The notes under the pieces were generated by a model that did no database searches, was not told where the DNA came from, and saw only the letters and a list, made by a program, of their open reading frames with translations. A DNA stretch of 64,000 nucleotides from an uncultured Sphingomonadaceae bacterium. GTDB lineage: Bacteria; Pseudomonadota; Alphaproteobacteria; Sphingomonadales; Sphingomonadaceae. The stretch covers positions 248,001-312,000 of the forward strand of contig CANKZR010000001.1 in NCBI GenBank assembly GCA_947488625.1, written 5' to 3'. Below, in pieces: positions 1-64,000 of the stretch. Position 1 is the first letter of the stretch; each line of letters starts with the position of its first letter. A program made the position numbers and the translations under genes.

Positions 1-377
1 TTGCCGATCTGCTGCTGATGCTGCCGCCAGACCTCACTGCTACGCAGACGCAAGCCTACTTGCTGGAGAATTTCGGCGAGCCGGGCTTTGGCAAGGGTAT
101 CAGCGCAATGCCATCAATGCATAACGCGCTATACCTGCTGCTGATCTGGATGGTCCACGATCGCTTCGGTAATGGCTGGCAGCTCTGGCTGGCGGTTGCG
201 TTTGAAGCAGTCGTGTTCGTCGCCTCTGTCCACCTTGGCTGGCACTATGCGCTGGACGCGATAGTATCCGCCATGCTGGTGGCGCCGATCTGGTATGTCG
301 CGGGCCGCATGGAAAGCTGGCGATTGCCGCGGCCTGTCCTGTCGCAACGCCAGGCGCGCGGAGCAAGCCCAGTCTAG
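1..377 (+). CDS. PAP2-superfamily phosphatase/phosphotransferase, C-terminal part
   Basis: The gene enters from the left edge; the reading frame is open from base 3, so the M at base 18 is probably internal. The visible 120 or so residues hold two conserved blocks of the membrane PAP2 family: 'AMPSMH' (phosphatase motif 2) and 'HLGWHYALDAI' (motif 3, with the catalytic His and Asp), separated by hydrophobic segments. Spacing and wording resemble the PAP2_3 group (inositol-phosphoceramide or sphingomyelin synthase-like) more than classical phosphatidate phosphatases. A role in lipid head-group transfer at the inner membrane is inference. It ends one base before the convergent nth gene, with no room for a separate terminator. 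Confidence 0.75.
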   Translation, partial: ADLLLMLPPDLTATQTQAYLLENFGEPGFGKGISAMPSMHNALYLLLIWMVHDRFGNGWQLWLAVAFEAVVFVASVHLGWHYALDAIVSAMLVAPIWYVAGRMESWRLPRPVLSQRQARGASPV

Positions 378-378
378 A

Positions 379-1029
379 CTACCGCCCCCTCGGCTTCTCC
401 ATCACTTTCTTGCGATAACTGCACAGGTCCACCACGGGGCAGCGCCAGCATTCGGGCGTGCGCGCCTTGCAAGTGTATCGGCCATGCAGGATCAGCCAGT
501 GATGGGCGTGGAGGCGAAATGGCTGCGGCACGCGTTTTTCAAGCTTGGCTTCCACCTGCTCGGGCGTCTTGCCCTTTGCCAGCCCCGTGCGGTTGCCCAC
601 GCGCAGGATATGGGTGTCGACCGCGAAGGTTTCCTGCCTGAACCAGCAGTTCAGCACGACATTCGCCGTCTTGCGGCCCACGCCCGGCAAGCGAACAAGG
701 TCTTCGCGCGTATCGGGCACTTCGCCGCCGTATTCGTCAACCAGCAACTGGCTGAGCGCGATGACGTTCTTCGCCTTGGAATTGAACAGACCGATGGTTC
801 TGATGTGTTCGACAAGATCGTCGAGGCCAAGATCGAGCATCTGCTGCGGTGTCTCGACCTTTGCAAACAGCGCGCGCGTTGCCTTGTTCACGCCCACATC
901 GGTGGCCTGCGCCGACAGGGCCACGGCAACAACGAGCTGATAGGCATTGCCATATTCCAGTTCCGTTTCCGGCTCTGGATTATCCTCCGCCAGCCGCCGG
1001 AAGAATTCGAAGATCTGGTCCTTGGTCAT
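379..1029 (-). CDS. nth: Endonuclease III (DNA glycosylase/AP lyase)
   Basis: Base-excision repair enzyme that removes oxidised pyrimidines and cleaves the abasic site. At 216 aa from the ATG at 1029 it has the family length; the longer 337-aa ORF is read-through. The helix-hairpin-helix 'LPGVGRKTANVVL' carries the catalytic Lys, 'AVDTHILRV' the catalytic Asp, and the C-terminus has the [4Fe-4S] pattern C-x6-C-x2-C-x5-C. It lies 10 bases after the potassium channel gene on the same strand and probably belongs to a dapB-kch-nth transcript. Confidence 0.96.
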   Translation of the reverse strand: MTKDQIFEFFRRLAEDNPEPETELEYGNAYQLVVAVALSAQATDVGVNKATRALFAKVETPQQMLDLGLDDLVEHIRTIGLFNSKAKNVIALSQLLVDEYGGEVPDTREDLVRLPGVGRKTANVVLNCWFRQETFAVDTHILRVGNRTGLAKGKTPEQVEAKLEKRVPQPFRLHAHHWLILHGRYTCKARTPECWRCPVVDLCSYRKKVMEKPRGR

Positions 1030-1039
1030 TCGGTTGGGT

Positions 1040-1837
1040 TCAATCCTGATGATCGTGAGCCTGCTGGAGCGCTTCGGCCCTTCGGCGGTGGCGCTGCATG
1101 GCATCGGAGAAAGCGGCGGCGATGATTCCTGTGGGCATGGCGACAAGGCCGATGCCACCCAATGCCACCAGCGCGGCCAGAAACTTGCCGAGCGGTGTGA
1201 TGGGCGAGACATCGCCATAGCCCACTGTGGTGAGCGTGATGATCGACCACCACATCGCGCGCGGGATGGAGCCGAAGGCTTCGGGTTGAACCGGTCCTTC
1301 CGCCCAGTGCAGCGCGGCGGCGCCGAACAGCAGCAGCGCGGCCGCCAGTGCCAAGGTAACGAACAGGTCGTATCGCCGCTCCGCAATGGCACTGCCCAGT
1401 TCCCGCAGGGCGAGGCTGAAACGACCGAACTTCATCAATGCAGCCAGTCGCAAAAGCCGCAGCAAGCGAAACAGTGGCGCGCCCGTCACCAGCAGCGGAA
1501 ACAGCGAAGCCGCGACCACGGCAAGGTCCAGAAGACCGAACGGCGACACGACAAAGGCCAGCCGCTTGCGCCATGAAGGCGCGCTGCCTTCCGCCTCGGC
1601 ACTGGACCAGATACGGCCAAGATATTCGACCAGAAACACCACGCCGAACGCCATTTCGGCAATAATGAAGAAGCTGCGGTATTCGCTCGCCAGCGCAGCT
1701 TCGGTACCCAGCACCGCCATTACGACGGAGGCAAGGATCACGGCGATGATGAGGCGGTTCGTGACGGTTAACTTGCCATCATTGCGGGCGGAGGCGAACA
1801 GCTGGAGATAGGTGCGGCGGCGTAGCGTCCCGATCAT
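1040..1837 (-). CDS. Voltage-gated potassium channel family protein
   Basis: 265-aa single-subunit channel with six transmembrane segments. The selectivity filter TVGYGD sits near residues 204-209 between S5 and S6. An S4-like segment 'LFRLLRLLRL' near residues 122-131 has Arg every third residue, so voltage sensing is plausible. The pore helix 'AMWWSIITLT' precedes the filter. There is no RCK/TrkA domain after S6, only a short basic tail, so it should open by voltage rather than ligand. It sits between dapB and nth on the same strand. A short leader ORF with the stronger ribosome site overlaps its start (see findings). Confidence 0.92.
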   Translation of the reverse strand: MIGTLRRRTYLQLFASARNDGKLTVTNRLIIAVILASVVMAVLGTEAALASEYRSFFIIAEMAFGVVFLVEYLGRIWSSAEAEGSAPSWRKRLAFVVSPFGLLDLAVVAASLFPLLVTGAPLFRLLRLLRLAALMKFGRFSLALRELGSAIAERRYDLFVTLALAAALLLFGAAALHWAEGPVQPEAFGSIPRAMWWSIITLTTVGYGDVSPITPLGKFLAALVALGGIGLVAMPTGIIAAAFSDAMQRHRRRAEALQQAHDHQD

Positions 1838-1893
1838 CGCGCCTCGCCAGCAGCGTGCTTCGTTATCATGGTATTTCCCCTCCCGTCTCCGGG

Positions 1894-2625
1894 TTAGCTC
1901 AGCCCCAGCACGTCATTCATCGTGTAGCGTCCGGGAGGCTTGCCGATCAGCCAGCTGGCACCCCTGATGGCGCCGCGGGCGAAGATGTTGCGGTTCTCTG
2001 CCGAATGGCTGAGCGTAATGCGTTCCTGCTCTCCCGCAAATATGACCGAGTGCTCACCCGCCACCGTGCCACCGCGTAGCGCTGCAAAGCCGATAGCACC
2101 CTCTGCGCGCTGCCCGGTATGGCCGTCACGCCCGCTCTCGCTGCTGTCGGCCAGATTGACGCCGCGGGCCTTCGCTGCCGCCTCGCCCAGCAGCAAGGCC
2201 GTGCCGGATGGTGCATCCACTTTCATCCGGTGGTGCATTTCCAGCACCTCTATATCCCAGTCCTCGCCCAGCCGAGCGGCGGTTTCCTTCACCAGATGCG
2301 CCAGCAGGGTGACGCCCAGCGAGGTGTTGCCGGTCTGCAATATTGGAATGGCCCCCGCAGCATTGTTCAGCGCGGTGGAATGCGTCTTGTCCAGCCCTGT
2401 GGTGCCGATCAGGATCGGGATCCCGGCGCCGATGGCCGCGTGCAGATTGTCCTTCAGCGCGGCGGGGGAGGAGAAGTCCACCAGTGCATCGCTGCCATCG
2501 GCAAGGCTCGCAGGATTCTCGCCCTTGTCGACCCCGCCGGAGCATTCATGCTCACTGTCCGCCAGCACGGCAGCGATTGCCTGCCCCATGCGGCCCTGGC
2601 TGCCAATTATTCCAATGCGTGCCAC
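1894..2625 (-). CDS. dapB: 4-hydroxy-tetrahydrodipicolinate reductase
   Basis: Diaminopimelate/lysine pathway enzyme that reduces the DapA product with NAD(P)H, supplying a peptidoglycan precursor. The 243-aa protein begins with the Rossmann loop 'GSQGRMGQ' and contains the active-site signature 'MHHRMKVDAPSGTAL'. It is slightly shorter than E. coli DapB (273 aa) but typical of alphaproteobacterial forms. It is the first gene of the probable dapB-kch-nth run; 56 bases separate it from the channel gene. Upstream lies a REP-like palindrome shared with the divergent Sir2 gene. Confidence 0.97.
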   Translation of the reverse strand: MARIGIIGSQGRMGQAIAAVLADSEHECSGGVDKGENPASLADGSDALVDFSSPAALKDNLHAAIGAGIPILIGTTGLDKTHSTALNNAAGAIPILQTGNTSLGVTLLAHLVKETAARLGEDWDIEVLEMHHRMKVDAPSGTALLLGEAAAKARGVNLADSSESGRDGHTGQRAEGAIGFAALRGGTVAGEHSVIFAGEQERITLSHSAENRNIFARGAIRGASWLIGKPPGRYTMNDVLGLS

Positions 2626-2644
2626 AATAACTCCCGCCCATGCT

Positions 2645-2725
2645 GTGCTTGTCGAAGGATCGTTTTTCCTCCAGTCCTCTCACTAAAGGCAACAGCAGCC
2701 CTTCGACAAGCGCAGGGCAAGCACA
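2645..2725. repeat. REP-like palindromic intergenic element
   Basis: CTTGTCGAAGG (2648-2658) and CCTTCGACAAG (2700-2710) form a perfect 11-bp inverted repeat with a 41-base centre; flanking GTG/CAC-type bases extend the similarity. Read in shadow frames it gives LRQAQGK and PALVEG peptides. I recall similar short palindromes scattered in sphingomonad intergenic regions, but this is from memory. It lies between the divergent dapB and Sir2 genes. No transposase is nearby. Confidence 0.6.
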
Positions 2726-2743
2726 AGGGGGGGGTGCGGGTCC

Positions 2744-3439
2744 TTGATAGGAAATATTGTCATCCTGACAGGAGCGGGAATATCCGCCGAAAGCGGCTTG
2801 AAAACTTTTCGCGCCGAAGATGGCCTTTGGGAAAACCATCCGGTGGAGCAGGTCGCCACGCCTGAGGGATTTGCGCGCGACGCCGACCTCGTCCAGCGCT
2901 TCTATGACGAGCGCCGCGCGCAGGTTCGCAGCGCGCAGCCCAATCCCGCGCATCATGCGCTGGGGCGGCTGGATCGCGAATTCGGCGGCGAACTGCTGAT
3001 CGTGACGCAGAATATCGACGACCTGCACGAACGCGGCGGCGCATCGCGCGTTTTGCACATGCATGGCGAATCGCTATCTGCCTGGTGCCTCGCCTGCGAT
3101 GCACGGCACCGCTGGGAAGACACACTGCGCGATGGCCCGCCGTGCCCATCGTGCGGAGAGGCGGCCCTGCGCCCCGATATCGTGTGGTTCGGAGAGATGC
3201 CCTACCAGATGGACCGAATCTTCGAGGCGCTGGGAAATGCCGACCTGTTCGTCTCCATCGGCACCAGCGGCGCTGTCTATCCCGCAGCAGGCTTCGTGCA
3301 ACAGGCCGCCGCACATGGCGCGCGCACGCTGGAACTCAATCTGGAAGAGAGCCTTGGGAGCAGCAATTTCGATGAAACGCGGCTGGGTTCCGCAAGCGAG
3401 CTTGTGCCTGCCTGGGTGAACGAAGTGCTGGGCGAATAA
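2744..3439 (+). CDS. cobB: Sir2-family NAD-dependent protein deacylase
   Basis: Sirtuin that removes acyl groups from lysine using NAD+. Visible are the NAD site 'GAGISAESGLKTFR', 'TQNIDDLHERGG', the catalytic His in 'HMHGE', and a zinc-binding pair of Cys-x2-Cys motifs ('CLAC' and 'CPSC'). The 231-aa length matches bacterial CobB, class III. The start is a TTG at 2744, chosen because a purine run AAGGGGGGGG sits about nine bases upstream and the protein begins directly with the Rossmann strand; no ATG precedes it in frame. Divergent from dapB. Confidence 0.94.
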   Translation: MIGNIVILTGAGISAESGLKTFRAEDGLWENHPVEQVATPEGFARDADLVQRFYDERRAQVRSAQPNPAHHALGRLDREFGGELLIVTQNIDDLHERGGASRVLHMHGESLSAWCLACDARHRWEDTLRDGPPCPSCGEAALRPDIVWFGEMPYQMDRIFEALGNADLFVSIGTSGAVYPAAGFVQQAAAHGARTLELNLEESLGSSNFDETRLGSASELVPAWVNEVLGE

Positions 3440-3448
3440 CGGCGAAGA

Positions 3449-3477
3449 GAGGCCGCCGGTCGAACACCGGCGACCTC
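3449..3477. terminator. Imperfect hairpin between convergent genes
   Basis: GAGG-CC-GCCGGT pairs with ACCGGC-GA-CCTC around a CGAAC loop, just after the Sir2 stop and just before the end of the convergent secreted-protein gene. There is no long U run on either strand, so it is at best a weak bidirectional terminator. Confidence 0.4.
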
Positions 3478-3485
3478 GCTTGCGA

Positions 3486-3950
3486 TCAATTCATATTCAT
3501 TTCGATTTCGCGCGTCAGGTACGTACCTGTAATCTCGCGGATTTCGTTGTAGACATTCACGACAGTCTCGTTCGACATGTCCATGTTGGCCTCGCCCCAT
3601 GCGTCCATGAATGCATCATAGCGCTCGCGTGAAGGTTGCATGTTCTCGCCCGGAAATTCGATTACCAGCAGCAAATGGAACGCATCGCCACCAGGAGCCA
3701 TGTTGGCGTAGATCCCGTAATCGGTAATGTGGCCCAGCTCCTTGGCCACCTCGTTGCTCGCCACCCAGGTCTGGCGCAGGCCTTCCAGATAGGTATCCAT
3801 CTGACCCGGCTCCACGCGGACCGTGGTCAACTCCACCACCGAGTCGGAATATTCGTAGTCCTCGTATTCGCTTAGCTGCGCCGCGGCAGGCGCTGAAACC
3901 GTGGCCAAGGCAAATGCAGCGGCAAGGCTACCAAACAGAAATTTAGACAT
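3486..3950 (-). CDS. Hypothetical exported protein
   Basis: 154 aa from the ATG at 3950, preferred over the ORF-track start because AAGGGGG lies at proper distance and the next residues form a clear signal peptide 'MSKFLFGSLAAAFALATVSAPAAAQ' with an Ala-x-Ala cleavage site. The mature part (about 130 aa) is acidic and cysteine-free, with wording such as 'VRVEPGQMDTYLEGLRQTW' reminiscent of dimeric alpha-beta barrel (EthD/NIPSNAP-like) folds, but I cannot assign a family. Periplasmic location is inferred. A strong hairpin lies upstream. Function unknown. Confidence 0.75.
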   Translation of the reverse strand: MSKFLFGSLAAAFALATVSAPAAAQLSEYEDYEYSDSVVELTTVRVEPGQMDTYLEGLRQTWVASNEVAKELGHITDYGIYANMAPGGDAFHLLLVIEFPGENMQPSRERYDAFMDAWGEANMDMSNETVVNVYNEIREITGTYLTREIEMNMN

Positions 3951-3997
3951 AAAGGTCCCCCTTAGAAAGGAAGGACGCCGGAATGGCATCCTTTTTC

Positions 3998-4043
3998 AAA
4001 AGGGCGAGCGACCCCTGCGACCAAATGCTAGGATCGCCCTTTT
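3998..4043. terminator. Perfect 10-bp hairpin with A and T tracts
   Basis: AAAAGGGCGA and TCGCCCTTTT are exact reverse complements separated by 26 bases, so either strand would give a G/C stem ending in a U run. It lies upstream of the minus-strand secreted gene and could stop antisense transcription arriving from the ThiF-like gene, or act as part of the leader. The long loop makes it an unusual terminator. Confidence 0.5.
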
Positions 4044-4128
4044 GTGTGGTGGATTGTCTGCCAGAATTCGGCACGAGTCAAATTTCATTCGAAATCGGTT
4101 CTTAACCCGTGGCTACCATTATCGCGAT

Positions 4129-4578
4129 ATGTCGTTCCGTCTAATTGCCTTTGTCATTTGCGCCTTGCCTTATGTATACATGGTGTATTTCTGGGGCTTC
4201 TGTAGCGATTGCACGCCGACTGGTCATAGCTGGTTCTATTCACTCGTTTTGTTTCTTGCCCTGCCTTTCCTGATTGCAGGTTTTGCAGTTTCTGCGGCAA
4301 TTTCGGGGGCGCAGGCGCTACGCGATAATCTGGTCGAGAAGAAACCCGTACGTGCGGTGGCAAGCGGGGGGTTCGCGTGGCTGGCTATCATCATCGCGAT
4401 CCCCACCGTCTATGTTTCCTGGGACCTGTACCGGTTGTTCTTCCCCGAAGTTGAGGAAGGCCGCGACCGGATCGGGCGCATCTGCGAGACCGACGGGAGC
4501 GTCACCACCTGTCGCCCTGATCCGGCGAAGAAGCGCGATACGCTGGATATGCTCAACGAAAAGCGTCAGCCAAGCTAG
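4129..4578 (+). CDS. Small hypothetical inner-membrane protein
   Basis: 149 aa from the ATG at 4129; the upstream extension in the ORF track reads through non-coding sequence. It has about three transmembrane segments (residues near 3-18, 30-52 and 82-102) followed by a soluble tail with two cysteines ('RICETDGSVTTCRPD'). No Shine-Dalgarno is obvious. No known family recognised. Its stop codon overlaps that of the convergent ThiF/MoeB-like gene by two bases. A 14-base string upstream matches a cloning adaptor (see findings). Confidence 0.65.
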   Translation: MSFRLIAFVICALPYVYMVYFWGFCSDCTPTGHSWFYSLVLFLALPFLIAGFAVSAAISGAQALRDNLVEKKPVRAVASGGFAWLAIIIAIPTVYVSWDLYRLFFPEVEEGRDRIGRICETDGSVTTCRPDPAKKRDTLDMLNEKRQPS

Positions 4579-5354
4579 CCACACCCGCTACATGCAGGGT
4601 CCTTGGCGATGTTGAGCGTTCGCATGCCGGGTTTCAACCCGTCCATCAGGTGCAGTCTGCCCCACTGCGGATCGCCCATTCCGCCGCTGGCATGCACGAC
4701 TATGCGGATCGCCTGCATCGCGGCAAAGGTGCCGACCCAGCCCACCATCGCGCCCAGCACGCCGTCTTCTGCGCAGGTATCGCAATCCTCCGCATCGAAG
4801 GCATCGCCCACGAAACAACGATAGCATGGCTGATCGCCGCGATGTCCGGCAAATGCGCCGACCTGCCCCTGGAAGCGACCCACGGCAGCCGAAAGCAGCG
4901 GCACGCCTGCCGTGACGCACGCATCGGACACGGCGAGCCGGGTAGCGAAATTGTCTGTGCCGTCGATAACCAGATCGGTGCCATCGATCATCGTGCTGAC
5001 ATTGTGCGGCGCGATGCGGCGGTCATGGATTGTCACGTCCAGCTTCTCATCGAAATTCGCCAGCCAGCGTCGCGCGGAGACGGCCTTGCCGTGGCCGATA
5101 TCGCGGGTGGTGTAGATGGTCTGGCGCTGGAGGTTACTGGCAGAAACCTTGTCGTCATCCACCAGCGTCAACTGGCCGATGCCAGCGCCGGCCAGATATT
5201 GCAGCGCCGGCGCGCCGATCCCGCCAAGCCCCAGCAGCATGACATGCGCCCGTGACAGGGCCGCCTGCCCCGCGCCGCCGATTTCGGGCAGCACGATATG
5301 GCGCGCAAAACGGTCCAGCCGTTCTTCGGAGAGGGGGTGGGGGGCGTCGCTCAT
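4575..5354 (-). CDS. ThiF/MoeB/HesA-family adenylyltransferase
   Basis: E1-like enzyme that adenylates the C-terminal Gly of a ubiquitin-fold sulfur carrier (MoaD or ThiS). The ATP site 'GLGGIGAPALQYLAGAGIG', 'DDDKVSASNLQRQ' with the conserved Arg, and four zinc-type cysteines (CYRC near residue 179, CSGC at the C-terminus) are visible. At 259 aa it lacks the C-terminal rhodanese domain of longer MoeZ forms, so it is closest to MoeB. The exact carrier cannot be told from sequence. A strong hairpin separates it from dnaA upstream. Confidence 0.9.
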   Translation of the reverse strand: MSDAPHPLSEERLDRFARHIVLPEIGGAGQAALSRAHVMLLGLGGIGAPALQYLAGAGIGQLTLVDDDKVSASNLQRQTIYTTRDIGHGKAVSARRWLANFDEKLDVTIHDRRIAPHNVSTMIDGTDLVIDGTDNFATRLAVSDACVTAGVPLLSAAVGRFQGQVGAFAGHRGDQPCYRCFVGDAFDAEDCDTCAEDGVLGAMVGWVGTFAAMQAIRIVVHASGGMGDPQWGRLHLMDGLKPGMRTLNIAKDPACSGCG

Positions 5355-5407
5355 GGCACAGGGCTGTTGGCACGCTGTGGAGCGCCTGTCGATATGTGGC
5401 GGAAATT

Positions 5408-5436
5408 CCTCCCTGTTCGCTGCGCGAACAGGGAGG
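5408..5436 (-). terminator. dnaA transcription terminator hairpin
   Basis: CCTCCCTGTTCGC and GCGAACAGGGAGG form a perfect 13-bp stem with a three-base loop ten bases after the dnaA stop. On the minus strand it is followed by AATTTCC, a poor U tract, so termination may be partly structure-driven. It is one of the strongest hairpins in the window. Confidence 0.75.
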
Positions 5437-5445
5437 CTAGATCAA

Positions 5446-6849
5446 TCAGCTTTCCAGCTGGCGCAGCAGGCTGCGCACGTCGCCGTCCATGTCGGCATCG
5501 CGCTGGCGCAGATCTTCGATCAGACGCACGGCGTGGATCACGGTAGAGTGATCGCGACCGCCGAACTTGCGACCGATTTCCGGGTAGCTGCGCGGGGTCA
5601 GGACCTTGGCAAGGTACATCGCCACCTGGCGCGGGCGAACCACGGCGCGGGCGCGGCGCTTGCTGCTCATCTCGCTACGGTCGATGCGGTAGAACTGGCA
5701 GACCGTGCGCTGGATCTCGTCGATCGTGATGCGGCGGCGGTTGGCCGAAAGAATATCGGTCAGCTGCTCCTCTGCCAGTTGCAGTGACACCTCCTGCCCG
5801 GTCAGCTGGGCATAGGCGATCAGCTTGTTCAGGCCGCCGACCAGTTCACGCACGTTGCGCGAAACGGTGCGGGCAAGGAAATCGATCACGTCGCCGGGCA
5901 CTTCCAGCGGGGCAAACTTGGTCAGCTTGCTTTCCAGGATCGCGCGGCGCAGCTCGATATCGGCGGGCTGGATGTCGGCGACAAGGCCCATGGACAGGCG
6001 GCTGAGCAGGCGCGGCTCCACCCCGTCCAGCGCCTGCGGAGCGCGGTCGGCGGCGAACACCAGTCGCTTGCCCTCGTTCAGAAGTGCGTCGATCGTGTAC
6101 AGCAGCTCTTCCTGCGCCGAAGCCTTGCCGATGATGAACTGGATATCGTCGACCAGCAGCAGATCGAAACCACGCAGGCGTGCCTTGAATTCCATCATCT
6201 CGTTGGATTTGAGGGCCTGCACGAACTCCACCATGAAACGCTCTGCAGAGCAGTAGAAAATGCGCGCACGCGGATGCGTCTGGAGATAGGAATGGCCGAT
6301 GGCGTGCAGCAGATGTGTCTTGCCCTGGCCGGTGGCCGCCTTCAGGTAAAGCGGGCTGAACTGCGGTTTCTCCGCCTTGGCCATGCGTTCCGCCGCGTTC
6401 TTAGCCAGCACATTCGTGCTGCCGGTGACGAAGGAAGCGAAGGTCTGCGTTGGGTCGAGGCCGACGCTGGCGGTAAAGCCGTCGTCGCCGATGGATTCCA
6501 TCGCCAGACTGGCATCGTTCGCGGCGCGATGGCCGAAACCGTCCTGACCACGCAGATCGAGGTCGGCAATCTTGCGGCGACCGGGATGTACCTTGATGGC
6601 AATGTGGCGCACGTCGCTGCTGGCGATCTTCCAGGCCAGCGACAGGCGATCGTGATAGCGGTCTTCCACCCACGTGGCGGAAAATTCGGTGGGCAGGAAC
6701 AGGTCCAGCGTACCGGTGTCATGGTCGAGCTTACCCACCTGGATCGGCTTGATCCACTGGGTGAAGAGCTGATGCCCCAGATCCTTGCGCAGACCCTGGC
6801 TGATGTCAGCCCAGTCCGCTGCGAGGTCGATCGCTTCGCGCTCCTTCAT
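5446..6849 (-). CDS. dnaA: Chromosomal replication initiator DnaA
   Basis: AAA+ initiator that binds DnaA boxes and opens oriC. The N-terminal domain I is followed by Walker A 'GQGKTHLLHAIGH', Walker B 'LLLVDDIQF' and the domain IV DNA-binding signature 'GGRDHSTVIHAV'. I chose the ATG at 6849 ('MKEREAIDL', 467 aa), which has GAGGA upstream; the track extends 22 residues further to 6915, with no better site. Same strand as rpsT and mutM, an arrangement common in alphaproteobacteria. I see no DnaA-box cluster beside it, so oriC is probably elsewhere. Confidence 0.97.
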   Translation of the reverse strand: MKEREAIDLAADWADISQGLRKDLGHQLFTQWIKPIQVGKLDHDTGTLDLFLPTEFSATWVEDRYHDRLSLAWKIASSDVRHIAIKVHPGRRKIADLDLRGQDGFGHRAANDASLAMESIGDDGFTASVGLDPTQTFASFVTGSTNVLAKNAAERMAKAEKPQFSPLYLKAATGQGKTHLLHAIGHSYLQTHPRARIFYCSAERFMVEFVQALKSNEMMEFKARLRGFDLLLVDDIQFIIGKASAQEELLYTIDALLNEGKRLVFAADRAPQALDGVEPRLLSRLSMGLVADIQPADIELRRAILESKLTKFAPLEVPGDVIDFLARTVSRNVRELVGGLNKLIAYAQLTGQEVSLQLAEEQLTDILSANRRRITIDEIQRTVCQFYRIDRSEMSSKRRARAVVRPRQVAMYLAKVLTPRSYPEIGRKFGGRDHSTVIHAVRLIEDLRQRDADMDGDVRSLLRQLES

Positions 6850-7273
6850 ATTGCTTTCGATATCCTCTAGTTTCGCCGATTGTTCACGTCCGCTGTGCGG
6901 CCCCATCCGAATCATTTTATGTCTGTCCCATTTATATGATCGGCACGCCCGAATTGCCCCGATGAGTATCTACTGGTGACAAAGCTTCGCCCACCGGTGC
7001 CCGCCTGTTGCGCGCACCGATACACCCGTCGATAACTCGTTTTGTGATGGCTGCGACGGTTCCTGTCGCTGCCGTGATGCTGTTATGAACCGTTGCCGGG
7101 GAACCTCAAGACCGGGCCGTCAAATTTATTTAAAAAATGGACATTGACAGTCCGCTGACCCGCAGACTTCCGTTCAAATATTTGGAACATAAGGTTTTTT
7201 ATATGACAGTCTCGCGAATCGCGGGATTTCCTGCGGTTGCATGCGAGGGGTCGCGGAGTCTTTCGCACATGCG
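6850..7273. other. dnaA upstream region, non-coding
   Basis: The longest non-coding stretch in the window, between the dnaA start and the rpsT terminator. It has an AT-rich pocket around 7118-7205 (TTTATTTAAAAAA, AAGGTTTTTTATAT) in otherwise GC-rich DNA and most likely carries the dnaA promoter and leader. I found no TTATCCACA-type DnaA boxes, no TTAA-N7-TTAA CtrA site and no convincing small ORF. Confidence 0.6.
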
Positions 7274-7302
7274 AAAAGGGCCGGTGGAAAAACCACCGGC
7301 CC
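7274..7302 (-). terminator. rpsT Rho-independent terminator
   Basis: GGGCCGGTGG-AAAAA-CCACCGGCCC is a perfect 10-bp stem. Read on the minus strand after rpsT it is followed by TTTTCG, a classic intrinsic terminator separating rpsT from dnaA. Confidence 0.88.
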
Positions 7303-7377
7303 ATTGGAACTTCCGTTCCGATTTCGTTCTGCTGTAACCGCGCGTCGATCCCGAATCAGGAGCGGCGTTACGGCGAA

Positions 7378-7638
7378 TCAGAGAGCCGAGACGCGCTTGC
7401 TCAGACGGCTCATCTTGCGTGCAGCGGTGTTCTTGTGCAGCACGCCCTTGGCAACGCCCTTGGCGATTTCCGGCTGCGCATTCTTCAGCGCGGCCTGGGC
7501 ATCGTCCTTGTTGCCCTCGGTGCAGGCCACTTCGACCTTCTTGATCAGGCCGCGGATACGGCTCTTGCGCGCGCCGTTGATTTCGGCGCGGCGGTTGTTG
7601 CGACGGATGCGCTTCTTGGCTTGCAGCGTGTTGGCCAT
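7378..7638 (-). CDS. rpsT: 30S ribosomal protein S20
   Basis: Primary 16S rRNA-binding protein of the small subunit. The 86-aa basic protein starts '[14 protein letters not shown]', shows the S20 core 'RSRIRG'-type basic helix ('[13 protein letters not shown]') and ends '[11 protein letters not shown]', as in other alphaproteobacteria. It is transcribed on its own between mutM and dnaA and is closed by a perfect intrinsic terminator about 75 bases downstream. Confidence 0.97.
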
Positions 7639-7789
7639 ATCTCGGTTCTGTCTCGCGTTCTGCTATGGCCGCATGGAAGCGACCGGATGTCTGTGGGTTG
7701 TGTTCGAAAAACACGGGCGCGCGGAACACACTTCCACCGCCGGAAAGCGCGCCACATAGTGCGACAAGGGCGTGCGGTCAAGGATTCGC

Positions 7790-8605
7790 TTACGTCTGGC
7801 AGTTGCCGCAGAACCAGGTGCTGCGTCCGCCTTGCGTGATACGGCGTATAATACCGTCGCCGCAGGTCAGGCAAGCTTCTCCCTCCCGGCCATAGACGAG
7901 AAAACGGGTGGCGAAATAGCCCAGCTCGCCATCGGGCGCGGCGTAATCACGCAAGGTGGAGCCACCATCGCGAATCGATTGTTCCAGCACGTCCCTGATT
8001 GCAGGCACCAGTCGCTCCAGGGCAGGTCGATAGACGCGCCCCCCTGCCTTGCGCGGATGGATGCCGACGCGGTGCAGCGCCTCGCATACATAGATATTGC
8101 CGAGGCCCGCCACCACGTGCTGGTCCAGCAGCAGCAGCTTGATCGCCTGCCTGCGCCCCTTGATGGCAGTTCGCAGGTGTTCGACGGTAAGGCCATCGCC
8201 CAATGGCTCCGGCCCCATCGCGGCAAAGGCGGGCCAGGTGTCCAGCGCGTCTGTTTCCACCAGGTCGACATAACCGAAACGACGCGGATCGTTCAGAGCA
8301 AAGCGATGGTCGGCAGTCTCGATCAGCAGGTGATCGTGCTTGTCCGGCATCTCGGGGTCGATCCGCCAGCGCCCGCTCATGCCGAGGTGAAAGATCATGG
8401 TCTGCGCGCGGTCTGTATTTATAAGGCCATATTTGGCGCGGCGGCCAAGCCCCGTAACGCGCGCGCCGGTCATTGCCTGTCCCAGCCCGTCGGGAAAGGG
8501 GAAGCGCATGTCGGGCCGCCCCAGCACGACGCGGGTCAGCCGCGCACCCTCAAGGTAGCGCGCCAATCCGCGCACGGTGGTTTCGACTTCGGGAAGCTCT
8601 GGCAT
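7790..8605 (-). CDS. mutM: Formamidopyrimidine-DNA glycosylase (MutM/Fpg)
   Basis: Removes 8-oxoguanine and formamidopyrimidines and cleaves the strand by beta,delta-elimination. The ATG at 8605 gives the mature catalytic N-terminus 'PELPEVETT', with Pro2 as nucleophile and Glu3 as acid; the track's earlier start would bury it. The C-terminal zinc finger 'CLTC...CGNC' is complete. 271 aa, normal length. Divergent from ubiE with 56 bases between starts. Together with nth it gives this window two oxidative base-repair enzymes. Confidence 0.97.
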   Translation of the reverse strand: MPELPEVETTVRGLARYLEGARLTRVVLGRPDMRFPFPDGLGQAMTGARVTGLGRRAKYGLINTDRAQTMIFHLGMSGRWRIDPEMPDKHDHLLIETADHRFALNDPRRFGYVDLVETDALDTWPAFAAMGPEPLGDGLTVEHLRTAIKGRRQAIKLLLLDQHVVAGLGNIYVCEALHRVGIHPRKAGGRVYRPALERLVPAIRDVLEQSIRDGGSTLRDYAAPDGELGYFATRFLVYGREGEACLTCGDGIIRRITQGGRSTWFCGNCQT

Positions 8606-8661
8606 GACACGGGCCTTTATCACCCTTTGCGCAGCGGGCAATTGCCCCTAAGTGGTCAGCC

Positions 8662-9429
8662 ATGAACGACCCAGCAAGCCGCTCGATCAACGACCCCGTG
8701 AACGACACGGTCTCCTTCGGTTATGAAGACGTTGCACCGGAAGAGAAGACGCAGCGCGTGGGCGCGGTCTTTTCCAATGTCGCGCGCAAGTACGATATCA
8801 TGAACGATGCCATGTCGGGCGGTATGCACCGCTTGTGGAAAGACCAGTTCGTGCGCCGCGTGAAGCCGCAGCCGGGCGAGGCCATACTGGATATGGCAGG
8901 CGGCACCGGCGACATTGCTTTCCGCATGGCCGCGAAGGGCGCCGAAGTGGTGGTGGCCGACATCAATCAGGACATGCTGGACGTTGGCATAGAACGCGCG
9001 ATGGAACGCGGTCTCGCTGGTCTGTCGTGGTCGTGCCAGAATGCCGAGACGCTGACCTATCCTGACAGGCAGTTCGACGCCTACACCATCGTCTTCGGCA
9101 TTCGTAACGTGACCCATATCGACAAGGCGCTGGCCGAGGCGCACCGTGTGCTGAAATACGGCGGGCGATTCTATTGCATGGAGTTTTCCACCACCGAATG
9201 GCCGGGTTTCAAGGAACTATACGACGCCTATTCGCACAAGCTGATGCCGCAAATCGGCAAGGCAATTGCGGGCGACGAGGAAAGCTATCGCTATCTGGCC
9301 GAATCGATCCGCCGTTTTCCCAAGCCGCCCGAATTCGAGGCGATGATAAGGGATGCAGGCTTCGTGCGCACGCGAGTGGAAAAGATCCTGGGCGGCGCGG
9401 TGAATATCCATTCGGGCTGGAAAGTCTGA
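8662..9429 (+). CDS. ubiE: Ubiquinone/menaquinone C-methyltransferase UbiE
   Basis: SAM-dependent methylation of the demethoxy-quinol ring in ubiquinone synthesis. The 255-aa protein has 'VARKYDIMNDAMSGGMHRLWK', SAM motif I 'LDMAGGTGDIAFRMA', 'VFGIRNVTHIDKAL' and the C-terminal 'GGAVNIHSGWKV', all typical of UbiE. The N-terminus carries about 20 extra residues rich in Asn/Asp. The ubiB start follows five bases after the stop, so the two are co-transcribed. Confidence 0.97.
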   Translation: MNDPASRSINDPVNDTVSFGYEDVAPEEKTQRVGAVFSNVARKYDIMNDAMSGGMHRLWKDQFVRRVKPQPGEAILDMAGGTGDIAFRMAAKGAEVVVADINQDMLDVGIERAMERGLAGLSWSCQNAETLTYPDRQFDAYTIVFGIRNVTHIDKALAEAHRVLKYGGRFYCMEFSTTEWPGFKELYDAYSHKLMPQIGKAIAGDEESYRYLAESIRRFPKPPEFEAMIRDAGFVRTRVEKILGGAVNIHSGWKV

Positions 9430-9433
9430 CCGG

Positions 9434-10990
9434 GTGACACGTCCCGCAACGCATATCTGGCGGCTTCTGAAATGGGGGCGCATCCTTGCGCGTCACGGCG
9501 CCCTGCGCGGGATCGAGCGTGATCCCAATACGCCTGCGCCGGTAAAGCGCTTGTGCCGTGTTGCGCGTTTCGGCACGATCCAGCCGCAAGAGCCCGACTA
9601 TGCAGGGGCATTTCGCGATATCGGACCTGCCGCGATCAAGCTGGGGCAGACGCTGGCAACTCGTCCCGACCTTGTAGGCGACGAGGCAGCAAAGAACCTG
9701 CTGAGCCTGCAGGACAGCCTGCCGCCGGTGCCCTTCGCCGCGATCCGCAAGCAGATCGAGGACAGCTTCGAGCGGCCGCTGGAAGATATCTTCGCCGAAG
9801 TCGATCCCGACCCCGTGGGTGCTGCATCCATCGCACAGGTCCACAAAGGCGTGACGACAGAGGGGCGCACCGTCGCCATCAAGGTTCTGCGCCCTGGCAT
9901 CCGCGAGAAGTTCGAGCGTGACATCGCCACCTACGAATGGGCTGCGGCGCATCTGGAAGGCATGGGCGGCGAGGCCCGCCGCCTGCGCCCGCGGCTCACC
10001 ATTGCCAACTTCAAGCGCTGGACCAATTCGGAGCTGGATTTCCGGCGCGAAGCGGCCAGCGCGTCCGAACTGGCGGACGAGATGCGCAGCGTTGCAGGCT
10101 ATGCCATCCCCGGCATCGACTGGGACCGCACCAATGGCCGCGTGCTGACGATCGAATGGATCGACGGGGTCAAGATCAGCAATATGGAAGCGCTGATCGA
10201 AGGCGGGCAGGACATGCCCGATCTGGCCCGGCGGCTGGTGCTGGCCTTCCTGACGCAGGCGATCAGCGGCGGTTTCTTCCATGCCGACATGCACCAGGGA
10301 AACCTGTTCGTGAAAGCCGATGGGACCATCGTGGCCATCGATTTCGGGATCATGGGCCGGATTGACCGGCGCGCGCGGCAATGGCTGGCGGAAATTCTCT
10401 ACGGCCTGATCACCGGCAATTACAAACGCGTGGCCGAGATACACTTCGAGGCGCAATATGTGCCCAGTTATCACTCGGTAGACGAGTTCGCGACCGCGCT
10501 GCGCGCCGTGGGCGAGCCGATGCGCGGCAAGCCGGTGAGCGAGCTTTCCGTCGGGCAGATGCTGGACGGCCTGTTTGCCATCACCCGCGATTTCGACATG
10601 CAGACCCAGCCGCACCTCTTGTTGCTGCAAAAAACCATGGTGATGGTGGAAGGCATTGCCACCCAGCTTAATCCGCAGATCAACATGTGGGACGTATCGG
10701 CGCCTTTCGTGCGCAGCTGGATACGCGACGAGCTGGGTCCGGAAGCCGCGATTGCCGATCGCATCCGTACCGATGTGGATACCCTGCTTCGCATTCCCGA
10801 CCTCGTACGCCGGATAGAGGATCGCTTCCCCGCCAAAGGCGGCGCACCCGAAGCGCCGCCTTTGCCCGAAGTTGAACTGGTGTGGGAGCGCAAGCAGCGT
10901 GAAGGACGCGGCTGGATAGGCTATGTCGTCGCCGCCGCGCTGGGCGGGGTGGCCGTATGGGGGGCGACGCTAGCGGGCCTGATCGGCTAA
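9434..10990 (+). CDS. ubiB: UbiB-family atypical kinase, ubiquinone biosynthesis
   Basis: Membrane-anchored ABC1/ADCK-type protein required for aerobic ubiquinone synthesis; it has ATPase rather than hydroxylase activity in studied homologues. The 518-aa product has the diagnostic 'AAIKLGQ' (KxGQ motif), 'AIKVLRPG' lysine, 'GGFFHADMHQGNLF' catalytic loop and 'AIDFGIMGRI' metal-binding motif, then a C-terminal hydrophobic anchor 'YVVAAALGGVAVWGATLAGL'. The start is GTG at 9434, five bases after ubiE, with no ATG nearby. Confidence 0.95.
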   Translation: MTRPATHIWRLLKWGRILARHGALRGIERDPNTPAPVKRLCRVARFGTIQPQEPDYAGAFRDIGPAAIKLGQTLATRPDLVGDEAAKNLLSLQDSLPPVPFAAIRKQIEDSFERPLEDIFAEVDPDPVGAASIAQVHKGVTTEGRTVAIKVLRPGIREKFERDIATYEWAAAHLEGMGGEARRLRPRLTIANFKRWTNSELDFRREAASASELADEMRSVAGYAIPGIDWDRTNGRVLTIEWIDGVKISNMEALIEGGQDMPDLARRLVLAFLTQAISGGFFHADMHQGNLFVKADGTIVAIDFGIMGRIDRRARQWLAEILYGLITGNYKRVAEIHFEAQYVPSYHSVDEFATALRAVGEPMRGKPVSELSVGQMLDGLFAITRDFDMQTQPHLLLLQKTMVMVEGIATQLNPQINMWDVSAPFVRSWIRDELGPEAAIADRIRTDVDTLLRIPDLVRRIEDRFPAKGGAPEAPPLPEVELVWERKQREGRGWIGYVVAAALGGVAVWGATLAGLIG

Positions 10991-11051
10991 GGATTGGGGA
11001 AACCGCGCTGCACCGCTTGAGCCTGGCACCATCGCAGTCCAGACAATCGCC

Positions 11052-12149
11052 ATGACCAATCCGCTTAGATGGTGGGAGGACCTTGGGCGTCCGCTGGCGC
11101 GCCTGCCGCGATGGGCTGCTGCCGCGCTGCTGGCCCTGCTGGCGACGCTGATGGTGTGGAGTGCCGTTGCCACGGGGCCGGGCGGCACGGCTCCCAGCGC
11201 GCAGACAGAGGTCGAGGCTGACCGTTCCGGGGGCGATCTTGCCCTCTACGCGCGCATTTCGCAGCGCGTGGCCAACGGTGAAGACTATTACGTGGCTGCC
11301 CTGGATGAGCAGCGCTCCGGGGATTATCCCACGCGGCCCTTCGTCACGGTGCGTCTGCCCACCTTGTCATGGCTGCATGCCAGCATCGGCGTCGACGGCG
11401 TAAGGATGCTCGGCATGGTATTGCTGCTGGGCTGCATGTTCGGCCTGCACCAGCGGCTGCCGCTTACCATGCCAACTGCAGAACGCGTGGGTGCCCTGTT
11501 CATGCTGGCGCTGGGCGGCGCTGCGGTGGCGGCGCCGCAGTCCGGACTGGTGCATGAGGTGCTGGCAGGCTTGCTGCTGACCCTGGCTTTCACGCTTTAT
11601 ACGCCTTCGCGCTGGTGGCCCAGCCTGCTGGCGGCGGGGCTGGCGCTGGCGGTGCGCGAACTGGCCGCGCCTTTCGTTCTACTGTGGCTGGCCTTTGCAA
11701 TCGGCGATAAACGCTGGCGCGAAATTGCGGCGCTGTGTCTTCTTCTCACTCTCTTCGCGGCTGGCATGTATTTCCATTACCTTGGCGTGGAGGCGCAATC
11801 CCTGCCGGGTGATCCGGCGTCCCAAGGCTGGGACGGTTTGGCAGGCCTTGCCTTGCCGCTGCTGGCCCTATCGCGCCTTACCGCGCTGCTGGTGCTGCCC
11901 ACCGTGCTTGCCGCGCCGCTGGCGATCCTGCCGTTCGTGGGATGGCTGGGGCTGGGCGGGCGGATGGGACTGTTCGGCGTGCTATGGTTTGCCGGGTTCT
12001 TCACCGCGATGGCGCTATTCGCCCGGCCAGAGAATTTCTATTGGGTGCAGCTGACATTGCCCGCCTATATGGCAGGCATGGCCCTGGCCCCGCGCGCGAT
12101 CGTCGAATTGGGAAAAATATCTTTCGGGCAAAGGGAAAGGCAACCTTAA
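11052..12149 (+). CDS. Hypothetical polytopic membrane protein (GT-C-like)
   Basis: 365 aa with about eight to nine hydrophobic segments. After the first helix there is an extracytoplasmic loop with 'GGDLALYARISQRVANGEDYYVAA', where an acidic pair and Tyr-rich stretch resemble the first loop of GT-C or DUF2029 glycosyltransferases using polyprenyl-phosphate sugars. I am not certain of the family. It sits between ubiB and coaBC on the same strand and ends at an intrinsic terminator, so it is likely read from its own or the ubiEB promoter. Confidence 0.65.
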   Translation: MTNPLRWWEDLGRPLARLPRWAAAALLALLATLMVWSAVATGPGGTAPSAQTEVEADRSGGDLALYARISQRVANGEDYYVAALDEQRSGDYPTRPFVTVRLPTLSWLHASIGVDGVRMLGMVLLLGCMFGLHQRLPLTMPTAERVGALFMLALGGAAVAAPQSGLVHEVLAGLLLTLAFTLYTPSRWWPSLLAAGLALAVRELAAPFVLLWLAFAIGDKRWREIAALCLLLTLFAAGMYFHYLGVEAQSLPGDPASQGWDGLAGLALPLLALSRLTALLVLPTVLAAPLAILPFVGWLGLGGRMGLFGVLWFAGFFTAMALFARPENFYWVQLTLPAYMAGMALAPRAIVELGKISFGQRERQP

Positions 12150-12166
12150 CCAAGATTTGCCAAGAC

Positions 12167-12194
12167 GCCCGCTTGGACTATTAGCGGGCTTTGT
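12167..12194 (+). terminator. Terminator hairpin before coaBC
   Basis: GCCCGCT and AGCGGGC form a 7-bp stem with a nine-base loop followed by TTTGT. It ends six bases before the coaBC start, so it should separate that gene from the upstream membrane gene, or it could act as a leader structure over the ribosome site. Confidence 0.6.
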
Positions 12195-12199
12195 AACCG

Positions 12200-13939
12200 A
12201 TGCTTGAGCAGCGGATTGATGGTTTGGAACAGGAGGGACAGTCGACCAGTCCTAGAATCCTGCTTGTGGTGGGTGGCGGTATCGCTGCCTACAAGTCTTG
12301 TGAGCTCGTTCGCCTGATAGCCAAGGGCGGGGGCGAGACGAACTGTGTCCTCACCAATGGGGGCGCGCAATTCGTCACGCCCATGGCGCTGGCCGCGCTT
12401 TCGGGCAACCAGGTCCACACCTCGCTGTGGGATCTGAAGAACGAAGCCGAGATCGGCCATATCCAGCTATCGCGGGAAGCGGACCTCGTGGTAGTCTGTC
12501 CCGCGACTGCAGACCTGATGGCGAAGATGAATGCCGGCATCGCCGATGATCTGGCCACCACGCTGATTCTCGCCACGGACAAGCCCGTACTGACCGTTCC
12601 AGCCATGAACGTGAAGATGTGGGAGCATCCCGCCACGCAGCGCAACATCGAGAATTTGCGCGATTCCGGTGTGCGGGTGATGACGCCCGACGAGGGCGCG
12701 ATGGCCTGCGGAGAATTTGGCCCCGGTCGCCTGCCCGACCCCGAAATGGTGTGGCTGGAAATCGCCGACATGCTGGGCCTTGATCCCGGTATCGCGGGAC
12801 AGGATATCGAGGACTACCTGCGCGCCGTGGAAGCGGGTGCGGAGGAGGAAGATTTCGAAGACGACAAGTTCGGCGACGATCATCCCGGCGGGCTAGCCGG
12901 AATGCTGGCCAGCATCATTCCGCGCTCCAACCCGCGCAAGATCGAGGATGACGAAGTCACCTTCGACGGCGAAAAATTGGAAGACGGCGAGCTTGAAGGC
13001 GAAGAGGCGCTGGGCGACGGTCCGGACCTGCCGGAGCCTGATTACACTGGCGTCGAACACCTGATGGCGACCAAGGGCAAGGCCAAGGCCGCCCCGCCGA
13101 CCGATCGCGAAGCCATCAACCACGAAGTCAACGCGCGTCAGGAGGCTCCGCAACCATTCGAGGGCGAGGAGGCCGCGGCCCCGGTCAATCCGCTGGAGCC
13201 GGGGCATGTGCAATCGCCTGAACTCGATCCGATCGACACCTTCGATCCGCTTGCCGGGCAGCCTGGTTTCGAGGACGCTATCGAGCATCGCCCGCTGTAC
13301 GGGAAACATATCCTTGTCACCGCCGGGCCAACGCACGAGCCGATCGACCCCGTGCGCTATCTGGCCAACCGTTCCAGCGGAAAGCAGGGCTTTGCCATCG
13401 CCGCCGCCGCTGCGGCCGCCGGGGCCAGGGTGACGCTGGTGGCTGGCCCGGTTCATCTGCGCACGCCCTTGGGGGTGGAACGTATCGACGTGGAAAGCGC
13501 CGAGGACATGGCCCGCGCCGTGCGCGAGACGCTGCCGGTCGATGCCGCTGTCATGGTGGCCGCTGTCGCCGACTGGCGCACGCGCGACTACAACGACATC
13601 AAGATCAAGAAGCGCGGCTCTGCCCCGCCAGCGCTGGTGCTGTCCGAGAATCCCGATATTCTCGCCAGCGTGGCCGCCAATCCCAAGCGGCCCGACCTGC
13701 TGATCGGCTTTGCTGCGGAAACCAATGATGTGGTCGACAATGCCCGCAAGAAGCGCAAGAGCAAAGGCGTCGACTGGATCGTCGCGAATGACGTGTCGGG
13801 CGAAGTGATGGGCGGTGACGACAACCAGGTCCACCTTGTGAAGGAAGGCAAGGTGGAGCACTGGGATCCGATGACGAAACAGGATGTGGCCACGAAACTG
13901 GTCGAGGAAATGGCTGCAAAGTTGACTGCCGATGACTGA
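12200..13939 (+). CDS. coaBC: Bifunctional CoaBC with long acidic linker
   Basis: Phosphopantothenate-cysteine ligase (CoaB) and phosphopantothenoylcysteine decarboxylase (CoaC), two consecutive steps to coenzyme A. CoaC covers about residues 16-200: '[21 protein letters not shown]' with the active His, the 'PAMNVKMW' clamp and '[10 protein letters not shown]' with the catalytic Cys. CoaB covers about 366-579, with '[16 protein letters not shown]' and the 'KIKKRGS' lysines. Between them lie about 165 residues rich in Asp, Glu and Pro that I cannot match to a domain; usual bifunctional proteins are near 400-430 aa. The 3' end overlaps dut by 8 bases. Confidence 0.96.
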
Positions 13940-14390
13940 TCGCGTGCCGGTTAAGCTGAAGCGCCTGCCGCACGGTCATGGACTGGATCTGCCCGCCTAT
14001 GCCACGCAGGGCGCAGCGGGCATGGATGTGGTTGCGGCAGAGAATATCACGCTGCGCCCCGGATCGCGCCATGCGGTGGCCACGGGCTTTGCCGTGGCAA
14101 TCCCTCAGGGATACGAAATTCAGGTGCGCCCCCGTTCGGGGCTGGCGCTGAAGCACGGCATTACGGTGCCCAACACGCCCGGCACGATCGACAGCGACTA
14201 TCGCGGCGAGTTGAAGGTCATCATGATCAACCTTTCGGACGACAATTTCCCCATCCAGCGCGGCGACCGGATTGCCCAGCTGGTGCTGGCGCCGGTGACG
14301 GTGGCCGGATGGGAAGAGGTGGAAGACCTTGATGAAACCGCGCGCGGCGCAGGCGGCTTCGGTTCTACCGGAGGGCACCAAGCGCTTTAG
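13932..14390 (+). CDS. dut: dUTP diphosphatase
   Basis: Hydrolyses dUTP to dUMP, keeping uracil out of DNA and feeding thymidylate synthesis. The 152-aa trimeric-type enzyme shows the five family motifs, including 'AAGMDVVA', '[13 protein letters not shown]', '[14 protein letters not shown]', 'RGDRIAQLV' and the C-terminal flexible arm '[11 protein letters not shown]'. It overlaps the coaBC end by 8 bases, as in many alphaproteobacteria. Its stop overlaps the stop of the convergent membrane gene. Confidence 0.98.
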
Positions 14391-14968
14391 GTATTCCGCA
14401 TCGCTTCGGTGCGGGCCTCGGCTCGGGCCATGCTGTGAAAAGATAGCGAGGCGGCGAACCACAGGGCCGCGAGCAGGGCAAGCACGCCCCACTCCACGTC
14501 ATGGCCCGGCATGATTCGCTGCGCCGCCAGTCCCAGTGCCAACTGGCTGACGGCGAGAATCCCCGTGATCGTCGCCATCGCGCGTGGCCGAAACCGCAGG
14601 AGGATAGAGGCTACGATTGCCATCGCGAGTAGCGTGAAGAAGCGCGGGTTGATCGACGCATCCTCGTCGCCGATAATTCCGACCGCCAGGTTGCTCCATA
14701 CGGTGAAGAAGGCGGCAAAGATGGCGAGGGCAAATCCAATCAGGTGTTGCCAGCTGCGTGCCAGCCTTAGTCCGCCTTCCGCTGCCAGACCGGTTATCAG
14801 CAGAATAACTGTCGCCATCGCGAAATCGCCGGTTGTCCAGTCGACCTCATCGGAAAATTGCATGGCAATGGCCGGCAGGGCCAGAAGCGCGGCAGCCGTG
14901 CTCCACCCGGCGATGCGCCAGCCGATCAGCCGCTGGTGAAAGGGAGTATCGTCGGTGGTTCGTGTCAT
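14387..14968 (-). CDS. Hypothetical membrane protein
   Basis: 193 aa with about six predicted transmembrane helices arranged in close pairs and a short charged C-terminus '[15 protein letters not shown]'. No catalytic or binding motif is visible and I do not recognise the family. It is monocistronic, convergent with dut (the two stop codons overlap by two bases) and divergent from the winged-helix regulator 130 bases away, which may control it. That regulatory link is only proximity. Confidence 0.65.
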
Positions 14969-15097
14969 GGTCTAAATCCTGTCGCTGTCATGGCCACCTT
15001 GATGCGCCATTACGCGGGTGACCGGCATGAGGAATTCGTGAGCAATGGCTGAAAACCTTCCGCTTGTTCGCAAGACGGAATAAGACCGTCACCCACG

Positions 15098-16183
15098 ATG
15101 CAAGACGAACCGCCCATCCTTCATTTCGAGCCATTCACGCTGGACCGCGCCAACCGTCGCCTTATGCGCGAGGGGGATGAGATGGACATCGGCAGCCGCT
15201 ATTTCGATGCGCTGGTGCTGCTGGTGGAAGCCCGCGGCGCGCTTGTTACGAAAGACCGCTTCATGGAGGAAGTGTGGCGCGGCGTGCCTGTGACGGACGA
15301 GGCGCTGACGCAATGTATCCGCTCCTTGCGCCGCGCGCTGGACGACGACGCTGCACGTCCGCGCTACATCGCCACCGTTCCCAAGCATGGCTATCGCTTC
15401 GTCGGCACGCTGGATGACGGGGAACCCGCCGTTGCAACTGCACCGGCTGATCCTGTGCCTGCCCTGGGTCCGGCGGGGCGGCTGGCGGCAGCTTCTACCA
15501 TCGGCGGCGCGGTGGCAGGGTTGCTGGGCGGGGTATTTTACGCCGCCATCCTCGCATCGACCGCGGGCGAGCAAGGGAGCGCGGTTTTCCTCACCATCGT
15601 CTCGCTATGCCTGGTGGTGGGCGTGCTGGGCGGGGCGAGTGTCGGCATTGGCATGGCGCTTTTTTACGCTTCGCGCGGGTTAGGTGCCGCCATGCTGATC
15701 GCGGGCGGGGGCGCGGGCGGCCTGGTGATGGGGGCGCTGGGCAGGGTGATAGGTCTGGATCTCTTCCATGTGCTGGCAAGCGTCGGCCTCGGCCCCGTTA
15801 CCGGCATGCTGGAAGGCGCAATCATCGGGATGCTGGCGGGCGGTGGCTGTGCACTTGCCTTGCGACATGGCAGGATAAGCGGCGGCATCCTGGCCGCGCT
15901 GCTGGGTGCAGCCGGTGGCACAATATTGGCGCTTGCGGGCGGGCGATTGATGGCAGGCAGCCTCGTGCTGCTGGATCGCTCGCTCGATGGCTCCCGCTTG
16001 CGACTGGACGCGATGGGAGCGATGTTTGGCGAAAGCAATTTCGGTACGACCAGCCTCGCGATCAGCGCTGCTGTAGAAGCGGCGGTTTTCGTCACCTGCG
16101 TGGCACTGGCGGTGCAGCGCGTGGGTTGGGTGCAAAAGGAAAAGGCGGCGCCTCGCGACACCGCCCTTTCCGATTTCAGGTAG
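15098..16183 (+). CDS. Winged-helix regulator fused to a Gly/Ala-rich membrane domain
   Basis: 361 aa. Residues about 8-105 form an OmpR/PhoB-type trans_reg_C domain like that of CadC: 'GSRYFDALVLLVEARGALVTKDRFMEEVW', then 'VTDEALTQCIRSLRRAL' (recognition helix) and 'YIATVPKHGYRF' (wing). Residues about 130-345 are hydrophobic and rich in Gly and Ala, with seven or so possible transmembrane segments, instead of CadC's single helix and periplasmic sensor. There is no receiver domain. It would be a DNA-binding protein embedded in the inner membrane. It ends 7 bases from the convergent DUF4136 lipoprotein gene. Confidence 0.85.
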   Translation: MQDEPPILHFEPFTLDRANRRLMREGDEMDIGSRYFDALVLLVEARGALVTKDRFMEEVWRGVPVTDEALTQCIRSLRRALDDDAARPRYIATVPKHGYRFVGTLDDGEPAVATAPADPVPALGPAGRLAAASTIGGAVAGLLGGVFYAAILASTAGEQGSAVFLTIVSLCLVVGVLGGASVGIGMALFYASRGLGAAMLIAGGGAGGLVMGALGRVIGLDLFHVLASVGLGPVTGMLEGAIIGMLAGGGCALALRHGRISGGILAALLGAAGGTILALAGGRLMAGSLVLLDRSLDGSRLRLDAMGAMFGESNFGTTSLAISAAVEAAVFVTCVALAVQRVGWVQKEKAAPRDTALSDFR

Positions 16184-16190
16184 CTAACAC

Positions 16191-16913
16191 TTACCGCTCG
16201 TCGCGACGTACCGGCTGGTCTTCGGGCGCGATGGAAATGCGTACGGTTTCGCCCGAGTTACCGGGAAAATCGGTGAACATCGCCTCTACCAGATTGGGCA
16301 CGAGGTACTGCAAACGGTCGGAGGTGGAGGCCGCTTCGGCCTTGCCCTCGAACAGGCGCTCACCCGTGGAAGCATCGTCGATCTTCAGGTCGATGCCACT
16401 GGTGTAGACGGTGTAGCTGGAAATGTCCGGACCACGGCTGAAGAACGGATCGTGCCAGCCATAACCCCAGGCGCGATCGCGAACGTAGGCGACGCGGGTG
16501 TTGCCGCGGCGATCACGGAAGACCACCGGACGGGTATAGCTGCGCCACGGACTGTAGAACGGATCACGATAGCCGTACCCAAAGCCGGTGGAGCGGACCC
16601 GTTCGCGGCCATCATCCACGCCGTAGTCGAAGCGCACCAGCAAGGTGGCATCTTCGGCAGAGGCGGCCTGAACATAGCCAAGCTGCGCCATCTCTTCTTC
16701 GACCTCGTCCGCGTAGAGCGAGAATTCAAGACCGCCAGCGAGGGCGGGATCATCGGCGACGACGAAGAAGCTCTGACCCTGCGGCGCAGGTAACTGGCTT
16801 TCAAAGCGCGATACATCGGCGCGGAACGGCGTGGCGCAGGCAGCAAGGCCCAGCGCGATGGCAGGCACGGCGGCCAGCTTTGCACCTTTCATGGAAAACA
16901 GGGATTTCATCAT
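16191..16913 (-). CDS. DUF4136-type lipoprotein
   Basis: 240 aa from the ATG at 16913. A signal peptide ends at lipobox 'LAAC', so it should be lipidated and anchored in the periplasm or outer membrane. The mature part has the DUF4136 pattern: an N-terminal 'FVVADDPAL' strand, 'YADEVEEEMAQLGYVQA', an aromatic Gly/Tyr-rich middle ('FGYGYRDPFYSPWRSY') and 'GERLFEGKAEAAS...VPNLVEAMFTDFPG' at the C-terminus. The function of this family is unknown. About 160 bases upstream are free for its own promoter before trpS. Confidence 0.85.
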   Translation of the reverse strand: MMKSLFSMKGAKLAAVPAIALGLAACATPFRADVSRFESQLPAPQGQSFFVVADDPALAGGLEFSLYADEVEEEMAQLGYVQAASAEDATLLVRFDYGVDDGRERVRSTGFGYGYRDPFYSPWRSYTRPVVFRDRRGNTRVAYVRDRAWGYGWHDPFFSRGPDISSYTVYTSGIDLKIDDASTGERLFEGKAEAASTSDRLQYLVPNLVEAMFTDFPGNSGETVRISIAPEDQPVRRDER

Positions 16914-17072
16914 GACAAACTCTCTCAATTGCAAAGGTAGCGCGCGAGGCTCCTTCCGCTCCAACGCGCATGAATTTCTGCGATAATCAGTGCAATAGCA
17001 AGGACAGAGTGAACTGAAGTTGAACTGCATGAGGGCAAAAACGCAGCAATTTCAGTGAGATTGCCTGAAAAA

Positions 17073-18089
17073 TCAGCCTCTCACAAGGCCCAGGGCATCG
17101 TAGGCGGCATCCAGCGTCGGCGTGCCGAGTTCGCGCGCCTGCGCGGCGCCGCGCGCAAGGATCGCATCCAGTTGCTCGCGATCATCCTTTAGCTCCACAA
17201 AACGGTCACGGATCGGGCCGAGCGTGCTCACCATCTTTTCCGCAAGGGCGGGCTTGAACTGACCAAACCCCTGTCCGCCGTGTTCGGCCAGCACGGCCTC
17301 CGGCGTGGTTTCGCCGAGGGCAGCGTAGATGGTGACGAGGTTGAGCGCCTCTGGCCGATCGTCCAGACCGTCCACTTCGCTTGGCAACGGTTCGGGATCG
17401 GTTTTCGCCTTCTTCACCTTCTGCGCCATCGTATCGGCATCATCGGCCAATTCGATCCGGCTCATCTCTGAAGGATCGGACTTGCTCATCTTCTTCGATC
17501 CGTCACGCAGGCTCATGATGCGCGCGGCCTTTGGCGGAATAAACGGTTCGGGCAGGGTGAATACGGGCTTCTCCTCGCTGGCGAAGTCGTTGTTGAACTT
17601 CTGCGCGATGTCGCGCGCCAGTTCCAGGTGCTGCTTCTGGTCGTCACCCACCGGCACATGGGTCGCCTGGTAGAGAAGCACGTCGGCAGCCTGGAGCACG
17701 GGATAGGTGAGCAATGCGGCACTGGCGCTTTCGCGGTTCTTGCCGGCCTTGTCCTTCCACTGCGTCATCCGGTTGAGCCACCCCATTCGCGCGGTTCCGT
17801 TCAGCAGCCACTGCAGTTCCGGATGGGCGGGCACCTGGGCCTGGTTGAACAATACGCAACGCGCCGGGTCCAGCCCGCACGCAACAAGTGCTGCGGCCAT
17901 TTCCAGCGTGTTGGATCTCAGCTCCGCCGGATTGTGCGGCATGCTAAGGGCGTGAAGGTCGGCGAGGAAGAACAGGCACCTGGAATCGCCTTCCATATCG
18001 TCCTGCATCTTCACCCAGTTGCGGATCGCACCAAGATAGTTGCCCAGATGCAGATTTCCGGTTGGCTGGATTCCCGATACGACGATCAT
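17073..18089 (-). CDS. trpS: Tryptophanyl-tRNA synthetase
   Basis: Class I aminoacyl-tRNA synthetase charging tRNA-Trp. The 338-aa protein starts 'MIVVSGIQPTGNLHLGNYLGA' with the HIGH-type motif HLGN and has 'KKMSKS' (KMSKS loop) near residue 198. The ATG at 18089 overlaps the murJ stop as ATGA, so the track's 98-residue extension is wrong and translation is coupled to murJ. Confidence 0.97.
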   Translation of the reverse strand: MIVVSGIQPTGNLHLGNYLGAIRNWVKMQDDMEGDSRCLFFLADLHALSMPHNPAELRSNTLEMAAALVACGLDPARCVLFNQAQVPAHPELQWLLNGTARMGWLNRMTQWKDKAGKNRESASAALLTYPVLQAADVLLYQATHVPVGDDQKQHLELARDIAQKFNNDFASEEKPVFTLPEPFIPPKAARIMSLRDGSKKMSKSDPSEMSRIELADDADTMAQKVKKAKTDPEPLPSEVDGLDDRPEALNLVTIYAALGETTPEAVLAEHGGQGFGQFKPALAEKMVSTLGPIRDRFVELKDDREQLDAILARGAAQARELGTPTLDAAYDALGLVRG

Positions 18090-19756
18090 GGTGCTTTGGG
18101 CTCTCTCTTCTTCATGAAAATGGTGATTCTCTCGCGGCTGATTGCGCCGATGGCGAAGGCGACGCCGAAATAGACCACGACAGCGCAGACGACGAGCGTC
18201 GCCAGCGCCAGCAACCGCGCGAACAAGCCAGCGGCATAGTAGTCCACTAGCAAGTCGCGCGTGTAGAACAAGGCCGCGCCCATCGCCGCAGCGGCGACAA
18301 GCTGCCGGGCGAGACGACCCAGCAGAGGCCAGTCGAGCCGGTAATACCCACGCGCACGAAGGACCGCGTAAAGTATCGCACAATTAAGCCACGCGCCAAT
18401 CACGCTGGCGGCGGCTATGCCGGGAACGCCGTAGCCTAGGGATTCGATTGTCAGCAGCGGTAGGTCTAGCGCGTAGTCGACGATGGCGATCGGGCCGCCG
18501 ACCACAAGGCCGACGTTCCAGATACATACGCCGACGAACACCACCAGCGCGGCAAATGCGGCCCAAACCGGCGTGCGCGTATCGCTGCGGGCATAGAAGC
18601 TGGGGACCAGCACCTTTACCAGTACATAGGCGGGAAGACCCGCCACCAGCACCGCCAGCACATTGCCGGTCATCGCGGCATCGGCGGCATCGAAGCGGCC
18701 GCCCTGGAAGATCATGGTGATGAAGGGGATGGCGCACACCGCCAGCGCCACGGCGGCGGGCAGGGTCAGCAGCATTCCTAGTTCGATGGCATTTGACTGG
18801 ATGCGCGCCGCCCCTTGCTTGTCATTCGCGCCCACGAACTTGGAGAGCGTGGGCAGGATCGCGGTGGAAAGCGCGATGCCGATGATGCCCAGCGGCAACT
18901 GGTTCAGCCGGTCGGCATAGTTCATCCAGCTGATCGCGCTGCCTTCAAGCTGGTTGAGGAAGTAGACCTGCAACAGCGTATTGATCTGGTAGGCACCGCC
19001 GCCGATGGCCGCAGGCAGGGCTATGATACCCAGCCGCTTCACTTCGGGCGTCAACCTGGGCCGGGTGATCCAGCGCGGGCGGAAACCCTCAACATGCGCC
19101 CAGTAGAGCAGCCAGCCCAGTTGCAGCACACCGGCCGCGGGAATGGCCCAGGCAACGACATAGCCCATCGCCTCCACACTGCTTTCCACCCCATACGTTG
19201 CTTCCACGCCCAGCAGCGTGGCGATCAGCACGAGGTTCAGGATGATGGGAAAGCTAGCGCCGGGACCGAAGCGGGAGACGGAGTTCAACATCCCCGTAAG
19301 CAGCGTGACGATGCTGACGAGGAATATGTAGGGAAACATGATCCGTGCGAAATCGACCGAGTAATCGAAAGTGGCAGGTTCGATGGGCTTGTCCGACAGC
19401 AGCCAGATCACACCTGGCATGGCGATCTCGAATATCGCGGTGAGCGCGATCAGCACCGGCACGAAAACGGAGATCACGTCCTGCGAGAACGTGCGGGCCT
19501 GCGCCAATCCATCCTCGCCGTCATCGCCCGTTTCTGCGTGCAGGCGCTTGGAAAACATCGGCACGAAGGCCGCCGAGAAGGCACCCTCGGCAAACAGGCG
19601 GCGGAACACGTTGGGAATGATCAGCGCCTGGAACCAGGCATCGGTCACTTCATTAGCGCCCAGCACGCGCGCGAAAATCATTTCGCGCGCCATGCCTGCC
19701 ACCCGGCTCACCATGGTGAGCGAGCCGATGGTTCCCACGTTCCTGAGCAGGCTCAT
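18086..19756 (-). CDS. murJ: Lipid II flippase MurJ
   Basis: Flips lipid II across the inner membrane for peptidoglycan synthesis. The 556-aa MOP-superfamily protein has about 14 transmembrane segments and the characteristic start 'GTIGSLTMVSRVAGMAREMIFARVLGANEVTDAW' and 'FRRLFAEGAFSAAFVPMF', with conserved charged residues in the central cavity. Expressed between secB (31-base gap) and trpS (4-base overlap). Confidence 0.96.
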   Translation of the reverse strand: MSLLRNVGTIGSLTMVSRVAGMAREMIFARVLGANEVTDAWFQALIIPNVFRRLFAEGAFSAAFVPMFSKRLHAETGDDGEDGLAQARTFSQDVISVFVPVLIALTAIFEIAMPGVIWLLSDKPIEPATFDYSVDFARIMFPYIFLVSIVTLLTGMLNSVSRFGPGASFPIILNLVLIATLLGVEATYGVESSVEAMGYVVAWAIPAAGVLQLGWLLYWAHVEGFRPRWITRPRLTPEVKRLGIIALPAAIGGGAYQINTLLQVYFLNQLEGSAISWMNYADRLNQLPLGIIGIALSTAILPTLSKFVGANDKQGAARIQSNAIELGMLLTLPAAVALAVCAIPFITMIFQGGRFDAADAAMTGNVLAVLVAGLPAYVLVKVLVPSFYARSDTRTPVWAAFAALVVFVGVCIWNVGLVVGGPIAIVDYALDLPLLTIESLGYGVPGIAAASVIGAWLNCAILYAVLRARGYYRLDWPLLGRLARQLVAAAAMGAALFYTRDLLVDYYAAGLFARLLALATLVVCAVVVYFGVAFAIGAISRERITIFMKKREPKAP

Positions 19757-19787
19757 ACGATCAACCGCCCGCTATCGCACTGGTGGC

Positions 19788-20330
19788 TCAGCCTTCGCTG
19801 CCAGCGGGCGCATCGCCAGCCGGAACGCCGCCTTGGCCCTGTTCCGCTGTGCGCTGCTGCTGCATGCGCTGCACGTAAAGACCGTTGAAATCGATGGGAT
19901 CCAGCATCAGCGGCGCAAAACCTGCATCGCGGATCGCATCGGAAACGACACGGCGCGCGAATGGGAACAGCAGGCGCGGGGCTTCGGCGTAGGTGAATGC
20001 GTGGCTTTGCGCTTCGTTCATGTTGCGAATGCCCACAAGGCCGCAATAGGCAAGGTCCACGATATAGGCCGTGCCGGCTTCCATCTTGGCGGTGACGGTG
20101 ATTTTCAGTTCCACCTCGGTCACATCGTCGCTTGCAGGCTTGGCACCGATATTGAACTGCACGTCCATCTGCGGCTGATCCTGCCAGCGGTAGGACTGCG
20201 GTGCGTTCGGGTTCTCGACCGACAGATCCTTCACATACTGGGTAATGACGCCGGCCACAGGGGCAGTATCGTTGCCGTTGGGTGCGGCTGCATCGTCGAG
20301 ATTCTTGAGAACGTCGCCTTCTTCGGCCAT
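19788..20330 (-). CDS. secB: Protein-export chaperone SecB
   Basis: Cytosolic tetrameric chaperone that holds preproteins unfolded for SecA. The 180-aa protein has 'QYVKDLSVENPNAPQSY', 'EVELKITVTAK' strands and 'LLFPFARRVVSDAIRDAGFAPLMLDPIDF', all standard. The C-terminal tail is Gly/Ala/Asp-rich and lacks the basic SecA-binding end of E. coli, as in other alphaproteobacteria. First gene of secB-murJ-trpS, divergent from the Tim44-like gene. Confidence 0.97.
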   Translation of the reverse strand: MAEEGDVLKNLDDAAAPNGNDTAPVAGVITQYVKDLSVENPNAPQSYRWQDQPQMDVQFNIGAKPASDDVTEVELKITVTAKMEAGTAYIVDLAYCGLVGIRNMNEAQSHAFTYAEAPRLLFPFARRVVSDAIRDAGFAPLMLDPIDFNGLYVQRMQQQRTAEQGQGGVPAGDAPAGSEG

Positions 20331-20563
20331 GATGGTATCGTCTTTCGCTATAAGGTTGTGCGCGCCGGATTCGCGCGTGAATACGCTCGGCGCGCGCCTA
20401 TCATCTGTTTATCGCCGCCGCAATGCCGCGACGAAGCGGGGCTGGCGTGCTTCATGCCTACTTAAGACGTGGTTGTTCATTTGATATTGGTACCTATTTC
20501 AGCCACAATACCGAATTACAGCCCGCGATGAATTGAAGCGCGCGGGCAGAATGGGAAAATTGC

Positions 20564-21223
20564 GTGATCGTAGAAATCGTCATCCTCGCCATGATTGCCG
20601 CCTTTCTGGGCATGCGCCTGTATTCGGTGCTGGGCCGACGGGCGGAGCATGAGGAAGAGGTTATTCCTACCAATCGTTTCGACCGGGGTGACGAGGAATC
20701 CGCGCCCCGCACGTTGACGCAGCCTGCTGGCGATTCCGCTCAAGCCGATCGCACGATCGCCGGTTTTCCGCCTGCTGTCGAAATGGGCCTGCGCGAAATT
20801 TCCACCGCGGATCGCAATTTTGAATTGCTCGGCTTCCTCGAAGGCGCCCGGGGCGCTTACGAGGTTGTTCTCGAAGCCTTCTGGCGCGGCGACAAGGACG
20901 AACTTCAGGCATTGTGCGACGATGACGTCTACGAAAGCTTCGCCTCCGTGATCGACGAGCGGGAAGAGGCCGGTATCACCATGGACAACCGCCTGATCCG
21001 GATCGAGGACGTGAAGGTTCATTCCGCCGAGCTGGACGGCAAGATTGCCCGCATTGCCGTGCGCTTCGTGTCCGACATCGCCAGCGTCAGCCGTGACAAG
21101 GATGGCAACGTGGTGGCCGGATCGCTGGATGATGCCGTGGAAAGCCGCGATATCTGGACCTTCAGCCGCGATATACGCAGCGACGATCCGCAGTGGCTTC
21201 TCGACGAGACCGACCAGGACTGA
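20564..21223 (+). CDS. Tim44/TimA-family inner-membrane protein
   Basis: 219 aa with one N-terminal transmembrane helix ('IVEIVILAMIAAFLGMRLYSVLG'), a variable linker and a C-terminal Tim44-like domain (about residues 75-215): 'FLEGARGAYEVVLEAFWRGDKDELQALCDDDVYESF'. Alphaproteobacterial relatives are called TimA and are thought to tie Tim44's origin to membrane protein assembly. Start GTG at 20564 with GGGA upstream. Adjacent to divergent secB and just ahead of mltA, a conserved sphingomonad arrangement. A 7-bp GC hairpin (GCCCGCG/CGCGGGC, 20520-20547) lies in its leader. Confidence 0.9.
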   Translation: MIVEIVILAMIAAFLGMRLYSVLGRRAEHEEEVIPTNRFDRGDEESAPRTLTQPAGDSAQADRTIAGFPPAVEMGLREISTADRNFELLGFLEGARGAYEVVLEAFWRGDKDELQALCDDDVYESFASVIDEREEAGITMDNRLIRIEDVKVHSAELDGKIARIAVRFVSDIASVSRDKDGNVVAGSLDDAVESRDIWTFSRDIRSDDPQWLLDETDQD

Positions 21224-21237
21224 TAGCGGCCCGGCGC

Positions 21238-22419
21238 GTGACTCATTCGCGCCTTCTTCTCGGCATCGTAGCCATCGGGCTGGTTGCTGCCTGTTCAAGC
21301 ATCATTCCCGAAGGCCAGCCGCAGCAGCCACCGGCCATTCCAGTCGCGCCAAATGCCGCCAGTCTTGGCGTATCTGCCGGCCCTGCGTTCGACAGCCTCG
21401 CGATCAGCGCCGTGGATGCCAGTCACGCGCTGGACGCGTTCGTTGCCAGCTGCCATGTGCCCCAACGACGCGATGATGTGTCTGGCCTTACGCGGCAGGG
21501 GGATTGGGCAGAGCCATGTGATGCCGCCGCCAACTGGCGGCGCGACGATGCCCGGCGCTTCTTCGGCAGCTATTTCACACCGGTGGTGGTTGGCGATGGG
21601 CAGGGCTTTGCGACCGGCTATTTCGAACCGCAGATTGTCGGCAGCGCCACGCGGCGTCCAGGTCTGGACGTGCCCGTCTATGCCGTGCCGCATGATCTCG
21701 AACGGTGTTGGCGCGATGGTACGCCCATGTCGCAGCGCGAAGGACGGGCACCGCTTTCCCGCCGCACGCCGGATGGGGCCTGCGTACCCTACTATTCGCG
21801 CGCCGAAATAGATGATGGCGCACTGGCCGGGCGCGGACTGGAAATCGGTTGGGCGGCGGACCCGGTGGAATTCTTCTTCCTGCAAATCCAGGGTTCTGGC
21901 CAGCTTGTCGCGCCTGACGGGCAGATTACGCGCATTGGCTATGCGGCGCAGAACGGCAAGGCATACACCGGTATCGGTCGCCTCATGCGAGAGCGCGGGC
22001 TGATCGGTCCGGGCACGCAGTATGCCACTTCCATGCAAGGCATCATGCAATACCTGCGTGACCATCCGGCGCAGGGCCGCGCCATAATGCGAGAGAACGA
22101 AAGCTGGATATTCTTCCGCGTACTGGAAGGACCAGGGCCCATCGGCTCCATCGGCGTGCCCGTTTCGGCGGAGAACAGCGTGGCTGTCGATCCCGGTTTC
22201 GTACCCTACGGGGCTCCTGTGATCCTCGATCTGGATCGAGACGAGGCGGACGGGCTGTGGGTGGCGCAGGATACCGGCGGCGCGATCAAGGGTGCAAACC
22301 GGTTCGACACGTTCTGGGGGGCAGGCACGCGCGCACGCGATATCGCCGGTGGCATGAGCGGGCGCGGACGTGCGCTGGTGCTGCTTCCGAGAGAGGCTGC
22401 GAACAGGCTGATACCATGA
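21238..22419 (+). CDS. mltA: Membrane-bound lytic murein transglycosylase A
   Basis: Cleaves glycan strands of peptidoglycan to 1,6-anhydro ends. I use the GTG at 21238 (393 aa) because it starts a lipoprotein signal 'LLLGIVAIGLVAAC' with lipobox Cys; the ATG in the track lies inside timA. The MltA domain follows ('GQGFATGYFEPQIVGS', 'VEFFFLQIQGSGQL'), then the 3D domain with conserved Asp residues ('VAVDPGFVPYGAPV', 'AQDTGGAIKGANRFDTFWG'). Its stop overlaps the smr start as ATGA. Confidence 0.96.
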   Translation: MTHSRLLLGIVAIGLVAACSSIIPEGQPQQPPAIPVAPNAASLGVSAGPAFDSLAISAVDASHALDAFVASCHVPQRRDDVSGLTRQGDWAEPCDAAANWRRDDARRFFGSYFTPVVVGDGQGFATGYFEPQIVGSATRRPGLDVPVYAVPHDLERCWRDGTPMSQREGRAPLSRRTPDGACVPYYSRAEIDDGALAGRGLEIGWAADPVEFFFLQIQGSGQLVAPDGQITRIGYAAQNGKAYTGIGRLMRERGLIGPGTQYATSMQGIMQYLRDHPAQGRAIMRENESWIFFRVLEGPGPIGSIGVPVSAENSVAVDPGFVPYGAPVILDLDRDEADGLWVAQDTGGAIKGANRFDTFWGAGTRARDIAGGMSGRGRALVLLPREAANRLIP

Positions 22420-22985
22420 GCCGCGCACCAAGGGGCCTCTCGCCCGAAGAGAGCGCGCTGTGGAACAAGGTTGCGTCCACGGTGAAGCCGCTGGAGGCGC
22501 GGCCCGCAACAAAGCCCGATCCGGTAAAGCCTGCGCCGCCTGCGCCTGTGACACAAGCCAAGCGACTGAAGGGCAGGGTTCCTCAACCACTACCTCCCAA
22601 GGCCGCAAAACCCCCTGCTTCGCCGCCGCCGCTTTCGACGCCAGGTCTCGATTCGCACTGGGAGCGTCGCCTGTCACGAACAGGCACCGACCCAGATTTC
22701 ACGCTGGACTTGCATGGCCACACGCTGGACCAGGCATACCGGAGGCTGGATGCGGGTTTGATGCAGGCCAAGGCAATGAATGCGCGACTTGTGCTGGTGA
22801 TTACCGGCAAGCCGCGCCCGGTGGATGCGGCAGACAGAGGGCACAGGCGCGGGGCGATAAGGGCAAAAATCCTCGACTGGCTGGCCGCAGGTAGCCACGC
22901 CTCCGACATCGCAGCCATCAGAAAGGCGCACCGCCGCCACGGTGGCGAGGGTGCGCTGTATCTGGTGCTGCGGCGGCGGCGTTAG
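22416..22985 (+). CDS. Smr-domain protein
   Basis: 189 aa. An N-terminal Pro/Ala/Lys-rich disordered half (residues 20-80) is followed by a Smr domain (about 95-185): 'LDLHGHTLDQAYRRLDAGL' with the L-D-x-H motif, 'LVLVITGKP' and the GxG-type loop. Smr domains are associated with nuclease activity on nucleic acids or ribosome rescue (SmrB) in other bacteria; the substrate here is unknown. Translationally coupled to mltA by ATGA overlap. Its ends do not overlap the next convergent gene. Confidence 0.9.
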   Translation: MSRAPRGLSPEESALWNKVASTVKPLEARPATKPDPVKPAPPAPVTQAKRLKGRVPQPLPPKAAKPPASPPPLSTPGLDSHWERRLSRTGTDPDFTLDLHGHTLDQAYRRLDAGLMQAKAMNARLVLVITGKPRPVDAADRGHRRGAIRAKILDWLAAGSHASDIAAIRKAHRRHGGEGALYLVLRRRR

Positions 22986-23018
22986 CGTCCACTCCGGCCG
23001 CCCCTATCCCATGAGCCA

Positions 23019-23555
23019 CTATCCCATGAGCATGGTGTTCATCAGGCGGCCCGGCAGGGCGAAGGCCACGATGCCCGGAATCATCAACGCCGTCAGATAG
23101 GTGACCACCAGATGCTTCTTGTGTCCGGCGATATCGCCCTTGCGTGCGGTGGCGACGGTTTTCCAGGCTGCATGGAACGTGATCGGCACGAAAACATGGA
23201 TGAAGCTGAAACCGCCGGTCGACTGGATGAAAATCGCGCTGGTGGCCGTGATCAGCATCAGGACCAACCACACTTTGCCAAGCTGCCTGTGCAATTTCGT
23301 GCCTTTGCGCGCCAGCAACAGGAAGCCACCCAGCGGGACCGCGGGCAACACGGTCGCGACGTGGATGATGACGGGCAGCTTGGCGTAGTGATGCAGGTTG
23401 TCCACCAGTCCGAACGCCGCGCGACCCAGCGCGATCACGATGAAGAAGCACATTGTGAAACATGCGATCGACACCAGCGTGCGGGCCACGGGGCCGATAT
23501 CGAAACCGGGCTGCGCAGCGGGGGAGGTGGTGAAGGGCAGGCTAAGAGTGGTCAT
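23019..23555 (-). CDS. DUF2306-like membrane protein
   Basis: 178 aa from the ATG at 23555, which has GGAGAC five bases upstream. Four to five transmembrane segments carry conserved His residues ('HHYAKLPVIIHVATVLPAVPLGG', 'KLHRQLGKVWL', 'FIHVFVPITFHAAW', 'GHKKHLVV'), a pattern I associate with DUF2306 proteins. The His spacing could bind haem or metal, but that is a guess. Divergent from the LytTR regulator gene 156 bases away, a possible regulator-target pair. Confidence 0.7.
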   Translation of the reverse strand: MTTLSLPFTTSPAAQPGFDIGPVARTLVSIACFTMCFFIVIALGRAAFGLVDNLHHYAKLPVIIHVATVLPAVPLGGFLLLARKGTKLHRQLGKVWLVLMLITATSAIFIQSTGGFSFIHVFVPITFHAAWKTVATARKGDIAGHKKHLVVTYLTALMIPGIVAFALPGRLMNTMLMG

Positions 23556-23711
23556 TCGCGGTCTCCATCGAAGTTCGTGGAAACCGTTCTGGCCGATGCC
23601 CGGTGGGCCGCAATCGCAAAACCGTGAACGGGGCGCTGCCTTCGTGAAAGGGGCGCATTTCCCGGCAATTGCCACTTTACGAAGCGCGAATGGGCAGTAG
23701 GCTTGCCCCCA

Positions 23712-24539
23712 ATGAGTAGCTCAACCCACGGCAGCGGCGCACGTCTGGCGCGCCAGATCATCATTGATATCGCCGTCTTGCTGGCAATCGGTGCGGTCTT
23801 GGGCATTCTGGCGCCGCTGGGCACGGGGTACATGAGCCTGCCCGCACGCATGGCCTACTGGATGTTGATGGCGGTGGCCGGGTACCTTTTCTACAAGCCG
23901 ATCGGCGCCATTGTCTTGCGGCTGGGGCCGAAACTGGATCTTCCCCCGTGGTTTCTCTGGTGTGCAGCGGTGCTGATCGCATCGCTGCCCATGGCGATAC
24001 TGGTGTGGTTCGTGAATGCGGGCCGTGGCCCTGTGCCGATCCCTGCGCTGGACGTGGCCCTGACCCACTACTTTGCCGTCGCGGTAGTGGGCGCGGTAAT
24101 CACGATCATGTTCAACCTGCTGCCCGCCACGCGAACCGGCTCGACCGGTGCAATGCCCGTAGCCAGTCCTTCCCCGCCACCTCCTGTGCCGGACGCTCCT
24201 GAACCGCAGGCGAACTTTCAAAATCCTTCCCCACGGTTTCTCGACCGCCTGCCTGCCGCAATCGGCACGGACCTGATCGCGCTGGAGATGGAGGATCATT
24301 ACGTGCGCGCCCATACCGCATTGGGTAGCGAGCTGGTGCTCATGCGCATGCGCGATGCCGTGGCAGAGTTGGACGGTATCGAGGGCGAGCAGGTTCACCG
24401 CAGCTGGTGGGTCGCGCGCGGTGCGGTAGCGGATGTGAAGCGGGAGGGGCGAAACGTGCGGCTGGTGCTGGACAACGGGATCGAGGCCCCCGTCAGCCGC
24501 GCCAACCTTCCCGTGCTGAAACAACGCGGCTGGATATGA
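23712..24539 (+). CDS. LytTR-type regulator with four-helix membrane domain
   Basis: 275 aa from the ATG at 23712 (the track's TTG is three codons earlier). Residues about 18-140 hold four transmembrane helices; a Pro-rich linker (about 150-170) leads to a C-terminal LytTR DNA-binding domain (about 175-275): 'LIALEMEDHYVRAHT', 'LMRMRDAVAEL', 'VHRSWWVARGAV', 'RNVRLVLDNGIEAPVSR'. This is the membrane-LytTR architecture rather than a response regulator; in other bacteria such proteins are paired with a small membrane inhibitor. Convergent with katG. Confidence 0.88.
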   Translation: MSSSTHGSGARLARQIIIDIAVLLAIGAVLGILAPLGTGYMSLPARMAYWMLMAVAGYLFYKPIGAIVLRLGPKLDLPPWFLWCAAVLIASLPMAILVWFVNAGRGPVPIPALDVALTHYFAVAVVGAVITIMFNLLPATRTGSTGAMPVASPSPPPPVPDAPEPQANFQNPSPRFLDRLPAAIGTDLIALEMEDHYVRAHTALGSELVLMRMRDAVAELDGIEGEQVHRSWWVARGAVADVKREGRNVRLVLDNGIEAPVSRANLPVLKQRGWI

Positions 24540-24548
24540 TCCGCCTAT

Positions 24549-24587
24549 GAAAAAGGCCCCCGGCATCGCTGCCGAGGGCCTTCTCCC
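24549..24587. terminator. Bidirectional terminator, katG/LytTR
   Basis: AAGGCCC-C-CGGC pairs with GCCG-A-GGGCCTT around an ATCGCT loop. On the minus strand it is followed by TTTTTC, so it is a good intrinsic terminator for katG; on the plus strand the tail CTCCC is poor. Confidence 0.8.
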
Positions 24588-24602
24588 TGCGGATCATTTC
24601 GA

Positions 24603-26795
24603 TCAGAAGCGACCGGCGTTCATCACCTTCGTCCAGGCTGAGACGAAAATTTCGACGAACCGTTTCTCGCCGCCATTTTCGGCGAACACTTCAGCCACGG
24701 CGCGCAACTGCGAATTGGAGCCGAACACCAGGTCGGTTCGCGTGGCGCGCCATTTTTCTTCACCCGACTTGCGGTCCTTGCCGATGAATTCTTCGTCACC
24801 GCTTTCATCGACCACTTCCCAGATCGTGCCCATTTCCAGCAGGTTCACGAAGAAGTCGTTCGACAGCACGCCCGGACGATCGGTGAATACGCCGATACTG
24901 TTGCCGTGCTGGGTGTGCTTGGTAACGGCGCCCAGTGCCCGCATCCCGCCTACCAACGCTGTCATTTCGGGGATCGAGAGGCCCAGTAGATGGGCACGGT
25001 CGATCAACATTTCTTCCGTCTTCACCGAAGCCTTGGTCTTCAGGTAGTTACGGAAACCGTCGGCGAAAGGCTCCAGCGGCTCGAAGCTCTCGGCATCGGT
25101 ATGCTCCTCGCCCGCGTCACCGCGACCGGTGGATACATCGACGTTGACCGAGTGGCCGCCATCCTTTGCCGCCTTCTCGATTGCTGCAGCACCGGCCAGC
25201 ACGATGGCATCGGCCATGGAGATGTTGCCACGCAACTCCTCCAGCTTGTTCAGCACCTTGCCGAGTTCTTCAGGATCGTTGACCTCCCAGTCCTTTTGCG
25301 GGGCCAGCCGCACACGGGCACCGTTGGCACCGCCGCGATGGTCCGAATTGCGGTAGGTAGAGGCCGAAGCCCAGGCCGCCTTGACCAGTTCGGAAATGGT
25401 CAGGCCGCTATCCAGCACCTTGTTCTTGAACGACGATACGTCGCTGTCGGACACGGTGCTGCCTTCGGGAACGGGGTCCTGCCAGATCAGGTCTTCTTCC
25501 GGCACTTCCGGGCCGAGGTAGCGTTCCTTCGGCCCCATGTCGCGGTGAGTCAGCTTGAACCACGCGCGGGCGAAGGCATCGTCCAGCGCGGCCTGGTCGT
25601 CACGGAAGCGTTCGGAAATCTTGCGATATTCCGGGTCACGCTTCAGCGCCATGTCGGCCGTGGTCATGATGGTGGGAACCTTCTTCGAAGGATCGCGCGC
25701 ATCGGGCGCCATGTCTTCGGGTTCGGGATTGATAGGCGTCCACTGGTGAGCACCGGCCGGGCTTTTCGTCAGTTCATATTCGTACTTGAACAGCAGACGG
25801 AAATAGTCGCCTCCCCACTGCGTGGGGTTGGGCGTCCACGCGCCTTCGATGCCCGAGGTGGTGATGTGGCCGTTGCCGATTTCCTCGGGGTCGGTCATCC
25901 AGCCAAAGCCCATGTGGTGCAGGTTCTCACCCTCGGGTGCCTTGCCGAACTTGTCGGAAGGTTCTGCGCCGTGGCACTTGCCGAACGCATGGCCGCCAGC
26001 CGTGAGCGCGACGGTTTCCTCGTCGTTCATGGCCATGCGGGCAAAGGTTTCGCGCATGTCGCGGGCCATGCCCTCGGCATCGTGCGGATCGCCGCCCGGG
26101 CCTTCCGGGTTGACGTAGATCAGACCCATCTGGATCGCCGCGAGCGGATTTTCCAGCGCCTTGCCTTCATCGGGAATAATGCGGGTTTCCACGCCTTCGT
26201 CGACCCACTGGTCCTCAGAGCCCCAGTAAACCATCTCCGGCTCGAACACGTCCTCGCGCCCGCCGCCAAAACCGAACACGGGGCCGCCCATGCTCTCGAT
26301 CGCGACATTGCCCGTCAGGATGAACAGATCAGCCCAGCTGATGTTCTTGCCGTACTTTTGCTTGATCGGCCACAACAGGCGGCGCGCCTTGTCGAGGTTG
26401 CCGTTATCGGGCCAGGAGTTGAGCGGGGCAAAACGCTGCTGGCCGCTGGAGGAGCCGCCGCGCCCGTCGCCGGTGCGATAGGTGCCCGCAGCGTGCCATG
26501 CCATGCGGATGAAGAAGGGGCCGTAGTGGCCATAGTCCGCTGGCCACCAATCCTGGCTGTCGGTCATCAATGCCTTGATGTCAGCTTTCAGCGCGTTGTA
26601 ATCCAGCGTGTTGAAAGCCTCGGCGTAGTTGAAATCCTCGTCCAGCGGATTGGCGGACTTGCCGTCTTCCGTCAGAATATCGAGCTGTAGTGCATCGGGC
26701 CACCAATCACGGTTGGTGCGGCCCAGCAGGTTGCGCGTGCCACCATTCCCACTGAAAGGGCATCCGCCGGAAATCGAACCTGTTTCTGCGTCCAT
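24603..26795 (-). CDS. katG: Catalase-peroxidase KatG
   Basis: Haem enzyme that dismutes hydrogen peroxide and acts as a peroxidase. 730 aa from the ATG at 26795, chosen for GAGGAGAG just upstream; the track adds 29 residues. The distal site '[12 protein letters not shown]' has Arg, Trp and His; the Trp-Tyr-Met crosslink partners are present ('IYVNPEGP' and 'RMAMNDEE'), and the proximal His is in '[12 protein letters not shown]'. The C-terminal duplicated domain is intact. Same strand as ahpC-ahpF. ATCGAT palindromes upstream may be regulator sites. Confidence 0.97.
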
Positions 26796-26938
26796 AATTC
26801 TCTCCTCTTCATCATCTATCGATTCATCAATGGCTGAAGAATGCGCCCGATCCTGTAATTCGTCCAATCGATAAGTTGGCATTTATTGATCGGTTTGTTC
26901 GTTAACGCGATTGGTCGCTCCGATGGGGCGACAAAACG

Positions 26939-26973
26939 AAAAGGCCCGGCGCTGCGGAATGCAGCACCGGGCC
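26939..26973 (-). terminator. ahpF intrinsic terminator
   Basis: GGCCCGG-C-GCTGC pairs with GCAGC-A-CCGGGCC; on the minus strand, 25 bases after the ahpF stop, it is followed by TTTTCGTTTTG. It separates ahpF from katG, so katG needs its own promoter. Confidence 0.85.
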
Positions 26974-26997
26974 ATGTTTGTCGAAAGTGCGATGACG

Positions 26998-28590
26998 TCA
27001 GGCGGCTTGCGCCACCTCTTCTGCCGCTTCGTTTCGAATAAGGTAATCGAAGGCGGACAGAGCGGCGGCAGAGCCTTGGCCCATGGCCACCACGATCTGC
27101 TTGTAAGGCACCGTGGTGCAGTCGCCCGCGGCAAAGACGCCGGGCAGGTTGGTTGCGCCCCTGCTGTCGATCACGATCTCGCCGTGCTTCGACAGTTCAA
27201 GTCCGCTGTCCGCCAGCCATTCGGTGTTGGGAACGAGGCCGATCTGAATGAAAACGCCTTCCAGTTCCACGCGGCGCTCATCACCCGAAGCGCGATCCTT
27301 GTAGACAAGTCCGCCCACCTTGTTGCCGTCTCCGGTAATCTCGGTGGTTTGCGCATTCACCAAGATCTCGACATTGTTCATGGAACGCAGCTTGTCCTGC
27401 AACACCTGGTCGGCGCGCAGCTTCTCGTCGAATTCCACTAGCGTGACATGGCCGACGATACCGGCAAGGTCGATCGCGGCTTCGACGCCTGAATTGCCGC
27501 CGCCGATCACGGCTACGCGTTTGCCCTTGAACAGCGGACCGTCGCAGTGTGGGCAATAGGCCACGCCCTTGTTACGATAGTCCTGTTCACCCGGCACCCC
27601 GAGTGCACGCCAGCGGGCACCTGTAGAAAGGATCAGGCTGCGAGCTTTCAGCACCGCGCCATTGTCCAGGTGCAGTTCGTGCATTCCGCCCGCGTCTCTT
27701 GCGGGCACCAGCTTTTCGGCCGTGGCAAGGTTCATCAGGTCGATGGCGTCCTGTGCCTTTACCTGTTGTTCCAGATTGGTGGTGAGCTTGGGGCCTTCGG
27801 TATATTCGGTACCGGGCAAGTTCTCGATACCCAGCGTATCGTTCAACTGGCCGCCAAAGCGTTCTGCGGCAATGCCGGTGCGAAAACCCTTGCGCGCGGT
27901 GTAGATGGATGCGGACACGCCGCCGGGGCCACCGCCCACCACCAGAACCTCGAACGGGTCCTTAGCGGAAAGCTTTTCGGCTGCCTTGGCGCTGGCGCCG
28001 GTGTCCACCTTGCCCAGCACTTCCTCAAGGGTCATCTTGCCGTTGAAGAAAGGCTCGCCGTTCAGAAATGTCGCAGGCACGGCCATTACGTCGCGCGCGT
28101 CCACTTCATCCTTGAATGTGCCGCCTTCGATCAGCGTCGCGGTGATGCGCGGGTTGACGAGTGCCATCAGCGTAAGCGCCTGCACCACGTCCGGACAGTT
28201 GTGGCAGGACAATGAGAAATACATCTCGAACTCGAGATCTTCCTCCAGCGCGGCGATCTGGTCGAGCGTATCCTGCTCCACCTTGGGTGGATGGCCACCG
28301 GCCCATAGCAGGGCCAGCACCAGCGAGGTGAATTCGTGCCCCATCGGCAGGCCGGCAAAGCGGACCCACTTGGTAGCATCGGACGCGCGGCGAATGATGA
28401 AACTGGGCTTGCGATCATCGGTGCCATCGAAGCTGGCCGATACCTTGTCATGCAAGGCGGCAATCTCTTCCAGCAGTTCTCGCGTCTGGGCGGATTTGTC
28501 GTCATCGCCCAGAGAGGCGACGAGTTCGATCGGTTCGCGCAAGTTCTCAAGGTAGGTCTTGAGCTGCTGCGTCATAGTAGCGTCGAGCAT
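26998..28590 (-). CDS. ahpF: Alkyl hydroperoxide reductase subunit F
   Basis: FAD-dependent NADH:AhpC reductase. The 530-aa protein begins with a tandem-thioredoxin-fold domain holding 'SCHNCPDVV' and continues with a thioredoxin-reductase-like module: FAD site '[14 protein letters not shown]', redox pair 'YCPHCDGP', NAD site '[12 protein letters not shown]' and '[15 protein letters not shown]'. All four cysteines are in place. The ATG at 28590 has AGGAGA upstream. It follows ahpC by 152 bases that include an 11-bp perfect hairpin. Confidence 0.97.
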
Positions 28591-28629
28591 GGTGTCTCCT
28601 GGTCAAAGGGTGATGGGAAAAGGCGATGG

Positions 28630-28667
28630 AGACCCGGGGCGGGGGGAGGAGGGGTGGCCCCGGGTCT
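28630..28667. other. 11-bp GC hairpin between ahpC and ahpF
   Basis: AGACCCGGGGC and GCCCCGGGTCT are exact reverse complements around a 16-base purine-rich loop. On the minus strand it stands between the ahpC stop and the ahpF ribosome site without a clear U run. It could stabilise the 3' end of an ahpC-only mRNA or attenuate ahpF, giving more AhpC than AhpF. Confidence 0.6.
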
Positions 28668-28742
28668 CTTCGCGACCCGACACGGACATTAGCGTGGTCG
28701 GGAAGGGCGCGGCGGCCTTGGTAGCCGCTCGCGCAACGGGTC

Positions 28743-29309
28743 TTAGATCTTGCCGACGAGGTCGAGCGAAGGTGCCAGCGTGTCGCTGCCTTCTTCCCAC
28801 GCTGCCGGGCAGACCTGGCCGGGGTTCTCGCGAACGTACTGAGCGGCCTTGATCTTGCGCGTCAGTTCGTTGGCATTGCGGCCCACGCCTTCGCAGGTGA
28901 TTTCCATGATCTGGATCACGCCGTCGGGGTCCACCACGAAGGTAGCGCGATCGGCAAGGCCCATCTCCTCACGCAGAACGTTGAAGTTCTTGGAGAGGGT
29001 GTGCAGCTGGTCACCCAGGAAAGGGAACTTCAGCTTGCCGATCTTCTCGGACGTGTCGTGCCATGCCTTGTGGCTGAAATGCGTGTCGGTGGAGACACCA
29101 TAGACCTCGACGCCCATGCTCTGCAGCATGTCGTACTTCTCGCCCATGTCTTCCAGCTCGGTCGGGCAGACGAAGGTGAAATCGGCGGGGTAGAAGAAGA
29201 ACACGCTCCACTTGCCCTTCAGGTCTTCGTCGGTCACGTCGAAGAAGTCCTTGCCGGCCTGGAATGCGGTGGCCTTGAACGGTTTGATCTGGCTGCCAAT
29301 GATACCCAT
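28743..29309 (-). CDS. ahpC: Peroxiredoxin, alkyl hydroperoxide reductase subunit C
   Basis: Typical 2-Cys peroxiredoxin that reduces peroxides and is recycled by AhpF. 188 aa with peroxidatic Cys in '[13 protein letters not shown]' and resolving Cys in '[11 protein letters not shown]', and the structural '[10 protein letters not shown]', '[13 protein letters not shown]' and '[10 protein letters not shown]'. AAGGGA precedes the ATG. First gene of the peroxide-defence run; the 150 bases upstream contain a palindrome that could be an OxyR-type site. Confidence 0.98.
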
Positions 29310-29404
29310 TGAATAATCCCTTTCGGTTTGTGTGCGTTTGTGAACTCAACGCGGCAGATAGGGATTGTTGCAATGCGAAAAAGCGATTTAAGGCGATTGC
29401 CGCC

Positions 29405-29419
29405 ATCGAAATAATCGAT
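29405..29419. promoter_or_regulatory. Possible LysR/OxyR-type operator upstream of ahpC
   Basis: ATCGA-AATAA-TCGAT is a perfect interrupted palindrome containing T-N11-A, the general LysR-family binding pattern, 96 bases upstream of the ahpC ATG. Two ATCGAT sites also lie upstream of katG (26818-26823 and 26867-26872). No oxyR gene is in the window. Confidence 0.35.
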
Positions 29420-29461
29420 CAACGGTAGGCAAGTTTCGGAAAGTGCAACAGCTGTTGCGTT

Positions 29462-30691
29462 TTACGCATCCTCCTTGACGGCCTCCGCACTCGGTGCCTC
29501 TCCGATACGCAGCCATTTGGCGATCCGATTGATGCTTGGCCCCTGCACCACGCTGGATACCAGCACGACGAAAAAGACCACGTTGAAGATGGCAAAAGCA
29601 CCTTCGACGCCGGCCACGATGGGAAAGATCGCAAGTACGATCGGCACCGCGCCCCTTAGCCCCGCCCAGGAAACGAACAGCATCGTGCGCGTGTCGAACC
29701 GCCTGAACGGCAGCAGGCAGACAAAGACCGCAAGGGGCCGCGCCAGCAGGATGAGAACGAGCGTGATCGCCAATCCTGCGCCCATTACCGGCAGCAGGTT
29801 GGACGGGGTCAGCAGCAATCCCAGCGTCAGGAACATCACCACTTGCGCCAGCCACGCCAACCCATCCTGGAACGTGCGAACGATGGGCTTTGCGGCAAAT
29901 GCACGGGTGCCGGCGAATACGCCGGCGACATAAACGGCGAGGAATCCGTTCCCGCCCAGAATGCTCGCAAAGCCAAAGGCCAGCAGCGCACCTGCGATGG
30001 AAACGACGAAAGCCAGCCCGCCTTGCCGCAATCCCATCCGCTTCAGGCTTTCCGGCAGCAGATAGCCGACGCCCAGCCCCACGCCCGCACCCACGATCAT
30101 TTGCTGCGCAAACTCGGGCAGCAGTGCCAGCGGGGCGGGCTGACTGGCGGCGGTAAACCCCAGCAGGGCGGTGACGAGAAAAATCGCCATCGGATCGTTT
30201 GAGCCCGATTCCAACTCCAGCAGCGCGGGCACATCGTCCTGCAGATCAAGATCGCTGGATCGCAGTACGGAAAAGACTGCCGCTGCATCGGTGGATGCCA
30301 CCACCGCCCCGAGGAGAAAGGCCTGGAGCGGTGCGAAATCAAGCAGCAGGATGGCCGAAAGCGCTACGACGCCTGCTGTAATTCCTACCCCCAGCGTCGC
30401 CAGCATCAGGGCTGGCAACAGCATCGGGCGCACGGCCCGCCAGTTGGTGTCCAGCCCGCCGGAAAACAGGATGAAGGCAAGGCACACCATGCCCACGCCC
30501 TGCGTCAGCAAATAGTCGTCGAATGCGATCCCTCCCGGCCCCTCTACACCTGCGAGAATGCCAAGCGCGAGAAAACCGACGATGGCGGGAAAGCCGATAC
30601 GCGATGTCAGCAGGCCTGCAAACACCGTCGCCGCCAGCAGCAGGCCGGTAAGCAACATTGCAAATTCGGGACGGAAGAGTTCCTGCAGCAT
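29462..30691 (-). CDS. CPA1-type cation/proton antiporter
   Basis: 409 aa with about twelve transmembrane helices. Family marks include 'LILFSGGLDTNW'-like sequence ('FILFSGGLD'), 'ASTDAAAVFSVLR', the transport-site 'ESGSNDPMAIFL' with the Asn-Asp pair, and 'WAGLRGAVPIVLA'. It resembles the NhaP2/CvrA K+(Na+)/H+ antiporter group but stops after the membrane domain, lacking the cytoplasmic TrkA_C/CorC tail of those proteins. Located 26 bases after aroC on the same strand. Ion preference cannot be told from sequence. Confidence 0.92.
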   Translation of the reverse strand: MLQELFRPEFAMLLTGLLLAATVFAGLLTSRIGFPAIVGFLALGILAGVEGPGGIAFDDYLLTQGVGMVCLAFILFSGGLDTNWRAVRPMLLPALMLATLGVGITAGVVALSAILLLDFAPLQAFLLGAVVASTDAAAVFSVLRSSDLDLQDDVPALLELESGSNDPMAIFLVTALLGFTAASQPAPLALLPEFAQQMIVGAGVGLGVGYLLPESLKRMGLRQGGLAFVVSIAGALLAFGFASILGGNGFLAVYVAGVFAGTRAFAAKPIVRTFQDGLAWLAQVVMFLTLGLLLTPSNLLPVMGAGLAITLVLILLARPLAVFVCLLPFRRFDTRTMLFVSWAGLRGAVPIVLAIFPIVAGVEGAFAIFNVVFFVVLVSSVVQGPSINRIAKWLRIGEAPSAEAVKEDA

Positions 30692-30717
30692 GGGTCAGCG
30701 CGAGGTAGAGTGCGCTA

Positions 30718-31806
30718 TCATCCGTGCGACGTCTGCCCGCCGCATTGCGCACGGTGCAGCAGCTTCTGGTCTGCCAGCACCAGCGCCATCATCGCTTCCA
30801 CCACGGGCACCCCTCGTATGCCGACGCACGGATCGTGGCGGCCCTTCGTCTGGATCTGCGTGGCTTCGCCCTGACTGGTAATCGTATCGACCGGGGTAAG
30901 AATGGAACTGGTAGGCTTGAATGCCACGCGGCAGGTAACGGGCTGGCCGGTAGAGATGCCACCCGCAATGCCGCCTGCATGGTTGGCCTGGAATTCGACG
31001 CTGCCATCCGAGCCGGGACGCATGGGGTCCGCATTGGTTTCACCCGTATTGGTGACGGCGGCAAAGCCATCGCCGATTTCCACGCCCTTGGTGGCGTTGA
31101 TCGTCATCATGGCAGCGGCCAGATCGCTGTCGAGCTTGGCATAGATCGGCGCGCCCCATCCGGCAGGCACGCCCGTAGCATTTGCCGTCACCAGCGCGCC
31201 GAGGGACGAGCCCGACTTGCGGGCGCTGTCCACCAGTTGTTCCCACCGCGTTACCGTTTCGGGGTCCGGGCAGAAGAAGGGGTTGTTGGCGATTTCGCCC
31301 TTGTCGAAGCGCGCATAGTCCAGCGCCGCATCGCCGATTTGCTCGACCCATGCGGTGATCTCGACTTCGGGGATCACCTTGCGCGCAATTGCACCCGCTG
31401 CGACCCGCGCCGCCGTCTCTCGCGCGCTGGATCGACCGCCGCCGCGATAGTCGCGAAAGCCGTACTTGGCATCGTAGGTATAGTCCGCATGGCCTGGACG
31501 GTAGGCCTTGGCGACTTCGGAGTAATCCTTTGACCGTTGATCGGTGTTCTCGATCATCAGGCTGATCGGCGTGCCGGTGGTGCGCCCCTCGAACACGCCT
31601 GAAAGAATGCGCACCTCGTCCGCCTCGCGCCGCTGCGTGGTGTACTTCGACTGGCCGGGCTTGCGCGCATCCATGAAAGGCTGGATGTCGCTTTCCGAAA
31701 GTTCGATACCCGGCGGGCAACCGTCCACCACAACGCCCAGCGCGGGTCCGTGGCTTTCCCCCCAGGTGGTGAAGCGAAAAACGCGTCCGAATGTATTCCA
31801 GCTCAT
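30718..31806 (-). CDS. aroC: Chorismate synthase
   Basis: Last step of the shikimate pathway, FMNH2-dependent conversion of EPSP to chorismate. 362 aa from the ATG at 31806 (AAGGAAAC upstream); it begins '[24 protein letters not shown]' and has '[20 protein letters not shown]' and '[17 protein letters not shown]', the three family signatures. The track's 48-residue N-terminal extension is not coding. Divergent from ruvA; upstream of the antiporter gene. Confidence 0.97.
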
Positions 31807-31940
31807 GGCTTGTTTCCTTAGCGCAACTTGCGTTCGTGTCGAGACGGACGGGGGAAATAGGAGGTCCGCACTGGACTGTTCCCGTTCTGTCCGCCACACC
31901 CTGCGCTCAGGCAACAAGGTGGTAGCGTGACAAGAATTCC

Positions 31941-32546
31941 ATGATTGCAAAGCTAACTGGCAGGCTGGACGAAACCGGCGAAGACTGGGCCATCGTCGAT
32001 GTGCAGGGCGTGGGCTATCTGGTCCATTGCTCCACCAAGACCCTGGCGGCGCTGGGTTCGGTGGGCGACGCCTGCACCATCCACACTGATCTGCAGGTGA
32101 GCGAGAACGACATGCGCCTGCTGGGCTTCGCCGAAAGTGCGGAGCGTGACTGGTTCCGCCTGCTGACGGGCGTGCAGGGCGTGGGGTCCAAGGTGGCGCT
32201 GGCGATCCTCTCCGCGCTTTCCACCGGTGAACTGCGCGATGCCTGCGCCGCGGGCGATGCCGCCAGCGTGGCCCGGGCCAACGGCGTGGGGCCGAAACTG
32301 GCGGGGCGCATCGTGAATGAGCTGAAGGACAAGGCGGGCGCCATGCCGGGAGTGGCTGGCGGCGGAACCGGCGGCACGGTAATGCCTGCTGGCGGAGCGA
32401 GCGCCGATGCGGTGAGCGCGCTGCAGAACCTTGGCTTCAAGCCAGCCGTGGCCGCGCAGGCCGTGGCGAGGGCGCAGGAGGAACTGGGAGAGGGCGCAGG
32501 CGAGGGCGACCTCATTCGCGTGGCACTGAAGAAGGCAGCGGGCTAG
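31941..32546 (+). CDS. ruvA: Holliday junction branch migration protein RuvA
   Basis: Binds four-way junctions and loads RuvB rings. 201 aa: N-terminal OB fold ('[20 protein letters not shown]', 'VGYLVHCS'), two helix-hairpin-helix motifs ('[14 protein letters not shown]' and '[17 protein letters not shown]'), a flexible Gly/Ala linker and the C-terminal RuvB-binding domain ('[19 protein letters not shown]'). ruvC is not in the window. Two unrelated exported-protein genes separate it from ruvB. Confidence 0.97.
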
Positions 32547-32557
32547 GAAATTTGAAG

Positions 32558-33103
32558 ATGAAGACGATGCTTTGCCTGATCGCCACCAGCCTGCTGGCTG
32601 CTCCTGTTGCCGCGCAGGATATGTCCACCTTCACAACCGGCCCCGTGTTCGAGGATTTTGGCCCCCACGCGTATATGGAGCAGACAGAGCCGCTGCCTGC
32701 CGACCTTGCCTTGCGCCACAGCTTCGACGTCGCTGATGCTGCCGAGGACGGTCGTTTCAACCGCGGCTTCGAAAGCGCGGCGCGCTTCATCAACATGCAC
32801 GCAGCCAACGGCGTGAACACGGACCGGATCGACGTAGCGGTTGTGGTCCACGGCCGCGCGGTGCAGGATTTGCTGACCGATGAAGCATGGGCCGCGCGCG
32901 AACTTGACGGGGATGCGAACCCCGGCGGCGAGCAGTTGCGCGCAATGCTGGATGCAGGCGTTCGCTTCATCGTCTGCGGCCAGAGCGCGGCGGGGCAGGG
33001 CATGGCGAACGACGACCTCATCCCCGGCGCGGAAATGGCGCTGTCAGCCATGACCGCCCATGCGCTGTTGCAGCAGCGCGGCTATACGGTGAACCCGTTT
33101 TGA
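32558..33103 (+). CDS. Exported DsrE/DsrF-like protein
   Basis: 181 aa from the ATG at 32558 (AGGAAA upstream). A signal peptide 'MKTMLCLIATSLLAAPVAAQ' is followed by a DsrE-fold domain: 'FESAARFINMHAANGVNTDRIDVAVVVHGRAVQDLL', 'LDAGVRFIVCGQSAAGQGM'. The single Cys in 'FIVCGQ' is at the position typical of the family. Periplasmic DsrE-like proteins are of unknown function. It lies between ruvA and ruvB, in phase with both. Confidence 0.85.
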   Translation: MKTMLCLIATSLLAAPVAAQDMSTFTTGPVFEDFGPHAYMEQTEPLPADLALRHSFDVADAAEDGRFNRGFESAARFINMHAANGVNTDRIDVAVVVHGRAVQDLLTDEAWAARELDGDANPGGEQLRAMLDAGVRFIVCGQSAAGQGMANDDLIPGAEMALSAMTAHALLQQRGYTVNPF

Positions 33104-33417
33104 TTGTGAGACTATCTCTTGGGTTTTCTGTGTCATTGCTAGCAGTCGGCTGTGCAGAAGAGCCTTCCAGCTTCGCTCACGCATGGAACGAGGCAGGTAT
33201 TAATGAAATCCGAAAGTATTTATCCCCTGAGTTCGATGCTGACTTCCGCGCGATCCGAATGATGGAGAAAAACATGCCCGTGACTTGTGGGCAATACCGA
33301 AGGGATGAGGGAGGGGATTGGTACCGATTTGTCGGACAGGGGGAAGCAGGCTTTATCCTAGAAGATGAAGCTGCTGCCGATGTGTTTGCCTTTGCATGGG
33401 AATCTGATTGCAAGTGA
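33100..33417 (+). CDS. Small putative lipoprotein
   Basis: 105 aa. The hydrophobic start '[14 protein letters not shown]' with Cys in lipobox position suggests a lipoprotein; the mature part has two further cysteines ('[12 protein letters not shown]' and the C-terminal 'ESDCK') that could form a disulfide. The TTG at 33100 overlaps the upstream TGA as TTGA; a GTG at 33106 is the alternative. The gene looks visibly more AT-rich than its neighbours, suggesting acquisition. No family recognised. Its stop overlaps the ruvB start. Confidence 0.7.
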
Positions 33418-34454
33418 CTGACCAACCAATCCACACCCCCGACCGCCAGCCGGAAGACCCGGACGCAGCCCTGCGCCCGAAGACCTTGCGCGACTTTGTC
33501 GGGCAGGCGGCGGCGAAGGACAATCTTGCCGTGTTTATCGAGGCCGCCAAGGGTCGCGCCGAAGCGATGGACCACGTCCTCTTCTTCGGTCCACCGGGAT
33601 TGGGCAAGACCACGCTGGCGCAGATCGTGGCGAAGGAACTGGGCGTGGGCTTTCGCGCCACCTCCGGCCCGGTAATCGCCAAGGCGGGTGATCTTGCCGC
33701 GCTGCTCACCAACCTCGAGCCCAATGACGTGTTGTTCATCGACGAGATCCACCGGCTCAATCCGGTGGTGGAGGAAGTGCTCTATCCGGCGATGGAGGAC
33801 CGTGCGCTCGACATCATCATAGGGGAGGGGCCGTCGGCGCGCAGCGTGCGGATCGATCTGCCGCCTTTTACCCTGGTGGGCGCGACCACGCGGCAGGGGC
33901 TGCTCACCACGCCCCTGCGTGACCGGTTCGGCATCCCTGTGCGACTAGTATTCTATACCGAAGATGAACTGATGCGCGTTGTCACGCGCGGGGCGACGCT
34001 GCTGGGCATGGATATCGACCCCACCGGCGCGCGCGAGATTGCGCGGCGCTCGCGTGGCACGCCGCGCGTGGCGGGCCGCCTGATGCGCCGCGTGCGCGAC
34101 TTCGCGCAAGTCAGGGGTGCCAGCACCGTCACCGCGCAAATTGCCGACGAGGCGCTGACCCGGCTGGAGATCGACAATCTGGGTCTCGATGCGATGGACA
34201 GGCGCTATCTCACCATGATCGCCACGACCTACAAGGGTGGCCCTGTCGGCGTGGAGACGCTGGCGGCTGGTCTGGCCGAACCACGGGACACGGTAGAGGA
34301 TGTGATCGAGCCTTACCTTATCCAGCTTGGCCTGATTGCCCGAACCGCGCGCGGGCGCTGCCTCAACGATGGCGGCTGGCAGCACCTGGGCTTGTCCGAT
34401 CCAAACGAATCGGGCCGCGCCAGCCAGGGCGGACTGTTCGAGGACGATGGCTGA
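33414..34454 (+). CDS. ruvB: Holliday junction branch migration ATPase RuvB
   Basis: Hexameric AAA+ motor that drives branch migration with RuvA. 346 aa from GTG 33414, which overlaps the preceding stop as GTGA; TTG 33408 in the track is the alternative. Visible are 'LRDFVGQ', Walker A '[12 protein letters not shown]', Walker B '[10 protein letters not shown]', sensor 1 '[11 protein letters not shown]', the arginine finger region 'LRDRFGI' and the C-terminal winged helix '[16 protein letters not shown]'. Coupled to the small lipoprotein gene. Confidence 0.97.
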
Positions 34455-34690
34455 GCCGCGTGGGTTAACCCGGCGCTAACCATCGCGTCCGCCGTTTCGG
34501 TTCCAATCTGGGACAGACCGGGTCGGCAACCGCAAGAAGCGCATATTTCTGCGCTTCGAGAGGTCGAAAACGTGGTTAATGCGATTGCGTGACGGGCAAT
34601 TGCAGGTCTCATTGGCAGCAACCGGAAAAGGCCAGAGGTGTCACAGGGGCACTCCAAGCCATCCCCCGGCCAAGCTGAGAGAGATCGTTC
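34455..34690 (+). promoter_or_regulatory. Long structured leader of the PEP-CTERM gene
   Basis: 236 non-coding bases between ruvB and the repeat protein. A perfect 8-bp hairpin GAAGCGCA-TATTTC-TGCGCTTC lies at 34536-34557, and GGCC/GGCC and GTG/CAC pairings further down suggest more structure. GAGAGA before the ATG can serve as ribosome site. I could not match it to a known riboswitch, nor find a properly spaced sigma-54 site (GG-N10-GC), although some PEP-CTERM genes use one. Confidence 0.45.
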
Positions 34691-36256
34691 ATGTCGGTAC
34701 GTATGGCCATTGCGAAACTAACTGCTGCCGCTGCGGGCGGTGCAGTTGTTGGCGGGGGCGCGGTGCATGTCGCCGAGCCGCAGTCCGCCCAGGTCGCCTA
34801 CAAGTCGGACAAGGACGCGCAGGACGCCGACGTCGAACTCGCCTATGTAAAGGGTGAGCCGACGGCCCGGCGGACGATACCGCCTCTCCCGCGCGAGCAG
34901 ATGCGTCTGCGCCGCACGATCGAAACCGAATGCTGCGAGGAAGAGGTTGCCGCCCTTGGCGCGCCGCTTCCGCTGCCCCCGCTTCCTTCCGCACCGATAA
35001 GCGGCGGTGGTGGCGGCCAGCCCATCATCATCGGCGGCAGCGGCGGATTTGGTGGCGGCTTCGGCGGCGGGTTCTTCGGCGGCTTCTTCGGTGGATCGGG
35101 TGGCGGCGGCAGCGCTGTTGTCGACATGAGCACCACCACCACGACGGGCGGCGAGGGCGGCGGCGATATCAATATCGATATCGACAACGACAATTCCAGC
35201 ACCGGCTCATCGACCAGCACCAGCTCGGGCGGTTCTTCCACCTCGACCTCCGGCGGGTCGACCTCCACCTCGGGCGGTTCCACCTCGACCAGTTCGGGCG
35301 CATTCACCAGCACGACCTCTACCGGCGGTTCTTCGAGCAGCACCAGCACCGGCGGCGTGACGAGCACAACATCGTCTTCCACCGGCGGCGTAACCAGCAC
35401 CACCGGCGGTGTCACCAGCACTACGGGCGGCGTAACCAGCACGTCGTCCTCCTCCGGCAATGTTACCTCTTCCACCAGCGGTTCCAGCTCAAGCTCGGGC
35501 AGCTCCAGCACCAGTTCCTCAACCGGCGGCAGCACCAGCGGCAGTTCCTCGACGAGCGGGTCGAGCAGCGGATCGAGCAGCGGCGGTAGCAACGGATCGA
35601 GCGGCAAACCCGGCCACGGCAGCAGCAGCTATGGTGGCAGCAACGGCGGCTCTGGCGGCAGCACCACCACCAGCGGCGGTAGCACCACGGGCAGCACGAC
35701 CAGCGGTGCTTCCACAACTTCCACTTCGTCCGGCGCAACTTCGTCCACGACCACGACCGGCGGCGTGACAAGCACGACATCGACGGGCGGCAACACGACG
35801 TCAAGCGGCGGTACCACGACATCTACCGGCGGTTCCACGACGAGCACAGGCGGTTCGACCACCACGACATCGGGTGGCAGCACGACGGGTGGTTCCAGCA
35901 ATGGCGGTTCTTCCACTACCAGCACGAGCACCGGCGGTGTCAGCACGACGACCGGCGGCGTAACCAGCACGACCGGGGGTGTCACCTCGACCAGTTCCAC
36001 TTCGGGCAATGTCACCAGTTCGACGTCGGGCAGCAGCTCGACCTCGACCAGCACGTCCACGTCCAGCTCGACTTCGTCCAGCACGTCGGGATCGACGTCC
36101 ACGAGCAGTTCCACTTCCGGTGGAACGACGGGTGGTACGACTTCGGGCACGCAGGTTCCGGCGCCCGGAATGTTGGTGCTGTTCGGCGCGGCGGCGGGTG
36201 CGGTATTCTGGCGGCGTCGTCGCAAGGGTGACGGCAGCGAAGCTGCAGCGGCCTAG
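34691..36256 (+). CDS. Ser/Thr/Gly-repeat surface protein with PEP-CTERM anchor
   Basis: 521 aa. An N-terminal hydrophobic stretch (residues 6-30, 'KLTAAAAGGAVVGGGAV') may be an export signal. Residues 30-115 include a charged part and a double Cys; 115-145 are Gly/Phe-rich; about 150-485 are almost only Ser, Thr and Gly in loose T-S-T-G-G-V-T-S-T repeats; the end 'VPAPGMLVLFGAAAGAVFWRRRRK' is a PEP-CTERM signal (VPAP motif, hydrophobic helix, Arg cluster) normally cut by an exosortase. Such proteins are exported, heavily glycosylable and linked to exopolysaccharide or biofilm matrix. No exosortase gene is in the window. Confidence 0.85.
   Translation: MSVRMAIAKLTAAAAGGAVVGGGAVHVAEPQSAQVAYKSDKDAQDADVELAYVKGEPTARRTIPPLPREQMRLRRTIETECCEEEVAALGAPLPLPPLPSAPISGGGGGQPIIIGGSGGFGGGFGGGFFGGFFGGSGGGGSAVVDMSTTTTTGGEGGGDINIDIDNDNSSTGSSTSTSSGGSSTSTSGGSTSTSGGSTSTSSGAFTSTTSTGGSSSSTSTGGVTSTTSSSTGGVTSTTGGVTSTTGGVTSTSSSSGNVTSSTSGSSSSSGSSSTSSSTGGSTSGSSSTSGSSSGSSSGGSNGSSGKPGHGSSSYGGSNGGSGGSTTTSGGSTTGSTTSGASTTSTSSGATSSTTTTGGVTSTTSTGGNTTSSGGTTTSTGGSTTSTGGSTTTTSGGSTTGGSSNGGSSTTSTSTGGVSTTTGGVTSTTGGVTSTSSTSGNVTSSTSGSSSTSTSTSTSSSTSSSTSGSTSTSSSTSGGTTGGTTSGTQVPAPGMLVLFGAAAGAVFWRRRRKGDGSEAAAA
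35130..36140 (+). repeat. Low-complexity TSTGG repeat tract with duplicated block
   Basis: About 1 kb encoding imperfect Ser/Thr/Gly units within the PEP-CTERM protein. One 36-residue block (GGVTSTTGGVTST...SGNVTSSTSGSS) occurs at about 35380-35487 and again at 35931-36038, well conserved in protein but diverged at third positions. Confidence 0.85.
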
Positions 36257-36282
36257 AGCTCATACGCGCTTAACGGGGGGAA

Positions 36283-36312
36283 GGCGGTCTTCGGGGGGAG
36301 GCCGCCTTTTCT
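36283..36312 (+). terminator. Terminator of the PEP-CTERM gene
   Basis: AAGGCGG ... CCGCCTTTT: a 7-bp AAGGCGG/CCGCCTT stem with a loop of about a dozen bases including GGGGGG, ending in TTTTCTAT, 27 bases after the stop codon. Confidence 0.75.
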
Positions 36313-36319
36313 ATGGGGA

Positions 36320-36524
36320 TTAGGGTCCGGGAGTTACCCAGTCGAAAGAATCCAGCGCCACGACTTCGTCCAATTCGGCAATGTTGCGGTAGCCGTAGCC
36401 GTAGCCGTACAGATTGGTGAAGGTGGGGATATTAAGCGCCAGTTTCTCTTGCGTGAAATCGTAAAGCGCATGGCAGGACAATTGCGAATAGCGCCAGCGA
36501 TGCGAAGGGAGCGGTTTTGCGCAT
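36320..36524 (-). pseudogene. Frameshifted small exported protein
   Basis: From an ATG at 36524 one frame gives 'MRKTAPFASLALFAIVLPCA', a good signal peptide, then a stop after 30 residues. The neighbouring frame, open through the same point, continues 'YDFTQEKLALNIPTFTNLYGYGYGYRNIAELDEVV' and stops at 36320. Joined by one base shift near 36480 they make a plausible 67-68 aa exported protein; separately each is half a gene. The Gly-Tyr run recalls that in the DUF4136 lipoprotein. It could be a pseudogene, a sequencing error or programmed shifting. Transcribed away from acnA's terminator. Confidence 0.45.
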
Positions 36525-36601
36525 GACCTTATCTCTCGTTGCTGCGCCGATAGTGCATGCAGGCTCATAGTCATTCGTGAACATGCAACAGGCTACCACA
36601 C

Positions 36602-36635
36602 AAAAAAACGGGGCAGGCCGCAAAGCCCGCCCCGT
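36602..36635 (-). terminator. acnA intrinsic terminator
   Basis: ACGGGGC-x-GG pairs with CC-x-GCCCCGT around a short loop; on the minus strand, 26 bases after the acnA stop, it is followed by seven T residues. A textbook Rho-independent terminator. Confidence 0.9.
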
Positions 36636-36660
36636 CCGGTAATCATCAGTCAGCCAGTTA

Positions 36661-39336
<2,676 letters not shown>

Positions 39337-39515
39337 GGGCGTTTGGTCCTCTAGAGTATTGCGGATCGGCTCCATACTTGCGAGGGACAGAGCCTGTTCG
39401 AGGGCGACCTGCGCGTTTGCGCCGCTTTGGTCAAGAGGGCAGGTCGAGGGTGTTATAATGCAACGCGGCATGGGGGCCGCGTGTTCCGCATGCGAAAAGC
39501 AGGAGGCGAATAACG

Positions 39516-39692
39516 ATGGCTTTCGGAAATCCTGGCCGCAAAAGGGCTCCGCTGGGGGTGTTCCTGATGCTGGCTGCGCTCGTGGTTGCAGCTTTCATCG
39601 GCGCGACGGCAGGTCTGGTTTGGCAATCATCGGGCTGGTTCAGCGAGGATGACCCCCAGGAAGTCGTGACGGTGGAAGCACCGGGCGAATAG
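39516..39692 (+). CDS. 58-residue single-pass membrane peptide
   Basis: Too short for the ORF track. ATG at 39516 is preceded by AGGAGG at a good distance. The product starts basic ('[12 protein letters not shown]'), has one transmembrane helix ('[24 protein letters not shown]') and an acidic tail ('[18 protein letters not shown]'), so the N-terminus should stay inside and the acidic tail outside. GC pattern and codon use look like a real gene. Divergent from acnA, convergent with the DMT exporter, 13 bases apart. Function unknown. Confidence 0.7.
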
Positions 39693-39705
39693 CCAAGGGT
39701 GAGCG

Positions 39706-40605
39706 TCAAACACTGGAGACTTCGGTATTGCTGCCCCGCCTGGCCCTTGGTGCGGCAATCCAGCAGGCAACCACGATCAGCGCGGCACCGATGATGGTCG
39801 GCGCCGTGACCGCCTCGCGAAAAAACAGCCACCCGAACAGCGCCGCCCATAGAAAACCGGTGTATTCCACCGGTACGAGCATTTGCGCCTCCGCGCGGGC
39901 ATAGGCCCAGGCGATGACCATCGAACCGGCCACCGTCAGCGCGGCGGCCCCCGCAATCGTCACAAGCGCCCCGCCGTCTGGCATCACGAAGAAGAATGGC
40001 GCGGCCAGCAATTGGACAAGCCCGCCGACGCCGGAATGGAAGGTGGCAACCTCTACAGGTCCGGCGACTTGCGACTGCCTGCGGATGACCACGAAGTTGT
40101 AGGCATAGAGCAATGCCGAGAAGAACAGGGAGGCAAGGCCGAGCAGGACATCTTCCTCAACCTCGGCACGTCCGAGCCTGGCGCTGACGATAACCAGCGT
40201 TCCCGCCAGGCCGAGAATCGATGCGCCGATGGCGTTGCGGCTGATTTGTTCGCCAAGGAACAGGTGCGCAAAATACAGCGCGACGAGGGGCGCGATGAAG
40301 CTGATTGCGATAGCCTCTGCGATTGGAAGCTTGGTAAGAGCGTAGAAGAATGTCAGCGCCATGAAGGCGGACACGACGCCCCGCTCCAGGTGCAGGCGCA
40401 TCACCGGCCCCTTGGGCCAAACCTTTCTGCGCGCCAGCCAGATAGGTGCGATCAAGGCTGCGGCCAGCAGCGAACGCAGTAACGATGCGGTGTAGACACC
40501 TGTAGCAAGCGATGCACTCTTCATCTGAGCGTCCATCAGCGCCATGAAACCGACACCGGCAAAAGCCGCCAGGAACGGCAGAAATGGGTGGTTGAGGCGA
40601 TTCAT
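39706..40605 (-). CDS. EamA/DMT-superfamily transporter
   Basis: 299 aa from the ATG at 40605 with ten predicted transmembrane helices in two EamA repeats: 'GVVSAFMALTFFYALTKLPIAEAIAISFIAPLV' in the first and 'AYARAEAQMLVPVEYTGFLWAALFGWLFFRE' in the second, both ending in the family's Pro/Glu-containing helix. Members export amino acids, nucleotides or metabolites; the substrate cannot be read from sequence. Divergent from the L,D-transpeptidase gene. Confidence 0.93.
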   Translation of the reverse strand: MNRLNHPFLPFLAAFAGVGFMALMDAQMKSASLATGVYTASLLRSLLAAALIAPIWLARRKVWPKGPVMRLHLERGVVSAFMALTFFYALTKLPIAEAIAISFIAPLVALYFAHLFLGEQISRNAIGASILGLAGTLVIVSARLGRAEVEEDVLLGLASLFFSALLYAYNFVVIRRQSQVAGPVEVATFHSGVGGLVQLLAAPFFFVMPDGGALVTIAGAAALTVAGSMVIAWAYARAEAQMLVPVEYTGFLWAALFGWLFFREAVTAPTIIGAALIVVACWIAAPRARRGSNTEVSSV

Positions 40606-40737
40606 GTAGGCGTTCCTACGGTGCCGGGGGTGCTGCGTCACCCTGCGTCCGACGGTCTTCGTCTCGCATTCCATTCAGGCATGCGAAAGCGCCCCTGCTT
40701 GATCAGGAATGCCAAGCGGCAGTATTACAGGGCAACA

Positions 40738-42105
40738 ATGGTTAACAAGGACATGATTCGGATGCGAACGGCGCAATTTTGCGGGCTTGGAATGATAGCG
40801 GCGCTATCATCATCGCCTCTTTCCGCGCAGGTGCTGTTCGCTCAGGATCCGCTCCAGAACGACGATGCCGCGCAGGTAACCGCCCCGCCCGTCTTCGAAG
40901 CGCAGGAAGTCGTGCAGGAGGACCCGCGCGAGGCGCTCGTTCAAGGCTGGAGCCTGTCAAACGCCATGGCATTGGCGAGCCTTGTGGAAAATATCGGCGA
41001 TGAGGGGCTCGATCCGGCGGACTATCGGCCGGAACTGCTGCTGGAGGAAATCGCGCGAGGGGAAAGCCGGGCGCTAGATGTTCGTGCCAGCGGTGTCTTC
41101 ACTTGGCTGGTGGAAGACTTGCGCGACGGCCGCACTCCCATGGATTCGCGCAGGCAGTGGTTCGTTGTCGACCCCGATGCCGATCTGATCCCGACGGGCG
41201 ACCTGATGGCGCAGGTCCTTGCCAGCGGGGATATCGCCAGCATCGTCGATACTCTCGCACCGGTGCATGACGATTATGCCGTGCTGCGCGCAGCGCTGGC
41301 CGACACGCCGCAGGAAGACGCGGAGAAACGGCAAATGATCCGCGCCAACATGGATCGCTGGCGCTGGTTGCCAAGGGATCTTGGCGGGCAGTACCTGCTT
41401 ACCAATGTGCCGGAATACCAGTTGCGGCTGATGGTGAACGGCCAGATCATTCGCAGCTACCGCACTATTGTGGGCAAGCCGGGACGCACCGCCACACCGC
41501 AACTGGCGGAAACTGTGGAAGGCGTCGTCTTCAACCCGACCTGGACAGTACCGCAAAGCATCGTGGTGGGCGAAGGACTTGGCAACCGGGTGTTGAACAA
41601 CCCGGGCTGGGCGCGCGCCAACGGCTATCGCGCAACGCGCGGCGCCAACGGCTATATCAGTGTGGTGCAGCAGCCCGGACCGGGCAACTCGCTTGGCATG
41701 ATGAAGCTCGACATGCCCAATCCCCACGCGATCTTCCTGCACGACACGCCCGCTCGCAACCTGTTCGACAGCGATAACCGCGCGCGCAGCCACGGCTGTA
41801 TCCGTGTTGAGCGCGCGCTGGAACTGGCCATGACCGTGGCGATCCTGGGCGGCGGAGCCTCGCGGGACGAGGCCGTGGCAGTCTCGCAAAGCGGCGATTA
41901 CACCCGCGTGCCGGTAGAGCGCACCATGCCGGTCTACATCACGTACTTCACCTACGGCGTGGACGTGGACGGAAACCTGCGTGAATTCGATGATCTGTAC
42001 GATCGCGATGCGCCGGTTCTTGCAGCGCTGGATGCACCGCGCGTGGGCAACCGATCGAACTTCAGTGCAGAGGAAATCGTGCCGATCGAACGGCCCGGCG
42101 CCTAA
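40738..42105 (+). CDS. Exported L,D-transpeptidase (YcbB-like)
   Basis: Makes 3-3 peptidoglycan crosslinks or attaches proteins to tetrapeptides. 455 aa from ATG 40738 (ATG 40753 possible); an N-terminal signal peptide 'GLGMIAALSSSPLSAQ' leads to a helical scaffold region (about 60-250) and the YkuD catalytic domain (about 265-400): 'LMVNGQIIRSYRTIVGKPGRTATPQL', 'IFLHDTPARNLF', and active site 'RSHGCIRVERALELA'. Length and layout fit the YcbB/LdtD class. Its 3' end is 11 bases from a convergent second L,D-transpeptidase gene. Confidence 0.93.
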   Translation: MVNKDMIRMRTAQFCGLGMIAALSSSPLSAQVLFAQDPLQNDDAAQVTAPPVFEAQEVVQEDPREALVQGWSLSNAMALASLVENIGDEGLDPADYRPELLLEEIARGESRALDVRASGVFTWLVEDLRDGRTPMDSRRQWFVVDPDADLIPTGDLMAQVLASGDIASIVDTLAPVHDDYAVLRAALADTPQEDAEKRQMIRANMDRWRWLPRDLGGQYLLTNVPEYQLRLMVNGQIIRSYRTIVGKPGRTATPQLAETVEGVVFNPTWTVPQSIVVGEGLGNRVLNNPGWARANGYRATRGANGYISVVQQPGPGNSLGMMKLDMPNPHAIFLHDTPARNLFDSDNRARSHGCIRVERALELAMTVAILGGGASRDEAVAVSQSGDYTRVPVERTMPVYITYFTYGVDVDGNLREFDDLYDRDAPVLAALDAPRVGNRSNFSAEEIVPIERPGA

Positions 42106-42116
42106 TCAGGCGGTCG

Positions 42117-42818
42117 TCAGATGCCATCCTGACGGGCATTGTTGGCATCCGCAATGGCCTGAAAATCGACTGCGTTCTGCGGTGGCGGAGTTACAATCTC
42201 GCCATCATCGGCAATGCCCAGCCTATCGGCGAATATCAGGCGTCCACCCATCAGGCGGGTAAGGGCTTTTGGGAAAACCTCCGGCCCGAAGGCGAAACAC
42301 CCGTTAGAACGTCCAAGCCGGCCCCAGCGCGCAACATGGTCCGGCGTTGAATAGGATGCGGCGTGCATCACGATGGCGCGAGGGAAGGCGTTGGAATTGC
42401 TTTCATCCAGCCCGCCCAGGCGCACGGACGTGCCATAGCGGCCTTCATACCATTCCCATGTAATATAGGCGCCGCGACTGGTGGCCCAACTGTCGTGCAG
42501 ATTGGAAAAGCCGTTGAGCCATCCGTCATGCTCCGGATCGGAGCCGCTGCCATGGCTGACCAGCACGCTGTCCGCCGTGCCTGCTTCCATGTTTACGAAG
42601 TGAAAGCGCGGCTGGCTGGAATGCAGACCGAAATCGGCGATGCCCACAAGATCGGTGCGCCACAACTGCGACGCCGCACGCGATACCTCGCGCCGGGCGA
42701 TGTCCAGCAGGCGCCGCGTGCGCGGATCGGGCGCGGCCTGCGCGAACACGCGGGCTGGCGCTGCGGCAAGCACGGCCCCCGTAGCAAGAGAAGTCTTGAG
42801 AAGTTCGCGGCGGTTCAT
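42117..42818 (-). CDS. Tat-exported L,D-transpeptidase-family protein (YkuD_2)
   Basis: 233 aa. The start 'MNRRELLKTSLATGAVLAAAPARVFAQ' is a twin-arginine signal (RRELLK), so it folds before export. The catalytic part has 'GLHSSQPRFHFVNMEAG', 'VLVSHGSGSD', 'IVMHAASYS' (conserved His) and 'GRSNGCFAF' with the active Cys, the pattern of murein L,D-transpeptidase catalytic domain proteins distinct from classical YkuD. Last gene of the seven-gene run starting at ispG, 55 bases after the glycosyltransferase-like gene. Confidence 0.88.
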   Translation of the reverse strand: MNRRELLKTSLATGAVLAAAPARVFAQAAPDPRTRRLLDIARREVSRAASQLWRTDLVGIADFGLHSSQPRFHFVNMEAGTADSVLVSHGSGSDPEHDGWLNGFSNLHDSWATSRGAYITWEWYEGRYGTSVRLGGLDESNSNAFPRAIVMHAASYSTPDHVARWGRLGRSNGCFAFGPEVFPKALTRLMGGRLIFADRLGIADDGEIVTPPPQNAVDFQAIADANNARQDGI

Positions 42819-42873
42819 GCCAGCTATTTAACAGGATCAAGGTGAACCTTGTCCATACAACTTCTGGCCTCGA

Positions 42874-43803
42874 TCAGCTTTTCAACCGCTCGATGGCGTC
42901 AAGGCTGGCGGCGATATAGGCATTGTTGTCGTGCCGGTGCGTGCCCACGAAATGCACGAAGCGTGTGTCGTCGCCCCAGTCTTCGTTCCAGTAATTCATG
43001 TAGCGCGAATAGGGCAGCACCACCGGTTCCGCCTCGTTGGAGAGGTGAAAGTTCGACGTGACCTGCTCCGTGCCCCAGATGGTAATATCGTCCTCGCCGA
43101 TCATGCGCTTTATCTCGGTAAGGAAGGCCGAGGCAAGCGGGCGGCCATTGCCCGTGGCGGCAAACCCCGCAAAACCGGAACAGCCGCGCGTATATTTCCA
43201 GCCGCGCGCCGCAGGAATGGTATCGAGCCGGGACTCGATGCGAGACTGGACGTGGCCCTCTTCCGGACCGCTGGCATAAAAATGCGCGCGAAATTCGGAC
43301 AACGGCAGAGGACCCATCGCGGCATCTTCTCCGCCCAGGAACAGGAAACTGCGATTGCGGGCAATGGCCTCCTCGATTTCGGGCACGGACCCGATGGTTA
43401 CCGTGTCGCTATCAAGCTGTATCCAGTATTCGCCCGCCCGGTTGTCGAGAATGGTCAGAAACCGCTCCCAGGTCCCGCCAGCAGGAAATTCCTCCATCTT
43501 CACATCGGCAATACGCATGATTTGCGGGTCGCCGCAGTGGTGTGCCAGTATGGCGCGATCCTGCGCGGTCAAGGTGCCATCGTCCAGAATGGCGATCCGG
43601 CCCCGGCGCAGTTCGTGCCACAGCGATTTCACTGCCACCAGATAGGGCAGCAGAACCGCCGTTCCGATCATGGAGAACAAGACCACGCCATCCTGCCTGG
43701 GCTGGATCGGCGGCGTATCCAGAACGCCGCTGATCGCCTCTGCATGGCGGGTGGCTTCCATCTTCGAGCGCCAGCGACGCGGGAGAAGGCTGCTCATGTT
43801 CAT
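42874..43803 (-). CDS. Putative GT-A fold glycosyltransferase
   Basis: 309 aa, soluble, no signal peptide. A D-x-D type motif 'YWIQLDSDTVTIG' preceded by 'LTILDNRAGEYWIQL' and an N-terminal strand-loop 'VVLFSMIGTAVL...LYLVAVKSLWHEL' with 'IAILDDGTLTAQD' suggest a nucleotide-sugar GT-A fold; the 'WGTEQVTSNF' acidic residue near 250 could be the base. The family is not one I can name. Between the retropepsin-like gene (5-base gap) and the Tat L,D-transpeptidase, so an envelope glycan role is plausible. Confidence 0.6.
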   Translation of the reverse strand: MNMSSLLPRRWRSKMEATRHAEAISGVLDTPPIQPRQDGVVLFSMIGTAVLLPYLVAVKSLWHELRRGRIAILDDGTLTAQDRAILAHHCGDPQIMRIADVKMEEFPAGGTWERFLTILDNRAGEYWIQLDSDTVTIGSVPEIEEAIARNRSFLFLGGEDAAMGPLPLSEFRAHFYASGPEEGHVQSRIESRLDTIPAARGWKYTRGCSGFAGFAATGNGRPLASAFLTEIKRMIGEDDITIWGTEQVTSNFHLSNEAEPVVLPYSRYMNYWNEDWGDDTRFVHFVGTHRHDNNAYIAASLDAIERLKS

Positions 43804-43808
43804 CGGGC

Positions 43809-44342
43809 CTAGTTCTCCAGCACCATGCGATCATCGGCGATGCGGACATTGTCGATGGTTTCGAGGAAGGATTGGCCCAGCAGAGAAATACCCAGACCTT
43901 CGGGAATGATTACGGCGCGCACATCCTGCGCCTCGAAATCGCCCAGCCGCATGCGAGGCAGGCTTGTGTTGACGCCATAGACCGGACCGCTGGCCCCTTG
44001 TGCCACTGCCGCGACGTCGGCTTCGTTCCAGTACAGGCCCATCGCCAGAGCATCTTCGCCTGTTAGCGCGACGACGCTGGCGCCTGTATCCACCAACATG
44101 CGCGACGGCACGCCGTCGACCACCACGTCGGCATAGAAATGTCCGTCATGCTCGCGCTGAAGGGCGATCTCGTGCCCCCAGCCAGAGCCCTGATTTTCCT
44201 GCATGGTGCCAAGAACCAGCGCCTCGCCAGCCTGATTGGCCGGTTCGTGGGTGAGTTGCTCTTCAGCCTCGAATAGCGGCATGGCAACGCCAATCGCACC
44301 GCCGACGATCAAGACACAAACGAAGGGAAGCCGCATATCCAT
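43809..44342 (-). CDS. Membrane-anchored retropepsin-like aspartic protease
   Basis: 177 aa. An N-terminal helix ('FVCVLIVGGAIGVAMPLF') anchors the protein; the periplasmic domain (about 60-177) has 'YADVVVDGVPSRMLVDTGASVVALTGEDALAMGL' with the D-T-G-A active-site motif, and 'LLGQSFLETIDNVRI' (the second psi-loop GxSFL pattern). This matches the clan AA TIGR02281-type single-domain proteases that act as dimers. Natural substrates are unknown. Tightly packed between deacetylase and glycosyltransferase-like genes. Confidence 0.88.
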   Translation of the reverse strand: MDMRLPFVCVLIVGGAIGVAMPLFEAEEQLTHEPANQAGEALVLGTMQENQGSGWGHEIALQREHDGHFYADVVVDGVPSRMLVDTGASVVALTGEDALAMGLYWNEADVAAVAQGASGPVYGVNTSLPRMRLGDFEAQDVRAVIIPEGLGISLLGQSFLETIDNVRIADDRMVLEN

Positions 44343-44351
44343 GGGGCCATT

Positions 44352-45275
44352 CTAGCGGCCAAGCATTGCCACGGGGTAAAGGCGGTTTTCATCGGCCATG
44401 GCCAGCATGGACGCGGCATGCCGCTGCCCCACGACCCGCTGATCCTCCCCATATCCGCCACCCAGCGCACTGGCGACGGGCAGACCCCGCCTGCGCGCCT
44501 GCGAGACAACGAAACGATCGCGCTGTTCCAGCCCCGCATCGGTGAGCGCGAGGCGGCCCAGCTTGTCATCGCCATGTGGATCGACACCCGCCTGGTACAG
44601 CACGATATCGGGCGCGAAAGCGTCAAGCAGAGCGGGCAGTTCGCGTTCCAGCACCTCCATGTAGCCATCATCATCGGTGCCATCCTGCAAACCGATATCG
44701 CGGCTGGAACGCGCCTTGCGAACGGGAAAATTCTTCTCCGCATGGATGGAAAGGGTGAAAATGTCATCGCGCAGGGCCGTAAGGCTGGCCGTCCCATCGC
44801 CTTGGTGGACATCGAGATCGACGATCAGGATACGGCTCGCATCGCCCTGCGCAATAAGGCGGTTCGAAGCGACGGCAAGATCGTTGAACACGCAATAGCC
44901 CGCGCCCGTATCATACAGCGCGTGATGACTGCCTGCCGCCGAATTGGCGGCATAACCATGCTCCATCGCCAGTTGCGCCGCCAGCCACGTGCCACCATTG
45001 GTATGGCGCACGCGCGATGCGATATGCGGGGTGACGGGAAAGCCGATGCGGCGCTCTTTCTCTCGCGGCACTTCGGCCAGGAACACCTGTTCGACATAAT
45101 CCGGGCAATGCACGGCCTCCAGCCATTCGCGCGGCATGGGATCGGGCGCATGCTCGGTGATCGGCGCTCCGCTCGCGCGCAACTCCTCCATGACAAGATA
45201 ATACTTGTCGAACTTGAAGCTGCCGCGATCCGGGCGCGGTGCCATGTAATCGGCGTGGTGGACGACGTGGAGCAT
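44352..45275 (-). CDS. Class II-like histone deacetylase family protein
   Basis: Zinc amidohydrolase that deacetylates lysines, polyamines or related acetyl amides. 307 aa from ATG 45275 ('[14 protein letters not shown]'). Active-site residues are visible: '[10 protein letters not shown]' (His pair), '[13 protein letters not shown]' (zinc Asp and His), '[17 protein letters not shown]' (second zinc Asp) and 'ALGGGYGED' (catalytic Tyr). Ten bases after ppa. Together with CobB it gives the window two unrelated lysine deacylases. Confidence 0.92.
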
Positions 45276-45285
45276 GCGAAGCGGC

Positions 45286-45831
45286 CTAGCCGTTGGCGTC
45301 GCCCTTCGCAGCGATTGCTTTTTCGGCAAGTTCCGCTGCCTCTTTTTCATCACCGGGATCGAGCAGGCTCACCTTGCGATCAATAAGCTGGTTATAGGTT
45401 CGGAAGAACACGCCCAGCTCCCACATCATGGTATCGCGCAGATCGGCCAGCTTGTGAACGTGGCCGAATGTCTGGCTGAGCGGAGGCACGCCGACGATCC
45501 GGTCGTTGCGAACCATTTTTCCGTCCTCTTCTTGTTCCAGACGCAGAATCGCGACCGGGCGTACGGCCACCAGTGTGCCGGATGGCAGCGCACCGCCCGT
45601 TAGAACCAAAACGTCCAGCGCATCGCCATCCTCGGCCAGGGTTGCCGGGATGAACCCGAAATTGGCAGGAAAGGTGAGCCCTTCGGGCAGTTCGATGGCC
45701 CAGCGGAATATTCCCAGCTTCTTGTCGAGATCGATCTTGTGGGTATTGCCCTTTGGGCATTCGATGAAGGCGTTGAGCAGCCCGTCATCGGTGCGGGCAG
45801 GAATACGGGCGAGATGGTCGGCGTCAATCAC
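45286..45831 (-). CDS. ppa: Inorganic pyrophosphatase, family I
   Basis: Hydrolyses pyrophosphate and so drives biosynthetic reactions. 181 aa with the metal-binding '[11 protein letters not shown]', '[17 protein letters not shown]' and '[19 protein letters not shown]', though '[17 protein letters not shown]' diverges from the more usual 'DPRF' region. Its start overlaps the end of the thioredoxin-like lipoprotein gene as ATGA, and the deacetylase follows after ten bases. Confidence 0.95.
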
Positions 45832-46343
45832 CGGTCGGTCCAGCTTTCCAGCGCGGCCTGCACATCGGCCAGGCTGCGACTGGCGGAGTTTCGCCAGCTT
45901 ACCGCGTCTTCGGGTGTGTTCACCAGATCCCCATCTGCATTGAGGACCAAGACGTTGGGCGTGCCCTCGGGCGTGACACCAAAGCGATCTGCAATGTGGA
46001 GATTATAGCCGTCGCCGGTCTGCGGCAGGCCTACATTCACGAAGACCGCATGGTAATTAGCCTCCAGCTGCGCCGCCAGCCCCGGCTCCATCAGGTAACT
46101 CGTCAAGGCGCGGCTGTCGTGACACCAGTTGGCACCCATTACCAGCAGTACGAGCTTGTCCTCTTCGCTCGCCTTCGCCAGCGCGGCATCGACTGCGGTT
46201 GCCGCATCGATTGTCGGATCGAAAATTGCGCCTTCGGGATGGGAGATTGTATCAGGAGTAGCGCCATTCGAAGCGCCCGTTGCCGCGCAGCCGGACAGTA
46301 GGGCAAGACCCATCAGCGCGCCCAACGCGGGGCGCAGTGTCAT
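45828..46343 (-). CDS. Thioredoxin-fold lipoprotein with a lone active-site Cys
   Basis: 171 aa. Lipoprotein signal '[14 protein letters not shown]' then a thioredoxin-like domain: '[22 protein letters not shown]', '[26 protein letters not shown]', '[16 protein letters not shown]' (cis-Pro loop TP). The active site reads W-C-H-D-S, so the second Cys of CxxC is missing and classical dithiol exchange is unlikely; a mixed-disulfide or chaperone role is possible. Overlaps both ispG and ppa by four bases. Confidence 0.85.
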
Positions 46344-47494
46344 TCAGCCGCCTCGGCATGGGGATCGAATGCGGTCGCGGTGCCAGCATCGATTTCGGCA
46401 GCCTTTTTCTCCACCAGTTCCACGATGTGATCGAGCATGCGTTCACTCTCGACATGATGATCGGTGACGCCGGAAAGATAGACCATGTGCTTGCCCGCGC
46501 CGCCGCCGGTGATGCCGATATCGGTCTCGCGCGCCTCGCCAGGTCCGTTGACCACGCATCCCAACACGGAAAGGCTCATCGGCGTCTTGATATGCTCCAG
46601 CCGCGCTTCCAGCGCTTCCACCGTGCGGATCACGTCGAAACCCTGCCGAGAGCACGATGGGCAGGATACGACCCGCACGCCGCGGGTGCGCAGGCCAAGC
46701 GCTTTCAGCATTTCGAAGCCGACTTTCACTTCCTGCTCAGGCTCTGCCGAAAGCGAGACGCGAATGGTGTCGCCGATACCCGCCCACAACAGGTTGCCAA
46801 TACCGATGGAGCTTTTCACCGTGCCGCCGATCAGGCCGCCGGCTTCCGTAATGCCAAGGTGCAGCGGGCAATCCACGGTTTCGGCCAGCCCGTGATAGGC
46901 CGCCACGGCCAGGAACACGTCGCTGGCCTTCACCGCCACCTTGTATTCGTGGAAATCGTGGTCCTGCAGCAGCTTGATATGATCGAGCGCGCTTTCGATC
47001 AGCGCTTCGGGGCAGGGTTCGCCGTATTTTTCCAGCAGGTCTTTTTCCAAGCTGCCCGCGTTCACGCCGATGCGGATTGCGCAGCCGTTGGCCTTGGCCG
47101 CGCGCACCACTTCGGCCACCCGCTGGGATGAGCCGATGTTGCCGGGGTTGATGCGCAGGCAGGCCGCACCCTTGTCCGCCGCTTCCAGCGCGCGTTTGTA
47201 GTGAAAATGGATATCCGCCACGATCGGCACATTGGCCGCCTTCGTGATCTGGTCGAAGTGCGCGGTCGATTCCGCCGTGGGACAGGAAACGCGGATGATA
47301 TCGGCTCCCACATCCTCGCAGCGACGGATCTGGTCGATGGTGGCGCCCACATCCTCCGTCGGGGTGTTCGTCATGGTCTGGACCGAAATGGGCGCATCGC
47401 CGCCGACCGGCACATCGCCGACCATGATCTGGCGGGACTGGCGGCGCTCTATCATGCGCCAGGGGCGAACCTTGGAAATCGCGTCTGCAGACAT
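46340..47494 (-). CDS. ispG: 4-hydroxy-3-methylbut-2-enyl diphosphate synthase
   Basis: Penultimate MEP-pathway enzyme, a [4Fe-4S] reductase making HMBPP. 384 aa from ATG 47494; the track's 109-residue extension overlaps the divergent zntB region. Visible are '[15 protein letters not shown]', 'RVSCPT', 'IVADIHFHY', 'RINPGNIG', '[12 protein letters not shown]' and cluster ligands 'VVSCPSCSR' and '[11 protein letters not shown]'. First gene of the seven-gene run. Confidence 0.97.
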
Positions 47495-47565
47495 GGGGAC
47501 GATATAGGCCCGCTTCGATGAAGGAGCAATGACAGGGCTGCGCATTTGCGGCATGACGGCGCGAT

Positions 47566-48579
47566 ATGGACAATTCCGAGCCGAAACCTGCCCCCGACTG
47601 CCCCGACGATCATCCCCTGCTGTTTGCACGCGTATTGGATGGCGTGGGAGCGGGCAGGCCGCTGGAATGGGAAGAGGCGCGAAAATGGCAGCCTTCCGGA
47701 CCGGGCGACGTGTTGTGGGTTCACCTGTGCCGGAACCGCTCCGGCGTAATGGACTGGCTGGAGGAACTGGAAATACCGGAACCCACGCGCGAACTGCTGG
47801 TGAGCGATCGCACTCGCCCACGCGCCTTTCGCGAAGGCAACACCCTGGTCGCTACGCTGCGCGGCATCAATTTCAATCCCGGTGCCCAACCCGAAGACAT
47901 GCTATCCATGCAGTTGTGGTGCGATGGAAGCCGTCTGATCACGCTTCGCCGCCTGCCCTTGCAGACGCCGCGCAGGGTGCTGGCCATGATCGACCGCCGC
48001 GAGGCAGGGCCTACCGATGCAGGCGCGTTGATTACCGAGCTTACAGAGGCGATGATCAACCGCATGAACCGCTCCATTGTCGACATGAACGAGCATATCG
48101 ACACGCTGGAAGAGAAGGAGCAGGACGGCGAGGCCGAGGAGATGCTGGAGGAAATCGCTGTCATCCGTCGCAACTGCCTGGGACTGAAGCGCCATATGGG
48201 CCCGATGCACGAGGCGCTGGAAGCCATTTCACGCTATGCGCCGCCTTGGTTCGAAGACCACGATCGCCGGGAAATCGCCGAATCCATAGACCGTTTGCGG
48301 CGGTATCTGGAAGATCTCGATATCAGCAAGGAAAGCGCGGTGGTGCTGATGGACGATATCCGCGGACGGTCCATAGCGCGCAACGAACAGGCGACTTACC
48401 TGCTGACGATCGTGGCGGGTATTTTCCTGCCGCTTGGCTTCATTACCGGCTTGCTGGGAATAAATGTCGGCGGGATGCCGGGCGTCGAGGATGGCGATGC
48501 TTTCTGGATCGTGGTCGGGCTTTGCGGTGCAATCCTGACGGTCCAGCTTGCGTTGTTCTGGAAATGGAAGTGGCTGTAG
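47566..48579 (+). CDS. CorA/ZntB-family metal transporter
   Basis: 337 aa, forms a pentameric channel for divalent cations. A cytoplasmic alpha/beta domain (about 1-150) and long helices lead to two C-terminal transmembrane helices with '[14 protein letters not shown]', where the signature GMN is GIN, as in some ZntB members, followed by acidic 'VEDGDAFW'. ZntB-type proteins carry zinc; direction and metal cannot be settled here. Followed after 28 bases by the KefB/C-like gene; divergent from ispG. Confidence 0.9.
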
Positions 48580-48607
48580 CGCCGATGATGCACAAGGAAC
48601 GTTCCTG

Positions 48608-50365
48608 ATGGAAGAACACGGCGCGGGCTTCATGCTGCGCGATGCGCTGGTGATGCTGGGATTTGCCATGGTGGCGGTACTGGCTTTCCGACGGGCGCGG
48701 CTGGGCGCGACGCTGGGCTATCTGGTCGCAGGGGCGCTGATCGGACCATCCGTACTCGGCCTGGTGGACGGGGCGGAGGAAATGGCCGAGGTCGCCGAAC
48801 TGGGCATCGTGATGCTGCTATTCGTCGTCGGCCTGGAACTGTCGCCCGCGCGGCTATGGCGACTGAAGGGCGCGATATTCGGACTGGGGCTCGCACAGGT
48901 GACGGCCTGCGGCCTTGCGGTAACGGCCACCGTGCTCGCGCTGGCTGGCTATCCGCTCGCCGCGGCGCTCGCCATCGGGTTGCCGCTGGGCCTGTCATCT
49001 ACCGCGCAGGTGCTGCCGATGTTGCAGGCGGGCGGACAGCTTCGCACGCCATTCGGCGAACGGGCCTTCTCGATCCTCCTGTTCCAGGATCTTTCGATCA
49101 TTCCCCTTATCACGATCGTCGCAGCGCTTGGCCAGAACGGCGGGGAGGGCCCGTCGGGCTGGATGCTGGGGCTGCTCACGCTGGCAGCCGTTTTTGGCCT
49201 GGTGGCGGCGGGCCGCCTTTTGATCCAGCCGCTGTTCCGCCTTATCGGTCATCTGGGAGAGCGCGAACTGTTCATCGTTGCAGCGCTATTTACCGTCCTC
49301 GCCAGCGCCGTCGTGATGACGAGTCTTGGCCTGTCTGCCGCACTGGGTGCCTTTATCGCCGGCGTAATGCTGGCCGATACGCCTTACCGTCACGAGCTTG
49401 AAGCGGACATCGAGCCGTTTCGCGCGATCTTGCTGGGCCTGTTCTTCGTGGCCGTGGGGATGATGCTGGATCTGCAGGTGATTGCCGAAAATCCGTTCTT
49501 CGTGATCGGGTCCGCCATCCTGCTGATCGCCCTCAAGACGGGCATCATCATGGCATTGGGGCTGCTGCTGAAGATGACCTGGCGCGGCGCGCTGGCGCTG
49601 GGCCTGTTGCTGAGCCAGGGCGGCGAATTTGCCTTCGTTCTCTACACGCAGGCCCTTGGTGCCGGATTGATATCGGGCGATCAGTCGAGCCTGTTCGGGG
49701 CCATAGTGACGCTCTCGATGGCGGCTACCCCATTCCTGATGCTTGCAACCCGCCGTATCCGCCGCGAACCCGCGAGCGATGACGGGGAGGGGACGGGCGA
49801 AGGGCCGCATGATGAAGGGGCCAGCGCCATCGTCGTGGGCTATGGCCGCTTTGGCCAAAGCGTTGCGCAAACCCTGCTGTGCGGCGAACTGTCAGTAACC
49901 CTAATCGACAGGAAACAGCGCCAGATCGATCTTGCCGAGGAATTCGGCAGCAAGGTCTATTTCGGTGACGGCACGCGGCTGGACATGCTGCGCCAGGCCG
50001 GTGCGGGCGAGGCGCAACTGATCATGTTCTGTATTCGCGATATCGATCGCGATCTGCTGGTATCGGTGAAGGAGGCCTTCCCCAAGGCCGCGATCTACAC
50101 GCGAGGCTATGATCGGCGCACCGTTATCGAACTGGCAGACGGGCCTGCCGAATACGTCATGCGCGAAATGTTCGAATCGGCGGTGCGGATGGGCCTGATG
50201 GCACTGGAATATGTCGGCCTTAGCGAACGCTCTATCGACGAAGCGGAAGCCAGGCTGCGCAGCAACGATCGCGAGCGCATGAACGTGCAGATCGAGGGCG
50301 GCGATATCTATGCCGCGAAGGAAATGACGCGCGAACAGCAGCGCCAGTTGCGGAGCCGGGATTAG
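48608..50365 (+). CDS. KefB/KefC-family K+/H+ antiporter with TrkA-N domain
   Basis: 585 aa from ATG 48608 (AAGGAAC upstream). CPA2 membrane domain of about 12 helices ('LGYLVAGALIGPSVLGLV', 'ELGIVMLLFVVGLELSPARLW', 'GLSSTAQVLPML', 'LLSQGGEFAFVLY') and a C-terminal RCK/TrkA-N domain (about 415-535) with nucleotide loop 'VVGYGRFGQSVAQTL' and 'FGDGTRLDMLRQAGA'. In E. coli these channels are gated by glutathione adducts, and here gating is unknown. Convergent with the EAL gene. Confidence 0.94.
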   Translation: MEEHGAGFMLRDALVMLGFAMVAVLAFRRARLGATLGYLVAGALIGPSVLGLVDGAEEMAEVAELGIVMLLFVVGLELSPARLWRLKGAIFGLGLAQVTACGLAVTATVLALAGYPLAAALAIGLPLGLSSTAQVLPMLQAGGQLRTPFGERAFSILLFQDLSIIPLITIVAALGQNGGEGPSGWMLGLLTLAAVFGLVAAGRLLIQPLFRLIGHLGERELFIVAALFTVLASAVVMTSLGLSAALGAFIAGVMLADTPYRHELEADIEPFRAILLGLFFVAVGMMLDLQVIAENPFFVIGSAILLIALKTGIIMALGLLLKMTWRGALALGLLLSQGGEFAFVLYTQALGAGLISGDQSSLFGAIVTLSMAATPFLMLATRRIRREPASDDGEGTGEGPHDEGASAIVVGYGRFGQSVAQTLLCGELSVTLIDRKQRQIDLAEEFGSKVYFGDGTRLDMLRQAGAGEAQLIMFCIRDIDRDLLVSVKEAFPKAAIYTRGYDRRTVIELADGPAEYVMREMFESAVRMGLMALEYVGLSERSIDEAEARLRSNDRERMNVQIEGGDIYAAKEMTREQQRQLRSRD

Positions 50366-50385
50366 ACGGCGGTTTCAATGCGGCG

Positions 50386-51645
50386 TTACTCTTCCATGGT
50401 GACCCCCAGCAGATGCTGCTGTGCAGCGACAACGGGCAGGGGCCGCGCGAACAGGTAGCCTTGGCCGTAATCCACGCCCAATTGCTGCATCACGTCGCGC
50501 TCTTCTTCGGTTTCGATGCCCTCCGCTACCAGCTTGGCACCGATATCGCGGGAGAACTGCACCATGGCCGTGCTGATTGCACGACGCGCGGGATCCTTGT
50601 CGCAGTTGCGCGTCAATACCATGTCCATCTTCAGGATATCGGGTTGTAGTTCGATCAGGTGGCGTAACCCTGCGTAGCCGGTGCCTACATCGTCAATGGC
50701 GATCTTGGCGAAAGGCTTCAGTGCGGCGATTTCGCGCGCCAAGGCCGGAAAATCGTCCACATGCTGATGTTCGGTGATTTCGATTACGAGATTGGCCGGC
50801 TCGAATTGCTCCAGCGTCTCGCGCATCTTGCCGGATAGAATGGTCGCGGGGGAAGCATTGATCGCGGCGTAGATGCCCTCGGGCACCTGTCCCACGGTTT
50901 CCAGCGCGCAGCGCACGGCGGTCATTTCCAGTTCGCTGCCAAGGCCCGTACGCTCGGCATCGTCAAACCAGGCCTGCGGGCCGCGCTTGTTGAGATCGGG
51001 GAAGCGGGCAAGGCATTCCACGCCCACCGGCTTGCCGCTCTTGAGGTCGTGAATTGGCTGCTGGAACATGGTGACGGCATGGCCATCAAGCATCGCCAGC
51101 ACCCGTTCGCGCGCGTTGCGCAGGATGATGTCCTTTTCCAGCGACGCCTCGATCCGTTCGCCCGCCAGGCCTGCAAAGCTTTTCAGGATATCGAGATCGC
51201 GCAGGTTCATCGTACGGTCCGGCTTACGGCCCAGGGCACAAAAGCTCCCCCAGACGGTGCCGTCCGCCAGCCGCAACGGAGTGTTGACGTGACAGCCGAC
51301 AGGCAGAAAATCGGTGATCGCCAGCTTTTGCGTAAGCGGATGGTCGATCGGGTCCTGGATCAGTTCGGGCAGGTGCCCTTGCAGGACGTGCCAGCAATAT
51401 GTGTTCTCTCGATCTTCACGAAAGCCAGGACCCATCGGCAGGTCCATGTCGGAACTGACATGGGTCAGCTCGCGCTGGTCGTTCTCCACGTAGCGGGAGA
51501 CGAATGCAATCTCCACTCCCAGGTGCCCGCGCACGCTTCGCAGAATCCGTTCGATTCCGGCATCCGTCATCAGTTCATCGGCCAGCGACGGAGCTGGCGT
51601 CATATCGAAAGCGGGAGGTTGGATCGCTAGGTTTACCATCCGCAT
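50386..51645 (-). CDS. GAF-EAL c-di-GMP phosphodiesterase
   Basis: 419 aa, cytoplasmic. An N-terminal GAF domain (about 27-170, 'FVSRYVENDQRELTHVSSDM', 'CHVNTPLRLADGTVWGSFCALG') senses an unknown signal. The EAL domain (about 185-410) keeps its catalytic set: 'ECLAR' for ExLxR, 'AINASP', 'VIEITEH', 'AIDDVGTGYAGLRHL', 'DILKMD', 'AEGIETEEE', 'QGYLFARPLP'. So it should hydrolyse c-di-GMP. There is no GGDEF domain. Convergent with the KefB/C-like gene and 55 bases upstream of nothing on its strand but the acetyltransferase. Confidence 0.93.
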   Translation of the reverse strand: MRMVNLAIQPPAFDMTPAPSLADELMTDAGIERILRSVRGHLGVEIAFVSRYVENDQRELTHVSSDMDLPMGPGFREDRENTYCWHVLQGHLPELIQDPIDHPLTQKLAITDFLPVGCHVNTPLRLADGTVWGSFCALGRKPDRTMNLRDLDILKSFAGLAGERIEASLEKDIILRNARERVLAMLDGHAVTMFQQPIHDLKSGKPVGVECLARFPDLNKRGPQAWFDDAERTGLGSELEMTAVRCALETVGQVPEGIYAAINASPATILSGKMRETLEQFEPANLVIEITEHQHVDDFPALAREIAALKPFAKIAIDDVGTGYAGLRHLIELQPDILKMDMVLTRNCDKDPARRAISTAMVQFSRDIGAKLVAEGIETEEERDVMQQLGVDYGQGYLFARPLPVVAAQQHLLGVTMEE

Positions 51646-51700
51646 CGATATGCTGGAAAAGACCTAATTCCCTCTTAACCGCGATGCGTTTTGGACGCGG

Positions 51701-52219
51701 TCAGATGCGCAACTCGTAAAGGAATTCGTGGTCGCGCTGTTGCCCGACCCAAAAGTCGATATCGGCTATCTTTCCAAAGCCATAGCGCTGGTAGAACCGT
51801 TGTGCGCCAGGATTGTCGCTATAGACGGACAATTGCACGGCATCGCACGCCTGCTGCCCCGCGAAAGCCAGGCACCATTCCATCAGCGCCGCGCCGATGC
51901 CTTCCCCCGTGCGGGCGGGATCGGTGTAGAGCTGGCCAAGGCAGAGCGGCTGGCTGGCATCCGAGTGCTCGGCATAGGGGCTGGGACGCTTCACCTTGAT
52001 GAAGCCGGTGAGGCCGCTGCCATGCTCGTCTTCGGCAAGGCGATGGGTAAAGGCGGGATCGCCGATTGCTGCCTTCACGGCTTCGACCGAATAGGCTTCT
52101 TCCAGGAAAACGCTCAGGTCGTCCTTGCGATAGAGATGTTCGAACGCGTGACAAAAACTGTCCCGGCCCAGGCGGGCGAGGTTTTCGGCATCGGCCAAAG
52201 AAGCGGGGCGCAGGATCAT
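51701..52219 (-). CDS. GNAT-family N-acetyltransferase
   Basis: 172 aa. The acetyl-CoA-binding motif A is 'LYTDPARTGEGIGAALMEWCLAFAG' (RxGxGxG), followed by motif B 'VQLSVYSDNPGAQRFYQRYGFGKI', typical of the family. It transfers an acetyl group from acetyl-CoA to an unknown amine. Separated by 40 bases from the MscS-like gene upstream on the same strand and by 55 bases from the EAL gene downstream. Confidence 0.9.
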   Translation of the reverse strand: MILRPASLADAENLARLGRDSFCHAFEHLYRKDDLSVFLEEAYSVEAVKAAIGDPAFTHRLAEDEHGSGLTGFIKVKRPSPYAEHSDASQPLCLGQLYTDPARTGEGIGAALMEWCLAFAGQQACDAVQLSVYSDNPGAQRFYQRYGFGKIADIDFWVGQQRDHEFLYELRI

Positions 52220-52259
52220 GACCCTGCGCCCCGTAATGTGTTGGCACGTGATGTAAAGG

Positions 52260-53477
52260 TTACGCGCCGGGCCGCAGATCCTGGGGATCGTCCTTTACCG
52301 TGGGTCGGCTGGTGGTGGAGGAGTTCTGCTCCAGATAGCGATCCGCCTGCTCCAGCTTGCGTCCCGCCCATTCCCGGCCACCAAGGCCGAAGGCAAGAGC
52401 TGCAGCCACAGCGCCGCCAATCACCAGCGCGCTGAAGGCCGTCTGCACGATCTCCTCGCCAACGCCCATGAATTGCAGGCCCATGAAGGTGAACAGCACG
52501 ATGGCCGCCCATTTCACGATGGAACCTGCCATGCCGCCGATAAGGCGTGCCAGCATGCCTGCGATCAGGAAGCCCGCGGCGATCACCACGCCGCCGAAGA
52601 CCACCTTGCCGCCCAGTTCCAGCACTTCGTCCAGAATCATGGTCAGTTCAGGGAAGCCAAGCAGGCGAGTGGCCGCAATGGCGAAGAACAGCATGATGGC
52701 GATCTGTGCAACACGCGCCACGATGGAGGATACGCTGGTGCCCGCAGGCAGCATGTCGGTATCGGTGAAGGCGCGATCCACGCCCAGTCCCGGCAACACT
52801 TCTCGCAGCAATTGGGCGACGAAGCGGGCCACCAGATAGCCGATACCCAGCAGCAAGGCCGCGCCGATAATGCGCGGGATCGCGTTGAGGATCAGGCTCA
52901 GCATGTTGCTGGCCGGTTCCGAAACGCTTTCGAGGCTGAGCGCTTCGAGCGCCATGATCGAGACGAAGATCACGATGATGGCATAGAGGATCGTGCCGAT
53001 GGTCTTGGAAAGGCGGGTGTTCCCCGTCAGCGTTTCCGCGCCGCCGCGGTTCACCCATTTGTCGAAATCCACCGTCTGCAATGTGGTAACGGTCAGATCG
53101 CGGACGATCTTGGCCACCATCAGGCCGATGAAGAAGATCAGCGCCGCCCCGATCATGTTGGGGATAAAGCCCATGATATCGTCGAGCAGCGTGGTCACTG
53201 GCTGCATCACGCCCCCAAGGCTGAACACCTGCAATATCGCAAGTAGGCCTAGCAGCCAGATCAGCAAGGCAACGATCTTGCCCAGCTGCAGTCCGATACT
53301 TTCACCCGAAGACGTGCTGCGCTGCAGGAAGCCAACATTGTCGACAAGCTTCGCAAAAGCCCATTTGGCCGCCTTGGCCAACAGCCACGTCACGACAAGA
53401 ATGACGAGGGCAATTCCTATTTTCTCAAGGATCTCTACAAAGAGCCCCTGATCAAAGCGATAGTTTCCGAACCTCAT
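52260..53477 (-). CDS. MscS-like mechanosensitive channel protein (TM-helix repeat type)
   Basis: 405 aa with about ten hydrophobic segments in tandem repeats: 'LGKIVALLIWLLGLLAILQVFSL', 'FIPNMIGAALIFFIGLMVAKIVRDL' and 'AIPRIIGAALLLGIGYLVARFVAQLL' are alike. This is the conserved TM-helix (CmpX-type) group; I do not see a classical MscS beta domain, only a Gly/Ala-rich last helix 'ALVIGGAVAAALAFGLGGRE' that looks like the MscS pore helix. C-terminus charged and Thr/Ser-rich. Osmotic-stress function inferred. Confidence 0.85.
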   Translation of the reverse strand: MRFGNYRFDQGLFVEILEKIGIALVILVVTWLLAKAAKWAFAKLVDNVGFLQRSTSSGESIGLQLGKIVALLIWLLGLLAILQVFSLGGVMQPVTTLLDDIMGFIPNMIGAALIFFIGLMVAKIVRDLTVTTLQTVDFDKWVNRGGAETLTGNTRLSKTIGTILYAIIVIFVSIMALEALSLESVSEPASNMLSLILNAIPRIIGAALLLGIGYLVARFVAQLLREVLPGLGVDRAFTDTDMLPAGTSVSSIVARVAQIAIMLFFAIAATRLLGFPELTMILDEVLELGGKVVFGGVVIAAGFLIAGMLARLIGGMAGSIVKWAAIVLFTFMGLQFMGVGEEIVQTAFSALVIGGAVAAALAFGLGGREWAGRKLEQADRYLEQNSSTTSRPTVKDDPQDLRPGA

Positions 53478-53549
53478 GGCTTTTGTTCTCCCTGTTTATG
53501 TGTGAAGAACACTAACACGTTTATGGCTCATTACCCAAATATCGGAAAT

Positions 53550-54443
53550 TCAGGAGAACTTGTCGCGCTTGCGCTTGCCAAAACGCATGTTGCTTTCAAG
53601 ATGGCCCCGCAAGGCAGCATAGAAGGCTTCAAGGAATTCGCGCTCGTCGCCTGCGCCCAGTTGCCAGCCGATCTTGCCGGTGATCGCTTCGGCCACTTCG
53701 CGCAAGGATTCCGGCCTGTCCTGCCGCAGAACCCTTTCGAGCACCTGCAGCTCATGTTCGCCGTAGACCGATAGCTCTGCCTCTTCGAAGCGATAATCGC
53801 GGGTGCGATCGGGTGCGACAGACATCGCGTCTTTCAGCTTTGCGTGTCTTGCTTCGACGACCCACGTTCCCGCCACGATGTCTCCTGCGCGCAAGGCATC
53901 CTTGTTGAACACGGGAAACAGCACGAAAACCGCAAGCCAGATAAAAGTGGCAAGGCCGAAGGCACCGGAATTCTGTCCGCCGCCCAGAAGGAAGAATGCT
54001 GGCACGAACACCTCGATATCGCGCATCAGGTTGCGGGCTAACACCATCTCTGCGGTCAACCTGCCACCGTCGCGGGCTGCCACTCGCAGGCCGACGATCC
54101 TCTTGCCCGGCGTTGCCGCGCGGGGGCCAAGCTCGAACCAGAGAAAATATCCGTAGCGGGAAAGGAACAGGAACAGGATCGCCAGAACCAGCAGGCCTTG
54201 CAGCACGGGGCTGGCCTCTGGCGAGGAGCCGATATCGAGCAAACCGAAGCCGATGGCCGAAAACAGCACCAGCACTGCGATGATGCCGACAAGCAGAATG
54301 ACGAGATCCAGCAACAGCGCGCCTGCACGGGCGCCCCTGCTGCCCACGGTCAGTGGAAGCGAAAGGCCTTCCGGCGTCACCAGTGTGCGGGCGCGCTTCG
54401 ATCGGTCCGCCTGCATGGCGGCATGGGCGTGGTGGGCGCTCAC
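53550..54443 (-). CDS. RDD-family membrane protein
   Basis: 297 aa. The RDD domain (about 30-200) has 'RGARAGALLLDLVILLVGIIAVL' with the Arg-Asp motif, 'ATPGKRIVGLRVAARDG' and 'LARNLMRDIEVFVPAFF', with about four transmembrane helices. A C-terminal cytoplasmic extension (about 200-297) is charged and ends 'RFGKRKRDKFS'. Last gene of the DUF4129-to-RDD operon, overlapping the SpoIIM-like gene by four bases. RDD proteins are often next to SpoIIM, DUF58 and MoxR genes; their function is not established, though transport has been proposed for some. Confidence 0.9.
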   Translation of the reverse strand: MSAHHAHAAMQADRSKRARTLVTPEGLSLPLTVGSRGARAGALLLDLVILLVGIIAVLVLFSAIGFGLLDIGSSPEASPVLQGLLVLAILFLFLSRYGYFLWFELGPRAATPGKRIVGLRVAARDGGRLTAEMVLARNLMRDIEVFVPAFFLLGGGQNSGAFGLATFIWLAVFVLFPVFNKDALRAGDIVAGTWVVEARHAKLKDAMSVAPDRTRDYRFEEAELSVYGEHELQVLERVLRQDRPESLREVAEAITGKIGWQLGAGDEREFLEAFYAALRGHLESNMRFGKRKRDKFS

Positions 54444-55489
54444 GTATCACGCTCCTGCGGAGCGGGGACCAGCGCGAAGTACAGCGCCCAGAACAACAAC
54501 ATTGCCCCGCCGATGGCAAAGCGGGCGGACGTGCTGCCTACAAGCTGGCGGGCGTACCCCTCCAGCAAGCCTGCCACGATCAGCATGATGGTGCAGCCTG
54601 CCATTACCTGTGCTGCGCGCACCCCGGCAGTCTGCATCGCCGAGAGGATGGAGCGATCACCGGGAAACATCATGGTGCGTCCCACGTGCAGGCCCGCTGC
54701 TCCCGACAGCATTATTGCGCCGAGTTCGGTGGTGCCATGCACGCTGATCCATGCAGCGAAATCAAGGCCGAGACCGGCCTCCGAAAAGACCCAGTACATC
54801 GCACCCAGCAGCGAGAGGTTGTGGACCAGCAGCAGAAGCGTTGGCACGCCAAAGGCAAAGCCCAGCGCAAAGGCGAGAATGCACACGCCGGTATTGTTGG
54901 AGAACAGGTAGGCCGCAAAAACACCCAGCCCATCGGCACCTTCCGCCGTGCCCAGGCTTTCTCGCAGCACTTCGGGGTCTGCACCGGGTGCGCGCCCACC
55001 GGCCATGCCGCCCGGCACCAGCGAATAGTACCAGCGCTCATCCTGGTCCACCAGCAGCCAACCCACGACCGTGCCTGCCACCATCACCACGAGCGCGATG
55101 CAGATATCCAGCCAGATGGCTCGCACAGCCGCACTCCAGCCACCGCCCAGGAAACGGCGGAGCCACCCGATTAGCTCGATACGCGGGCCGTATATCTGGA
55201 ACCACGCGCGGCGAACCAACGCTTCTAGGTAATTCAGCGTCGCTGCATCCAGTGACGTTTCGCGCGCCACGGCAAGGCTGGACGCGGTGTTGCGATAGAG
55301 CACTGGCAGTTCCAGCAGATCGTCATCGCTGATGCGGCGCGGACGGTTCTTTTCCAGCGCGGTGACGATGGTATCCAGCCGACGCCAATCCGCTTCGCGC
55401 TCCAGCCGAAAACGGTCCGAGCGCAGCGATGCGGCCTCTATATCGGCGGGCGGCGTAATCTCGGCCTTCCTGAACAGCGATAAGACCAT
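54440..55489 (-). CDS. SpoIIM-family (DUF95) membrane protein
   Basis: 349 aa: an N-terminal soluble helical region (1-115) with 'FRLEREADWRRLDTIVTALEKNRPRRI', then six transmembrane helices. Between them are the family motifs 'LFSNNTGVCILAFALGFAFGVPTLLLLVHNLSLLG' and 'AWISVHGTTELGAIMLSGAAGLHVG'. The name comes from Bacillus stage II sporulation protein M, but this organism does not sporulate. Start overlaps the DUF58 stop as TGATG. Confidence 0.92.
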   Translation of the reverse strand: MVLSLFRKAEITPPADIEAASLRSDRFRLEREADWRRLDTIVTALEKNRPRRISDDDLLELPVLYRNTASSLAVARETSLDAATLNYLEALVRRAWFQIYGPRIELIGWLRRFLGGGWSAAVRAIWLDICIALVVMVAGTVVGWLLVDQDERWYYSLVPGGMAGGRAPGADPEVLRESLGTAEGADGLGVFAAYLFSNNTGVCILAFALGFAFGVPTLLLLVHNLSLLGAMYWVFSEAGLGLDFAAWISVHGTTELGAIMLSGAAGLHVGRTMMFPGDRSILSAMQTAGVRAAQVMAGCTIMLIVAGLLEGYARQLVGSTSARFAIGGAMLLFWALYFALVPAPQERDT

Positions 55490-56850
55490 CAGCCAATTGC
55501 CTCCGCACGCTTGGTTTGCAGGTAAATGTCTATCAGGCGATAGCCGATCGCATCGTGGCGCGCCTCGATCACGTTTACGCCCAGACGGCGCAGGCGGGGC
55601 AGGACCAGTTCGCGTTGGCGAGCAAGGCTGTCTGCGCCCACTGCCACGGCGATGTCACCCATCGTATCGGGTTCCAGGCCGGTCAGTTCTTCCAGCTCGG
55701 CATCGACCATGGTGACGAAGATCACCAGGTGATGGCGCGTGAGGCGCTCCATGCTTTCCACCATCATCTGGGCCGAGGTGGGATCGGAAAAATCGGAAAA
55801 CAGAACGATAAGGCTGCGACGTTTCAGCCGGGCGGTCAGGGTGGCGAGGGCAAGAGTGAAATTGGGTTCGCGCGGCGTATAATCCAGCTGCGCTGCTGCG
55901 CTTTGCAATCGGTGAAATGCGCGCGTGTCCGTAACGAAGGGCGTCATCACCTGCGGCTGGTCGGCAAAGCCGAAAAGGCTGACCCTGTCGCCGCCTTTCA
56001 ACGCGACATAGGCCGCCATCAGCGCTGCAGAAACTGCGCGATCAATGCGCGGCAGGCCGTCCACAGGCTCACACATGGACTGGCCGCAGTCAAAGGCGAA
56101 CACGATCTGGTTATCGCGTTCCGCCTCGTTCTCGCGGGCATAGAGCGCCGTGTGCCGAGCGCTGGCCTTCCAGTCGATGCGGCGGCGATCCATGCCCGGT
56201 TCGTACTCGCTCAGCGCCTCGAACTGGGTGCCTTCACCACGGATGCGCCGCGCGACGATCCCGAACTGGCTGTCGCGCAAAAAGTTTTGCAACACCGGCG
56301 AACGCACGGGCGAAAGATCTGGCCAGACGTGGATCTCGGCGTCCAGCGGCACATGCTTCTGCCGCACTGACAAGCCGAGTGGTCCTTGCCAGCGAAGCCA
56401 GAGATCATGCAATTTGCCCGGTCCGCGGCGAACAGGAACAAGGGCGCCTTCGCCTGAGAATTGGCCTGCCTCGCCAGTGGCCTCTAGCAGGAAGGTCGAA
56501 GCGCCTCCTTTGCCCAGCCGCGCGTCGAAGCCTATCGCGGCCTCGGGCGGGGCAGCGTCACTATCGCGCTCTATCCCCACCTCTACCCGAATCGCCAATG
56601 CCTGACCCACTTCGGCGTTGGGCGGCACGTGATAGTCGAGCGATAGGAGCCTGCCTGCCAGCCAGCCATCGATTATCGCCATCAGCAGCAAGGCCAGCGC
56701 CGCGCAAGGTGCGACGATCCAGGCAGACGGCGCCGTGGCGGCGATCACCACGGCAAACGGCGCGAGCAAGGCCAGCAGAACAAGCGCCCGCGAGGATGGC
56801 ACGATGGGGATTGCAGGCAATCCGGCAAGCAGGGCGCGCAGGCGGTTCAC
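55489..56850 (-). CDS. DUF58-domain protein, VWA-like
   Basis: 453 aa. Two N-terminal transmembrane helices (about 22-62), a beta-rich domain (about 65-185), then the DUF58 core 'LSEYEPGMDRRRIDWKASARH' followed by a von Willebrand A-like module with 'VFAFDCGQSMCEP' (MIDAS-like D-x-G-x-S), 'AALMAAYVALKGGDRVSLFGFA' and 'LIVLFSDFSDP'. Such proteins are usually partnered with a MoxR ATPase in metal-dependent assembly or maturation of other proteins. It starts 5 bases after the MoxR gene. Confidence 0.93.
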   Translation of the reverse strand: MNRLRALLAGLPAIPIVPSSRALVLLALLAPFAVVIAATAPSAWIVAPCAALALLLMAIIDGWLAGRLLSLDYHVPPNAEVGQALAIRVEVGIERDSDAAPPEAAIGFDARLGKGGASTFLLEATGEAGQFSGEGALVPVRRGPGKLHDLWLRWQGPLGLSVRQKHVPLDAEIHVWPDLSPVRSPVLQNFLRDSQFGIVARRIRGEGTQFEALSEYEPGMDRRRIDWKASARHTALYARENEAERDNQIVFAFDCGQSMCEPVDGLPRIDRAVSAALMAAYVALKGGDRVSLFGFADQPQVMTPFVTDTRAFHRLQSAAAQLDYTPREPNFTLALATLTARLKRRSLIVLFSDFSDPTSAQMMVESMERLTRHHLVIFVTMVDAELEELTGLEPDTMGDIAVAVGADSLARQRELVLPRLRRLGVNVIEARHDAIGYRLIDIYLQTKRAEAIG

Positions 56851-56855
56851 GGCTG

Positions 56856-57848
56856 TCAGCGCGGGGCCTCGGTCTGCTCGATCATGCCGGCGACAAGATC
56901 TTCCACCTGCTTGCCTTCTATCTCGGCGGCGGGGGACAGAAGCAGGCGATGGCGCAGGCAGGCCGTGGCGAGCGCCTTCACGTCATCGGGAATGACATAG
57001 GCCCGCCCTTCCAGCGCAGCGCGAGCACGGGCGGCATTGGCCAGCAATACGGCGGCGCGCGGCGATGCGCCGCTGGCAATGTCGGGGTTGTCCCGCGTGG
57101 CGCGCACCAGATCGACGGTATAGCCCACCACCTCGTCAGACAGGGTCACGCTTTTGACGGCGGCCTGCGCACCTGCGATCAACCCGGCATTGGCGACCTG
57201 CGCGATACCGAAATCGAGCGGAGATTGCGGCCCGCTGCGCTCTCCGAAGCGATGGACAATGCGTGCATCTTCCTCGGCGCTGGGGTAGGGCACCAGCAGT
57301 TTGAAGGCGAAGCGGTCCAGTTGCGCTTCGGGCAGGGGGTAGACGCCCTGGTTCTCGATCGGGTTCTGGGTGGCAACCACCATGAAGTTGTCGGAAAGGG
57401 AATGGGTGTCGCCATCCAGCGTCACGCGCCGTTCCTGCATCGCTTCCAGCAGTGCGGCCTGTGTCTTGGGAGGGGTGCGGTTGATCTCGTCGGCCAGCAG
57501 CAGTTCGCGAAAGATCGGCCCGCGCGTCAGGGTAAACTGGCTGGTCTGGAAGTTGAACAGGTTGGAGCCAAGGATATCGCCCGGCAGCAGGTCCGGAGTG
57601 AACTGGATGCGGCCGAATTCCATGCCGGTTGCGTGGGCGAAGCACTGCGCGAGAAAAGTCTTGGCCGTACCCGGCGGTCCTTCCAGCAGCACGTGCCCTT
57701 GTGCGGTCAGCGCGATCAACAGGTGATCGACAATCTCATCCATGCCGACGATCGCCTTGGCCACCTCGGTGCGGATCGTGTTGGCGAGTTCGGCGGTCTG
57801 TTCCAGCGTCATTGCCGACTGGGATGCAGTCTCTGGCGTTTCGGTCAT
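56856..57848 (-). CDS. MoxR-family AAA+ ATPase
   Basis: 330 aa. Walker A 'LLEGPPGTAKTFLAQ', Walker B 'ELLLADEINRTPPKTQAALLEAMQERRVTLDG', sensor 1 'MVVATQNPIENQGVYPLPEAQLDRFAF' and the C-terminal lid 'ASPRAAVLLANAARARAALEGRAYVIPDDV' are all present. MoxR ATPases act as chaperones or remodelling factors with VWA partners. It overlaps the DUF4350 gene by four bases (ATGA). Confidence 0.95.
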   Translation of the reverse strand: MTETPETASQSAMTLEQTAELANTIRTEVAKAIVGMDEIVDHLLIALTAQGHVLLEGPPGTAKTFLAQCFAHATGMEFGRIQFTPDLLPGDILGSNLFNFQTSQFTLTRGPIFRELLLADEINRTPPKTQAALLEAMQERRVTLDGDTHSLSDNFMVVATQNPIENQGVYPLPEAQLDRFAFKLLVPYPSAEEDARIVHRFGERSGPQSPLDFGIAQVANAGLIAGAQAAVKSVTLSDEVVGYTVDLVRATRDNPDIASGASPRAAVLLANAARARAALEGRAYVIPDDVKALATACLRHRLLLSPAAEIEGKQVEDLVAGMIEQTEAPR

Positions 57849-59101
57849 TGTGTCAGAGTCCTTTCGAATGTCCGCAGGGCACGTGCCGCGCGGATGATAT
57901 CTCTCGGGCGTTCGGCCTCGCGCAGATCGGCAGCCAGCCGCGAGAAGGCGGGGCCATCATGGCCGCGCCGCGCCACGGCCCGGTCTATTGCTGCTTCGCG
58001 GGCATCGGTTTCGGAAACACTGCGCAGGCCCAGCCCCTTCGCCAGGCGCCGTCCTATCATGTTTTCGTAGGGCTTCTTGAGAAGGTGCCAGCGCTTCACT
58101 CTTTCCACCAGCGCCGCGCCGTTGCGTGCCAGTTGCCGCTTGCCCTGCGCTGTGGCGGGCGCTTCCGCTACGGGCGGGCCGAAGCGACGGAATGCGCGCC
58201 ATCCGATCACCAGCGCTGCCAGCAACATACACAGCGTTGCGGCGAGGAAGGGCGGACGGAATGCCAGCGTCAACAGGTTCTGCGAACCACCAAGACCGTT
58301 CAAGGTAAGGTCGAACAGGATTGGCAGGTCATCACCGAACGTGGCTTCCTCCACCAGTTGAAGGGCCATGGCGGCGCGATTCCTGTCGGCCATCCCGAAA
58401 TTGTTCAGCAGGTCCGGTTCGAACACAACGATCACCGGCCAGGCGTCGTAATCGTCATAGCCGCTTTCCTGCACCAGTTCCGCAGCCAGCACGTCGCCCT
58501 CGTCGTCCACCAGCAGAGCGCGAAACGAATTTCCCGGATCGGAAAGGAGCGCCTGTACCTGATCCTGCTCGGGAAGGTCGCCCTCCAAGCCAAGGCCCAG
58601 CCAGCCGCCAGTGCGGCCGATGGCAAGCGTCGTGCCTTCGCCGATCGTCAGCTGTTCAAACCAGTCGGGCGAGCTTGCGCTGGACAGGATGACCCAGCCG
58701 TCCTCGCTCTCTACCTGCGCTTCGGTCGGCACCTGCATCGCCAGCCATTTGGGCAGGATCAGCATGGTGGGGCCCGTCGCGTAATCGATGCGCTGCTGGA
58801 TGATCTCGTCTATCTCTTCGGGGTCGGTCCACAGCGGCGGGGTAAGGATCAGCAGGCCATAATTCTCCAGTTCCGCGCGATTGCGAATGCGCGAGACGGG
58901 GGTGCCCGTGCTTTCCACCAAGGTGGCCAGACCGGAAAACCCGTTCAGCCCGTTCGCCGCTGCATGGTTGCCGCCGTTCCTCTCCTCCTGCCCGGTCCAG
59001 CCCCGGCCCAGCGCATAGAGAAGCAACACGAAGGCCAGCACGCCTACCAGCAGCAACGCCAGCACCGTGCCGGGACGAAAAGGATTGGCGCGGCGGCTCA
59101 T
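57845..59101 (-). CDS. DUF4350-domain membrane protein
   Basis: 418 aa. N-terminal transmembrane helix ('VLALLLVGVLAFVLLLYALG'), an extracytoplasmic DUF4350 domain (about 45-260) with 'ANGLNGFSGLATLVESTGTPVSRIRNRAELENYGLLILTPP' resembling a degenerate GATase-1/ThuA-like fold, a second helix near 285-305 and a cytoplasmic basic tail. Standard companion of MoxR/DUF58 genes; biochemical role unknown. Both its ends overlap neighbours by four bases. Confidence 0.85.
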   Translation of the reverse strand: MSRRANPFRPGTVLALLLVGVLAFVLLLYALGRGWTGQEERNGGNHAAANGLNGFSGLATLVESTGTPVSRIRNRAELENYGLLILTPPLWTDPEEIDEIIQQRIDYATGPTMLILPKWLAMQVPTEAQVESEDGWVILSSASSPDWFEQLTIGEGTTLAIGRTGGWLGLGLEGDLPEQDQVQALLSDPGNSFRALLVDDEGDVLAAELVQESGYDDYDAWPVIVVFEPDLLNNFGMADRNRAAMALQLVEEATFGDDLPILFDLTLNGLGGSQNLLTLAFRPPFLAATLCMLLAALVIGWRAFRRFGPPVAEAPATAQGKRQLARNGAALVERVKRWHLLKKPYENMIGRRLAKGLGLRSVSETDAREAAIDRAVARRGHDGPAFSRLAADLREAERPRDIIRAARALRTFERTLTQ

Positions 59102-59760
59102 GCGCCGATGGCCTTGCGGGCGAGGGCGAAATCGGCATAGGCGGCGCGGGCGGCCTGCCAGTCTGCTTCCTCCAGCTTGCGCAGCGCAAACAGGCTTCGC
59201 TCCACCGGCGCGGCGATCAGTGCGAATGCGGCGCGGGCGGCATCGGGCAGTCGTGCTTCGGCGGCGAGTTCGCGCGCGGTGCTGGACGGTTCGACAAGGT
59301 CCGGCCGGGCTTCGGCAATCTGACCGACCGAGCGTTTGAGCAGCAAGTGTGTCGCTTCATCGTAATCGCCCACGGCAGCCAGCCGGTCGGCCTCTTCCAG
59401 CAAGGCCAGCGCCTCGTGCTCCTGCGGGGACCAGTCGTGCGGATCGTCACCCTCTTGCTTCTTGCGCCGCCAGCCGGGGCCAAATGTCTCCAACAGGAAA
59501 TAGGCGGCGGCCAGCACAGCGAGTCCGATCAACAGCAATTTCAGCACTGGCCAAGCCTCGACCAGTGCACCCGCGACGGGCGTGAATATCTCGCCCAGCC
59601 ATTCGAGGAATTCGGTCAGCCAGTCGGGGCGGGGATCGGTCTCGGGCAGCTCTACCCGGGCGAACTGGATTTCGTCATCGGCACGCAGCTTTCGCCATGC
59701 CGTTGCGAAGTCATCCGCCGTGGCTGGCGATACCGCATTGCCCTGTCCCGTAGTCACCAT
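59098..59760 (-). CDS. DUF4129-domain membrane protein
   Basis: 220 aa. One transmembrane helix (about 68-90) separates an N-terminal exported segment from a C-terminal DUF4129 domain (about 115-215): 'EALALLEEADRLAAVGDYDEATHLLLKRSVGQIA', the alpha-helical end found in transglutaminase-linked DUF4129 proteins. No transglutaminase is encoded here. First gene of the operon; the promoter must lie in the 110 bases before it, shared with the GNAT-pheA strand. Confidence 0.85.
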   Translation of the reverse strand: MVTTGQGNAVSPATADDFATAWRKLRADDEIQFARVELPETDPRPDWLTEFLEWLGEIFTPVAGALVEAWPVLKLLLIGLAVLAAAYFLLETFGPGWRRKKQEGDDPHDWSPQEHEALALLEEADRLAAVGDYDEATHLLLKRSVGQIAEARPDLVEPSSTARELAAEARLPDAARAAFALIAAPVERSLFALRKLEEADWQAARAAYADFALARKAIGA

Positions 59761-59870
59761 CTCTTGGTTGCACGGGCAGCCAGACGACGCAACGACGCAT
59801 TGATTCCTGCGTTAATAAATCGGCAGGAACCGAGGCCGGGCGGCCGATTGTGATCGCTATGAGAGCGCGG

Positions 59871-60350
59871 TTACAGGTCCATTCCCATGCACATGCTGAA
59901 ATCGTCCAGCACGTAGTGGGCATAGGCATCGCAAGGCGCGAAGCCATGCTTGGCATATAGGCGCTGGGCTGGTTCGAAAACTTCGTGCCGTCCTGTTTCC
60001 AGGCCCAGCCATGTCAGACCTTCATCGCGGGCGGTTGCGATAAGGTGCAGCAGGATCGCTTCGCCCGCGCCTGCGCCCCGAAACGCGTCGGCGGCGCGCA
60101 TGGATTTGATCTCTCCTCGCCGGTCTCCAAGCCGCTTCAGCGCGCCTACCGCTGCCAGTTCGCCGTGCTGGCGGGCTACGAAAAAGGTGACGCCAGGCTC
60201 CTTCAGACGGGCAGCGTCCAGCGCGTGAACCTTGCAGGCGGGCGAGCAGCGATGCATTTCTTCCAGGTGCCGTTCCAGCAGGGCCAGAACATCGGGCGCT
60301 TCCAATGTATCGGGTGCGATCACGAAGGCCCGCGACTGTTCCAGTGTCAA
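59871..60350 (-). CDS. GNAT-family N-acetyltransferase
   Basis: 159 aa. Motif A 'DAFRGAGAGEAILLHLIATARDEGLTWLGLET' and motif B 'EPAQRLYAKHGFAPCDAY' define a GNAT fold close to YjaB/PhnO-like small acetyltransferases; substrate unknown. The start overlaps the pheA stop as ATGA, so it is co-translated with prephenate dehydratase, and could modify an aromatic amine, but that is only context. Confidence 0.9.
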   Translation of the reverse strand: MTLEQSRAFVIAPDTLEAPDVLALLERHLEEMHRCSPACKVHALDAARLKEPGVTFFVARQHGELAAVGALKRLGDRRGEIKSMRAADAFRGAGAGEAILLHLIATARDEGLTWLGLETGRHEVFEPAQRLYAKHGFAPCDAYAHYVLDDFSMCMGMDL

Positions 60351-61243
60351 CCTCTCTGGCGGGCGAGGGGATAGGTGCCGAACATACGCACGCGGTTACA
60401 ATGGAAGGCCAGTTCTTCCAGCGCGCGGTCCACGGACGGATCGCCGGGCGCCCCGATGATGTCGGCGTAGAACATGGTGGCGGCAAAGCTGGCGCCCTTC
60501 TGGTAGCTTTCCAGCTTGGTCATGTTCACCCCGTTGGTGGCGAAGCCGCCCATGGCCTTGTACAGGGCTGCGGGGATATTCTTCACTTCGAATACGAAGG
60601 TGGTCATCGCCTCCTGCCCCTGCAGGCTGGCGGCGTCGAGCGATTGTTTGGCCAGCACCACGAATCGGGTCGTATTATCCTCTGCATCCTCGACCCGCTC
60701 GTCCACGATTTTCAGTCCGTAAAGATCAGCGGCGAGTTTCGGCGCTATCGCGGCGAATTGCGGATCGTCCAGTTCCGCCACATGCGCGGCAGCACCTGCC
60801 GTATCGGCATGGGCCAGCGGCACGATGCCGCGCTCGCGCAGATAATGGCGCGACTGGCTGAGTGCGTGGGGATGGCTGAAGGCGCCCTTGAACGGGCCGG
60901 TATCACTCACTGCCATCAATGCATGATGGATCGACAGGAAATGCTCGCCCACGATGGAGAGGCCGCTTTCGGGCAGCAGGAAGTGGATGTCTGCCACCCT
61001 TCCGGCCTGGGAGTTGTCGATGGGTATCATTGCGCATCCGGCGCGACCATCCTCCACCGCTTCAATCGCGGCGGCAAAGCTGAAACACGGCAGGGGCAGC
61101 GCATCGGGATCCCATTCATTCACCGCGCGGTGCGAATTTGCGCCTGGCGCCCCCTGAAACGCGATGGCGCGTGCCGGATCATCGGCTGCGGCGGCATGCA
61201 TTTTCTCGACCATGGCGAGCGCGGGGGCGGGGTACGAATCCAT
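60347..61243 (-). CDS. pheA: Prephenate dehydratase
   Basis: Converts prephenate to phenylpyruvate in phenylalanine synthesis. 298 aa from ATG 61243 (a further ATG lies 8 codons in); monofunctional, no chorismate mutase domain. The PDT domain has 'IAFQGAPGANSHRAV', 'CAMIPIDNSQAGRV' and the catalytic 'DNTTRFVVL'; the C-terminal ACT domain ('TTFVFEVKNIPAALYKAMGGFATNGVNMTKLES') should bind phenylalanine for feedback inhibition. Divergent from the cytochrome c gene. Confidence 0.95.
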   Translation of the reverse strand: MDSYPAPALAMVEKMHAAAADDPARAIAFQGAPGANSHRAVNEWDPDALPLPCFSFAAAIEAVEDGRAGCAMIPIDNSQAGRVADIHFLLPESGLSIVGEHFLSIHHALMAVSDTGPFKGAFSHPHALSQSRHYLRERGIVPLAHADTAGAAAHVAELDDPQFAAIAPKLAADLYGLKIVDERVEDAEDNTTRFVVLAKQSLDAASLQGQEAMTTFVFEVKNIPAALYKAMGGFATNGVNMTKLESYQKGASFAATMFYADIIGAPGDPSVDRALEELAFHCNRVRMFGTYPLARQRG

Positions 61244-61352
61244 AGGGTGAAAGCCGGTAGCGAGGCCGCGCGTTGGCGACAAGCGTGCATACGCCCTTGC
61301 GAAGCGCGGCTGTGCGCACTAGAGCGCGTCCGCGTACTTCCAAACCGGCAGA

Positions 61353-61358
61353 TATAAT
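61353..61358 (+). promoter_or_regulatory. Consensus -10 box directly upstream of cytochrome c ATG
   Basis: TATAAT ends seven bases before the ATG at 61365, which puts the expected transcription start at the start codon itself. No Shine-Dalgarno precedes the ATG. A matching -35 box is weak or absent at 17-base spacing. This suggests a leaderless mRNA. Confidence 0.45.
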
Positions 61359-61364
61359 TCGATC

Positions 61365-62048
61365 ATGAGCAACACTAACACCATTTTCGGCTGGGTTCTT
61401 GCCAGCGGCATCGTCGCCCTGGGTCTAAGCTCGGTTAGCAGCAAGTTCTTCCACGCCGACAGCCCCAGCGTTGAAGAGGGTGAATTCGGCTATGTCATCG
61501 AGGCCGCCGAAGAAGGCGCCGTTGACGCCGGACCGCCGTTCGCCGCGCTACTGGCATCGGGTTCGGCTGCTGCAGGTGAAGCCGTATTCGCAAAGTGTAC
61601 CGCTTGCCATTCCATCGAACAGGGCGGACCTGCCGGTATCGGCCCCAATCTTTACGGTGTGCTCGGCTCGCCCATCGGCGGACACTCGCCGGGCTTCGCA
61701 TATTCCTCGGCCTTGGCCGACAAGGGCGGTGTCTGGGATTATGATGCGATGGATGCATGGCTTGCCAGCCCGCGCGGTTTTGCCAATGGCACCAAGATGA
61801 GCTTTGCCGGACTTTCCAGCGCCGAAGATCGTGCCAACGTCACGTTGTACATGCTGGAAAACGGCGGCGGTCCGCCGCTTCCCGAGGTGCCTGCAGAACC
61901 TGTCGATGTCGAAGGCGAGCTCGATGGCGCAGGGGAAGGTCCCGGCCAGACCGAAGGCGAACCTGTAAGCCCGGTGGAAGCTGCGGGCGCCATGGGTGAC
62001 GAGCAGCCGGTTCCGGAACAGGTTTCCGCCACCGATACGGGCGACTGA
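61365..62048 (+). CDS. Membrane-anchored c-type cytochrome (CycM-like)
   Basis: 227 aa. An uncleaved N-terminal helix ('TIFGWVLASGIVALGLSSV') anchors a periplasmic class I cytochrome c domain (about 65-170) with haem site 'AKCTACHSIE', 'GIGPNLYGVLG' and distal Met in 'GTKMSFAG'. This is the CycM/cytochrome c552 type that passes electrons from the bc1 complex to terminal oxidases. A further 55 residues after the domain are Gly/Pro/Glu-rich and acidic, longer than usual. Convergent with rlmE. Confidence 0.93.
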   Translation: MSNTNTIFGWVLASGIVALGLSSVSSKFFHADSPSVEEGEFGYVIEAAEEGAVDAGPPFAALLASGSAAAGEAVFAKCTACHSIEQGGPAGIGPNLYGVLGSPIGGHSPGFAYSSALADKGGVWDYDAMDAWLASPRGFANGTKMSFAGLSSAEDRANVTLYMLENGGGPPLPEVPAEPVDVEGELDGAGEGPGQTEGEPVSPVEAAGAMGDEQPVPEQVSATDTGD

Positions 62049-62081
62049 TTACAGCATTTCGATTGCCGACGGCGGCAAGCG

Positions 62082-62750
62082 TTATTCAGACTGCCCCTTG
62101 AATCCCTGAGCCACGACATACCACTCGCTGGAGCCCTTGCGGCTGGCGGGTGGCTTGGCGTGTTTCACGGTCTTGAAGTGCTTTTTCAGCAGGTCCAGCA
62201 AGTCCTTGTCGGTCCCCCCGGCAAATCCCTTGGCGACAAATGATCCGCCCTTGTCCAGCACCTCTACCGCAAACCAAGCGGCAGCTTCCACCAGCGCCAT
62301 GGTACGCAGGTGATCGGTCTGCTTGTGGCCCACGGTATTGGCGGCCATGTCCGACATTACTAGGTCGGGCGGGCCATCCAGCGCTGCGGTAAGCGCGGCT
62401 GGCGCTTCGTCATCCATGAAATCCATCAGCAGGATCTCGACGCCTTCGATCGGCTCTGTTTCGAGGATATCGATACCAACGATAGCCGCCTTGGGCGCGC
62501 GGCGGCGAACCACCTGCGCCCAGCCGCCGGGCGCGATACCTAGGTCTACCACGCGCTTCGCGCCCTTCACCAGCCCGAACCGGTCGTCCAGCTCGATCAG
62601 CTTGAATGCAGCGCGGCTACGATAGTCCTCCTCCTTCGCGCGTTTCACGTAAGGATCGTTCAGTTGCCGCTCCAGCCAGCGCTGCGAGCTGGCCTTGCGC
62701 TTCTTGGCGCTTTTGAGCCGCCGGTGCGAATCATCTCCTGCGCGTGCCAT
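62082..62750 (-). CDS. rlmE: 23S rRNA 2'-O-methyltransferase RlmE (FtsJ)
   Basis: Methylates U2552 of 23S rRNA. 222 aa: 'DPYVKRAKEEDYRSRAAFKLIELDDRFGL' substrate region, SAM motif 'VVDLGIAPGGWAQVV', and the K-D-K-E catalytic tetrad region 'DLVMSDMAANTVGHKQTDH' and 'GSFVAKGFAGG'. The N-terminus has 20 extra basic residues. The start overlaps the ppx stop by one base (TGATG). Confidence 0.96.
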   Translation of the reverse strand: MARAGDDSHRRLKSAKKRKASSQRWLERQLNDPYVKRAKEEDYRSRAAFKLIELDDRFGLVKGAKRVVDLGIAPGGWAQVVRRRAPKAAIVGIDILETEPIEGVEILLMDFMDDEAPAALTAALDGPPDLVMSDMAANTVGHKQTDHLRTMALVEAAAWFAVEVLDKGGSFVAKGFAGGTDKDLLDLLKKHFKTVKHAKPPASRKGSSEWYVVAQGFKGQSE

Positions 62751-63931
62751 CAGATCCCCTCCGCGCCCTGCTTCAGGCGGCGCAACGCGGCCTGCGCTTC
62801 AAGCCCGTCGGCATCGGCGGCCATCAGGCTGCGCAATATGCCTTCGCGAATGCCCCGATCGGCCACGCCCAGCCGCTCGGCAGGCCAGATGTCGAGGATC
62901 GTCTCGAGAATGGCGCAACCCGCCACCACCAGATCGGCACGATCCGACCCGATGCAATCCAGCTGGCTGCGCTCCACGGGAGACAGGCTCGACAGGCGTT
63001 GGGAGATCGTGCGCATCGAATCCGAGGGCACGATCAGCCCGTCCACCGCATTACGATCATATTGCGGCAGGCCCAGGTGCACGCTGGCCAGCGTCGTCAC
63101 CGTGCCGCTGGTTCCCAGCAGGCGCTGGTCGGGTGCCTTGTGCTGGTGGATACGTTCGGCGAAATCGGCGAAACTATCTCTAACGCGCTGCTTCATGTCC
63201 TCGTACCGCGCCAGCCTGCCTGCCTTGTCTTCCGGCTCCGCACCCACGGTTTCGGATAGCGACACCACGCCCCATGGAACGCTTTGCCAGTCGATAATGC
63301 GCGGCACGGGTGCGCCCGGTTCGATCAGCACCAGTTCGGTGGACCCGCCGCCGATATCGAAGATGATAGCCGGGCCAATGCCGTCTTCCAGCAGGATGTG
63401 GCATCCCAACACGGCAAGCCGCGCCTCTTCCTGCGCACTGATGATGTCGAGCGCGATGCCGGTCTCCTCGCGCACGCGCTCGATAAAGGCTTCCCCGTTC
63501 GTTGCCCGGCGGCAGGCTTCTGTCGCAACGGATCGGGCAAGGTGGACATTACGCTTGCGTAACTTGTCCGAACAGACCTTCAGTGCGCCCAGTGCACGAT
63601 CCATGGCGTGATTGGACAGGCGTCCGTTCTGCGCCAGACCTTCACCCAGTCGCACAACGCGCGAGAACGCATCGATCACGACGAAGTTCTCGTCAGATGG
63701 GCGCGCGATCAGGAGGCGGCAATTGTTAGTGCCGAGATCGATTGCGGCATAGGCCTGCTTGAAGGATTTGTGCGGGGGGCGGCGCCAGTTGCGGTTTGCT
63801 CGCTGCGCATTGCCATTGTGTTCGCCGGAACTGCTTTGCTGGCCGTGTCTGTTCTTGTGGCGCCTCGCTTGCTCCTCTGGCGCCGTGTTTCTGGCCTTTT
63901 CGCGTCGGTCCGGCGGATTGATGTCCGCCAT
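62750..63931 (-). CDS. Ppx/GppA-family phosphatase
   Basis: 393 aa. An Arg/Asn/Gln-rich basic N-terminus of 55 residues precedes the ASKHA-fold domain: phosphate 1 'AAIDLGTNNCRLLIA', 'RVVRLGEGLAQNGRLS', the acidic 'SAQEEARLAVLG' and phosphate 2 'IIFDIGGGSTELVLIE', then the C-terminal subdomain. It lacks the HD-like domains of E. coli Ppx, so it is the short two-domain form seen in alphaproteobacteria; either polyphosphate or pppGpp may be the substrate. Start near the right edge; 69 bases upstream are visible, with TAGAAT as possible -10 box. Confidence 0.93.
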   Translation of the reverse strand: MADINPPDRREKARNTAPEEQARRHKNRHGQQSSSGEHNGNAQRANRNWRRPPHKSFKQAYAAIDLGTNNCRLLIARPSDENFVVIDAFSRVVRLGEGLAQNGRLSNHAMDRALGALKVCSDKLRKRNVHLARSVATEACRRATNGEAFIERVREETGIALDIISAQEEARLAVLGCHILLEDGIGPAIIFDIGGGSTELVLIEPGAPVPRIIDWQSVPWGVVSLSETVGAEPEDKAGRLARYEDMKQRVRDSFADFAERIHQHKAPDQRLLGTSGTVTTLASVHLGLPQYDRNAVDGLIVPSDSMRTISQRLSSLSPVERSQLDCIGSDRADLVVAGCAILETILDIWPAERLGVADRGIREGILRSLMAADADGLEAQAALRRLKQGAEGI

Positions 63932-64000
63932 ACTCGTATACTTTCGCTATTCTATCACCCGCCATTTTCAGCGGAACCTGCCCTCAGGCTAGACCAAGCG

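Follow-up and report, generated by a model that had tools for sequence, protein, structure and literature searches.

Gene organization and protein architecture

The stretch of DNA analysed here, hereafter the window, comprises 64,000 nt from an uncultured Sphingomonadaceae bacterium. It contains an open reading frame (C1:282691 on the contig) placed between ruvB and acnA, with the following features:

33408-34454, + strand: ruvB, upstream neighbour, same strand as the open reading frame
34455..34690, + strand: leader of 236 nt from the ruvB stop to the start codon (from sequence; conserved blocks in homologous loci)
34574..34588, + strand: conserved leader element GGTTAANNNNATTGC, ~117 nt before the ATG
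34691..36256, + strand: PEP-CTERM protein open reading frame, 521 aa, ATG start
34691..34774, + strand: signal-peptide-like N-terminus MSVRMAIAKLTAAAAGGAVVGGGAVHVA (15-row alignment, low-confidence AlphaFold helix)
34775..35002, + strand: charged, Pro-rich linker with a Cys-Cys pair (alignment)
35003..35113, + strand: Gly/Phe-rich block, with a near-invariant GGGFFGGFFGG in the alignment
35195..36154, + strand: Ser/Thr/Gly low-complexity region, 320 aa (composition, tandem repeats)
36155..36226, + strand: PEP-CTERM sorting tail (VPAPG, hydrophobic stretch, RRRRK), TIGR02595 match at residues 489-512
about 36277-36315, + strand: probable intrinsic terminator hairpin with a T-rich 3' side
36661-39471, - strand: acnA, downstream neighbour, convergent with the open reading frame

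The whole protein holds 136 Ser, 106 Thr and 113 Gly residues. Residues 169-488 account for 126 Ser, 96 Thr and 73 Gly, so that this region is 92% Ser/Thr/Gly and 69% Ser/Thr. It is built of imperfect tandem units of 12-30 nt, often 21 nt, and serine is written in the protein with all six codons. The tail VPAPGMLVLFGAAAGAVFWRRRRK scored 20.3 bits against NCBIfam TIGR02595 (cut-off 16), the sole model reported for the whole protein against NCBIfam at E values up to 10. With PF07589 (cut-off 20.7), the whole protein fell short at 18.4 bits, and the tail alone reached 22.2 bits. The earlier note on this DNA had described a PEP-CTERM protein with about 330 residues of nearly pure Ser/Thr/Gly, encoded alone between ruvB and acnA; the tail score, the counted composition and the separate location of the gene all agree with that description.

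The N-terminus reads as K/R followed by a hydrophobic Ala/Gly stretch. In the 15-row alignment, positions M1, S2, A6, K9, L10, G16, A18 and G22-H26 are invariant, and the segment is conserved above the level of most signal peptides. AlphaFold modelling of the N-terminal 140 residues produced a single helix (residues 3-20) and the rest without confidence; with a mean pLDDT of 54.5, the model offered no fold usable for structure search. The Cys-Cys pair in the linker (residues 81-82 of the protein, P0001) is common to many homologs and displaced or absent in others, some of which have Cys in the repeat region instead.

Conservation and selection

With the N-terminal 140 residues as query, homologs were found in 182 of the 301 genomes of the taxonomic family and, among 61 genomes of relatives, in 32, every one of them from the window's own genus. 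Carriers include Aurantiacibacter, Novosphingobium, Altererythrobacter, Sphingomonas, Sphingopyxis and others, with the best matches in Aurantiacibacter, so that the source of the window is probably a member or near neighbour of that genus. When one locus per genome was examined in 56 genomes, ruvB lay directly upstream of the homolog in 51, and in 24 loci the stretch that was fetched included acnA. Homologs keep the architecture and the tail, and the tails that were read still carry VP[AE]P or IP[AE]P. Their repeat regions range from about 109 to 431 aa, with boundaries set by a simple rule.

Comparison with nine congeners yielded N-terminal dN/dS values of 0.06-0.16. Over the 24 codons of the tail, dN was 0 in four of these comparisons with dS of 0.65-1.37, and higher in more distant congeners and in L006. 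The tail is thus under strong purifying selection. We rejected a chance open reading frame because of this selection on the N-terminal and tail coding sequence and the synteny with ruvB. The open reading frame is a genuine, conserved gene of a known kind; its family at the ruvB slot has no specific model of its own in NCBIfam or Pfam.

Within the repeat regions of the homologs, 218 of 300 Asn residues stand in N-x-S/T contexts, often GNVTSS. In repeats so rich in Ser and Thr, composition alone may account for this.

Leader element and terminator

The leader element follows the pattern GGTTAAN4ATTGC. A slightly relaxed form of it is found in 35 of the 51 homologous leaders. Best matches average 1.08 mismatches in the 51 leaders and 3.94 in shuffles. 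The exact pattern occurs at two sites genome-wide, compared with one match of the reversed control. The second of these is:

L170, G000:C1:1437353-1437367: second GGTTAAN4ATTGC site, intergenic between epsB_2-prsK-prsR and a divergent 165-aa gene

This site lies upstream of epsB_2-prsK-prsR and 30 nt before the divergent gene, in that gene's orientation, and is preceded by an additional GGTTAAC ~25 nt before it. The 165-aa product had no family match. The sharing of the element with the epsB_2-prsK-prsR region is only a lead, because the sites are so few and the placement was noticed after the fact. Part of the element, ATGGTTAA, resembles the reverse of a CtrA half-site (TTAACCAT).

Searches for known promoters were negative. 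The best match to a sigma54 -24/-12 promoter had 5 mismatches, with the 51 homologous leaders scoring no better than shuffles, and a consensus scan for sigma70 returned none. Likewise, Rfam models over the gene and its flanks gave only sub-threshold, chance-like matches. The downstream hairpin folds at -27.6 kcal/mol as RNA, but it is not among the hits of a consensus scan for terminators. The earlier note had credited the gene with its own long leader and terminator and, from these, with independent regulation. The leader is there, the terminator is probable, and regulation separate from the neighbours can be argued as far as the conserved element and the hairpin carry it.

The genome encodes XrtA at a distant locus

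Searching the genome for sorting enzymes revealed one exosortase on the same contig (C1:1162745-1163494), ~880 kb from the PEP-CTERM gene. It is an XrtA fused to an EpsI domain, scoring 324.6 bits against TIGR03109 (cut-off 208) and 96.2 bits against TIGR02914 (cut-off 42.8). Its neighbours match, over cut-off, the XrtA-associated EPS export, chain length, ATPase, deacetylase, FemAB, glycosyltransferase and amidotransferase models; the matches of a tyrosine kinase and of a TIGR03016-like outer-membrane gene at the locus both stay below their cut-offs. EpsB_2, PrsK and PrsR, each over cut-off, are encoded in a row on one strand in the same genome. Furthermore, one more PEP-CTERM protein was recovered, next to a PrsT-like TPR protein:

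L035:7329-7994 and 8105-9724: second PEP-CTERM protein, 221 aa, tail VPAPAGALLLGLGLAGVWGARRRK, and its PrsT-like TPR neighbour

The second protein matches the PepA model weakly, and the TPR protein scores 225.9 bits, below the PrsT cut-off of 312.2. The earlier note had remarked that the sorting machinery is missing nearby, which is true of the neighbourhood and not of the genome. Such remoteness is not unusual, because the XrtA locus, the PrsT locus, the PrsKR locus and the PEP-CTERM gene occupy four separate places in this genome. The proposed tie to an exosortase and extracellular polysaccharide, which depended on an exosortase being encoded at all, survived the search, with XrtA standing in an XrtA/EPS locus.

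The gene and XrtA are mostly present or missing together

We scored XrtA as a match over the model cut-off and compared its distribution with that of the homolog in the 301 family genomes. Of 195 genomes with XrtA, 177 carry the homolog, compared with 1 of 58 (G252) that have other exosortases only and 4 of 48 that have none, indicating that other exosortases do not substitute for XrtA. The contrast between 177/195 and 5/106 genomes without XrtA gives a Fisher p of 5e-54, by a test that is blind to shared ancestry; therefore contrasts within genera matter. Eight XrtA-negative genomes belong to genera with XrtA-positive members (G114, G140, G167, G178, G187, G241, G298 and G341), and none has a complete copy. 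One of them, G341, retains a relic between ruvB and acnA (L067:1504-1569), consisting of the start and ~20 N-terminal codons followed by a stop. Another, G298, displays a clean deletion, with acnA ~79 bp after ruvB, and several others have unrelated genes after ruvB. From the relic and the deletion, it seems that a genome without the sortase has little use for the protein. Among the congeners, G009 and G032 have neither an intact copy nor XrtA, yet keep the XrtA ATPase. Conversely, 18 of the 195 XrtA-positive genomes gave no homolog with this query, and a profile search of those 18 revealed no divergent one.

Five family genomes carry the homolog with no XrtA over cut-off. An assembly gap is the likely cause in three (G177, G293 and G252), because the XrtA-associated ATPase is over cut-off in each and the two exosortase matches in G252 are possibly fragments. 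G131 has a homolog with an in-frame TAG and no XrtA ATPase. The fifth is G231, a 99% complete genome in 3 contigs, whose homolog is intact and in which neither an exosortase nor the XrtA ATPase was found. Similarly, the gene is present with no XrtA match in the congeners G007 (99% complete), G004 and G005, the latter two genomes being incomplete. G231 and G007 are real exceptions and limit the claim of coupling. Across the family, the gene and XrtA are mostly present or missing together.

Relation to known sorting systems

The protein resembles PEP-CTERM proteins of the XrtA system (TIGR02595/PF07589) in its signal-like N-terminus, its divergent low-complexity body and its Pro-x-Pro, hydrophobic, Arg tail, and in sharing a genome with XrtA and PrsKR. 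It differs from typical members in that its tail has VPAPG in place of PEP (some homologs have VPEPG), in that its gene occupies the conserved ruvB-acnA slot instead of lying beside EPS or exosortase genes, and in that its family-specific N-terminus and Gly/Phe block have no NCBIfam or Pfam model. MYXO-CTERM and VPLPA-CTERM tails likewise combine a short motif, a hydrophobic stretch and an Arg cluster, but the window protein does not match their models and can be explained without their sorting enzymes.

PepA of Aquincola and Zoogloea (NF033554, flocculation-associated) is also a PEP-CTERM substrate with links to EPS, PrsT and PrsK/PrsR; the window protein, unlike it, has no match to the PepA model. 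PepA in Aquincola promotes floc formation and moves polysaccharide from the soluble to the bound form (PMC9850573). Expression of pepA there depends on RpoN (PMC9850573), whereas the homologous leaders of our family carry no sigma54 signal above shuffles. In a cyanobacterial exosortase mutant, PEP-CTERM proteins are reduced in the exoproteome (PMC12188702). In the literature searched, we found no paper on PEP-CTERM proteins with Sphingomonadales or Novosphingobium.

The protein as a probable XrtA client

We consider it likely that the protein is an exported XrtA/PEP-CTERM client whose tail is cut by XrtA and whose Ser/Thr/Gly chain ends up at the surface or in the EPS (probability roughly 0.8). 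The basis for this reading is the sorting tag, the presence of XrtA in the genome, their co-occurrence, decay or loss of the gene in several genomes without XrtA, and the strong constraint on the tail. With XrtA encoded in the same genome and the two genes mostly co-occurring, the protein is most likely a client dedicated to this already known route of surface sorting. The N-terminal helix would direct the protein to the Sec pathway, and the VPAPG-hydrophobic-Arg tail would keep the protein in the inner membrane until a cut by XrtA that, judging from the family, would fall near VPAPG. The released Ser/Thr/Gly chain, probably disordered, is a likely O-glycan acceptor and may be handed to the surface or to an extracellular matrix that the linked EPS genes produce. 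By analogy with PepA, it would probably form a mucin-like stalk that binds polysaccharide to the cell.

The tail might instead be a plain C-terminal membrane anchor that is never cut, with co-occurrence reflecting common inheritance in one Sphingomonadaceae branch. XrtA and the gene do have largely the same phylogenetic distribution, and in both G231 and G007 the gene and its tail are intact with no XrtA detected there. We nevertheless think this unlikely, as mere anchoring does not need the VP[AE]P or IP[AE]P motif that the homologs retain, and the eight XrtA-negative genomes from XrtA-positive genera, including those with the relic and the deletion, speak against it. More improbable still is that the N-terminal segment stays behind as an inner-membrane helix and that the protein spans the periplasm as a tether instead of being released to the surface. 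The strong conservation of the segment and its invariant G22-H26 would be unusual for a cleaved signal peptide. PEP-CTERM proteins in general, however, have cleaved signal peptides, and AVHVAEPQ, just after the segment, reads as a possible cleavage region. The signal of PepA also appeared cleaved (PMC9850573).

That the open reading frame is a functionless by-product of expanding GC-rich repeats is scarcely credible. Its low complexity, its imperfect tandem units and the variable length of the repeats in homologs would fit such an origin, but selection and conservation already contradict it: the flanking coding segments evolve at the low dN/dS given above, tail dN is near 0 in most close comparisons, and orthologs keep position and architecture. 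The use of all six Ser codons likewise means that the residue is kept, and not a DNA repeat.

Beyond the XrtA-client reading, a broader proposal is possible, though we hold it doubtful as a whole: the family may be the main dedicated XrtA client in Sphingomonadaceae, inherited vertically at the ruvB slot, lost together with XrtA and expressed not through RpoN but through the CtrA half-site-like GGTTAAN4ATTGC, an element it would share with epsB-prsK-prsR.

The protein belongs to a kind already known, PEP-CTERM, and the points of interest are its coupling to XrtA and a conserved leader element that is not of the sigma54 type. Exosortase A substrates and their purpose have been little tested in Alphaproteobacteria, and a syntenic substrate that tracks XrtA across 177 of 195 genomes provides a clean natural reporter.
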